NCBI GenBank assembly: GCA_026392115.1
Contig: JAPLCQ010000089.1
Coordinates: 66,509 to 106,914 of the forward strand
Source: Armatimonadota bacterium
GTDB taxonomy: Bacteria; Armatimonadota; Chthonomonadetes; Chthonomonadales; CAJBBX01
DNA: 40,406 bases
Reading direction: 5' to 3'
The notes under the pieces are model-generated. The model saw only the letters and a program-made list of their open reading frames with translations, was not told the DNA's origin and did not search any database. A program made the translations under genes and the position numbers. This document shows, piece by piece, positions 1-40,406 of the stretch (its first letter is position 1; each line of letters begins with the position of its first letter).

Positions 1-2144
1 CCGGCGACCGGGCGCTCCTCTTCGGCCCGGCCTGCGACGGATGCCGGGTGGTGGGCTGCGACATCGACGACGTGGGAGGCGACGGCATCGCCCTGCGCGG
101 CTCCGAGAACCGGGCCGACAACAACCACCTCAGCCGCACCGGCCTCTACGACATGGTCAGCGCGGCGGTGACGGTCTGCGGCAGCGAGTCCATCGTCGCG
201 CACAACACGATCCACGACGTCCCGCGCGACGGCGTCTTCGTCAACGGCGGGCGCAACGTCGTGGAGTACAACGACATCCGCCGGGCCATGATGAACACCG
301 CCGACAACGCGGCCATCGCCCTGCGCCAGCACAACGCCGACCTCGCCATGGCCTCGCTGGGCAACGTGATCCGCTACAACCGCATCACCGACGTCATCGG
401 CTACGGCTCCACGCCCCACTGCACCCACCCCGGCGAGGGCTACGCGGCGCCCTTCTGCGGCTTCGGCATCTACCTCGACAGCTTCATCTCGGGCGTCACG
501 GTCACCGGCAACCTGGTCGCCCGCTGCGGCGGACCCAATCTCTTCATCCAGTTCGGCGGCGGCAACAAGGTGGAGAACAACATCCTGGTGCAGGGCCCGG
601 CCCGGCGCATCCAGTACGACTCGATGATCTTCTTCGGCACCTATATGTATGGAGACGCGGGCGCGAAGTACCGCTCCACGGTGGGGCCGAACCTTTTCCG
701 GAACAACATCCTCGTCGACCGCTCGCCCGAGGGGGTCCTCTACAAGGTAGGGCACTGGGACGCGGCCACGCGATCAGACCCGGCGCAGGCGGTCTTCGAG
801 CGCAACCTGATCTGGCGGCAGGGCCTGCCGGTGCGCGTGGTCATGCACGCCTCCGAGGCCTGCGGCTCGTGGGCGCAGTGGACCGCCGCCGGGCGCGAGA
901 CCGGCAGCGTGGTGGCCGATCCGCTCTTTGTGGACGCCCCGCGCGACGACTACCACCTGAAGCCCGGCTCCCCGGCGAAGGCGCTGGGCATACGCGACGT
1001 CGGCGACGACCTGGCGCGGGCCGGGGTCTACCCTTCGCCGGAGCGCGCGACATGGCCCATCGCCACCCGCCCGGCCGCGCCGGAGAAGCACCGGGTCTTC
1101 CGCTTCCCGCCGGCGGCGCAGGCGGTGGTGGACGGCTTCGAGACCACGCCGCCCGGCAACCGGCCCCGGCGCTGGCAAGTGATCGCCGACCCGCCGGCCT
1201 ATGCCCAGGTCACCGCCGAGACCGCGCACACCGGCGCCCGAAGCCTGCGCATCGCCGACGCCGCGGGCCAGAAGCAGCCCTGGCAGCCGCACCTCTACCT
1301 CTATCCCGCCGCCGCACAGGGCGCGTACCGGCTCTCGGCCGCCTACCGGCAGAGCGCGGCGGCGCCCTGCGAGTTCTACATGGAGATGCGCGACTGGGCC
1401 GGAGCGCTGCGCGTGGGGCCGACCTTCCGCGTGGACCGCGACGGCGTCGTCTGGGCCAACGGCCCCATGGGCTCGGGCGGCGTGCGCGTTGCGCAGGTGG
1501 AGCCGGGGCGCTGGTTCACCGCAACCATGGAACTGGTCCCGGTCGCCACAGGCGTTGCACAATGGACCCTCGCGGTGAAGCCCGACGGCGGGCAGGCCCT
1601 GTCGCGCCGCTTCCCCGTGCCCGATGCGGCGTTCAAGTCGGTGACCTGGGTCGGCCTCTCGGCCACGGGCGACGGTCCCGGCGACCTCTGGATCGACGAC
1701 GTGATGCTGGGCCCGTCCGCCGCGCTGGACCGTGCGGCCGCGTGGGCCCCAGCCCTCCTGCGCGCCAGGCCGGGCGCCGGTCCCGCCGCCGCTCCGTCCG
1801 CCAGACCAGATGGTCTGGTGGCCGACTGGAGCATGGACAGCGCCGGACTGACCATCCCCGACGCCTCCGGCTCCGGCCTCCACGCCGACCAGGGCGGCGC
1901 CGAACGGGCGGTGGGCGCGTTCGGCGCGGCCCTTCGCACCGGCGCAGGCGGCACGGCCCTATTCGGCGACGACCGGCAGCTCCGGTTCGGCACGGGCGGC
2001 TTCACGCTGGAGCTATGGATGATGCCCGAGACGCTGGCCATCGACGCGCCCGCCCCGCGCCGCCGGTGCTGGAGAAGACCGCCTACCCGGCCTCGGGCTG
2101 GGTGCTGGACGTCTGGAACGACGGCCGCATCCGCATGGAGATGA
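1..2144 (+). CDS. Secreted right-handed beta-helix protein, 5'-truncated, main part
   Basis: The reading frame (codons from base 3) is open to the window edge, so the true start is outside. The first ~300 residues show the short Asn/Gly-rich strand-and-turn periodicity of NosD/pectate-lyase-like parallel beta-helices (for example NNHLSRTGLYDM and VVEYNDIRRAMMNTADN), a fold that usually binds or cleaves polysaccharide outside the cell. A beta-sandwich-like region follows at roughly 1130-1710 (VDGFETTPPGNRP through DLWIDDVMLGP). A LamG/concanavalin-like domain then begins near base 1815 (DGLVADWSMDSAG, FTLELWMMPE). Near base 2055 the homology jumps to another frame; codons from there to 2144 (Arg/Pro-rich) are out of frame. 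No catalytic residues could be assigned, so the substrate is unknown. Confidence 0.75.
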   Translation, partial: GDRALLFGPACDGCRVVGCDIDDVGGDGIALRGSENRADNNHLSRTGLYDMVSAAVTVCGSESIVAHNTIHDVPRDGVFVNGGRNVVEYNDIRRAMMNTADNAAIALRQHNADLAMASLGNVIRYNRITDVIGYGSTPHCTHPGEGYAAPFCGFGIYLDSFISGVTVTGNLVARCGGPNLFIQFGGGNKVENNILVQGPARRIQYDSMIFFGTYMYGDAGAKYRSTVGPNLFRNNILVDRSPEGVLYKVGHWDAATRSDPAQAVFERNLIWRQGLPVRVVMHASEACGSWAQWTAAGRETGSVVADPLFVDAPRDDYHLKPGSPAKALGIRDVGDDLARAGVYPSPERATWPIATRPAAPEKHRVFRFPPAAQAVVDGFETTPPGNRPRRWQVIADPPAYAQVTAETAHTGARSLRIADAAGQKQPWQPHLYLYPAAAQGAYRLSAAYRQSAAAPCEFYMEMRDWAGALRVGPTFRVDRDGVVWANGPMGSGGVRVAQVEPGRWFTATMELVPVATGVAQWTLAVKPDGGQALSRRFPVPDAAFKSVTWVGLSATGDGPGDLWIDDVMLGPSAALDRAAAWAPALLRARPGAGPAAAPSARPDGLVADWSMDSAGLTIPDASGSGLHADQGGAERAVGAFGAALRTGAGGTALFGDDRQLRFGTGGFTLELWMMPETLAIDAPAPRRRCWRRPPTRPRAGCWTSGTTAASAWR

Positions 2145-2485
2145 CCGACAGCGCGATGCACGACGGCACCGTGACCTCGTCGGCCGCCGTCAAGGCCGGG
2201 CAGTGGAACCATGTGGTGGTGAGCGTCGACCGCGCCGCGCGCCGGGCCTCCATCACCCTCAACGGCAAGGCCGAGCCGGCCATATCGCTGCCGGCGGCCT
2301 TCACCGGTAACCTCGATGTGGAGGGTAAGGCGATGCAGACCGGCGAGTGGCAACCCTTCGTCGGCCTGCTGGCCGGCGTCCGCGTCTACCGAACCGCCCT
2401 GCCGGATGCCCGGGCCGCGGCCCGGTGGGAGGCCACGCGAGGCAAGTACCGCTCCACGGCCTTCCGCGTGCTGGAAGACGATTGA
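2057..2485 (+). pseudogene. Frameshifted C-terminal half of the LamG domain of the upstream beta-helix protein
   Basis: This segment reads PVLEKTAYPASGWVLDVW, then GQWNHVVVSVDR and LAGVRVYRTALPDAR, and ends at the stop at 2483-2485. These are typical second-half strands of a LamG/concanavalin-A-like domain and continue directly from the domain cut off in the other frame. The shift equals loss of one base (or gain of two) inside a C/G-rich stretch around 2050-2065. A sequencing or assembly slip in that tract is as likely as a real mutation. The fragment has no start codon or Shine-Dalgarno of its own and should be read as the end of the same gene. Confidence 0.7.
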
Positions 2486-2512
2486 CAAGCCGCCCAGCGG
2501 TCGGGCCTGCCG

Positions 2513-2578
2513 GACTCGGGCACGGAGGCCCGAGCCACCAAGGGCGGGCGGGCGCACTCGGCCACGGAGGCCCGGAGA
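2513..2578. repeat. Dispersed intergenic hairpin repeat (one full, one degenerate copy)
   Basis: The unit ACTCGGGCACGGAGGCCCGA folds into a hairpin (CTCGGGC / GCCCGAG, 6-base loop). A second, imperfect copy follows at about 2556-2575. The same unit with its flanking GCCACCAA occurs in reverse orientation at 23006-23033. It lies between the beta-helix gene and the thioesterase gene. Confidence 0.6.
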
Positions 2579-2593
2579 CAGGGAGTGAGAGCT

Positions 2594-3010
2594 ATGCAAG
2601 ACCATCCGGAGCCGTTGCCCATCGTCTTCGAGATGCCCGTGACGGTGAGCGACGAGCACATCGACGCGCCGGGCCACCACGTCAACAACGTGGTCTACCT
2701 GCAGTGGGTGCAGCAGGTGGCCATCGCGCACTGGAGCTCGGCGGCGCCGCGGGAGATGCAGGAGGCGGTGGTCTGGTTCGTCACGCGCCACGAGATCGAC
2801 TACCTGCGGGAGGTCTTCGTGGGTGAGCGTCTGGTGATCCGCACCCACGTGGGCCCGGCCAAGGGCGCCCGGTTCGACCGTCTGGTGGAAATCGTGCGCG
2901 AGGGCGGCGAGCCGGTCTGCCGCGCGCGGAGCACCTGGGCCGCCATCGACGCGAAGACCGGGCGCCCGACCCGCATCACGCCGGAGATGCGCGCGCCGTT
3001 CCTCGGGTAG
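2594..3010 (+). CDS. Hotdog-fold acyl-CoA thioesterase (4HBT family)
   Basis: A 138-residue single hotdog domain. The N-terminal stretch SDEHIDAPGHHVNNVVYLQW matches the 4-hydroxybenzoyl-CoA thioesterase pattern (Asp, then G-H-x-N-N-x-x-Y on the long helix). The later parts FVTRHEIDYLREVFVGE and RARSTWAAIDAKTGRP fit the strands that follow. The family hydrolyses acyl-CoA or acyl-ACP thioesters in the cytoplasm; the substrate here is not deducible. The ATG at 2594 is preferred because GGGAG (2581-2585) lies 8 bases upstream. A GTG three codons earlier overlaps that Shine-Dalgarno. The gene is flanked by intergenic repeats and appears monocistronic. Confidence 0.85.
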   Translation: MQDHPEPLPIVFEMPVTVSDEHIDAPGHHVNNVVYLQWVQQVAIAHWSSAAPREMQEAVVWFVTRHEIDYLREVFVGERLVIRTHVGPAKGARFDRLVEIVREGGEPVCRARSTWAAIDAKTGRPTRITPEMRAPFLG

Positions 3011-3011
3011 C

Positions 3012-3415
3012 GGGCCTACGGGGCGGAGGCTCGCGCAAGGGGGGTCCTTCCGCTTCGCGTCAGGATGACGGCGGGGGCACGGCTTGACCGTGTTGACTGT
3101 GTTGACTGTGTTGACCGGACTGACGCCACTGACGACCGCCCTTGACGTCATCCTGAGGCCGCCGTTTGGCCGAAGGACCCCCCGTAAGCCGCCCGCCGCG
3201 CTGTCGCGTCGAACGGGGCCTAAGGGGCGGAGGCTCGCGCAAGGGGGGTCCTTCCGCTTCGCGTCAGGATGACGGCGGGGGCACGGCTTGACCGTGTTGA
3301 CTGTGTTGACTGTGTTGGCCGGACTGACGCCACTGACGACCGCCCTTGACGTCATCCTGAGGCCGCCGTATGGCCGAAGGATCCCCCGTAAGCCGCCCGC
3401 CGCGCTGTCGCGTCG
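3012..3415. repeat. Two tandem direct copies of a 204-bp mosaic repeat
   Basis: Copy 1 (3012-3215) and copy 2 (3216-3415) are nearly identical; differences include GTTTGG/GTATGG and ACCCCCC/ATCCCCC near their right ends. Each copy holds GGGGTCCTTCCGCTTCGCG, a CAGGATGACG box, an array of 9-bp GTGTTGACT units, the inverted box CGTCATCCTG, and the inverted arm GGCCGAAGGA(C/T)CCCCC. The outer arms are therefore inverted repeats of each other. It resembles the widespread intergenic repeats whose spurious translation reads HPERSEG-like. No transposase is present. Copy 2 lies inside the 3' part of the YcxB-like gene on the minus strand. Confidence 0.85.
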
Positions 3416-3884
3416 CCAGGTCGAGGAATGCAGTCCTCTGCGCGGCATCGGCAAAGGCTCGCGTGGGAATCACCGTGTACATGCGCGTGCCGTAGATCAG
3501 CAGGATCACTTCGCGGCCCTCAGCAACGCGGGAGTAGTGCGTCCAGGCGATCTGCGAGTCGATCGACGCGGTCTGGAAGTGGATGCCCTCCTCCGAGAAG
3601 GTCAGCCGGTAGGTTTCCCGGAACTTGGGGTTCCGCTTGAAGAACCAGCGCACCTGCAGCGGGCGCAACGAGAGCAGGTTGAACCACTCGGCCGCCGCTA
3701 CGGGGAACCAGACGAGGGTCCACCAGTGGAGCCCGGCGCCGGCAGCGGCGTATGCGCCGGTCCCCAACAGGATGAGGGCGACGACCTTGTCGATCTTCCA
3801 GTACGCGGTCGTCCGGTAGTCGAGGCGGTCGGCCTCGAGCTGATCCGAGAGGCGGTTGTCGAACTCCAACCGAATCGGTTCCAT
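3264..3884 (-). CDS. YcxB-like two-helix membrane protein with repeat-derived C-terminal tail
   Basis: A 206-residue protein. A hydrophobic hairpin (VVALILLGTGAYAAAGAG and WWTLVWFPVAAAEWFNLL) is followed by a C-terminal domain of the YcxB type (YRLTFSEEGIHFQTA, IAWTHYSRVAEGREVILLIY, FADAAQRTAFLDL). The function of this family is unknown; the protein should sit in the cytoplasmic membrane. ATG at 3884 is preceded by GGAGG about 8 bases upstream. The recognisable domain ends at FLDLATRQ. The last ~50 residues (GGRLTGDPSAIRRPQDD..., with QHSQHSQHGQ) are translated from copy 2 of the 204-bp repeat, so the repeat appears to have displaced the original stop codon. The tail is probably not functional. 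Confidence 0.7.
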   Translation of the reverse strand: MEPIRLEFDNRLSDQLEADRLDYRTTAYWKIDKVVALILLGTGAYAAAGAGLHWWTLVWFPVAAAEWFNLLSLRPLQVRWFFKRNPKFRETYRLTFSEEGIHFQTASIDSQIAWTHYSRVAEGREVILLIYGTRMYTVIPTRAFADAAQRTAFLDLATRQRGGRLTGDPSAIRRPQDDVKGGRQWRQSGQHSQHSQHGQAVPPPSS

Positions 3885-3926
3885 GGTGCAGCCTCCAGAT
3901 TGCCGGCGAGCCGTCCCACCCAACCC

Positions 3927-3955
3927 ATTATGGTGTAAGTGCGACCGACGGTACA
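3927..3955 (-). promoter_or_regulatory. Possible promoter of the YcxB-like gene
   Basis: On the minus strand a CATAAT box (3932-3927, 5 of 6 to the -10 consensus) stands 17 bases downstream of TGTACC (3955-3950, weak -35). It lies 42 bases before the ATG at 3884. The call rests on motif match and position only. Confidence 0.3.
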
Positions 3956-4050
3956 CTGCCCCCAGCACAATCCATGGAGACGATGACTATGAAGCTTCTC
4001 GTGACGCGCGGGCTCCCGCTGATGGCGACGGCGGAGTCGGGAAAGCCAAA

Positions 4051-4082
4051 CGGGGTCACAGGCCGTTGACCTGATGACCCCG
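4051..4082 (-). terminator. Candidate terminator after the RND efflux operon
   Basis: CGGGGTCA (4051-4058) pairs with TGACCCCG (4075-4082), and an inner CAGG/CCTG pair extends the stem. On the minus strand it starts 23 bases after the permease stop codon and is followed by the T-rich TTTGGCTTT. Strength is moderate because the T tract is interrupted. Confidence 0.55.
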
Positions 4083-4105
4083 TTGGTACCGTCGGCTCCG
4101 GGCGG

Positions 4106-7100
4106 CTAGTCCGCCGCGGCCACGCCCGTCCGGCCGAGGATGCGGGCCTTGACCCGGCGCAGGGAGGCCATCAGGTCGTCCATCATGGTGTAGTAGACCG
4201 GGATCGCGACGAGCGAGATCGCCAGCGAGAGCAGCTGCCCGCCGATGATGACGGTGCTCATGGCCCGGTTGGTGCCGGCCCCGGTGCCGCTGGAGAGCGC
4301 CAGCGGGATCATGCCCGCCACGAAGGCGATGGTGGTCATGAGGATGGGCCGCAGCCTGTCGCGGCAGGCCTCGATCACCGCGTCGTCGCGCTCCATGCCC
4401 TCGTTCCGCAGGCCGTTGGCGTGGTCCACCTGCAGGATGGCGTTCTTCATGACGACGCCGAAGAGCACCAGGATGCCCAGCATGGAGAAGATGTTCATCG
4501 ATCCCCGGAGCAGCAGGACCGAGAGCAGCGCGAACGGCATGGTCAGCGGCAGCACGGTGAGGATGACCAGCGGCGTCACCCAGCTCTCGAACTGCGCCGC
4601 GAGGATCAGGTACATGAAGACGATGGCCAGCAGCAGGGCCGTGCCGAAGGCCGTCATCGTCCGGCCCAGTTCGCGGGAGCGGCCGGCGGCCTGGCCCTGG
4701 TAGAGCGGGCCGGGTTTGGCCTTCTCGAAGATCTCGTTGATCTTGGCCTGCGTGGCCTGCTCGGAGCCGCCCTGCGGGATGTTGCAGGAGACCGTCACCT
4801 GCCGGTTGCGGGCGAACCGGTTGATGGAGGCCGGGCCGCTGCCGGGCCGCGATGTGACGACCTGATTCAGCGGGATGGCGCCCACGCCGGGGCTGGAGCT
4901 CGGCACGAGGAAGAGCGCCAGGTTCGCCTCGCGGTCGCGGTACTGCGGCATGGCGCGCAGGTTGATGTCGTACTGGTAGCCGCCTTCGGCGTAGTCCGAC
5001 ACCTTGGTCCCGGCGACCAGCATGCGGAGGGTGGTGGCCACGTCGGAGACGCCCACTCCCACGTCCGCCGCCGCGTTGCGGTCCACCGAGATTCCGATCT
5101 CGGGCTTCCCCGTGATGGAGCTCGTGTCGCAGTCCATGGCCGCGCCGCTCTCGGTCAGTTCCTTCACCATGCGGTCGGCCGTGGCGGTCAGCTTGTCCAG
5201 GTCCGGGCCGGTGAGGACGAACTGCACCGCCGTGGCCGTGCCGCCGCTCATGGGATCGGGCGCGGCCACCACGATGCGAAGGTCGCGTGGGTACTTGCCG
5301 ACGATTTCGGCTCGGGCGCGGCTCATGACCTCCTGCTGGGTCACGTTCTGCTTGCGCTCTTCGACCTTGCGCATGTGGACGGTCACCGCGCCGGAGTTCT
5401 GGCTGCGCTGCCGGTCGGAGCCGATGGTGACCACCGTGTAGTCGACCTCCGGCAGAACCCGCACCTGCTCGGCCAGCTTGTCCAGGATGGATGAGGTCTT
5501 CGACAGCGATGTGCCTTCGGGCGCCCGGACCGAGATGGCGAAGACGCCCTCGTCGTCCTCCGGCAGGAAGTTGACGCGGCTCGCCTTGCCCAGCGGGCCG
5601 ATCATGAAGAAGATAAACGCGCCCATGAGCGCCACGACCCAGCGATGCCGCAGCGACCAGCGCAGGACATTCCGGTACCCGCCCTCCAGCTTGCTGAAGG
5701 CGCCCGCCTTGGAGGTCCGCGGCGCGGGGGCCCCGGGGCTCTCGGCTTCGGACGAGCCGCGCAGGCCGTCGCCGCGCAGAATGGCGTGGAGCGTCTCCTT
5801 CGGCTTGCGGAGCCAGCGTGCGGAGAGCATGGGCGCCAGCGTGAACGCCACCAGCAGCGAGATCATGATGGCGAAGGCCATGGTCAAGCCGAACGAGTTG
5901 AAGAAGCGGCCCACGATGCCGGTCATGAACGAGATGGGGACGAAGACGGCGATCAGCGAGAAGGTGGTGGCCAGCACCGCCAGTCCGATCTCCTGCGTGG
6001 CCGCCAGCGCCGCTTCGCGCGGGCTCATCTGCTTCTCTTCGAGGTAGCGGTAGATGTTCTCGATGACGATGACGGCGTCGTCGATGACGATGCCCACCGC
6101 CAGGGTCAACGCCAGCAGCGTCACCACGTTCAGCGTGAAGCCCATGGTGGACATGAGCGCGAAGGTGGAGACCAGCGACGTGGGGATCGCGATGGCGGCG
6201 ATGATGGCCGAGCGCCAGTTCCAGAGGAAGACCAGCACGATGATGGAGGCCAGGATGGCGCCCAGGATCAGGTGCTCCTCCACGGCGCGCAGGGCGGCCA
6301 GGATGTAGTCGGACTGGTCGGAGACGATGCGCAGGTCCATGCCGGCCGGAAGCGTCTTCTGCAACTGCTCCAGTCGCGTCTTCACTCCCGCGATGGTGTT
6401 CACCGCGTTGGCGCCGCTCTGCTTGCGGATGCTCACGAGGATGGCGGGCTTGCCGTCCACCTTCGCCACGCTCTCGGCCTCCTCCTCGGCGTCGCTGACG
6501 CGGGCGACGTCGGATAGCCGGATGGCGTGGCCGTCGCGCACCCGGATGATCAGGTCGCGGATGCCGTCGATGGAGGTGACGCGGCCCCGGGTGCGCACGG
6601 AGATGCGCTTGTCGCCCTGGTCCAGCGCGCCGCCGGGCACCTGCAGGTTGCCCGCGGCCAGCGCGTTGCCCACCTCGAGGGCGGTCAGCTTGTAGGCGCG
6701 CAGGGCCATGGCGTCCAGTTCGACATTGATCTGCCGCGCCTGGCCGCCGAGGATCTCGGCCTCGCCCACGCCCTGGACGTTCTCGATCTGCGGGCGCATC
6801 GTCTTGTCGACGTACTCGGTCAGGTCGCGGATCGATCGATCCTGCGACGAGACGGCGAGCTGGATGACCGCCGAGGAGCCCGAGTCGAACTTCTGGACGA
6901 TGGGCTTGTCCACGTCCTTGGGCAGGTAGGCCAGCACCAGGTCCACCTTCGCGCGGACCTCCTGCGCGGCGATGTCGCCGTTCTTCTCCAGCACGAAGCC
7001 GATGACGACGGTTGAGACGCCCTCGGACGAGGTCGACGAGAGCGTGTCGATCCCCGAGACCGTGTTCACCTGCTTTTCGATCTGCTCGGTGACCTGTGTC

Positions 7101-7282
7101 TCCATCTCCTCCGGAGTGGCGCCGCGGAGGGTCGTGATCACGGTCACGTACGGGATGTCGACCGCGGGGAAACGGTCGACGCCCAGCCGCGGCAGCGAGT
7201 AGATGCCGACCACCGCGAAGACTAGCACCAAGACCGTCGCCACGACGGGCCGATTGACTGAAAGCCTTGCCAACGCCTGCAT
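4106..7282 (-). CDS. RND multidrug efflux permease (AcrB/MexB-like, HAE1 type)
   Basis: 1,058 residues, the normal length for a hydrophobe/amphiphile efflux RND pump. The N-terminus is a helix of the family (LSVNRPVVATVLVLVFAVVG) followed by periplasmic porter motifs (ATPEEMETQVTEQIE, LPKDVDKPIVQ). The diagnostic GIVIDDAVIVIENIYRYLEE, with the paired Asp used for proton relay in TM4, lies near residues 395-415. The C-terminal half repeats the arrangement (AAQFESWVTPLVILTVLPL, FGVVMKNAILQVDHAN). It would exchange protons for exported compounds across the inner membrane. It lies 68 bases after the adaptor gene and is last in the tetR-adaptor-permease operon. No TolC-type outer-membrane channel is in the window. 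The substrate is not predictable from sequence. Confidence 0.95.
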   Translation of the reverse strand: MQALARLSVNRPVVATVLVLVFAVVGIYSLPRLGVDRFPAVDIPYVTVITTLRGATPEEMETQVTEQIEKQVNTVSGIDTLSSTSSEGVSTVVIGFVLEKNGDIAAQEVRAKVDLVLAYLPKDVDKPIVQKFDSGSSAVIQLAVSSQDRSIRDLTEYVDKTMRPQIENVQGVGEAEILGGQARQINVELDAMALRAYKLTALEVGNALAAGNLQVPGGALDQGDKRISVRTRGRVTSIDGIRDLIIRVRDGHAIRLSDVARVSDAEEEAESVAKVDGKPAILVSIRKQSGANAVNTIAGVKTRLEQLQKTLPAGMDLRIVSDQSDYILAALRAVEEHLILGAILASIIVLVFLWNWRSAIIAAIAIPTSLVSTFALMSTMGFTLNVVTLLALTLAVGIVIDDAVIVIENIYRYLEEKQMSPREAALAATQEIGLAVLATTFSLIAVFVPISFMTGIVGRFFNSFGLTMAFAIMISLLVAFTLAPMLSARWLRKPKETLHAILRGDGLRGSSEAESPGAPAPRTSKAGAFSKLEGGYRNVLRWSLRHRWVVALMGAFIFFMIGPLGKASRVNFLPEDDEGVFAISVRAPEGTSLSKTSSILDKLAEQVRVLPEVDYTVVTIGSDRQRSQNSGAVTVHMRKVEERKQNVTQQEVMSRARAEIVGKYPRDLRIVVAAPDPMSGGTATAVQFVLTGPDLDKLTATADRMVKELTESGAAMDCDTSSITGKPEIGISVDRNAAADVGVGVSDVATTLRMLVAGTKVSDYAEGGYQYDINLRAMPQYRDREANLALFLVPSSSPGVGAIPLNQVVTSRPGSGPASINRFARNRQVTVSCNIPQGGSEQATQAKINEIFEKAKPGPLYQGQAAGRSRELGRTMTAFGTALLLAIVFMYLILAAQFESWVTPLVILTVLPLTMPFALLSVLLLRGSMNIFSMLGILVLFGVVMKNAILQVDHANGLRNEGMERDDAVIEACRDRLRPILMTTIAFVAGMIPLALSSGTGAGTNRAMSTVIIGGQLLSLAISLVAIPVYYTMMDDLMASLRRVKARILGRTGVAAAD

Positions 7283-7350
7283 GCGAATGCCCCCAAACTA
7301 CGCGGGCGGCACGGCCCGCGCCCGACCGGGAGCCGGAGCTCCCGGCATCA

Positions 7351-8943
7351 TCAGCGAGTTGTAGCCTCGGCGGCGGTCACCTGCGAGCCGTCAGTCAGTC
7401 CCTGCTGGCCCGCCACCACCACCCGCGCACCGGCCTTCACGCCCGTCACCTGCACCAGGCGCCCGTCGTCCGAGGAGAGGCCGACCGTCACGCGCTTCGC
7501 CCGCGCGATGCCGCCCTCGGCCACGAAAACGCGCGCCTTGCCCGCCTCGTCGGCTCCGACGACGGCGCCCTCGGGAACCATCACGGCGCCGCCATGCCGC
7601 TCTGCCTCGATGCGGCCCTGGGCGAACATCCTTGGCCGCAGCAGGCCCTCGGGATTGGCGAGGCTCACACGTACCGAGAAGGCCCGGCTGCCCTCGGAGG
7701 CCGACGGGTAGATCCTCGTCACCGTGCCCGTGAAGCGGCGGCCGGGGAAGGCGTTCACATCGACCTGCACCGGCTGGCCGACGCGCACCTGCCGCAGCTC
7801 CCGCTCGGTGACGGTCGGTTCGAAGAAGACCGTGTTCAGCGCAACCACGCGCAGAATCTGCGTGCCGGGCGAGACGACCTGGCCGGGATTGCCCGTGCGA
7901 ACCGAGACCTGCCCCGCGATGGGGCAGCGGATGGAGGCGTCGGACAGCGCCTTCCGCGCGATCTGCAAGCCGCCCATGGCCTGCTGCAGGGCGGCGCGGG
8001 CGGCCAGGACGTCGGCGCGGCGCACGTCGTTCTGCGCCAGGGCGGCGCGGGCGGTCTCGACATCGGCCTTCCGGACTTCGTCCATCGCCGAACCGGCGCG
8101 GGCCTGGCGGAGCCGCTCCTCGGCCTGGCGCAGGGCCTGCTCGGCCTGCACCACCTCCTGCGAGCGGGCGCCCTCCTTGACCAGCGAGAGCGTCTCCTCG
8201 GCGCCCGCCAACTGCTCGCGGGCCACCTGCTCGGCGGTCTGGTACTGCTCCAGCGCGGCCTCGGAGAGGGCGCCGTCGTCGGCCAGCGTGCGGAAGCGGC
8301 GGAGGTCGGCCTGGGCCTTCTTCAGGTTGGCCCGGGCGATGCTGACCTGGGTCTCGGAGCGCCGGATATCCTGCTTGCGGGCGCCCTCGCGGACCTGCGA
8401 CAGGACGGCCCTGGCCGCGGCCAGGCCCGCCTCGGCGGTATCGATGCCGACCTTGGTGTTGGTGGTCTGCTGGCCGTAGGCGGCCTCGGCGGCCTTCACG
8501 GCGCTCCCGGTGCTCGAGACCGTCTGCCGGTGCGCGGCCTCGGCATGGCTCACGCGGGCGCCGGCCGCCGCGACGGCGGCCTCGGCCGAGCGGACCTGCG
8601 ACTGGAAGTCGCTCAGGTCGAGCTGAGCCACCACCTGGCCCGGCTCCACGGCGTCGCCCTCGCGCACCATGAGGGTCGCCAGCCGGCCGGTGACCTTGGC
8701 GGCGAGCGGCACGTCGGTCTGGGAGACCAGCGAGCCGGTCACCTGCGTCCACTTCACGACTTCGCCCGTGGTGGCGGCCTCGGTCTCCACAGGCGCCGCC
8801 GTCTTGGCCGTCTGAGCCTGCGCCTGCGGCGCCTGCTGCTTGCAGCCGCCCACGGCCGCGGCCAGTGCGCAGCAGGCCAGGGCCATCGAGGCCGCCGCCG
8901 CCCGCCGTCTCGCCAGAGTGCGCCCATCGAAGTGCGTCATCAT
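7351..8943 (-). CDS. Periplasmic adaptor (MFP/HlyD family) lipoprotein of the RND pump
   Basis: 530 residues. The signal peptide ends in a lipobox AVGGC, giving lipidated Cys34, so the protein should be membrane-anchored and periplasmic. The lipoyl half-motif follows (PLAAKVTGRLATLMVREGDAVEPGQVVAQLD, split here only as a description of about residues 78-108). A very long alpha-hairpin, about residues 110-330, is rich in Ala/Glu/Arg/Gln with repeated EARAAL-like heptads. It is longer than usual in AcrA and would form an extended coiled coil towards an outer-membrane channel. The second lipoyl half, beta-barrel and membrane-proximal domains (SIRCPIAGQVSVRTGNPGQ, RELRQVRVGQPVQVD, VMVPEGAVVG) follow. 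The start at 8943 has GGGAG upstream; a second ATG follows at once. Confidence 0.93.
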   Translation of the reverse strand: MMTHFDGRTLARRRAAAASMALACCALAAAVGGCKQQAPQAQAQTAKTAAPVETEAATTGEVVKWTQVTGSLVSQTDVPLAAKVTGRLATLMVREGDAVEPGQVVAQLDLSDFQSQVRSAEAAVAAAGARVSHAEAAHRQTVSSTGSAVKAAEAAYGQQTTNTKVGIDTAEAGLAAARAVLSQVREGARKQDIRRSETQVSIARANLKKAQADLRRFRTLADDGALSEAALEQYQTAEQVAREQLAGAEETLSLVKEGARSQEVVQAEQALRQAEERLRQARAGSAMDEVRKADVETARAALAQNDVRRADVLAARAALQQAMGGLQIARKALSDASIRCPIAGQVSVRTGNPGQVVSPGTQILRVVALNTVFFEPTVTERELRQVRVGQPVQVDVNAFPGRRFTGTVTRIYPSASEGSRAFSVRVSLANPEGLLRPRMFAQGRIEAERHGGAVMVPEGAVVGADEAGKARVFVAEGGIARAKRVTVGLSSDDGRLVQVTGVKAGARVVVAGQQGLTDGSQVTAAEATTR

Positions 8944-9000
8944 GCCATGTCTCCCATCGGTGAAACCGTCACGCCGGGCGCTCCCGGCGCGGTTGCTCTG

Positions 9001-9630
9001 TCATGCCGCCTTGGCGGATTCGGGCGCCCCGAACCCGCACAGCAGGTCCCGGACGATGTTGGACGCCAGACCGCGGCTGAGTACGACTTCGGGACGGTGC
9101 AGCGCCGCCGCCGACCAGCCCAGCATGGCGCCGCGCAGCGCCATGGTGAGGTCGCCCGCCGCGCCCTCGCGAATGACCCCGGACAGGCAGGCCTCCTCGG
9201 CGGCGCGCTCCAGCGACGCCACGGCCCGTTGCGCCATGGCGATCATGCTGACTCCGGGCACCTGCTCGTCGGGCCCGAAGGTGAAGGTGATCAGGAGCCG
9301 CGAGAAGTCGGGCCGGTCCAGGAAGATCTGGAAAAGGCACCAGACATGCTCCACGAGGAGCTCCACCGGGTCGCTGAACCGCGCCGTCGCCTCGCGCTGC
9401 CGCCGCTCCACCTCGTCGAGGAAGTACTCCAGCGCGGCGCGACAGAGGCCCTCCTTGCTCTTGTAGTAGTAGTAGAGCATGGGTTTGGTGATCTGCGCCT
9501 GCTCGACGATCTCGCGGGTCGAGGTGGCGGCGTAGCCCTTGCGGGCGAACAGCTGCACGCCAGCCTCGAGGATCCGCTGCGCGATCGTGTTGTCGTGCGG
9601 CACGCAGGTTGTTTGGGCTGCTTCTGACAT
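9001..9630 (-). CDS. TetR/AcrR-family repressor of the efflux operon
   Basis: 209 residues. The N-terminal TetR helix-turn-helix (AQRILEAGVQLFARKGYAAT, then STREIVEQAQITKPMLYYYY) spans about residues 16-64, ending in the family's YYYYKSKEGL. The C-terminal region is all-helical and typical of ligand-binding and dimerisation domains; the ligand is unknown. It is the first gene of the minus-strand operon, 57 bases before the adaptor. A dyad at 9653-9676 overlaps its own promoter, so the simplest model is autorepression and repression of the pump, relieved by a pump substrate. GGAG lies just upstream of the ATG at 9630. Confidence 0.93.
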   Translation of the reverse strand: MSEAAQTTCVPHDNTIAQRILEAGVQLFARKGYAATSTREIVEQAQITKPMLYYYYKSKEGLCRAALEYFLDEVERRQREATARFSDPVELLVEHVWCLFQIFLDRPDFSRLLITFTFGPDEQVPGVSMIAMAQRAVASLERAAEEACLSGVIREGAAGDLTMALRGAMLGWSAAALHRPEVVLSRGLASNIVRDLLCGFGAPESAKAA

Positions 9631-9652
9631 TGCGCTCCAGCGGTCGTGGTGT

Positions 9653-9676
9653 TGTGCTTACCGACCGGTAAGTACA
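9653..9676. promoter_or_regulatory. 24-bp dyad operator for the TetR repressor
   Basis: The half-sites TGTGCTTACCGA and CCGGTAAGTACA are inverted repeats matching at 10 of 12 positions, with a CTTACC...GGTAAG core. The dyad overlaps the -10 box by one base and covers the expected start site of the tetR promoter. This is the position and size expected for TetR-family autoregulation. Confidence 0.75.
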
Positions 9677-9705
9677 CTATGGCGCGGAGCGGCCGGTGTT
9701 GTCAA
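9676..9705 (-). promoter_or_regulatory. Promoter of the tetR-adaptor-permease operon
   Basis: On the minus strand a perfect TTGACA (9705-9700) is followed, after 18 bases, by CATAGT (9681-9676, 4 of 6 to the -10 consensus). The start site would fall within the operator and leave a 5' leader of roughly 35-40 bases before tetR. Confidence 0.65.
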
Positions 9706-9745
9706 GGGGCTGAGGCGCATCGCACAGGGACGCGCGGCCGCAACG

Positions 9746-9783
9746 CCGACGGGGCCGACTGGGTCGGATGTCGACCCCGTCGG
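9746..9783 (-). terminator. Hairpin after the giant repeat-protein gene
   Basis: CCGACGGGGCCGAC (9746-9759) and GTCGACCCCGTCGG (9770-9783) form a 14-bp stem with one mismatch and a 10-base loop. It lies 34 bases downstream of the minus-strand stop at 9818. There is no T tract, so it may act as an RNA-stabilising or factor-assisted end rather than a classic intrinsic terminator. Confidence 0.45.
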
Positions 9784-9817
9784 CCCCGTAGCAGGCTGCC
9801 GCGGCCCCGGAGGGGGC

Positions 9818-12800
9818 CTACGGAACCACGTTGAACGCGGCGTTGGCCGAGGCGGCCGAGTACCACGGGTCGCCCGTGAAGGCGGCGGTGGCGGTATGCG
9901 CGCCCAGCGCCTCGGTGGCGGGCATGGCCCATGTCGCGCTTGCCCAGCCGTCGGATGCCACCGTGCTGCTCCCGACGCCCGTGCCGTTGACGCTGAAGGC
10001 GATGCTCTTGCCGGGCAGGATCGCGTAGTCCGGCAGGCTGCGCACATAGGCCTTCAGCGGGTGGCTGGTCCCCCTCTTGGCGGAGCGGACGTAGGGCCAG
10101 ATGTAGACGTCGCCCTTGGTGACGGTGAGCTTGCCGTTGTTGGCCGAAGCCACGTAGCCGCCGTCGCCGGCCCACTCGCCGCGGATGGTGCGGAGCCCCG
10201 CCCCGGAACCCTCGGGCACCGTGTAGCCGAGCTGGGCGTAGCCCGCGGCGCGGGTCACGTCCGAGCCCAGCACGGAGCCGTCCACCTTGATCACCAGGGT
10301 CTTGCCCCCCACCGGCGTGTTGTTCAGCAGGTAGAGGTAGGCCTTGAGCACGGTGTAGGTCTTGACCTTGGCCGTTCGGTCGACCACATAGACCTTGGTG
10401 GCCAGCGTCTGGGCGGTCAGCTTGCCGGTTGTGACGCTGGGGCCGTACTCCGCGTCGCCGTCGAACCGGGCCTGGATGGTCCGGCTGGCGGGCCCGTCGC
10501 TGATCACCCAGGTGAGGGTGGCCTGGCCGGAGGCGTCGGTGCCTGCCGCGCCCACGTCGACGCCGTTGACGCGGAACGCCACCGTGCGACCGCTGAGCCA
10601 GGCATTGTCCGAGAGGCGCTTCAGGTAGCCCTTCAGCGCGATGGAGGTGGTGATGACGCCGGTTCGGTCCGGCGCGTACACCGACGTTCGCGGCCGGTCC
10701 GACGCCACGAGCGCCGTGTTGTTGTCTTCGCGGCTCTCGGCGATGGCGTTGCCGGGGTCTGCCACGACGCGGATTTGCGCCACGTTGACGCCCGCCATGA
10801 CGGGCACGTCGATCCGCTGGGTGATGAAGCCCGCCAGGCTCGGCACGGTGGTCGAGCCGAGTTGGATGACGCCCGCAGCGCCGGGCACGCCGGTGTAGGC
10901 GCCGATCAGCAGGTTCGAGAGCGGATCGAAGCTCCGGTTGGTCACCGTGATATGGGCGGTGCCGGTCCCGTCGGAGCGCCACTCGAAGGTGGCGTCAGCG
11001 GGGTCGACCGCCACGTCGGGCTGGGCAGACGCCTCGCCCCAGTAGATGGTGCCGGCCGTGCCGTTCCATCCGTCGACGCCGACGCCGCCGGCCGCGCTGA
11101 CCGTGCCGCCGGGGAAGCCGGTTCCGGTGACGCACCGCACGGCGATCCGACCGCCGCCGCCGCCGCCCGCATGGAGTTCGGGATGCTCGTCATGGTGCGC
11201 GGCGCCGCCGCGGGCGCCGATGAGGCCGGAGCCGGAGAGCGTGGTGCAGGCTAGACGCACGCTGCCGCCGGAGCCCGCGCCCGCGTTGCCGTTGGCCGCG
11301 CCGTCGGCGATGACGGAGCCGTTCAGCAGGAGCGTCCCCCGCACGGTGACGGAGACGATGCCGCCGCCGGCGGAGCCGGGGATGGCGTCGCCGATGTTGG
11401 AGCCGCCTCCGCTGCCCCAGTCGGCCGGCCAGGTGGCCGAGCCGTAGGGCGCGCGGGGGTTGCCGCCTCCGATGCCGCCGTAGGTGGCGCCGTCGCCCGT
11501 GCCGTAGTCGCCGTAGCCCGCGCCGCTCCGGTTACCGTTGCCCATGCCGGTGGCGTCGATGGATGCGCCAGCGGCCACCGTGCAGTCCTGGCCGATCCAG
11601 AGCTCCACGCCCCGTCCGTCGAGCTGCAGGCATCGGAGAGCCGAACCCGACTCCATCAGGAGGCTCCGCAACGACATGCCGGAGCCGGTGGTGGAGAGGG
11701 TCATGACGGCGTTGCGCAGGCGCAGGTCGACGTCCGGCATCTCCAGGACGGGCTGCATGATGGGACCGATGAGGACGCTGTTGTCGAACGCCAGCGTTGC
11801 GGCGCTGTCGCCCTGCCTCCGGCGGTAGACCGAGCCCGGGCCGCCGTCCATGGAGGAGCCGTTGAGCGCGCCGGCGCCGCCCCGGCACTCCACCGAGCCG
11901 GTGAACGCGTCGGCGCCGTAGCTCAGCGCGATACGCCCGCCGCCGCCGCCGCCCGCCAACCAACCGCCGGGAAGCGACGAGCTGTCCGGCGTGCCGCCGT
12001 TCGCGGTGATGATGCCGGAGCCGGCCATCGTGCCGACGCTGAGCAGCGCCGAGCCGCCCGCCCCGGCCCCCGCGTTGACGGACCCGGCTCCGTCGGCCCT
12101 GATGGCGCCGTCCAGGAGGAGCGTGCCCGGCACCGTGAGGCGGATGCGCCCGCCGCCCGAGCCGCCCGGATAGGCGTCGCCCACGTTCGACCCGCCGCCG
12201 CTGCCCATGTCGGTGGGCTCGACGACCGAACCGTAGGCCCACCGGCCGTTCGCCGCGCCCGAGCCGCCGTGTGTGGCGCCGTTGCCTGCGCCGTAGTCGC
12301 CGTATCCGGGGCCGGATCGGCTGGGATAGCCCAGGCCGATCACGTTGATGGCGGCGCCGGACTGGACCGTCAGGTTCTGGGCCACCGTGGCGCGGAGGCC
12401 GTACGAGCCGCCGCCCAGGCACGTCAGCGTCGTACCGGGGCCAAGCGTCAGGTTGCGGACGCTGACGCCGTCGGGCTCGTCGGACATGACCATGACCGCG
12501 CCGCGCATGAAGACATCGGCTTCGGTCCGGACGAACGCGGGCTGGTAGATCGCGCCGATGGCGCCGCCGTTGTCGAAGGTGAGCGTCGCGGCCGTCGCGC
12601 CGGTCTGGAGGGTGTAGACCGAGCCGGGCCCGCCGTCGGCCACCGAGGTGTCGAAGAAGCCCCGGCCGCCCTGGGCCGATACGGTGCCAGTGAACGCGGT
12701 GGAGCCATAGTAGAGCGCCACGCGCCCGCCGCCGCCGCCGCCCGCGTGCCATCCGGCCGGCAGGGACGATACGTCCGGCGTGCCGCCGTCGGCCGAGATG

Positions 12801-15800
12801 ACGCCGTTGCCGCTGAGCGATCCCAGAGTGGCGTGGATGGAGCCGCCGGAGCCGCCGCCCGTGTTGGGCGCGACGCCGCCCTCTGCCAGGATCGCGCCGT
12901 TGTTGGCCAGGTCTCCGTGTACGATCAGGCGCATCTTGCCGCCGCCGGCGCCGCCGGGATAGGCGTCGCCCACGTTCGACCCGCCGCCGCTGCCGAAGTC
13001 GGCGGGCTCCACCATGGAGCCGTAGGTCCAGAGGCCGTTGCCGGCGCCCGAACCGCCGTAGGTGGCGCCGTTGCCCCCGCCGTAGTCGCCGTGGCCGGTT
13101 CCCTGCCGGCTGGGGTATCCCGCGCCGGTCACGTCGAGGGAGGCCGATGCCGCCACCGTCAGGTTCTGCCAGACCGTCAGCCGGAGGCCGGGCTCGCTGT
13201 TGCCGAGGCACGTGATCACGCTGTTCTCGCCCACGGAGAGGTTGCGCGCGCCCATTCCCGCCGGTTCGGGCGAGAGGACCATGACCGCGCCCAGCACGGT
13301 CACGTCCGTGTTGGGCATGTCAAACGTCGGCTGCATGACGCTGCCGATCTGGCCGTTGTTGTCGTAGAGCAGCGTGGACTGGGTCTCCCCGTTGCGCTGC
13401 ATGAAGATCGTGCCCGGTCCGCCGTACAGGGGCGTGGCGTTGATCCGCCCCGCGCCGCCGCGGGCGTCCATGCGTCCCGCGAAGGTGTTGGCGTCGTAGT
13501 GCGCGGCGATGCGCCCGCCGCCGCCGCCGCCCGCCGGCCAGCCGTCGGGCAGAGAGGTGACATCCGGCGAGCCGCCGATGGCCTCGATGAGGCCCTCACC
13601 GGCCAGGGAGCCGACCTTCAGGTGGATCGAGCCTCCCGAGCCGCCGCCGGCGCTGGCGGGGCCGATGCCGTTCGACAGGACCGAGCCTTCCACCGTAAGG
13701 GCGCCGCCGACCGTCAGGTTCACCAGCGCGCCGCCGGAGCCGCCCGGCCATGCGTCGCCCACGTTGCCGCCGCCGCCGCTGCCGAGGTCGGTCGGCGCCG
13801 TGATGCTGCCGTAGGTCCATCGGCCGTTGTTCGAGCCCGATCCGCCGTAGGTCGCGCCGTTACCCGCGCCGTAGTCGCCGCTGCCCGGCCCCTGGCGGTT
13901 CACGTTGCCCAGGCCGGAGCCGTCCAGCGAGCCGCCGGGGCCCACCGTCAGGTTCTGCGCTGTGGTGATCATGATGCCGTCGCCCGTGGCCTGTTGGCAC
14001 CGTATCACAGAGCCCGCGTCCACGGTCAGGTTCCGTACGCTCAGGCCCGCCGCGTCGCTGGAGAGCGTCATCGCGGCGCCCTTCACGGTCATGTCCAGGT
14101 CGGCCATGGCGAAGACGGGCTGCAGCACCGGCCCCGCAAGCGGTCCGTTGTCATAGAGCAGCGTGGCGAAGGCCGCGCCGGACTTCCGCATATAGAGCGT
14201 GCCCGGCCCGCCCATGGCCACCGAGGCGTTGATGCGGCCCTGGCCGCCTCCGGCCTGATAGGCGCCGGAGTAGGTGAGCGTCTCGTACTCGATGCCGATG
14301 CGTCCGCCGCCGCCGCCGCCGGCCTGCCAGCCGTCGGGCAGGGCGGAGGTGTCCGGCGAACCGCCCGCGGCCGAGATGAGCCCGGCGCCCGCCAGCGTTC
14401 CCGTCTGTAGGCGGATGCTGCCGCCGGAGCCGCCGCCGGCGTTGGTCGGCCCGATGCCGTCGGAGCGGATCGAGCCGTCCACGGTGCAGACCCCGCCCAC
14501 GGTGATGCCCGCGATGCCGCCGCCGGAGCCGCCCGGCCAGGCGTCGCCCACGTTGGGTCCGCCGCCGCTGCCGTAGTCGACCGGAGCGGTGAACGAGCCG
14601 TAGGTCCAGCGGCCGTTGCCGTAGCCCGAGCCGCCGTAGGTGGCGCCGTTGCCCGCGCCGTAGTCGCCGCCGCCCGTGCCCTGCCGGTTGGGATGGCCCG
14701 TGCCGCTCACGTCGATGGAGCTGCCGGCCTCCACGGTCAGGTCGCCGGAGACCTGCATCAGCAGTCCGAAGCCGTCCGCCGCGGGGCTGGTGATCTGCGC
14801 GGCCGTCATGAGGCGCATGGTGGCCGCCTGAATCGGGTTGACGCTGCAGCCGAAGCAGATTCGCGCCATGGCGATGGTCAGGTCGCCGCCCGGCAGGGCC
14901 GGCGCCGCGTGCTGGGTATAGCCGAAGGCCGGGCCGTTGTGGAACTCGATGGACTCGTGCGCCGCGCCGAGGTCGTGGCGGTAGACGGTGCCGGGCCCGC
15001 CGTTGCAGGCCGCCGCACCGATCGCGCCTTGACCGCCGCGGGCCTGCATCTGGCCGCTGAACGTGCTGGTGGTCCAGGTCGCCGACACCCGTCCGCCGCC
15101 GCCGCCGCCGGCCCGCCAGCCCGCCGGGAGGGCGGAGATGTCCGGCGTCCCGCCGTTGGCCGTGATGGCGCCCTCGCCCGCCAGGGTCGCCGCGCCGAGC
15201 CGGATCGAGCCGCCCGCCCCGCCGCCCGCGTTGGCCGGTCCGCCGCCGTCGGAGCGGATATCGCCGTCCACCCGGCAGAGCCCGCCCACCGTCAGGTCGA
15301 CGAGCCCGCCGCCCGATCCGCCCGGCCAGGAGTCGCCGAGGTTGGAGCCGCCGCCCGAGCCGTAGTCGGCGGGCGTCGTGACGGAATCATTGGCCCATCG
15401 CCCGCTGTCGCCTCCGGTGCCGCCGTGCGTGGCCCCGTTGCCGGCGCCGTAGTCTCCGTTGCCCGGGCCGTTGCGGCTCGGGTAGCCATGGCCCGATGCG
15501 TCGATCCGGCTCCCGCTCTCCACCGTGAGGTCGCCGGAGACCGTGATCCGGAGCACGGGCCCGGCGGGAACCACGACGCCGGCCCCGCGCACGAGCAGGG
15601 AGGCGTAGGATGCCCCTCCGCCTCCGCAATCGATGGTCAGCGTGCAGCCGGTGACGATGACCGGCTCGCCGCTGTACGAGCCGGCCGATATGGTGGTGTC
15701 GCTGGTGAACTCCACGGCCTGCGCTACGCCGGGGGCCAGGCCCAACAGGCAGCACAGCGCGGCGCCGGCGGCCCGCAGCCGCTCCAACTTCGAGATGACA

Positions 15801-15808
15801 TGCAGCAT
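9818..15808 (-). CDS. Giant exported protein with six glycine-rich repeats, CARDB and Ig-like domains
   Basis: 1,996 residues. A signal peptide (GAALCCLLGLAPGVAQA) precedes six tandem repeats of about 263 residues (about 790 bp; markers on the plus strand near 15425, 14635, 13850, 13060, 12270 and 11480). Each repeat contains GDYGAGNGATYGGSG, a YGSGGGSNVGDAYPGGSGGG-like loop, AGGGGGGRI and GGPGTVY, spaced by hydrophobic strands such as GDLTVESGSRID. This pattern suggests a long beta-solenoid with glycine-rich turns. Residues ~1595-1690 look like a CARDB adhesion domain (HITVTNRSFDPLSNLLIG, AESREDNNTAL). Three Ig-like domains (~1705-1996) each carry a VFRVNG- or IKVDGS-like core strand. No anchor or sorting motif is evident at the end (FNVVP). 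A surface or secreted adhesin/matrix role is inference. GGGAG lies about 10 bases before the ATG. Confidence 0.85.
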   Translation of the reverse strand: MLHVISKLERLRAAGAALCCLLGLAPGVAQAVEFTSDTTISAGSYSGEPVIVTGCTLTIDCGGGGASYASLLVRGAGVVVPAGPVLRITVSGDLTVESGSRIDASGHGYPSRNGPGNGDYGAGNGATHGGTGGDSGRWANDSVTTPADYGSGGGSNLGDSWPGGSGGGLVDLTVGGLCRVDGDIRSDGGGPANAGGGAGGSIRLGAATLAGEGAITANGGTPDISALPAGWRAGGGGGGRVSATWTTSTFSGQMQARGGQGAIGAAACNGGPGTVYRHDLGAAHESIEFHNGPAFGYTQHAAPALPGGDLTIAMARICFGCSVNPIQAATMRLMTAAQITSPAADGFGLLMQVSGDLTVEAGSSIDVSGTGHPNRQGTGGGDYGAGNGATYGGSGYGNGRWTYGSFTAPVDYGSGGGPNVGDAWPGGSGGGIAGITVGGVCTVDGSIRSDGIGPTNAGGGSGGSIRLQTGTLAGAGLISAAGGSPDTSALPDGWQAGGGGGGRIGIEYETLTYSGAYQAGGGQGRINASVAMGGPGTLYMRKSGAAFATLLYDNGPLAGPVLQPVFAMADLDMTVKGAAMTLSSDAAGLSVRNLTVDAGSVIRCQQATGDGIMITTAQNLTVGPGGSLDGSGLGNVNRQGPGSGDYGAGNGATYGGSGSNNGRWTYGSITAPTDLGSGGGGNVGDAWPGGSGGALVNLTVGGALTVEGSVLSNGIGPASAGGGSGGSIHLKVGSLAGEGLIEAIGGSPDVTSLPDGWPAGGGGGGRIAAHYDANTFAGRMDARGGAGRINATPLYGGPGTIFMQRNGETQSTLLYDNNGQIGSVMQPTFDMPNTDVTVLGAVMVLSPEPAGMGARNLSVGENSVITCLGNSEPGLRLTVWQNLTVAASASLDVTGAGYPSRQGTGHGDYGGGNGATYGGSGAGNGLWTYGSMVEPADFGSGGGSNVGDAYPGGAGGGKMRLIVHGDLANNGAILAEGGVAPNTGGGSGGSIHATLGSLSGNGVISADGGTPDVSSLPAGWHAGGGGGGRVALYYGSTAFTGTVSAQGGRGFFDTSVADGGPGSVYTLQTGATAATLTFDNGGAIGAIYQPAFVRTEADVFMRGAVMVMSDEPDGVSVRNLTLGPGTTLTCLGGGSYGLRATVAQNLTVQSGAAINVIGLGYPSRSGPGYGDYGAGNGATHGGSGAANGRWAYGSVVEPTDMGSGGGSNVGDAYPGGSGGGRIRLTVPGTLLLDGAIRADGAGSVNAGAGAGGSALLSVGTMAGSGIITANGGTPDSSSLPGGWLAGGGGGGRIALSYGADAFTGSVECRGGAGALNGSSMDGGPGSVYRRRQGDSAATLAFDNSVLIGPIMQPVLEMPDVDLRLRNAVMTLSTTGSGMSLRSLLMESGSALRCLQLDGRGVELWIGQDCTVAAGASIDATGMGNGNRSGAGYGDYGTGDGATYGGIGGGNPRAPYGSATWPADWGSGGGSNIGDAIPGSAGGGIVSVTVRGTLLLNGSVIADGAANGNAGAGSGGSVRLACTTLSGSGLIGARGGAAHHDEHPELHAGGGGGGRIAVRCVTGTGFPGGTVSAAGGVGVDGWNGTAGTIYWGEASAQPDVAVDPADATFEWRSDGTGTAHITVTNRSFDPLSNLLIGAYTGVPGAAGVIQLGSTTVPSLAGFITQRIDVPVMAGVNVAQIRVVADPGNAIAESREDNNTALVASDRPRTSVYAPDRTGVITTSIALKGYLKRLSDNAWLSGRTVAFRVNGVDVGAAGTDASGQATLTWVISDGPASRTIQARFDGDAEYGPSVTTGKLTAQTLATKVYVVDRTAKVKTYTVLKAYLYLLNNTPVGGKTLVIKVDGSVLGSDVTRAAGYAQLGYTVPEGSGAGLRTIRGEWAGDGGYVASANNGKLTVTKGDVYIWPYVRSAKRGTSHPLKAYVRSLPDYAILPGKSIAFSVNGTGVGSSTVASDGWASATWAMPATEALGAHTATAAFTGDPWYSAASANAAFNVVP

Positions 15809-16126
15809 CTATCCGCTCTCCCGGCGCCGTGGTGGGGCGCCATGCGGGACGCATGGGCTATCGTTGGCCCGGTTGCGCGCCCCGCCGTCACATGGTAGAG
15901 ACCGCGAGCCCCGGGCGTGATAGGTCCGTACAGCGGACAACCACGCCGAGACCGCACATTGCGCGTGTGTCTTTCGACACATTCGCCGCGACTCCTTCAG
16001 GCCGTCCGGCGGCTTCAGAAGCCGTCTGAGAGCGAACAGAGACGAGAAGGGCCCCCGCATACCCCGGCGGCCGATGCCATGGTACGCGGGAGCCCTGGTT
16101 CAGCGGGACCGAGGGGAGGCGCCGCC
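15809..16126. other. Gene-free 318-base interval
   Basis: This interval separates the sulfatase-like gene from the giant repeat-protein gene, both on the minus strand. It holds the hairpin at 16050-16094, described separately, and a small ATGCG/CGCAT dyad near 15841-15853. I see no convincing promoter boxes, coding potential or repeat family member in the rest. A promoter for the giant protein gene should lie here but could not be placed. Confidence 0.5.
16050..16094 (-). terminator. Intrinsic-terminator-like hairpin after the sulfatase-like gene
   Basis: GGCCCCCGCATACC (16050-16063) and GGTACGCGGGAGCC (16081-16094) form a 14-bp stem counting two G-U pairs. On the minus strand it lies 32 bases after the stop codon and is followed by the pyrimidine run CTTCTCGTCTCT. 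Confidence 0.6.
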
Positions 16127-16633
16127 CTACTTCCGGGCCTCGCTCTGGAGCTTGGCGGCCTGGTTCGGGTCGCCGATGTGCATCGTGTCGTAGGCCTGCT
16201 GCGAGGTCTTGAAGGGGCCGACGCCGGTGTGGCCGTGCCAGTCGCCCTGGTGGTGCATGGGGTTGGGCAGGCCCGTCTCGGCCTCGCGCCGGGCGATCCA
16301 TGCGTCCATCTGCGCGCGCAGATAGGCGACGACCTCGGGGCGCTCCTCGGCCAGGTTCTCGTTCTCCTCCGGGTCGGTGACGAGGTTGTAAAGCTCGACC
16401 TCGGGCTTGAAGTGGAAGTCCGGCTCCAGCGCGACCATCAGCTTCCACTCGGGCGTCCGCCAGCCGTGCTTCCGCATCCACGTGCACTCCGTGATGTAGA
16501 AGCTGCTGTCGTGGGACGCCTCCTCGCCGCGGACCATGTCCATGAGGCTCGCGCCGTCGAAGGTGCAGCCGGGGGCCTCGATCTCGGCCAGCTCCAGCAG
16601 CGTGGGCACGAGGTCCTTGTGCTGGTTGTAGCC
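16127..16633 (-). pseudogene. C-terminal part of the sulfatase-like protein, after an in-frame amber codon
   Basis: This is the same frame as the upstream fragment, resuming directly after TAG (16634-16636) with GYNQHKDLVPTLLELAEIEA, a strongly conserved segment of the sulfatase superfamily. It continues through the usual C-terminal subdomain (WRTPEWKLMVALEPDFHF, LYNLVTDPEENENLAEERP) to the stop at 16127. There is no Shine-Dalgarno before the first internal ATG (16609), so independent translation is unlikely. Restoring codon 300 (one C-to-T change would turn CAG into TAG) gives a normal protein of about 468 residues. Confidence 0.75.
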
Positions 16634-17533
16634 CTACAGGCGGACGCCGGCGGGCACCTTGGCGGGGTAGCGGATGACCAGCGGCACGTGCAGCGTGCAG
16701 TCATACATGCCGTGGTGGTCGAACCAGCACTCGTGGTCGTAGAGCGTCTCGCCGTGGTCGGAGTTGATGACCACGATGGTCTCGTCCAGGATGCCCATGC
16801 TCTCAAGCGCTGTGAAGATGGCCTGGATAGAGGCGTCCATGTAGGCGATGGCGCCGTCGTACTGGGCGATGACGTACTCCTTGTCCGCGATGCCGGGCGG
16901 CATCCAGCTGGCGAAGAAGTCGCAGAAGGGCTTGAAGGTCATCACCGGCTCCATGGACTTGTTGGCCGGGTCGCACTCGTTGCCGTGGTAGAAAGCGCGC
17001 TCATAGGGCGCCGGCGGCAGGTAGGGCGCGTGCGGGTCCATGTGGCGCAGGAGCATCATGAAGGGCTTGTCGTCGCCGGCCAGCCGCTCCAGCTCGGGGA
17101 TCGCCACGGCGTTCAGGTTTTCGGCCTTGGGGCTGCGGCCTTCGTTCCAGCTGCCCCAGCCGGCGAACTCCAGGTACTTGTCGAACCCGCGCGAGGCCGG
17201 GTTGCCGCCGAACCCGACGCAGGTGGTGTTGTAGCCGGCCTCCCCGCAGATTTCGGCCAGTGTCTTGACGCCGTCGCGGATGCCGCCCTGGTGGCGCAGG
17301 GCCACGATCTGCGTGCCGAAGCAGTCCATGCCGGTGAGCATGGAGCCGTAACCGCTGGTGGTGGGGATGTGCGGGCTGAAGGTGTTCTCGAAGACCGCGC
17401 CCTCCTCGGCGAAGACGTCCATATGCGGCGTGGTGAAGCGCGGGTAGCCGTAGAGGCTCATGTGATCGGCCCGCAGCGAGTCGATCCCGATGACGAGGAT
17501 GTTGGGCTTGCGGCCCGAGCCTGATGAAGCCAT
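16634..17533 (-). CDS. Sulfatase/alkaline-phosphatase-superfamily hydrolase, N-terminal part; Thr at the catalytic position
   Basis: 299 residues before the amber. The fold signatures are clear: NILVIGIDSLRADHMSLYGY (Asp18 as metal ligand), HMDPHAPYLPP, and INSDHGETLYDH (Asp-His metal ligands). The active-site stretch is PTTSGYGSMLTG, where ordinary sulfatases have C-x-P-S-R-x-S-L-x-T-G. Thr58 therefore replaces the Cys that becomes formylglycine, and Tyr replaces the Arg. Thr nucleophiles occur in phosphodiesterase and phosphoethanolamine-transferase branches of this superfamily, so sulfate-ester hydrolysis should not be assumed. There is no signal peptide, suggesting a cytoplasmic protein. 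GGGAGAA lies about 8 bases before ATG 17533; longer upstream open codons run through repeats and are not credible. Confidence 0.8.
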   Translation of the reverse strand: MASSGSGRKPNILVIGIDSLRADHMSLYGYPRFTTPHMDVFAEEGAVFENTFSPHIPTTSGYGSMLTGMDCFGTQIVALRHQGGIRDGVKTLAEICGEAGYNTTCVGFGGNPASRGFDKYLEFAGWGSWNEGRSPKAENLNAVAIPELERLAGDDKPFMMLLRHMDPHAPYLPPAPYERAFYHGNECDPANKSMEPVMTFKPFCDFFASWMPPGIADKEYVIAQYDGAIAYMDASIQAIFTALESMGILDETIVVINSDHGETLYDHECWFDHHGMYDCTLHVPLVIRYPAKVPAGVRL

Positions 17534-17630
17534 GCGGTAGTTCTCCCTTAGGTGCGCCGAGCCCGCGGGCCGGGTCGCGTCGGTGGCGGATGTGCGGCGC
17601 GCATCAGTTCGCCGCGGAGGCCCGTCATAC

Positions 17631-17707
17631 CTCCCCGCAGGGGAGAAGGGGAGAAGGGGAGAAGGGGAGAAGGGCGTGGTCCGTGTGGGTCCGTGTTCGT
17701 CCGTGTC
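17631..17707. repeat. Repeat cluster: CTCCCC/GGGGAG palindrome, 4x GGGAGAAG, GTCCGTGT units
   Basis: CTCCCCGCAGGGGAG (17631-17645) is a short palindrome. It overlaps four perfect 8-bp GGGAGAAG units (17641-17672), followed by GTCCGTGT-type units to about 17707. The cluster sits in the divergent gap between the sulfatase-like gene and the membrane-protein gene. The same GTCCGTGT units recur at 18727-18763 and 38746-38790. Confidence 0.8.
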
Positions 17708-17735
17708 AGGGGTACGATACTGGCGGGAGGGCTCC

Positions 17736-18713
17736 ATGCGCGACGAGGCGGACCAGCCGAGGGCGAAGGCGCGGCTCATCGCATGGCGCGCGGCCGACCG
17801 GCTGCTTCAGGCCGCCGCGGCCGACGGGTACATCGCCGATGCCGACCTGGAGGCCGTCCTCGCGTTGCTGCTCCGGCCGAATGGCTGGCGCTACCGGGCC
17901 CGTGCGCGCCTCATCCAGCGGCTGTCGCGCCTGCAGCTCAGTTCCCAGCAACGGCGGGCGGCGGCGGACGCCCTGCTTCGGATCGCCGGCGAGAACGCCC
18001 GTGCCGACCAGGCGGGGCGGCTCGCGCGGTGGGCGCTGCTCTCGGCGGCGCTGTCGTTGCTACTGGTTGTCTCTTTCGACTTCTCGCCTGCCAACCACCC
18101 GCTGGACTGGCTCTATGCGATGGCCGCCGGGTTGCTCGGGGCCCTGCCCATGGCCGTTGTCGTGGCGCCGGTGGCCGAGCGATCCGAGGCGGTTCGCCGG
18201 GCGGCCGTCCGCGCCGCGGCCATCGACGCCGTCGGACTATTCCCCTCGCCCGAGGCCGCGCCGATGGTGGCGGCCGCCTGCCGGCAACGGGGCATCATCG
18301 GTCGCGTGGCCCGCAGATCGCTCCCGACGGTCCTCGCGACCCTCCGCCCCGAGCACTACCGCCCCGGCGAAGGCCGCCTCACGCCGGACCTCTGCCGGCT
18401 CCTCCCGGGCGCTGACGACGATCTGCTGCGCGACATCCTGCGCGCGCTGGAGCGGGCCGGCGACGGACGCGGCGTCGAGGCCGTGGAGGCCCTGGCGGCC
18501 CGCACCCACTCCGACCGTGTGGCCGCCCGCGCACGTGAGGTGGCGGGCCTGCTCCGCGAGAGGCGCACCCGCGAGCGCCAGGCGAGCACGCTCCTGCGCC
18601 CGACCGAAGCGCCCGATGACCCCGCCGCGATCCTGCTCCGCCCCGCGCCGCCGGGAGGCGCCAACGCCGACGCCGACCTGCTGGTGCGGCCCAGCGCCCC
18701 GCCGGAGGAGTGA
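17736..18713 (+). CDS. Hypothetical membrane protein with two helices and a triple LLRP tail
   Basis: 325 residues, not recognised as a named family. The N-terminal ~95 residues are helical and Arg/Ala-rich. Two transmembrane segments lie near residues 98-115 (RWALLSAALSLLLVVSF) and 124-146 (DWLYAMAAGLLGALPMAVVV). The cytoplasmic or periplasmic remainder consists of Ala/Leu/Arg helices resembling HEAT-type repeats (RRAAVRAAAIDAVGLFPSPE, LRDILRALERAGDGRGVEAV). The last ~45 residues carry three spaced motifs, TLLRPTEAP, ILLRPAPPG and LLVRPSAPP, a possible short linear binding motif. The ATG at 17736 is chosen because GGGAGG lies 6 bases upstream; codons before it run through repeat sequence. 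It stands alone, convergent with the kdsB operon. Confidence 0.7.
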   Translation: MRDEADQPRAKARLIAWRAADRLLQAAAADGYIADADLEAVLALLLRPNGWRYRARARLIQRLSRLQLSSQQRRAAADALLRIAGENARADQAGRLARWALLSAALSLLLVVSFDFSPANHPLDWLYAMAAGLLGALPMAVVVAPVAERSEAVRRAAVRAAAIDAVGLFPSPEAAPMVAAACRQRGIIGRVARRSLPTVLATLRPEHYRPGEGRLTPDLCRLLPGADDDLLRDILRALERAGDGRGVEAVEALAARTHSDRVAARAREVAGLLRERRTRERQASTLLRPTEAPDDPAAILLRPAPPGGANADADLLVRPSAPPEE

Positions 18714-18726
18714 GGGAGGATGTGGT

Positions 18727-18763
18727 GGGTCCGTGTTCGTCCGTGTCGGTCCGTGTGTCCGTG
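18727..18763. repeat. GTCCGTGT-type repeat array
   Basis: Four spaced GTCCGTG units (GTCCGTGTTC, GTCCGTGTCG, GTCCGTGT, GTCCGTGC) fill the 78-base gap between the convergent membrane-protein and kdsB genes. They are the same family as those at 17676-17707 and 38746-38790. Confidence 0.7.
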
Positions 18764-18791
18764 CTGCGGGGCGCCTCCCTCCCCCGAGGCC

Positions 18792-19529
18792 TCAGCGGGC
18801 GGCCAGGATGGCCCGCACTCGCTCCAGGTCGTCCGGCGTGTCCACCGACAGCGGGGCGGCGTCCATGCGCACCATGCGGATGCTGTAGCCGTTGTAGAGC
18901 GCCCGGAGTTGCTCCAGGCACTCGGCCTGCTCGATCGGCGCCGGCGGCATGGCCGCGATCGCGATGAGGAAGTCGCGGGTGTAGGCGTAGAGCCCGATGT
19001 GCTGCATGGTGGTCACCGGCGCGGCCGGGTTTCGCATGAAGGGAATGCGCCAGCGCGAGAAGTAGAGCGCGTTCTGGTCGGCTCCGCAGACCACCTTCAC
19101 CGTGGCCGGGTTGTCCAGTTCGGCCTCGGGGCAGGGGCACATGGCGCTGGACATGCAGGAGGCCGGATCGATGAGCAGGGGCTCGACCACGGCGTCGACC
19201 GTCTCCGGCGCCAGCAGCGGCTCGTCGCCCTGGATGTTGACCACGATGTCCGCGTCGATGCGCGCGGCCACCTCGGCCAGCCGCTCGGTGCCCGAGGTGT
19301 GCGTGTCGGCGGTCATCTCCGCCCGGCCGCCGAAGGCCCGGACCGCCGCCACGATGGCCGGGTCGCAGGTGGCCACCAGCACCTCGTCCACGCGGCGGGC
19401 GCGGCAGGCGTTCTCCCAGACCCACTGGATCATGGGCTTGCCGGCGATCTCCAGCAGCGGCTTGCCCGGCAGGCGCGTGGCGGCCATGCGGGCGGGGATC
19501 ATGCCGACGACCTTGCGTGCTGCGCTCAT
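18792..19529 (-). CDS. kdsB: 3-deoxy-manno-octulosonate cytidylyltransferase (CMP-Kdo synthetase)
   Basis: 245 residues, the usual length. It activates Kdo with CTP to CMP-Kdo, the donor used by WaaA for lipopolysaccharide inner core. The nucleotide-binding N-terminus reads VVGMIPARMAATRLPGKPL (the family IPAR-x-x-STRLPGKPL pattern). Further family blocks are THTSGTERLAEVA, VVNIQGDEPLLAPETVD and HIGLYAYTRDFL. AAGGAG lies about 8 bases before the ATG. The ATG overlaps the acyltransferase stop (ATGA), and this is the last gene of the waaA-lpxK-lpxL-kdsB operon. The donor enzyme and its user (WaaA) are therefore co-expressed. Confidence 0.96.
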   Translation of the reverse strand: MSAARKVVGMIPARMAATRLPGKPLLEIAGKPMIQWVWENACRARRVDEVLVATCDPAIVAAVRAFGGRAEMTADTHTSGTERLAEVAARIDADIVVNIQGDEPLLAPETVDAVVEPLLIDPASCMSSAMCPCPEAELDNPATVKVVCGADQNALYFSRWRIPFMRNPAAPVTTMQHIGLYAYTRDFLIAIAAMPPAPIEQAECLEQLRALYNGYSIRMVRMDAAPLSVDTPDDLERVRAILAAR

Positions 19530-20509
19530 GGTTGGTTGCTCCTTGGCGGGTCGGACGGGCGCTCGGGCGGCGGCGGCGACGACTTCCAGCGGTTGTGGAA
19601 CCAGAGCCACTGCTCGGGGTAGGCCCGGATGGCGGCCTCGGAGTCGTCGGCCACGCGGCGCATGATCTGTTCGATGTCGGCGGCGGTGTCGCCCGTCGGC
19701 TCGGGCACGAAGCCGCCGCTGTAGAGCATGCGGAAGCGGCCGGGCCCCACCCGCACGCAGTAGCAGAGGATGATGGCCGAGCCGGTCTTCAGCGCCAGCC
19801 GGGCGGCGCCGTCGACGAAGCCGGTCTGGCGTCCGAAGAAGGGCACGAAGAGATCGGTGGCGTTCTGGTCGCTCACCATGGCCACGCAGGCGCCGCGCCG
19901 GAGCCCCTCCAGGATGGTGCGCAGCCCCTTGCCGGTCTCCACCACCTTCAGCCCGGTCCGCTCGCGGAGGCGGGTGATCAGCTCGGTGGTGCCCTGGTCG
20001 CGCGAGGGGCGCACCAGCAGCAGCACCTCCACCCCGCGGGCGGCGGGGATGCGCGCCTGCATCTCGAAGTTGCCCAGGTGCGCGGTGACGAAGATGACGC
20101 CCTTGCCCCGCGCGTGGAGCGCGGCGAAGTCGTTCCAATCCTCTTCGCGGAACTCGATCACCTCATCGATCTGCTCCGGAGTGCGGAAGGCGTACCAGAT
20201 CTGCTCGACCATGAGCATTCCGAACTGCCGGAAGCTCTCCCAGGCGATGCGGCGGCGCTCCGCTTCGGAGTGCGTCGGGCCCAGCGCCCAGGCCAGGTTG
20301 TCCAGCGCGACCTTGCGCCGCTTCTTCGAGACCACGCGCATGAGGTCGCCCAGGCCCCGGCCCAGTCCCAGCGCCACGGGTAGCGGCAGGCGCGGCAGCA
20401 GGGCCACCAGGCTCTTCAGCGCCGCCAGGCCCACGGCGCGGGCCAGCCGTTTGGATAGCTTCGTGTTGTTCTGAGGCCGCGTGTTTCCCAGCGACGGCGC
20501 CTGGCTCAT
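19526..20509 (-). CDS. lpxL: Lipid A biosynthesis acyltransferase (LpxL/HtrB family)
   Basis: 327 residues. A hydrophobic N-terminal segment (LAALKSLVALLPRLPLPVAL) anchors the enzyme in the inner membrane. The catalytic H-x4-E motif is His144-Glu149 in VTAHLGNFEM. Family blocks DNLAWALGPTHSEAERRRI, VLLLVRPSRDQGT, and FVPFFGRQTGFVDGAARLAL are present. Late acyltransferases add the secondary acyl chain to Kdo2-lipid IVA, fitting the Kdo transferase and Kdo activation genes beside it. The Pro/Ser-rich C-terminal tail is unremarkable. Both junctions are ATGA overlaps (with lpxK upstream and kdsB downstream). The exact acyl position (LpxL, LpxM or LpxP) cannot be decided from sequence. Confidence 0.9.
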   Translation of the reverse strand: MSQAPSLGNTRPQNNTKLSKRLARAVGLAALKSLVALLPRLPLPVALGLGRGLGDLMRVVSKKRRKVALDNLAWALGPTHSEAERRRIAWESFRQFGMLMVEQIWYAFRTPEQIDEVIEFREEDWNDFAALHARGKGVIFVTAHLGNFEMQARIPAARGVEVLLLVRPSRDQGTTELITRLRERTGLKVVETGKGLRTILEGLRRGACVAMVSDQNATDLFVPFFGRQTGFVDGAARLALKTGSAIILCYCVRVGPGRFRMLYSGGFVPEPTGDTAADIEQIMRRVADDSEAAIRAYPEQWLWFHNRWKSSPPPPERPSDPPRSNQP

Positions 20510-21636
20510 GCCTTGCTCCCTGCCCGGGCCAGGGCTTGCCGGATCGCTTCGTCCAGCGCCTCGTGGCCGATGATGTCCAACTCTGCCGACAAGACTACCA
20601 CCGGCAGGCCGTAGTCGCGCACGGGGAGCTTGACGGCATCCTTCTCGGTTATGACCACGAGCTCGGCGCCGGCGTCCCGGGCGTCGCGGGCCGCCTGCTC
20701 CATCTCGTCGGACGTGACGGCATGGTGGTCCGGGAAGCGCCGCCGCAGCGCGACGTCGGCGCCCACGCGCTCCAGTAGTCCTTCGAAGCCCTCGGGGTGG
20801 CCCAGGGCCGATACGGCGGCCACCTTGCGTCCGGCCAGGGCCATCGCGGGGGAGGCCTCGCCGCCGGCCGACGGGCGCACTCCCGCCGCGCTATAGGCGG
20901 CCTCGGCCACGCGGCCCGGCCCGACGACGGCGGCCACGCGCCGCTTCAGCGCGGCCACCTGGTCGCCCGCGACCTCGTCGACGTGCGTCAGGACCACGAA
21001 ACCGGCCCTGCTCAGGTGGCTGGGCGGCTCGCGCAGGAGGCCCCGGGGCAGCAGGCGGCCGTTGTCGAAGGGCCGCACGGCGTTGAGCAGCACGACCTCC
21101 ACGTCGCGGTGGAGCTGGTAGAACTGCATGCCGTCGTCCAGCACGATCAGGTCCGGCGAGAAGCGCTCCACGGCCATCCGCCCCGTGACGCGGCGGTCGC
21201 GCCCCGCCAGCACGGGAACGCCCGGCAGCGAGGAGGCGAGCAGGAAGGCCTCGTCGCCGGCCTCGCGGGCGCCGAGGAGCGCCGCGTCGGGCGTGGAGAC
21301 GATCACCGCGCCGCCCTCGCCCGCTCCCCGGTAGCCGCGGCTCAGGATGCAGGGCCGCAGCCCCTGGGCCTGCAGGCGGCGGCAGAGCCAGAGCGTGAAG
21401 GGGGTCTTGCCCGTGCCGCCGGTGGTGAGGTTGCCCACGCTGACCACCGGGCATCGCAGCCGCGCCTGCTTGCGGAGGCCCAGCCGGTAGGGCGCCAGGT
21501 AGAGCTTGAGCCCGCCGGAGTAGATCAGCGCCAGGCCCGAGAGGAGCAGCCGCAGCGCGTCTGCGCCGGGGCCCGTCGCCGAGCCGTCCAGCACCCTCAG
21601 CGCCCACGGACGCGCGGCCGGGCCGGACACGCTCAC
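20506..21636 (-). CDS. lpxK: Tetraacyldisaccharide 4'-kinase
   Basis: 376 residues. It phosphorylates the 4' position of the lipid A disaccharide to give lipid IVA at the inner membrane. The Walker A is VVSVGNLTTGGTGKTPF (about residues 65-80). The Walker B/DDG-Q motif is LIVLDDGMQFYQLHRDVEVV, and TEKDAVKL is the late family motif. The membrane helix (LRLLLSGLALIYSGGLKLYL) precedes the P-loop as is usual. The GTG at 21636 is chosen because it overlaps the waaA stop as GTGA, like the other junctions; GTG at 21630 is the alternative. Met in place of Leu in the DDGLQ motif is a mild variant. Confidence 0.94.
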   Translation of the reverse strand: MSVSGPAARPWALRVLDGSATGPGADALRLLLSGLALIYSGGLKLYLAPYRLGLRKQARLRCPVVSVGNLTTGGTGKTPFTLWLCRRLQAQGLRPCILSRGYRGAGEGGAVIVSTPDAALLGAREAGDEAFLLASSLPGVPVLAGRDRRVTGRMAVERFSPDLIVLDDGMQFYQLHRDVEVVLLNAVRPFDNGRLLPRGLLREPPSHLSRAGFVVLTHVDEVAGDQVAALKRRVAAVVGPGRVAEAAYSAAGVRPSAGGEASPAMALAGRKVAAVSALGHPEGFEGLLERVGADVALRRRFPDHHAVTSDEMEQAARDARDAGAELVVITEKDAVKLPVRDYGLPVVVLSAELDIIGHEALDEAIRQALARAGSKA

Positions 21637-22955
21637 CGGCCCTCGAGCGCTTCGGCGATGGCCCGCGCGTAGGTCTCCGAGGCGCCCTGATTGGCCTCGA
21701 TCAGCGCCGGCGCGCTGCGTGCGATCCGCGCCCGGCGGCCGGGGTCGGCCAGCAGCTCCAGCAGGCCGTCGGCCAGCTCGCGCTGGGATCGGACCTCGAA
21801 CGCCACCCCGGCCTGCGCCGCCAGCGCGGTGATGTCGCGGAAGTTCTGCATGCGCGGCCCGTGCAGCACGGCCTTGCCCTGCGCCAGCGGCTGCAGCAGG
21901 TTCTGGCCGCCGCCCGGCTCGGAGAGGCTGTTGCCGATGAAGACCACGTCGCCGGCGGCGTAGGCCCGGGCCAACTCGCCGAAGGTGTCGAGGATCACCA
22001 CTCCGTCGACGGCGGTCTCGCGGGCCGACCGGCGGGCTGGCTCCAGCCCCACCCGGCGCATGAGGGCCGCCAGGTCGTCGGCGCGGTCCGGGTGGCGGGG
22101 CGCGTGGAGCAGCTGCAGGCCGGGCAGCGCGGCGCGGGCGGTCACGAAGGCGCCCAGCACGGCCTCCTCCTCTTCGGTGGAGCGGGTGCTGCCCACCACC
22201 AGCGTGGGGCGGTCGGCGGCCAGGCCCAGCTCCAGCCGGAGCGCGCCGGCCTCGGCGTCGGTCAGGCGGGGCGTCCGCTGGTCGAACTTCGGGTTGCCGC
22301 CCACGGAGGCGATGCCCGCCGGCGCTCCCAGCGCCCGGAGCCGCTCGGCGTCGGTCTCGGTCTGGGCAAGAACGCGGCGGAATAGGCCCAGCGCGGCCCG
22401 CGTGAGGGGCCGGGCGCGAAGGTAGCGCGGGAAGCTCCGGTCCGAGATGCGCCCGCTGACCAGCAAGGCGGGCACGCGGGCGCGGTGGGCCTGGTGCAGG
22501 AGGTTCGGCCATAGCTCGGTCTCGACGACCACGAGCAGGTCCGGCCGCAACGCCCGCAGGAACCGGCGCACGACGAACGGCGCGTCGAAGGGGGCATAGA
22601 GCGCCGCCGAGGCGAGGTCGGGCACGAGCTTGGAGGCCGTCTCATGCCCGCCGGGCGTGATGCAGGTGATGACCACGTCCACGTCGGGCCGCGCGGCCTT
22701 GAGGGCGCGAAGGATGGGAGCGACGGCCGAGACCTCGCCCACGGAAGCGCCGTGGACCCAGATGCGCTTGCCCGATGCGGGCGCAACGGAGGGCAACCGC
22801 CCCCAGCGCTCGCCCCACCCGGCGCGCGACTTGCCGCGCACCAGCCGCAAGGCCAGCCCCAGCGCGATGACAGGCGAGAGCAGCAGGAGCCCGATGTTGT
22901 ACAGGACGATGATGGCGACGACCCCCGAAGGCCCCCGACCGGCGCCGGGCGGCAC
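21633..22955 (-). CDS. waaA: 3-deoxy-D-manno-octulosonic acid (Kdo) transferase
   Basis: 440 residues, GT30 family. It transfers Kdo from CMP-Kdo to lipid IVA on the cytoplasmic face of the inner membrane. There is an N-terminal anchor (AIIVLYNIGLLLLSPVIALG). The catalytic Glu74 sits in WVHGASVGEVSAV. The C-terminal nucleotide-binding part has VVGSTRSTEEEEAVLGAF, LLHAPRHPDRADDL and FIGNSLSEPGGGQNLLQP, a variant of the usual GG-H-N-x-x-E-P. It is the first gene of the operon. The GTG at 22955 is the only reasonable start but lacks a clear Shine-Dalgarno, so the start is the least certain part. The promoter must lie in the repeat-bearing gap shared with glgB. Confidence 0.93.
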   Translation of the reverse strand: MPPGAGRGPSGVVAIIVLYNIGLLLLSPVIALGLALRLVRGKSRAGWGERWGRLPSVAPASGKRIWVHGASVGEVSAVAPILRALKAARPDVDVVITCITPGGHETASKLVPDLASAALYAPFDAPFVVRRFLRALRPDLLVVVETELWPNLLHQAHRARVPALLVSGRISDRSFPRYLRARPLTRAALGLFRRVLAQTETDAERLRALGAPAGIASVGGNPKFDQRTPRLTDAEAGALRLELGLAADRPTLVVGSTRSTEEEEAVLGAFVTARAALPGLQLLHAPRHPDRADDLAALMRRVGLEPARRSARETAVDGVVILDTFGELARAYAAGDVVFIGNSLSEPGGGQNLLQPLAQGKAVLHGPRMQNFRDITALAAQAGVAFEVRSQRELADGLLELLADPGRRARIARSAPALIEANQGASETYARAIAEALEGR

Positions 22956-23005
22956 CCCACGAGAGTACCCGACCGCGCGGGGCGGCGAGGTGAGGGTCCC
23001 GCCGT

Positions 23006-23139
23006 TGGTGGCTCGGGCCTCCGTGCCCGAGTCGGCGGCAGCGCCGTCAGTTCGGTCAACAACGTCAACAACGTCAAGCCCTTGCCGTCATCCTGCCGCC
23101 GAGCTGCGGCCCCCCGGCCCGAGCCGCCCCCTCGGGCCG
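23006..23139. repeat. Mosaic repeat block in the waaA-glgB divergent gap
   Basis: Three elements are joined here. First, 23006-23033 is the reverse copy of the hairpin unit seen at 2513-2541. Second, about 23058-23081 holds GTCAACAAC units (9-bp period, the inverse of the GTTGAC arrays at 3084-3117), followed by CCGTCATCCTG as in the 204-bp repeats. Third, CGGCCCGAG (23115-23123) and CTCGGGCCG (23131-23139) form a perfect 9-bp stem with a 7-base loop. Divergent promoters for waaA and glgB must lie in or beside this block. Confidence 0.7.
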
Positions 23140-23209
23140 CATCCCGTTACCGCGCGACAGGTACACTCCCCACAGGCGGCGGGCCGCGCTTTGCCGGGGA
23201 GGGCGCCTC

Positions 23210-25258
23210 ATGACCACCAGACCACCGACGCGGGAACCCGTGGGCCTTGTTCGGCTTGACCCCTGGCTGGAGCCCTATGAGCCGCAGCTCCGCGAGAGGC
23301 TGCGGCGCTTCCGGGACGCCCTGGCGCGGATGGAGGACGGCGGCGGGCTCCTCGGCTCCGTGAGCTTGGGCCACCGGTACCTGGGCCTGAACCGCGGCGA
23401 GCGCGACGGCGCGCCCGGCCTCTGGTACCGCGAGTGGGCGCCCGGCGCGACCTACCTGGCCCTCATCGGCGACTTCAACGGCTGGGACCGGGGCGCCCAT
23501 CCCATGGCCCGCGACGAGTGGGGCGTCTGGTCGATCTTCATGCCCGACGGCCCGCACGGTTGCGCCATCGCCCACGACGGCCGCCTGAAGGTCCACGTGG
23601 CGCACCGCGAGAGCGCCATGGACCGCCTGCCGGCCTACGCCACACGGGTGGTGCAGGAGCCGGACACGAGCTTCTGCGCCCGCTGGTGGAGCCCGGCTGA
23701 GCCCTACGCCTGGCGCGAAGAAGCCCCTGTCGCGCCGCCCGCCCTGCGCATCTACGAGGCGCACGTGGGCATGGCGCTGGAGGAGGGGCGCGTGGGCACC
23801 TTCGGCGAGTTCACCCGCGACGTCCTCCCGCGCATCGCCGGGCAGGGCTACAACGCGGTGCAGCTCATGGCCGTCATGGAGCACCCCTTCTACGCCTCGT
23901 TCGGCTACCACGTCTCCAGCTTCTTCGCCGTCTCGTCGCGCTTCGGCACGCCGGATGAGCTGAAGGCGCTGGTCGACGAGGCGCACCGGCTGGGCCTTAC
24001 GGTCATCATGGACCTGATCCACTCGCACAGCGTGAAAAACGCGGCGGAGGGGCTCAATCGGTTCGACGGCACGGACCACCAGTACTTCCACGCCCCGCCG
24101 CGCGGCGAGCACCCGGCGTGGGACTCGCTCTGCTTCGACTACGGCAAGGCCGAGCCGCTCCGGTTCCTCCTCTCCAACGTCCGCTTCTGGCTGGAGGAGT
24201 ACCGCTTCGACGGCTTCCGCTTCGACGGCGTCACCAGCATGCTCTACCTGGACCACGGCATCGGGCGCCCGTTCAACCGCTACGACGACTACTTTGGCGA
24301 CAACGTCGACGCCGACGCCGCGACCTACCTGATGCTGGCCAATGAGCTGGCCCATCGGGTGCGGCCCGGCGCGGTGACCGTGGCGGAGGACGTCTCGGGG
24401 ATGCCGGGCCTCGCCCGCCCCGTGGCCGAGGGGGGACTGGGCTTCGACTACCGCCTCGCCATGGGCGTGCCCGATATGTGGATCCGCCTGCTGAAGGAGC
24501 GCAAGGACGAGGAGTGGCGCCTGGGCGACATCGTCGGCACGCTCCTCAACCGCCGCCATACCGAGAAGCACGTGGGCTACGCCGAGTCGCACGACCAGGC
24601 CATGGTGGGCGACAAGACCCTCGCCTTCTGGCTCATGGACCAGCGGATGTACTGGAACATGGACCGCGCCGCCGCCGATCCCGTGGTGGAGCGGGGCATC
24701 GCGCTGCACAAGATGATCCGCCTCATCACCTTCGCGCTGGCCGGCGACGCCTACCTGAACTTCATGGGCAACGAGTTCGGCCACCCCGAGTGGATCGACT
24801 TCCCGCGCCAGGGCAACGGCTACTCGTACCACTACGCCCGCAGGCAGTGGTCGCTGGCCGACAACGGCTTCCTCCGCTACCAGGGACTGAACGAGTTCGA
24901 CCGGGCCATGATGGCGCTGGACGAGCGCAGGCGGCTGCTGGCCGACCCGTTCATCGAGCAGCTATCGGTGGACGAGGAGGCCCGCGTGCTGGTCGTGCGG
25001 CGCGGCGCGCTGGTCTTCGCGTTCAACTTCGACGCCGAGCGCTCCTACAGCGGCCTCCGCATCCCCGTGCCCGACGCGGCCGACTACGTGGTGGAGCTGG
25101 ACACGGATAGGGCCGAGTTCGGCGGGTTCGGGCGCACGGAGCCGGGCGCCACGTACCTGCTGCAGTCCGCGCCCGCGCAGGGGCGCGACCAGAGCGTGCA
25201 GGTCTACCTGCCCGCGCGGAGCGCTCAGGTCCTGGCGCCGGTTGCCGCCTTGAAGTAG
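23210..25258 (+). CDS. glgB: 1,4-alpha-glucan branching enzyme, GBE1-like (GH13)
   Basis: 682 residues. It cuts alpha-1,4 glucan and rejoins the piece as an alpha-1,6 branch in glycogen synthesis. A CBM48-type N-terminal domain (WYREWAPGATYLALIGDFNGWD) precedes the GH13 barrel. The nucleophile is Asp339 in YRFDGFRFDGVTSM, the acid/base Glu393 in VTVAEDVSGMP, and the transition-state Asp follows in YAESHDQAMVGDKT. The wording of these blocks (SMLYLDHGIG, GLGFDYRLAMGVPDMWI, NRRHTEKHVGYAESHDQ) matches the eukaryotic GBE1-type branch rather than the enterobacterial GlgB branch. GGGGAGGG precedes the ATG. No other glycogen gene is in the window. The last 34 bases overlap a convergent methyltransferase gene. 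Confidence 0.92.
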   Translation: MTTRPPTREPVGLVRLDPWLEPYEPQLRERLRRFRDALARMEDGGGLLGSVSLGHRYLGLNRGERDGAPGLWYREWAPGATYLALIGDFNGWDRGAHPMARDEWGVWSIFMPDGPHGCAIAHDGRLKVHVAHRESAMDRLPAYATRVVQEPDTSFCARWWSPAEPYAWREEAPVAPPALRIYEAHVGMALEEGRVGTFGEFTRDVLPRIAGQGYNAVQLMAVMEHPFYASFGYHVSSFFAVSSRFGTPDELKALVDEAHRLGLTVIMDLIHSHSVKNAAEGLNRFDGTDHQYFHAPPRGEHPAWDSLCFDYGKAEPLRFLLSNVRFWLEEYRFDGFRFDGVTSMLYLDHGIGRPFNRYDDYFGDNVDADAATYLMLANELAHRVRPGAVTVAEDVSGMPGLARPVAEGGLGFDYRLAMGVPDMWIRLLKERKDEEWRLGDIVGTLLNRRHTEKHVGYAESHDQAMVGDKTLAFWLMDQRMYWNMDRAAADPVVERGIALHKMIRLITFALAGDAYLNFMGNEFGHPEWIDFPRQGNGYSYHYARRQWSLADNGFLRYQGLNEFDRAMMALDERRRLLADPFIEQLSVDEEARVLVVRRGALVFAFNFDAERSYSGLRIPVPDAADYVVELDTDRAEFGGFGRTEPGATYLLQSAPAQGRDQSVQVYLPARSAQVLAPVAALK

Positions 25259-25881
25259 ACGTGGATGGGATGCGTGGAGTGGTCGTAGACCTTCTTCTCG
25301 TCCCACGGCAGAGCCACCTCCACCGGACCTTTGGCGAAGGGGTGGAAGTAGACGATGGTCATGTTCCGGGGCTTGCGCCGCAGCGATTCCCGCATGTTCT
25401 CCATCACCTTCTCCATGACCGGCTCGGGGAAGGGGTTGTAGAAGTAGAGGTACGTGTAGGGGTCCAGGTCGTCGAAGGTGGTCGCGTCGGCGACGTAGAG
25501 CGTGGCGTTCTTGAGCTTGCAGATCTCCAGGTTGCGCCGGCCGATGCGGATCAGCTTCTCGGAGAGGTCCAGCCCGTCGATGCGGCCGAAGGGGAACTCG
25601 GCCATGGTGATGAGCGCCCCGGCCTTGCCGCAACCCAGGTCGATGATGCCGTCATCGGGGCCGATGGGCAGCTGTTTCAGGACGAACGCCAGGTCCGGTC
25701 CGCACGAGTCGCTGTACATGAAGCCCGCGCCCCGGGGCAGGCCGATGGCGCGCGGGCTCTCGAAGTGGATGTCCACGCCCATGCGGTTGAGCTTGGCCTT
25801 GTAGGCCAGCGTGGCCGGACGGAACTTACGGCAGAGATGCAGCAACGCCGTCGCTCGCTCTAGTGGGCTCTTCGCCGCCAT
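25225..25881 (-). CDS. Class I SAM-dependent methyltransferase
   Basis: 218 residues. Motif I is GIIDLGCGKAGALITMAEF (about residues 78-96), with the acidic Asp that follows strand 2 in GRIDGLDLSEKLI. Motif IV-like YTYLYFYNPFPEPVMEKVM follows, with Asn-Pro-Phe where other families have a catalytic NPPY. The N-terminus (about 70 residues) is a helical cap. The substrate is unknown; small-molecule or protein methylation are both possible. GAGGAGG lies about 8 bases before ATG 25881, which decides the start. The stop lies inside the end of glgB, so the two genes converge with a 34-base overlap and would form antisense RNA ends. Confidence 0.85.
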   Translation of the reverse strand: MAAKSPLERATALLHLCRKFRPATLAYKAKLNRMGVDIHFESPRAIGLPRGAGFMYSDSCGPDLAFVLKQLPIGPDDGIIDLGCGKAGALITMAEFPFGRIDGLDLSEKLIRIGRRNLEICKLKNATLYVADATTFDDLDPYTYLYFYNPFPEPVMEKVMENMRESLRRKPRNMTIVYFHPFAKGPVEVALPWDEKKVYDHSTHPIHVYFKAATGART

Positions 25882-25999
25882 GGTCCCGCACCTCCTCGAG
25901 TCCCCGCCGGCGCACCGGTCGGCTCGCTTCATGCTACCCTGTAGCCTGCCGGACGCGGCGGATCGCCCCTCCGGCAAACGACTCGAGGAGCCGCCCGAC

Positions 26000-26992
26000 A
26001 TGCCCATCGACCGCGAAGAGATCACCGCCGAGCCCGGAGCCTACCGCCTCTGGCTGCGGCTGCCCGAGGCCGTCCGCGCGCCCATCGGCGCCCTGGGCGA
26101 GCGCGAGCTGCCCGCCGGCCTCTACGCCTACAGCGGCAGCGCGCTGCGAGGCATCCGCGGCTGGGTGCGGCGCTACCTGCGGCCCGCGGGCGTGCTGAAG
26201 TGGCACATCGACCACCTGCTGCGCCACGCCGAAGTGGTGGACCTGGAGGCCCTCCCCGGCGGCGGGCGGACGGAGTGCGCCCTCCACGCCGAGCTGCTGG
26301 CCATCCCCGGCGCCTCCGAGCCCGTGCGCGGATTCGGCTCCAGCGACTGCCGCTGCGGGTCGCACCTGGCCCTCCTGCCTCCCGGCTCCCCGGCGCCGGC
26401 CGTGGCCCATGCGCGGCTTCGCTCCGGCGAGGAGATGACCGTGCGCCTGCTGCGGCCCGACGACGGCCCGCGCCTGGGGGCCTACTTCGCCGGCCTCTCC
26501 GAGCGGACCCGCTCGCTCTACGGCCCGCACCCCTTCACGCAGGAGGAGGCCGACGCCATCTGCGCCACGCTGGACCCCGCCGACATGCTGCGCGTGGTCG
26601 GCGAACTGCCCGACGGCCGGCTCGTCGCCTACATGCTGCTCCAGATCGGCGTGCGGCACATCGAGGCGGAGAAGTACCGCGCACAGGGGATCGAGCTGCC
26701 CGAAGGCGAGTGCGCCGCGTTCGCGCCGTCGGTGCTGGATGGACTGCAGGAGACCGGGGTCGGCACGGCCATGGCGGCCGTCCTCTTCCGCATGGCGCGC
26801 TCACGGGGCGTCCGCACCGTGAACCTCTGGGGCGGCGTCCAGGAGCGCAACGTCCGCGCCCGGCGCTTCTACGAGAAGCTGGGCTTCCAGAAGATCGGCG
26901 AGTTCATGGCGGGCGACCTGAACAACTACGACATGGTGTGCCGCCTCCAGCCTCGGCGCAGCGGGCTCCCTGCGGACAGTATGCTGGGATAG
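26000..26992 (+). CDS. DUF123 (GIY-YIG-like) domain fused to a GNAT acetyltransferase
   Basis: 330 residues with two domains. Residues ~8-125 are DUF123-like: GAYRLWLRLPE, GLYAYSGSALRGIRGWVRRYLR, KWHIDHLL, and GFGSSDCRCGSHL, the hallmark C-terminal block of that family (some members are fused to or sit beside endonuclease III). Residues ~147-315 are a GNAT N-acetyltransferase: VRLLRPDDGPRLGAYFAGLS, ETGVGTAMAAVLFRMARSRG as the acetyl-CoA loop (usual Q/R-x-x-G-x-G/A, here ETGVGTA), and ERNVRARRFYEKLGFQKIG. Neither substrate is predictable. GAGGAG lies about 10 bases before ATG 26000. The methyltransferase is divergent; the phosphatase gene begins 21 bases downstream and may be co-transcribed. 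Confidence 0.8.
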   Translation: MPIDREEITAEPGAYRLWLRLPEAVRAPIGALGERELPAGLYAYSGSALRGIRGWVRRYLRPAGVLKWHIDHLLRHAEVVDLEALPGGGRTECALHAELLAIPGASEPVRGFGSSDCRCGSHLALLPPGSPAPAVAHARLRSGEEMTVRLLRPDDGPRLGAYFAGLSERTRSLYGPHPFTQEEADAICATLDPADMLRVVGELPDGRLVAYMLLQIGVRHIEAEKYRAQGIELPEGECAAFAPSVLDGLQETGVGTAMAAVLFRMARSRGVRTVNLWGGVQERNVRARRFYEKLGFQKIGEFMAGDLNNYDMVCRLQPRRSGLPADSMLG

Positions 26993-27013
26993 GCTCGACA
27001 AGCGGAGGTGGCG

Positions 27014-28783
27014 ATGCGATTCGGACGGTGGATATGCACGGCGGCGGCGGTCGTCTGCTGCGGCGCGGCGACGGCCGGCGAACCGACCGTGGACAGGACG
27101 GTGGAGGGCATCATCGCCCGCATGCGCTCCCGGCTGGGGCTCGAGGGGCTCCTCACGCTCGACGCCGCGACCGTCGATCGCTTCGTCACCGCGGCCGACC
27201 GCGCCGTTCTCGGCACGCGGTACTGGCGCTTCACGGCCAACGTGCCCGTCCGCGTCTCGGTGATGCGGGCCGTCGAGCAGAAGGTCCCGCCCTTCTGGCT
27301 CCGGGCGCGGGGCTTCACGCGGACCGACATGCGCGTCCGCAACGAGGAGTACGAGTACGAGGTCTGGCAGCGCGACTTCGCCGCCGGTCCCATCGGGTTG
27401 GGCATCAACGGATTCGACCAGCACCGGCCGCACTACTTCGTGGCCGTCGGCGCTCTGAAGCGCGGCGCGGCGTTGCGCCTCTCCGGCTTCTACCCGGGCG
27501 GCCAACACCGCTTCGCCATGCGCAAGGGTTCGCCCATCTACCATGACTGGCCGGACCTTGTCATCACCGAGCTGCCCGACGCGCTCAAGGGCCAGGTGCT
27601 GCTCACCACCATTCGCGGCCGCGCCCGGGAGGCGCACCTGGTGGGCGGCTTCCGCACCACGCCCTGCCCGGCCGGCAGGGCGCCGGACCAGCTGCACCTG
27701 ACCTGGTCGGGCGATCCGCGGACCTCGGTGGCGGTGCAGTGGCGCACGAGCGCGTCGGTCCGCTCCGGCAGGCTCCAGTGGCGGCCGGCCGGCTCGCGGT
27801 CGGCCTGGCGGAGCGCGCCGGCCGCCTCGACCACGCTGACCGACTCGCGCATCGTGAACAATCCGAGCGTGCGGACGTGGCGGGCCGCCGCCGTCGGCCT
27901 GCGCCCCGGCACAGCCTACGAGTATCGCGTCGCCGGCGCCGTCGGCCTGCACCGCTTCCGGACGGCTCCGGCCCGACCGGCCCCGTTCTCCTTTGTCTGG
28001 CTCTCCGATACGCACAATCAGCCCGCCGCGGCCACGCTGTTGGCGGCGGCCCTGAAGCGGCTGCCGGACCAGGCCTTCTGCACCATCTCCGGCGACCTGG
28101 TCGGCACGGGACAGAACCGCGAGGATTGGGATCAGTTCTGGCGCCACCTGGCCGCCTATGCGCCGGAGCGCCCCGTGATGCCCTCCATGGGCAACCACGA
28201 CTGCATCGACGGGCTGGGGCCGGAGGGCTACCTGAGCCAGTTCGCGCTGCCCGCCAACGGCGCGCCCGCCCTGCGCCCCGGCCGCTCGTACCACTTCGAG
28301 TACTCGGACCTCCTCTTCGTGGCGCTGGACGCCACCGATTCGGTCCCGGCCCAGCGGGCATGGCTCGAGGCGACGCTGAACGCGAGCAAGGCGCGCTGGA
28401 AGGTGGTCGTGTTCCACTTCCCGCCCTACTCGCTGGAGGAGGACTACCCCGACATCCGCCGCGAATGGTGCCCGCTCTTCGACAAGTACGGCGTGGACCT
28501 GGCGCTCTCGGGCCACGTCCACCGGCTCCAGCGCAGCTACCCGATCCGGGGCAACAAGGCGCTGCCCGAGGGCTCGGCCGCGCCGATCTACCTCATGACC
28601 GTGGCGGTGGACCAGCGCGGCGAGGAGGCCAAACTCCCGAGGTACGGCGTGGTGAACCTGGAGCCGCGCGTGCCGATCTACCATGCCTTCCGCGTGGACG
28701 GGCGGCGCCTGACGATGCAAGCGCTGGACGCCGACGGCAAGGAGTGGGACCGGCTGGCGCTGGAGAAGGCGAGGAGGGGTTGA
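27014..28783 (+). CDS. Exported purple-acid-phosphatase-like metallophosphoesterase
   Basis: 589 residues with a signal peptide (RWICTAAAVVCCGAATAGE). Residues ~25-215 form an N-terminal region I do not recognise. Residues ~220-310 look like the fibronectin-III-like purple acid phosphatase N-domain (DQLHLTWSGDPRTSVAVQWR, GLRPGTAYEYRV). The phosphoesterase metal-ligand motifs follow in order: SDTHNQ (~331), GDLVGTGQN (~356), GNHD (~393), VFHFPPYS (~470), and SGHVHRLQRSY (~499). It should release phosphate from organic esters outside the cytoplasm. GGAGG ends 5 bases before ATG 27014, so the nearby GTG at 27008 is rejected. Confidence 0.87.
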   Translation: MRFGRWICTAAAVVCCGAATAGEPTVDRTVEGIIARMRSRLGLEGLLTLDAATVDRFVTAADRAVLGTRYWRFTANVPVRVSVMRAVEQKVPPFWLRARGFTRTDMRVRNEEYEYEVWQRDFAAGPIGLGINGFDQHRPHYFVAVGALKRGAALRLSGFYPGGQHRFAMRKGSPIYHDWPDLVITELPDALKGQVLLTTIRGRAREAHLVGGFRTTPCPAGRAPDQLHLTWSGDPRTSVAVQWRTSASVRSGRLQWRPAGSRSAWRSAPAASTTLTDSRIVNNPSVRTWRAAAVGLRPGTAYEYRVAGAVGLHRFRTAPARPAPFSFVWLSDTHNQPAAATLLAAALKRLPDQAFCTISGDLVGTGQNREDWDQFWRHLAAYAPERPVMPSMGNHDCIDGLGPEGYLSQFALPANGAPALRPGRSYHFEYSDLLFVALDATDSVPAQRAWLEATLNASKARWKVVVFHFPPYSLEEDYPDIRREWCPLFDKYGVDLALSGHVHRLQRSYPIRGNKALPEGSAAPIYLMTVAVDQRGEEAKLPRYGVVNLEPRVPIYHAFRVDGRRLTMQALDADGKEWDRLALEKARRG

Positions 28784-28794
28784 GGGGTTGAGGG

Positions 28795-28832
28795 GAGGAG
28801 GTGAAACGGCGTCGCGGCCCGGTCACCTCCTC
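28795..28832. terminator. Bidirectional hairpin between convergent genes
   Basis: GAGGAGGTGA (28795-28804) and TCACCTCCTC (28823-28832) form a perfect 10-bp stem, extendable outward with one bulge (GGGG/CCCC). It separates the phosphatase gene (plus) from the flavoprotein gene (minus). There is no T tract on either side. Confidence 0.45.
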
Positions 28833-28854
28833 ACCCCCGCACCTCCTCACCTCC

Positions 28855-30282
28855 TCAGGCGACAGCCAACGCCCTCTCCTGCTCGGCCACGACCTCGGGC
28901 GTCAGGATGTCTTCGACGATCTCACGGGCCGAGAGCATCTTCTCCGCGTGGACGCCGCTCTCGCCCAGCGTGATGATGGGCGGTTCCACGTCGGTGTAGA
29001 GGCCCGCCGTGGAGAGCAGGGCGTTGCAGAGGCAGACGCGACCGGTCAGGTCGGCCACGTCGCCGCCCAGCGTCCGGTACTGCTTCTCCGGCATGGCCGG
29101 GCAGATGTACCGCTCCCGCCGCGTGCCGTCGCGCCGCGTGTCCCAGGTGGAGGTGACGAGATAGGCCCGGTTGCAGATGCGCTTCCGCGCCTCGTAGACG
29201 GTCGGATCGGCCAGCGTTCCCTCCAGCGGCACCACCTTGAAGGGGTACCCCGTGGGCGAAAGCACATTGTCCGTGAGGACGGTGGTCTCCTTGGTGTGGT
29301 TGCGGTCGACGACCTGCTGCTTCAGGTCATCCCTCATGCCGGACTCCCGGCAGAGGGCGAAGCGCGAGCCGATCTGCAGGCCGTAGGCCCCGCGGGCCAG
29401 CCAGCGCAGGTAGTCGTTGCGCGAGCCCCCCTCGTCCAGCGCCCCGGCCACGTAGACGGGCACGCCCATGGCCAGCACCTTGTCGAAGTAGGCGTCGATC
29501 TCGTCGGGATCGCCGAAGGAGACGCGGTTCCTCGGCGGGGCGTTGTGGCCGCCGGCGCGGTGGTTCTCCAGAACGAAGGCGAAGGGCCGGGCGCCCTCCA
29601 TGTCGCGGTTCCAGATATCCAGGATGCGCTTGGGGAACGCGAAGTTGGAGAGGATCGGGATCATGTGCGGGGCGGGATGCTGCGCCAGCAGGGCCGCGCC
29701 CTCGTCGCCGGGGGCCTCGAGCAGGACGTGCGTGCCCGTGCCCGTCAGGGCCTCGTACTCCACGGCGTTGCCGGCCCGGAGGTTCGTGACGATGTCCGGC
29801 AGCTCCATGGGCACGCCGGCGCCGCAGAGCAGGGCGTCGACGCCGCCTAGCATGGCGCCGTAGATGGTGGGAAGCACCGTGAGGGCGCACTTCCACATGA
29901 CGTTGACGCCCACCCGGCCGCGATGGCCGGACTTGGCGCGCAGCACCTCGACATAGGCGCCGATGACGCTGAGACGGCGTGCGAGCGCGCCGCGGACCGG
30001 GTCCGGCAGGTCCATGGGGGGCTCGAGATGGAACCGGGACCCGCCGCGCGCATAGCTGAGCAGATCCTCGACGTAGCGTTTGATCGGGAACGTCTGGGCA
30101 AGGGAGATGGCGATCTCGTCGCCCGCCCGCACCTGCTCCACGACGATGTGGCGCAGCCCCACACCGGAGACCACGCCCAGCGCGCCGAGACGCGCGGTGG
30201 CGTTAGCCAGGCGGGCGCACGAGACCTGTACTCCCATGCCGGCCTGTATCAGCCTCGGCATTCCCGCGATAAGGTCAGACAA
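28855..30282 (-). CDS. Nitronate monooxygenase / PfaD-like FMN flavoprotein
   Basis: 475 residues with a TTG start. The N-terminus MPRLIQAGMGVQVSCARLAN (after MSDLIAG) and LGALGVVSGVGLRHIV match the NPD/nitronate monooxygenase barrel. Further blocks are GHRGRVGVNVMWKCAL, GGVDALLCGAGVPMELPDIV, PVYVAGALDEGGSRNDYLRW, and GAYGLQIGSRFALCRESGM, the last pair binding FMN phosphate. At 475 residues it is longer than simple nitronate monooxygenases (~350) and closer to PfaD-like enoyl-reductase relatives, with an extra C-terminal region (CNRAYLVTSTWDTRRDG, VCLCNALLSTAGLY). The substrate is open. The TTG at 30282 is chosen because a perfect AGGAGG lies 6 bases upstream. It follows the receiver gene at 137 bases on the same strand. 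Confidence 0.85.
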   Translation of the reverse strand: MSDLIAGMPRLIQAGMGVQVSCARLANATARLGALGVVSGVGLRHIVVEQVRAGDEIAISLAQTFPIKRYVEDLLSYARGGSRFHLEPPMDLPDPVRGALARRLSVIGAYVEVLRAKSGHRGRVGVNVMWKCALTVLPTIYGAMLGGVDALLCGAGVPMELPDIVTNLRAGNAVEYEALTGTGTHVLLEAPGDEGAALLAQHPAPHMIPILSNFAFPKRILDIWNRDMEGARPFAFVLENHRAGGHNAPPRNRVSFGDPDEIDAYFDKVLAMGVPVYVAGALDEGGSRNDYLRWLARGAYGLQIGSRFALCRESGMRDDLKQQVVDRNHTKETTVLTDNVLSPTGYPFKVVPLEGTLADPTVYEARKRICNRAYLVTSTWDTRRDGTRRERYICPAMPEKQYRTLGGDVADLTGRVCLCNALLSTAGLYTDVEPPIITLGESGVHAEKMLSAREIVEDILTPEVVAEQERALAVA

Positions 30283-30325
30283 GACAGACCTCCTAACTAG
30301 CCGGCGCGGAACCCCCGAATGGGAT

Positions 30326-30368
30326 CGCCCGTAGTCGCCATTCTCATACGTACGGGCGCCATGGCGCC
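30326..30368. promoter_or_regulatory. Overlapping inverted repeats upstream of the flavoprotein gene
   Basis: CGCCCGTA (30326-30333) pairs with TACGGGCG (30351-30358) across a 17-base loop. The perfect 14-bp palindrome GGCGCCATGGCGCC (30355-30368) overlaps its right arm. The block lies 51 bases after the receiver gene's stop and 43 bases before the flavoprotein TTG. It could be a terminator-like hairpin or an operator; the sequence does not decide. Confidence 0.4.
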
Positions 30369-30419
30369 GCCGTTCGCCGCTCATCGACGCAATCGGCGTC
30401 CATTGGGCGGCCCCTTAGC

Positions 30420-30833
30420 TTACCAGCCGCCCGCCTCGACCGCGCGCGCCATCTCCTCGGCAAACGCCGTCGGGAGCCAATCCACCTTGTGAAAGACCCT
30501 CAGGCGCTCCCCTTGCGTGAAGCGCGCCAGCGTCTGCGGGTTCTGCACGTTGGTCAGAACCGCCACCGGCGTCTCCGGGCAGTGGGCGCGGAGGACCGAG
30601 TAGAGGAGCACGCCCGTGATCAGCCCGTTGTCGCTGGCCTTGGCCGTGAAGAGCTTGCCCGGCGGCATCATGATGTCCAGCACGATGAGGTCCGGGCAGC
30701 CGGAGCCGGCCTCCTCCACCGCCCTGTCCGGGATGACGCACTGGAGGACCTCGAAGCCCTTCTGCTCCAGCGCCGACACGTGGTACCAGTTCGGCGTAAC
30801 GTCGTCATCCACAAACAGAAGCCTCTTTGCCAC
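30420..30833 (-). CDS. Stand-alone response regulator receiver domain
   Basis: 137 residues, only a CheY-like receiver. The acidic triad is in LLFVDDDVTPN, the phospho-acceptor Asp53 in LIVLDIMMPPG, the conserved Thr in AVLTN, and Lys in VFHKVDWLP. The insertion KLFTAKASDNGLITGVLLYS after the phosphorylation site is longer than in CheY. There is no DNA-binding or enzymatic output. It starts with GTG 8 bases after the stop of the TIM-barrel kinase gene, so it is very likely the kinase's partner, acting as a phosphate shuttle or sink, or through protein contact. Confidence 0.9.
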   Translation of the reverse strand: MAKRLLFVDDDVTPNWYHVSALEQKGFEVLQCVIPDRAVEEAGSGCPDLIVLDIMMPPGKLFTAKASDNGLITGVLLYSVLRAHCPETPVAVLTNVQNPQTLARFTQGERLRVFHKVDWLPTAFAEEMARAVEAGGW

Positions 30834-30841
30834 GATCCTGC

Positions 30842-33358
30842 CTATCCCTTCTGCCTGGGCGACCGGTGCGCCAGCTCGCCCGGCAGCGTGATGGTGATCT
30901 CGGTGGGCTGGGCCGTGTGGGTCACGCGGACCGAGCCGCCGTGTGCCTCCACGATCTGCCGCACCACGAAGAGCCCCAGGCCCTGCCCGGCCACGTTGCG
31001 CTCCAGCGCGTTGCGGCCCCGGGCGCCCTCCTGGAAGAGGCGCTCGTCGGCGCCGGATGGAATGCCCGTGCCCCGGTCGCGGAAGGTTATCACATAATCG
31101 CCCCCGCGCCGATCGCCGGCGATCTCGACGTAGAACGCATCGGGATCGCTGAACGCGTACTTGATGGAGTTCGACAGCAGGTTGAACATCACCTGCTGGA
31201 ACTGGCTCCGGTCGATCCAGAGGCGGGGCACGGTCTCAAAATCGTCGTACTGGATCCGGTTCTCGCTGAAGCGTTTGCCCCGCAGCAGCAGGCCCGCCTG
31301 CCGCACGGCCGCGGCGATCACCTCCGACTTCAGGAAGGTGGGCCGGCAATCCAGCGGCAACGAGGCCCGCGCCGACCGCAGCACGTCGGCGTTGCCCACC
31401 AGCCGCCGCATGATGTCGCACCACGAGAGGATATCACCAAGGTAGTCGTAGGGGAGCATCTCCCGGACGCCCTTGGTGTGCTGGATCAGGTCCACGGCGC
31501 CCCGGATCGAGCCCAGCGGCACCTTCAGCTCGTGGGTCAGGCGGCCCAGGGCCGCGATGCGCCGCTCGTCGGCCAGCCGCGTCACCAGATGCGGCACCAC
31601 GGCCTGCCCGATGGCGTCGAGGATGGCCAGGTCGTCGTCGGAGTACATGGCCCAACGGCCGTCGGCGGAGCGCTTGTTCTGGCACCGCACCACTCCCACG
31701 ACCTCGCCGCCGGAGTCGAGGAGCGGCGCCACCAGGAACGAGCCCAGCTGCCGTCCCACCGTCTCCACGCTCTTTGCCACGCGGCCCGGCGCCTCGTGGG
31801 CGTCGGCTCCCACCACGGGCTCCTCGTTGGCCCAGACGCCTCCGGTGATGCCTTCGCCCTTGGCGTAGTGCCGCTCGCCCTCGTCCACGCGCCACTGCAG
31901 ACCCGTGGTGCTGGCGGCCTCCAGCCGGTCGCCCACGGAATCGACCACGAAGATGGTGACGCCGTCGCATACCAGCAGCCGCGCCACGAGGTCGCGCACG
32001 CGGTCGAGGAACGGCCCGGCATCTTTGCTCCGGCCCGCGGCCACGTTCACGGCGGCGGCCGCGTAGGCGCAGACCTGGTCCATGGCGGCGTCGGCGGCGC
32101 GGCCCACGAGGCCCCCCAGCGCACCCAGGTCCAGCGCCGAGACGCCGGGGTCGGCGTGCCGGTAGAAGAGGTTGGCGATGAGCCGCACGTGGTCGGCGTT
32201 GCTCGGGTCCGCGATGGGAACGGAGATCAGCGAGCGCATCCCCAGCGCGTTCACCACCTCCGGCGCGCAGAGCAGGGCGTCGGGCCGGCCGTAGGGCAGG
32301 CCGGGCTGCGGGCCCGCCAGGTCGAAGAACGTGGCGGCCTGCCGCTCCACGGCGATGCCGCTCAGAGCAGGGCCGCAACGCAGCGTCCGGTGCTCCACCG
32401 CGCTGCAAGGGGGGCTCACCGCCACAAGGGTGCCGAGGTCGCGGCTGGGGCTGAAGGACCAGAGCGACGCCAGGTCGGCCCGCGACACCTCGCGCAGGGC
32501 CTCGGTGATGTTCGTGTACGACTGCTCCAGGTCCTCGGACGAGGCGACCGCCAGCGACCGGGCGAAGTGCGAGACCATCTCCGGCGGGCAAGCCTCGGGC
32601 GCCACCATGGCCGGGCGCACGCGGTACGCCGGGCCGCCCGGAGGCGCCGGCCTCGGGAGCAGCTTGCGGTCGGCCAGCCAGCAGGCGCTCCGGTAGGCGC
32701 TGGTCAGCGGGTCCGTGCGCGACCGGTCCTGCTCCACCACGCCCCAGACGCCGGGGGCGCTCTTGCGCCACTCGGCGATGAAGGCCTCCAGCGGAACAAC
32801 GCCCTCGCCCAGCTCGGTGAAGCCCCGCGAGTAGCGGTAGGCCGAGCGGCCGTACTCCGGCGTCCAGTCCTTCAGGTGTACCGACGCCAGCCTCCCGACG
32901 CACTGCCGCAAGGCCGGCGCCGGGTCGTCGCCCACGATGTGCAGGTGCGCGCAGTCCGGGATGATGAGCAGCTCGGGATGCTCCTCCAGCAGGGCCTGCG
33001 CGGCGGCCATGCGGTGGAGCGGCCGGAACGTGATGGGATGGAGCGCCAGGCGGTGGCCCGCCGCCAGGGCGTCCTCGGCGTGCGCCGCGTTCCAGGCCTC
33101 CACGTAGAGGTAGGGGAGACGCACGTCGCGGCAGTAGGCCGCCCGGTCGAAGATGCTGCCTCCCGCCAGGCCCAGCAGGTGCAATCCGCGCTCCTCCATC
33201 AGCTTCAGGAGGGCCTCGATGGGCGGCAGCGCCTGGGGCGCCTGCGCGAACTCGATGCCGCGGTACCCCAGCGCGGCCAGGGCGTCGAGCACGCCCGGCA
33301 GGTCGGACAGCGTGGGACCGAACGCGATGGTCTGGTAGCCGATCAGGGCGGCGTCCAA
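30842..33358 (-). CDS. Hybrid sensor kinase with sugar isomerase/epimerase TIM-barrel input domain (TIM-GAF-GAF-HisKA-HATPase)
   Basis: 838 residues, TTG start 5 bases after GGAGG; no signal peptide or membrane helix, so cytoplasmic. Residues ~1-225 are a complete AP-endonuclease-2/IolE-type sugar phosphate isomerase/epimerase barrel: IGYQTIAFGPTLSDL, GYRGIEFAQAPQ, and metal-ligand strands PYLYVEAWN (Glu), LIIPDCAHLHI (Asp, His), SVHLKDWTPEYGRS (His), and WGVVEQDRSRTDP (Glu), all retained. GAF1 is ~270-430 and GAF2 ~445-590. The HisKA phospho-acceptor is His609 in LGRLTHELKVPLGSIRG. The HATPase has the N box NLLSNSIKYAF, G1 DRGTGIP and G2 GQGLGLFVV. The simplest reading is a soluble kinase that senses a sugar or inositol derivative with an enzyme-derived domain. 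Catalytic activity of the barrel is possible and untested. Confidence 0.88.
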   Translation of the reverse strand: MDAALIGYQTIAFGPTLSDLPGVLDALAALGYRGIEFAQAPQALPPIEALLKLMEERGLHLLGLAGGSIFDRAAYCRDVRLPYLYVEAWNAAHAEDALAAGHRLALHPITFRPLHRMAAAQALLEEHPELLIIPDCAHLHIVGDDPAPALRQCVGRLASVHLKDWTPEYGRSAYRYSRGFTELGEGVVPLEAFIAEWRKSAPGVWGVVEQDRSRTDPLTSAYRSACWLADRKLLPRPAPPGGPAYRVRPAMVAPEACPPEMVSHFARSLAVASSEDLEQSYTNITEALREVSRADLASLWSFSPSRDLGTLVAVSPPCSAVEHRTLRCGPALSGIAVERQAATFFDLAGPQPGLPYGRPDALLCAPEVVNALGMRSLISVPIADPSNADHVRLIANLFYRHADPGVSALDLGALGGLVGRAADAAMDQVCAYAAAAVNVAAGRSKDAGPFLDRVRDLVARLLVCDGVTIFVVDSVGDRLEAASTTGLQWRVDEGERHYAKGEGITGGVWANEEPVVGADAHEAPGRVAKSVETVGRQLGSFLVAPLLDSGGEVVGVVRCQNKRSADGRWAMYSDDDLAILDAIGQAVVPHLVTRLADERRIAALGRLTHELKVPLGSIRGAVDLIQHTKGVREMLPYDYLGDILSWCDIMRRLVGNADVLRSARASLPLDCRPTFLKSEVIAAAVRQAGLLLRGKRFSENRIQYDDFETVPRLWIDRSQFQQVMFNLLSNSIKYAFSDPDAFYVEIAGDRRGGDYVITFRDRGTGIPSGADERLFQEGARGRNALERNVAGQGLGLFVVRQIVEAHGGSVRVTHTAQPTEITITLPGELAHRSPRQKG

Positions 33359-33401
33359 GCGAACCTCCGGGCCGGCCCGCGGCGGCGCGACCGGCTACCT
33401 A

Positions 33402-33447
33402 CATTCTATCCGAAGCGCGCCCCGCCGCCCGCCGGTGCAGTAGAATG
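33402..33447. promoter_or_regulatory. Divergent promoter pair with mirror-image TAGAAT -10 boxes
   Basis: CATTCTA (33402-33408) and TAGAATG (33441-33447) are exact inverted repeats. Each gives a TAGAAT -10 box (5 of 6 to consensus), on the minus strand for the kinase gene and on the plus strand for the REC-GAF-GAF gene. The predicted leaders are about 30-40 bases on both sides. No -35 boxes are recognisable in the GC-rich spacer, which suggests an activator or a degenerate -35. Confidence 0.5.
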
Positions 33448-33484
33448 GTCTTGCCGCTCATCCCCATCCCACCGAAAGGCCGAC

Positions 33485-35074
33485 ATGGCGAAGATACTCA
33501 TCGTTGACGACGAGACGGGCATCCGCAAGACGCTGGCGATCTTCGTCGCCGCCGACGGCCACGAGGTCCTGACCGCCGCCTCCGCGGCCGAGGCCCTCGA
33601 GTTCATGGAGGCGGAGGCGCCCGACATCGTCATCACAGACGTGATGATGCCCGGCGCCGGCGGCATCGACCTGCTCTACCGCGTGCGCGACCGTTGGCCC
33701 GACACCCAGGTCATCGTCATGACCGGCGCTCCGAGCCTCGAGACCGCCCGCGAAGCCATCCGGGCGGGCGCTTTCGACTATCTGGCCAAGCCCGTGGGCA
33801 AGGACACGGTCCGCCGGGTCGCCGCCGCCGCGACGGCCATGCGCGCCGCCATCCTGGACAAGCAGGCGCTGGAGGCCGAGAACGAGCGCTACGAGACCTA
33901 CCTCGAGGAGCTGATCGACGACCGGACCGAGCACCTGCGGCGCCGCGTGCGCCAGATGCGCGAGCTGATGCAGCTGACCGCGGCCGTGAACGCCGGCGCC
34001 GACGAGCAGTCCGTCCTTCGCCGCATCCGGCAGGCGCTGATCAGCGCCTATGGGTTCGATCGCGCCGGCGTCTGGCTCTACGATGACGAGAGCGGGATGA
34101 TACAGGGGACTTACGGCACCGACCGGAACGGCGTCCTGACCGACGAGAGCCACACCCGGCTCCATGTGGACGACCCGGGCGCGGGAGGCTTTGCGCCGGT
34201 GCTCAAGGGCGAGCGTCCGTACCTGTACACCGTCGACATGCAGTCCGAGCACCGCCACGCGGAAGGGCACCACATGCACGGCGTCCTCCACCACCTGGTG
34301 CTGCCCATGCGGGCCGGCGCCGACGCCATCGGCGCCATCGCCATCGACAACGCCCTCACCAACCGCCCCATCGCCGAAGAAGAGGTCGACGACCTCCTGC
34401 CGTTTGCCGCCGTGGCCGCCGTGGCCATCCGCAACAGCCGGCTCAAGGACGCCCTGCGGACGGAGATCGCCGACCGGCAGGAGGCCGTGGCGGCGCTGCA
34501 GTCGCGAACGGCCGAGATGGACTTCCTCTGCGGCGTGGCCAGCGGCATCGCCGGCGCACCGGACGAGGCGAGCCTCTACGCGGCCATCACGGACGCGCTC
34601 CGCCAGAGCGTGCCCTGCTTCAACTTCCTCCTCGCCGCATACAGCCCGGCCATGGGCATGATGCGCGTGGTCCATGCCTGGAGCGCCGCGACCGGCTCCG
34701 CGGATACCTCCGACTGGCCCGTGCTGCCCGTGGCTCCGGCCGGCGCCGGCGTGGCCAGCGCCGTGCTGCGCAGCGGCAAGTCCGCCCTCTTCCCGGACTA
34801 TTCGGCGGCCCGGGCAAGCAGCACGGCCACCTACTACGTCGACAAGGCGGGCGGCGTCCATGACGCCGTTCCGAGCGATGCCCCCGGCGTCCCCCGGTCG
34901 GCGGCCTTTGCGCCTCTTCGCGTCCGCGGCGCGGTCGTGGGCCTGCTGGAGGTCTTCTCCGACCGCCTGGACGCCTACACCCCCGACCACCAGCGCCTCC
35001 TGGAGGCGATCTCCGTCTACGTGGCCGCGGGCCTCCGCAGCCTGGGCATCCTGGAGCGCGTGAGCTACGAGTAG
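33485..35074 (+). CDS. REC-GAF-GAF regulator without output domain
   Basis: 529 residues. The receiver domain (1-120) has the acidic pair in ILIVDDETG, phospho-acceptor Asp52 in IVITDVMMPGAGG, Thr in VIVMTGAPS and Lys in FDYLAKPVGK. A coiled coil (~125-165, ALEAENERYETYLEELIDDR) leads to GAF1 (~170-325; SAYGFDRAGVWLYDDESGMI, AIAIDNALTNRPI). A linker helix (LKDALRTEIADRQEAVAALQ) precedes GAF2 (~350-520; FAPLRVRGAVVGLLEVFSDR). No kinase, cyclase, phosphodiesterase or DNA-binding domain follows, so output must be by protein interaction or by an unrecognised activity. AAAGG lies about 6 bases before the ATG. It is divergent from the TIM-barrel kinase gene and probably part of the same pathway. 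Confidence 0.85.
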   Translation: MAKILIVDDETGIRKTLAIFVAADGHEVLTAASAAEALEFMEAEAPDIVITDVMMPGAGGIDLLYRVRDRWPDTQVIVMTGAPSLETAREAIRAGAFDYLAKPVGKDTVRRVAAAATAMRAAILDKQALEAENERYETYLEELIDDRTEHLRRRVRQMRELMQLTAAVNAGADEQSVLRRIRQALISAYGFDRAGVWLYDDESGMIQGTYGTDRNGVLTDESHTRLHVDDPGAGGFAPVLKGERPYLYTVDMQSEHRHAEGHHMHGVLHHLVLPMRAGADAIGAIAIDNALTNRPIAEEEVDDLLPFAAVAAVAIRNSRLKDALRTEIADRQEAVAALQSRTAEMDFLCGVASGIAGAPDEASLYAAITDALRQSVPCFNFLLAAYSPAMGMMRVVHAWSAATGSADTSDWPVLPVAPAGAGVASAVLRSGKSALFPDYSAARASSTATYYVDKAGGVHDAVPSDAPGVPRSAAFAPLRVRGAVVGLLEVFSDRLDAYTPDHQRLLEAISVYVAAGLRSLGILERVSYE

Positions 35075-35117
35075 CGGCTGCGAGGGGGGCGGGCAAGTTG
35101 AACCCGGAGGTACACCG

Positions 35118-38100
35118 ATGTCGCTACGGCTAACGCTCACCACCCTCGCCCTCCTCCTCTCCGCCGTCCATGCGGGCGCCTTCCCGTCGGGGCGGCCCTC
35201 GCTCAACCTGGACGGCGTGTGGCGGTTCCGCCATGTGGCCGATGACGCGGGCGAGGCCGAGTGGCGCGGCGGCGCGGCGTTTGGGCGCACGATCCGCGTG
35301 CCGGGGTGCTGGGACGTGCAGGGCGTGGGGCAGCCGACCGAACGGATGCGGACCCACGGCCTGGGCGTGGGCTGGTATCGCCGGACGGTGAGCGTGCCGG
35401 CGGGCTTCGGCCGCGGGCGGGTCTGGCTCTGCGTCGGCGGCGTCCACCGGTCGGCGCGCTTCTGGGTGAACGGCCGGCCCGCGGGCGAGCACTGGGGCTA
35501 CCCCGTCGCCTTCCGAGCCGACGTGACCGACCTGCTGCGGCCCGGCGCCGAGCAGGAGGTCGTCATCGCCGTGGACAGCCGCCGCCACAAGGAGCGCGAC
35601 CCGCTGGCCGGCGCCTTCGACCTGATGGACTACATGGACGTGGACTGGGGCGGCATCTTCGGCCACGTCACGCTGGAGACCACCGGCGAGGCGCGCCTGG
35701 AGAGCGTCTTCGTGCGGCCCGATCCGGCCGGCCGGCGCGCGCGGGTCGACGTGGAGACCGCGGGCGCCGTGCCGCCGGACGCCGTGCTGGAGTGCGTGGT
35801 GCGCGGCTCCGGCGCGGCCGCCTGGCGCACCCGCGCCCCTGCCGGGACTCGGGCCACGCTGGACCTGCGGCTGCCCGGCGCGCCGCTCTGGACGACCTAC
35901 TCCCCGAAGCTCCTCACCGCCGAGGTGACGCTGACCTCCGGCGCGACGACGCTGGACAGGCGCACGATCCGTTTCGGCCTGCGGCGGCTGGAGGTGCGGG
36001 GCGGCGAGTTCCTGCTCAACGGCGACAAGCTCTTCCTGCACGGCTACGGCGACGACTGGACCTTCCCAACCACCGTTACGGGACCGACGACGCTGCCCGA
36101 GTGGCGGGCCTACCTGCGGACGCGCAAGGACTACGGCTTCAACGCCGTGCGCCACCACTCCACCATGCCGCCCGAGGAGTATCTGGACGCCGCCGACGAG
36201 GTGGGCATCCTCGTGCAGCCCGAACTGCCCGTGGTCTACGAGCCCTTCTTCGCCGCAGCCACGCCCGCAGGGCGCGACCTCTACCGCGCCGTCTGGTCGG
36301 GCTACATCCGGCAGATGCGCAACCACGCCTCGGTCCTCGCCTGGTGCATGGGCAACGAGCAGTACAACGGAACCGTGCTCTCGACCGAGCTTTACCGCAC
36401 GGCCAGGGGTCTCGACCCCACGCGGCCCGTGGTCGACACCGACGGCGTGCCGCCCGGCGCCCGGCGGCCCACGCTGGACTACCTGAGCACGCAGTTCGAG
36501 GAGTGGGCCATCCCCTGGGGATCCAAGATCGGCAAGTACCGCACGCCGTCGCCGCCGCCCGCGCCGCTGGTGGTCCACGAGATGTCCAACCTCTCCGTGC
36601 TGCCCAATCCGGCCGACGTCCCGCTCTATGCCGGCGGGGTGCGTCCCACCTGGCTCGAGGCGATGCGGGGCGCCGTGGACCGCCGCGGCCTGGCGGCCGA
36701 ACTCCCCGCCATGCGCCGCGCGTCGGCCCGGTTGCAGGCGTCGCAGTTGAAGCTGAACATCGAGGCCGCGCGCCTCAACCCGCGCATCAAGGGCCACCAC
36801 CAGTGGCTCTTCCGCGACTACTGGAGCCAGAGCACGGGCTTCGTCGACCAGTTCGACCGGCCACGGGCCATCACACCGGACGTTTCTCGCCGCTTCATCG
36901 GCCCGGCCGTGCTCCTCTGGGACCGGGACCGGGCCGCGTACCGGAGCGGCGAGGGCGTGCCGGTGCGGCTCTACCTGTCGGACTACAGGCACGCCTCCGC
37001 CGGCAAGCTGGGTGCGCTGACGGCCCGTCTGGGCGCGCAGGCGATCACGCTGAAGCCTCCGGCGCGCGTCGGCGGGCGGGGCGTCATCGGGCCGTGGACC
37101 GGGCTAGCGCGCGCGCCCAGGGCCTCGGTGCCGCTGAAGCTGACGCTGGCAGCACGCTGCGGCGCCCTGGTCAACGAGTGGCCGATCTGGGTCTACCCGG
37201 CCCCGGCGCCGGGCAAGGCATCCGATGTGCTGGTCGTCCGCAGCCTGACGCCGAACACGCTGGACGAGCTGGAGCGGGGCCGCTCCGTGCTGGTCACCGA
37301 CGACGGGGCCACCTTCCCCACGCTGCAGGCGCGGTTCAAGACGGCATGGTGGCACGGCGACGACGCAGCCGATCACACCTACGGCAACCAGGTGGCCGAC
37401 CACCCGGCCGTGCGCGGCTTCGCGCCGGAGGGCTATGGCGACCTGCAGGCCGCGAACATGATGGAAGACCGTCCGGTGGTGATGCTGGACGACGTGCCCG
37501 GCGGCATCCGGCCCATCATCGCCTGCCTGGACGTCCCCTGGCGCATGGCCCGCAAGGCCTACCTCTTCGAGGCGCGCGTGGGCCGCGGCAAGCTGCTCGT
37601 CAGCACGCTGAACCTGAGCCGGACCGCCCGAGCCGCCGACCCGGCCGCCGCCTGGCTCCGCGCCCGCCTGGAGGCCTACGCCGCGGGCGACGCCTTCCGC
37701 CCGGCGGCCGAGATCCCCGTCGAGTGGCTCCGCAAGCGCGTTACAGAGACCGGGCTGCCCGACCCGGCCGACTGGTCCGAGGGCTTCGGCGCCGTCGTCG
37801 CCTCCACGGCGAAGGCGGAGCCCTGGCACACGCATCGCGACGACATGGCGCCCACCTACCCCGTGCGGCAGAGCGACGGCGCCCAGAGTCTCCGGTGGCG
37901 AACCGCGCCGGTGCGCCCGAAGCCGGGCTCCGACACGGTGACGCTGGTCTGGGCCGGCGGCATCGGCTGGTCGACCGAGCCCGAGGCGGGAGGCTTCACG
38001 CTGACGGTGAACGGTCGGCACGCGGTGGAGTTCCCGTTCACGGTCACGGGCGGGCAGTGGTCGAGCGCCGACGGAACGGTGCGGCTGCGCTACACCGTTC

Positions 38101-38273
38101 GGCGCACCATCGCGCCGGATTCCTTCGGTCTCTTCTTCCTGACGGCCCCGGTCGGCCTCTTCGAGCCGGGCAGGCCCGCCGAGATCGAGGTGAGGGCCCC
38201 GGGCAACGGCTCCAAGCGCTGGTTCGCGCTGGCCCCCTACCGCGACGCCGCCTCCAGGGAGGCCGAGCCGTAG
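35118..38273 (+). CDS. Secreted glycoside hydrolase family 2 enzyme (beta-galactosidase/glucuronidase-like)
   Basis: 1,051 residues with a signal peptide (LTLTTLALLLSAVHAGAF). The GH2 sugar-binding jelly roll follows (LNLDGVWRF, IRVPGCWDVQG, VGWYRRTVSVP, FWVNGRPAGEHWGYPVAF), then an Ig-like domain. The TIM barrel has acid/base Glu414 in AWCMGNEQYNG and likely nucleophile Glu488 in VVHEMSNLS; FLLNGDKLFLHGYGDDW marks the barrel start. The last ~450 residues include segments I do not recognise. The substrate (galactoside, mannoside or glucuronide) is not resolved. GGAGG lies 7 bases before the ATG. It starts 43 bases after the REC-GAF-GAF gene in the same direction, so co-transcription is plausible and links sugar sensing to polysaccharide breakdown. 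Confidence 0.88.
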   Translation: MSLRLTLTTLALLLSAVHAGAFPSGRPSLNLDGVWRFRHVADDAGEAEWRGGAAFGRTIRVPGCWDVQGVGQPTERMRTHGLGVGWYRRTVSVPAGFGRGRVWLCVGGVHRSARFWVNGRPAGEHWGYPVAFRADVTDLLRPGAEQEVVIAVDSRRHKERDPLAGAFDLMDYMDVDWGGIFGHVTLETTGEARLESVFVRPDPAGRRARVDVETAGAVPPDAVLECVVRGSGAAAWRTRAPAGTRATLDLRLPGAPLWTTYSPKLLTAEVTLTSGATTLDRRTIRFGLRRLEVRGGEFLLNGDKLFLHGYGDDWTFPTTVTGPTTLPEWRAYLRTRKDYGFNAVRHHSTMPPEEYLDAADEVGILVQPELPVVYEPFFAAATPAGRDLYRAVWSGYIRQMRNHASVLAWCMGNEQYNGTVLSTELYRTARGLDPTRPVVDTDGVPPGARRPTLDYLSTQFEEWAIPWGSKIGKYRTPSPPPAPLVVHEMSNLSVLPNPADVPLYAGGVRPTWLEAMRGAVDRRGLAAELPAMRRASARLQASQLKLNIEAARLNPRIKGHHQWLFRDYWSQSTGFVDQFDRPRAITPDVSRRFIGPAVLLWDRDRAAYRSGEGVPVRLYLSDYRHASAGKLGALTARLGAQAITLKPPARVGGRGVIGPWTGLARAPRASVPLKLTLAARCGALVNEWPIWVYPAPAPGKASDVLVVRSLTPNTLDELERGRSVLVTDDGATFPTLQARFKTAWWHGDDAADHTYGNQVADHPAVRGFAPEGYGDLQAANMMEDRPVVMLDDVPGGIRPIIACLDVPWRMARKAYLFEARVGRGKLLVSTLNLSRTARAADPAAAWLRARLEAYAAGDAFRPAAEIPVEWLRKRVTETGLPDPADWSEGFGAVVASTAKAEPWHTHRDDMAPTYPVRQSDGAQSLRWRTAPVRPKPGSDTVTLVWAGGIGWSTEPEAGGFTLTVNGRHAVEFPFTVTGGQWSSADGTVRLRYTVRRTIAPDSFGLFFLTAPVGLFEPGRPAEIEVRAPGNGSKRWFALAPYRDAASREAEP

Positions 38274-38289
38274 ACGCCCGATTTGCCCC

Positions 38290-38318
38290 TTGACAAGCCA
38301 GATGCAACCCGCTATCAT
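38290..38318 (+). promoter_or_regulatory. Near-consensus sigma-70-type promoter
   Basis: A perfect TTGACA (38290-38295), a 17-base spacer and TATCAT (38313-38318, 5 of 6) lie 17 bases after the GH2 stop codon. It is the best promoter match I noticed in the window. It would drive the following repeat region and the Rhs gene. Confidence 0.7.
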
Positions 38319-38482
38319 GTGTGTGCGTCAAGTACTTAAAGTCTTCAGCAGGTCAGTGACGGGCTGGTTCGTGGTTCTCGTGGGATGATCAGAGATGCAA
38401 ACGGCACGGTTAGTTCTCATGCCGGCGCTTGCCGGCACGGCACAGTCAGGCGGATGCAGCCAACCGCCCCCCTCTACGCCTG

Positions 38483-38705
38483 CCCGCACCGCCTTTGCCG
38501 TCGCCCTGAGCAACGCGAAGGGCCCCGACTCCAGCGTCGCACCCATGTATCTTGGCGCGAAGCGCAGGCCCTCGCCCGCCGCAACGCAGCGCAGACAAGC
38601 CACCTGGCCGATTGAGTCGGGGTGCTTCACTCCGTTCAGCACGACGGCCAACGGCGCCGCCCGCACCGCCTTTGCCGTCGCCCTGAGCAACGCGAAGGGC
38701 CCCGA
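38483..38705. repeat. Two direct copies of a dispersed CCTGAGCAACGCGAAGGGCC-type repeat
   Basis: A 46-base unit beginning CCCGCACCGCCTTTGCCGTC occurs at 38483-38528 and again, 177 bases on, at 38660-38705. Partial similarity continues past each copy (GGCGCACCCATG / CGTCGCACCCATG). Spurious translation gives AFAVALSNAKGP and, on the other strand, LNGVKHPDS, the signature of the widespread HPERSEG-type intergenic repeats. Confidence 0.8.
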
Positions 38706-38745
38706 CGCCGGCGGCGCACCCATGCGCCCCGGCGCCTCGGCAGTC

Positions 38746-38790
38746 CGTGGACGTCCGTGTCCGTCCGTGTGTGTCCGTGTGTGTCCGTGG
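38746..38790. repeat. GTCCGTGT-type repeat array
   Basis: At least five GTCCGTG units with 0-4-base spacers. They match the family at 17676-17707 and 18727-18763. Confidence 0.75.
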
Positions 38791-38852
38791 CGAAGTCTAG
38801 CTCGCACCGCACACGGACCCGCCGGAGCGTCCGAAGCAGCACTAACAACAAG

Positions 38853-38961
38853 GGCCGCCCGGCTCGTCTCCCGTGCAAGAGCGATGAACCGGGCGGCCGC
38901 ACCCTGAAGGGGGTACGCCGGTATTGTACCGGCTACGCCTTCAGGCCGACCGCCCTGAAGG
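38853..38961 (+). promoter_or_regulatory. Structured 5' leader with alternative stems reaching the Shine-Dalgarno
   Basis: Stem 1: GGCCGCCCGG (38853-38862) with CCGGGCGGCC (38889-38898), a perfect 10 bp. Stem 2: CCTGAAGG (38903-38910) plus GCCGGTA pairing with TACCGGC plus CCTTCAGG (38938-38945), around a TTG loop. Stem 3, exclusive with stem 2: the same CCTTCAGG (38938-38945) with CCTGAAGG (38954-38961), 8 bp with an 8-base loop. Stem 3 takes up the start of the AAGGAGGG Shine-Dalgarno of the Rhs gene. This layout fits a translational on/off switch. No known riboswitch class was recognised. Confidence 0.5.
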
Positions 38962-38970
38962 AGGGAATGA

Positions 38971-39462
38971 ATGAGCCGTTCCGTTCGCAGACTTCAGCGC
39001 TTCGCACGATGGCTGACAGGCCCGCTCGCCCTGAGCCTGCTGACCGCCTGCGTGCCGGCTGCGCCGGCCTCAGCCGCCGCGCCCCGCTCGACCCGTCCAA
39101 CCCGACAGTCCCGTTCCGTCCAACCCCCTCCCGCCGCCAAGAAGGGCTCGATTCGCCTTATGGGCGGCGGCGGCGAGAACCACGTCATCTCCGTGGATCC
39201 TGCGCCCGGCACCACGTACTCCTGGGAAGGCACGTCCGCCGGGACCAACACCGGCAACGGCAACAAGCTCACCCGGATCCCGCTCGTGGGCTGGACCGCC
39301 CGCGGCGGCATGCCCGTGGAGTTCGCCCTCTACCACAACAGCCAGGGCACCCACAACAGCGAACTCGGGTACAAGTGGACCTTCTCGTACGACATCTACT
39401 CGGCCGTGGACGCCGGCGGCAACGTCACGGTCCACTGGGGTGACGGGTCTACGACACGCTGA
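38971..39462 (+). CDS. Rhs/YD-repeat lipoprotein, N-terminal part up to a frameshift
   Basis: 163 residues in this frame. The signal peptide ends in a lipobox LTAC (FARWLTGPLALSLLTAC), so a lipidated exported protein is likely. A Pro/Ser/Thr/Arg-rich linker follows, then an Rhs-type N-terminal domain (NKLTRIPLVGWTARGGMPVE, HNSELGYKWTFSYDIYS, VTVHWGDGS). The frame then breaks at about 39444-39450 and stops at 39462, while the Rhs sequence goes on in another frame. ATG 38971 has AAGGAGGG 5 bases upstream. The upstream hairpins may control translation. Confidence 0.7.
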   Translation: MSRSVRRLQRFARWLTGPLALSLLTACVPAAPASAAAPRSTRPTRQSRSVQPPPAAKKGSIRLMGGGGENHVISVDPAPGTTYSWEGTSAGTNTGNGNKLTRIPLVGWTARGGMPVEFALYHNSQGTHNSELGYKWTFSYDIYSAVDAGGNVTVHWGDGSTTR

Positions 39463-40406
39463 CCGCCAACGGCAGCCCCATCGCCAGCTACGACCTGAAG
39501 ACGAAGGATCAGATCACCTACCGGTTCACCCAGCCCAACGGCGCCGGCTGGTACTGCACCACCATCAAAGACCTTCGCGACAACACCATAACCATCGGGC
39601 ATAACGCCAACAACTTCGTTACCAGCGTCACCGACCCCACCAGCCGAGTCATTGCCGTCGCCTATGACGCCAACAACCGGATCAGCACGGTCACCGACCC
39701 GCTCAACCGCCAGTGGAGCCTCAGCTACACCAGCGGCAACCTCACCCAGGTCACCTGGCCCACCGTGGGCGGCGCGAGCCCGAACATGGCGTTCGGCTAC
39801 GACGCCAACCACTGCATCACCACGCTGACGGACCGCCGCGGCAAGAGCTGGACCTTCGCCTACTACAGCGACTGCAGCCTCAACTGGCTGAAGGACCCCA
39901 CCAACAACCAGACCACGCTGACCTACACCTCCGGCCAGACGGTGATCACGGACCCGAACAGCCACACCGTGAAGCACAACTACGCGTCGGGCCGGCTGTC
40001 GTCGGTGGTCGACCAGCTCAACAACACCGAGTCCTACACCTACAACACGGCCAAGCAGGTCACCCGCGTCACCGACCGGCGCGGCGAGACCTGGGACCGG
40101 ACCTACGACAGCATGGGCAACGTGCTGACGGTGACCGACCCGCTGAGCCACACCACGACGCTCACCTACAACTCGCGGAACCAGCCGCTGACCATGACGA
40201 CCCATATGGGCAAGCAGACGGCCATCACCTACTCGGCCAACGGCCTGCCCACCACGGTGGAACTGAAGGACTCGGGCGGCGTCACCCGCAGCACCACGAC
40301 CTACGCCTGGGGCGCCTACGGCACGCTGAGCAGTAAGACCGACGACAACGACCACGAGACCACCTACGGCCGCGACACCAACGGCCACCTGACCAGCGTG
40401 ACCACG
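39444..40406 (+). CDS. Rhs/YD-repeat protein, continuation in a shifted frame, truncated by the window end
   Basis: From 39450 (TAC GAC ACG) this frame is open to the window edge. It encodes YDTLTANGSPIASYDL followed by YD-type repeats of about 20 residues: YDANNRISTVTDPLNRQWSL, YDANHCITTLTDRRGKSW, YNTAKQVTRVTDRRGETWDR, YDSMGNVLTVTDPLSHTTTL. YD repeats build the beta-cage shell of Rhs/teneurin-type proteins, which may enclose a C-terminal toxin; the C-terminus is outside the window. It is the same gene as the 38971 fragment. The change of frame equals one lost base near 39444-39450, from mutation or sequencing error. A stop at 39441 in this frame shows it cannot extend further upstream. Confidence 0.75.

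Follow-up and report, generated by a model that had tools for sequence, protein, structure and literature searches.

A sugar isomerase-like TIM barrel as the probable metabolite-sensing input of a mobile cytosolic histidine kinase-receiver module

Reviews of the inputs of histidine kinases list PAS domains, GAF domains and minor domains (PMC8534201), and the terms 'TIM barrel' and 'isomerase' are both absent from the text of PMC8534201. Protein-activity-sensing kinases such as BceS, PhoR and DcuS read a separate transport protein (PMC6978683), and soluble GAF-containing histidine kinases combine GAF, HisKA and HATPase domains with a paired receiver. Here, we describe a kinase encoded in a window of 40,406 nucleotides (the whole stretch of DNA that was analysed) from contig JAPLCQ010000089.1 of an Armatimonadota bacterium. 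This kinase shares the GAF, HisKA and HATPase domains and the paired receiver with the soluble GAF-containing kinases and differs from them by an enzyme-type TIM barrel ahead of the GAF domains. As in BceS, PhoR and DcuS, a metabolic or transport protein would feed a histidine kinase; whereas these systems rely on a transport protein that is separate from the kinase, the enzyme-type barrel here is part of the same polypeptide. In total, the two-component core is ordinary and the input module appears to be undescribed so far: a preliminary description of this DNA knew of no kinase with such an input and, similarly, in the open-access part of the literature we came across no histidine kinase described as carrying a barrel of the isomerase type.

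Table 1. Coordinates of the kinase, its domains and the adjacent genes in the window
Feature	Position	Strand	Remarks
Sensor histidine kinase, 838 aa	30842..33358	-	Seven genomes, one copy cut by contig end
Xylose-isomerase-like (IolE/AL1-type) TIM barrel, residues 1-236	32651..33358	-	Pfam, model, alignment
Kinase GAF-like region, residues 263-440, linker before it	32039..32572	-	Weak by sequence
Kinase GAF domain, residues 441-590	31589..32038	-	Pfam
HisKA/DHp 591-700 (H-box His609) and HATPase_c 701-838	30845..31588	-	Pfam, invariant motifs
Stand-alone receiver-domain gene, 137 aa, GTG start	30420..30833	-	8 bases after kinase stop
Divergent REC-GAF-GAF protein	33485..35074	+	Beside kinase only within genus/sister species

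The kinase gene is a single uninterrupted frame (Table 1) with a TTG start codon at 33358, a Shine-Dalgarno-like GGAGG lies 5' of this codon, and the open frame reaches just 12 codons further upstream. That one frame joins barrel and kinase had been proposed for the window, and the joint is also open in two sister species, which carry the same 838-aa gene with a barrel identity of 90-92%, and in four divergent lineages. The recurrence of the joint in seven independent genomes rules out a fusion, frameshift or assembly artefact. In Pfam searches with the window kinase, AP_endonuc_2 (1e-13), GAF (9e-16, residues 450-586) and HATPase_c (2e-19) all exceed their cut-offs, and HisKA is found at 0.001, under its cut-off. 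The assignment of a HisKA-type kinase with His609 as H-box histidine nevertheless holds, because the H-box histidine, the N box and the G1 and G2 boxes of the HATPase domain are all present and because His609, Asn726/Asn730, Asp761-X-Gly-X-Gly and Gly793-X-Gly are invariant across the complete kinase members. Of the two GAF domains claimed in the preliminary description, the second is clear, whereas the first matches Pfam GAF at E 0.0013, which is under the cut-off, and is unrecognised in the relatives; hence, we refer to it as a GAF-like region. We found no clear transmembrane segment in the kinase (the top 19-residue hydropathy is 1.83 and is located in the GAF core), suggesting that its signal is cytosolic. 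The model of the full-length kinase is weak, with a mean pLDDT of 67, and for this reason the inter-domain mechanism is unreadable from it.

A 1415-aa antisense open frame (window 30827-35074, plus strand) spans the whole kinase gene in frame with the REC-GAF-GAF gene and is an effect of high GC. We rejected this frame as the true coding strand on two grounds: within the part checked, the family matches lie in its last part, i.e. in REC-GAF-GAF, and the substitutions between the sister species fit the minus-strand frame, as judged from a low dN/dS.

The barrel is modelled by AlphaFold2 at a pLDDT of 92.5 as a (beta/alpha)8 fold and, with 52 bits against a cut-off of 31.1 bits, belongs to PF01261, in line with the earlier assignment to the IolE/AP-endonuclease-2 type, the extent of which we now set at residues 1-236. 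Among solved structures it matches Art22, IolE, AsbF, UlaE and AL1 best (Z scores of 20-23 and up to 23.5), and sugar phosphate isomerases are also among its best solved relatives. Compared with the barrel profile, IolE matches at 1e-28 and, on the side of endonuclease IV, 5zhz gives a weak match over part of its length at 2e-7. With 23.3 bits, the barrel stays far under the 290-bit cut-off of the IolE model TIGR04379 (NCBIfam) and thus does not qualify as an IolE inosose dehydratase. With IolE (inosose dehydratase; PDB 3cny, 9zmu) and with AL1-type 3-keto-glucoside lyases (8tcd) it shares the fold, the His at strand 5, the Asp, His and Glu at strands 6, 7 and 8, and the HLKD motif. Both of these are free enzymes of 260-300 aa, whereas the kinase barrel has about 236 aa and, unlike them, has conserved pocket residues of its own. 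The genome of the window encodes about 30 further AP_endonuc_2 barrels. A different fusion, in which a related barrel is followed by about 380 residues, is encoded at L081:319-2385 (minus strand); by eye, the latter part resembles sugar-hydrolase domains of the 3-keto-disaccharide type.

To compare the residues of the barrels, the seven kinase barrels were aligned with 49 free relatives. Asp135, His161, Lys163, Gly186 and Glu209 are universal in the free relatives and are all present in the kinases, and His107 and Glu36, each found in 46 of the 49, are likewise kept. The remaining three free relatives have Glu at the position of His107, which argues that this is the canonical strand-5 place. 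The ends of strands 5, 6, 7 and 8, a putative metal site, thus retain His107, Asp135, His161 and Glu209. Four metal-ligand positions had been listed previously and are not supported as a set: the Glu of 'YVEAW' (Glu87) belongs to strand 4 and, although acidic (Glu or Asp) in 7/7 kinase barrels, is not the canonical strand-5 residue, which is His107. His138 is also among the conserved pocket residues of the kinase barrel. A second set of residues, i.e. Gln39, Tyr85, Tyr169, Gly170, Ser172, Tyr176 and Gly179, which includes a Tyr169-Gly-X-Ser motif, is specific to the kinases (each in 0 or 1 of the 49 free relatives), and on the basis of the alignment suggests that the kinases share one ligand. 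Among the kinases, 77 residues are invariant and the barrel holds 32 of them; with strands assigned from the model, 26 of these 32 are on the catalytic face, which comprises 114 of 236 positions (p = 5e-5). Conservation within the kinase is highest in the barrel and the HATPase and, among the domains, lowest in the GAF-like region, where 3 of 178 positions are invariant. The dN/dS of the barrel between the sister species is about 0.06-0.11, and the barrel pocket is under strong purifying selection.

The functional unit extends beyond the kinase gene to which the preliminary description was confined, and includes the stand-alone receiver gene. Wherever the kinase is complete, in six of six loci (the window, L017, L018, L045, L046 and L095), a receiver gene is directly downstream of the kinase gene, the phospho-acceptor Asp is conserved in the receivers of all six, and an adjacent receiver of this kind, conserved together with the kinase, is what characterises a cognate two-component pair. 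The receivers have 137 aa in the window and in the sister species, 175 aa in L045 and 140 aa in L095, and carry an insertion of 10-12 residues after the phospho-Asp loop (DIMMPPG...TG in the window; DxxMPPG in most) that the other receiver in the window does not have. The receiver at L046:12042-13040 (genome G097) has about 200 additional C-terminal residues with no Pfam match, possibly an output domain.

The barrel kinase occurs in 6 of 291 Armatimonadota genomes and in 1 of 85 genomes of a second phylum, and its fused architecture is conserved across species: in addition to the window and sister species, a scan of the phylum identified it in three other genera of Armatimonadota (genomes G043, G019 and G097), and G1007, the genome from the other phylum, represents the fourth divergent lineage. 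No barrel kinase was found in samples of three more phyla or in about 56 further phyla represented by one genome each, an empty answer that alone shows little. The G043 copy is cut by the end of its contig behind the GAF-like region, and the sequence does not cover what would be its kinase half. G1007 is a bin of 79% completeness and its kinase is on a contig of 7.6 kb, leaving the cross-phylum claim open to mis-binning. Identity between the barrels of the different kinase lineages is 29-43%; against their own profile the kinase barrels score E < 1e-60 and the best free barrels about 1e-22. In a tree of 56 barrels, the seven kinase barrels form one clade (support 100/99) that contains none of the 49 free relatives. 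Thus, neither homologues that are always separate proteins nor a hidden frameshift, the findings that would have spoken against the fusion, were encountered.

The kinases of the Chthonomonas-like genomes, those of the window and the two sister species, group with that of G1007 and not with that of G043 from the same order (94/80). In G019, kinase and receiver (L045:8050-11340) have a GC content of 33-35% and are located between ABC ATPase and permease genes of 65-69% GC; in the relatives G020, G026 and G029 (L090, L091 and L092), the ATPase and permease genes are adjacent and the site is empty. As the G019 contig is 1.7 Mb, this insert is not a binning error. Similarly, the G097 pair has 44-45% GC in surroundings of 54-56%. 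The tree and the composition of these loci indicate that the kinase barrels have one origin, followed by horizontal movement of the kinase-receiver module. Carriage by plasmids or phages was considered and rejected: barrel and receiver have no match in plasmids or viral contigs, and where the whole kinase finds matches in plasmids, it is the generic kinase domain that is matched.

Combining these data, we suggest that kinase and receiver probably constitute a horizontally moving cytosolic two-component module in which the repurposed pocket of a sugar-isomerase/lyase barrel senses a sugar-like metabolite. Because the barrel is intact and conserved across genera and its pocket is under purifying selection, sensing of a metabolite, as in the earlier suggestion that the barrel reports to a phosphorelay, would be the most economical reading; and because the retained pocket has a kinase-specific lining, it would bind one metabolite, for which the family of the barrel argues for a sugar- or polyol-like compound. 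In this model, for which we infer the class of the ligand, the metal, the direction of signalling, the phosphotransfer to the neighbour and the output, (i) a cytosolic polyol or keto-sugar-like metabolite would bind in the retained barrel pocket, probably on a divalent metal, (ii) binding would alter the helical path from the barrel through the GAF-like region and the GAF domain to the DHp domain and in that way set the autophosphorylation of His609, (iii) the phosphoryl group would be transferred to the receiver encoded just downstream, and (iv) this receiver, which in most members has no output domain, would act like CheY or DivK by means of protein contacts or a further relay.

Alternatively, the barrel could still be an active enzyme and the kinase could read turnover or substrate occupancy, i.e. 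the protein would be a fused trigger enzyme. The strong purifying selection on the barrel and the retention of all residues that are universal in the free relatives, including Asp135, His161, Lys163 and Glu209, as well as of His107, fit this possibility; we nevertheless consider it rather unlikely, given that the second His of strand 5 and the acidic residue following it, which are common in the free relatives, are gone from the window barrel (HPI) and that the seven kinase-only substitutions are conserved. The more far-reaching version, in which a working enzyme lets the kinase report the catalytic flux of one sugar-like metabolite to a phosphorelay and the protein is a mobile, single-polypeptide flux sensor across phyla, seems unlikely to us. 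It is also conceivable that sensing is done by the GAF domains and that the barrel is an accessory; GAF domains are established sensors (PMC8534201) and GAF2 is well conserved among the sister species. A barrel that is a structural or protein-docking module is, however, difficult to reconcile with conservation that is concentrated on its catalytic face and with a GAF-like region that is the least conserved domain, and we regard this model as improbable.

The alien GC content of the cassette, its patchy distribution and its insertion into an operon would also be compatible with a mobile anti-phage or conflict system in which the barrel is a nuclease related to endonuclease IV. In this direction, the receiver (30420-30833) matches, at 2e-7, the N-terminal receiver part of a Shedu SduA profile; a second match is that of the HATPase (kinase residues 697-817) to the PADLOC candidate PDC-M43B. 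The SduA match, however, is limited to profile positions 6-111, i.e. to the receiver part and not the nuclease domain, and is also made by an unrelated receiver in the window; moreover, the receiver is not a Shedu protein, as it has no DUF4263 nuclease domain and Pfam sees the receiver domain alone. Both matches probably reflect generic similarity of signalling domains. Given that sequence and structure matches of the barrel favour sugar isomerases and lyases and that none of the neighbours scanned is clearly defence-like, we consider a role in defence very improbable.

If the barrel is a metabolite sensor as we suggest, an enzyme-derived TIM barrel would join the known input modules of histidine kinases and the conserved kinase-only pocket should bind one definable metabolite. 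The system would provide a direct test case for whether an enzyme active site can become a switch for a kinase. Reconstitution should be simple, as the partner is small and consists of a receiver only.

In the window, the REC-GAF-GAF protein, in which Pfam recognises no DNA-binding output, is a possible second target of the kinase. Past the receiver gene, the neighbours differ in every lineage and therefore point to no single pathway. In the vicinity of the window kinase, a glycoside hydrolase family 2 protein is encoded at 35118-38273 and a CBM48/alpha-amylase family protein at 23210-25258, both on the plus strand.
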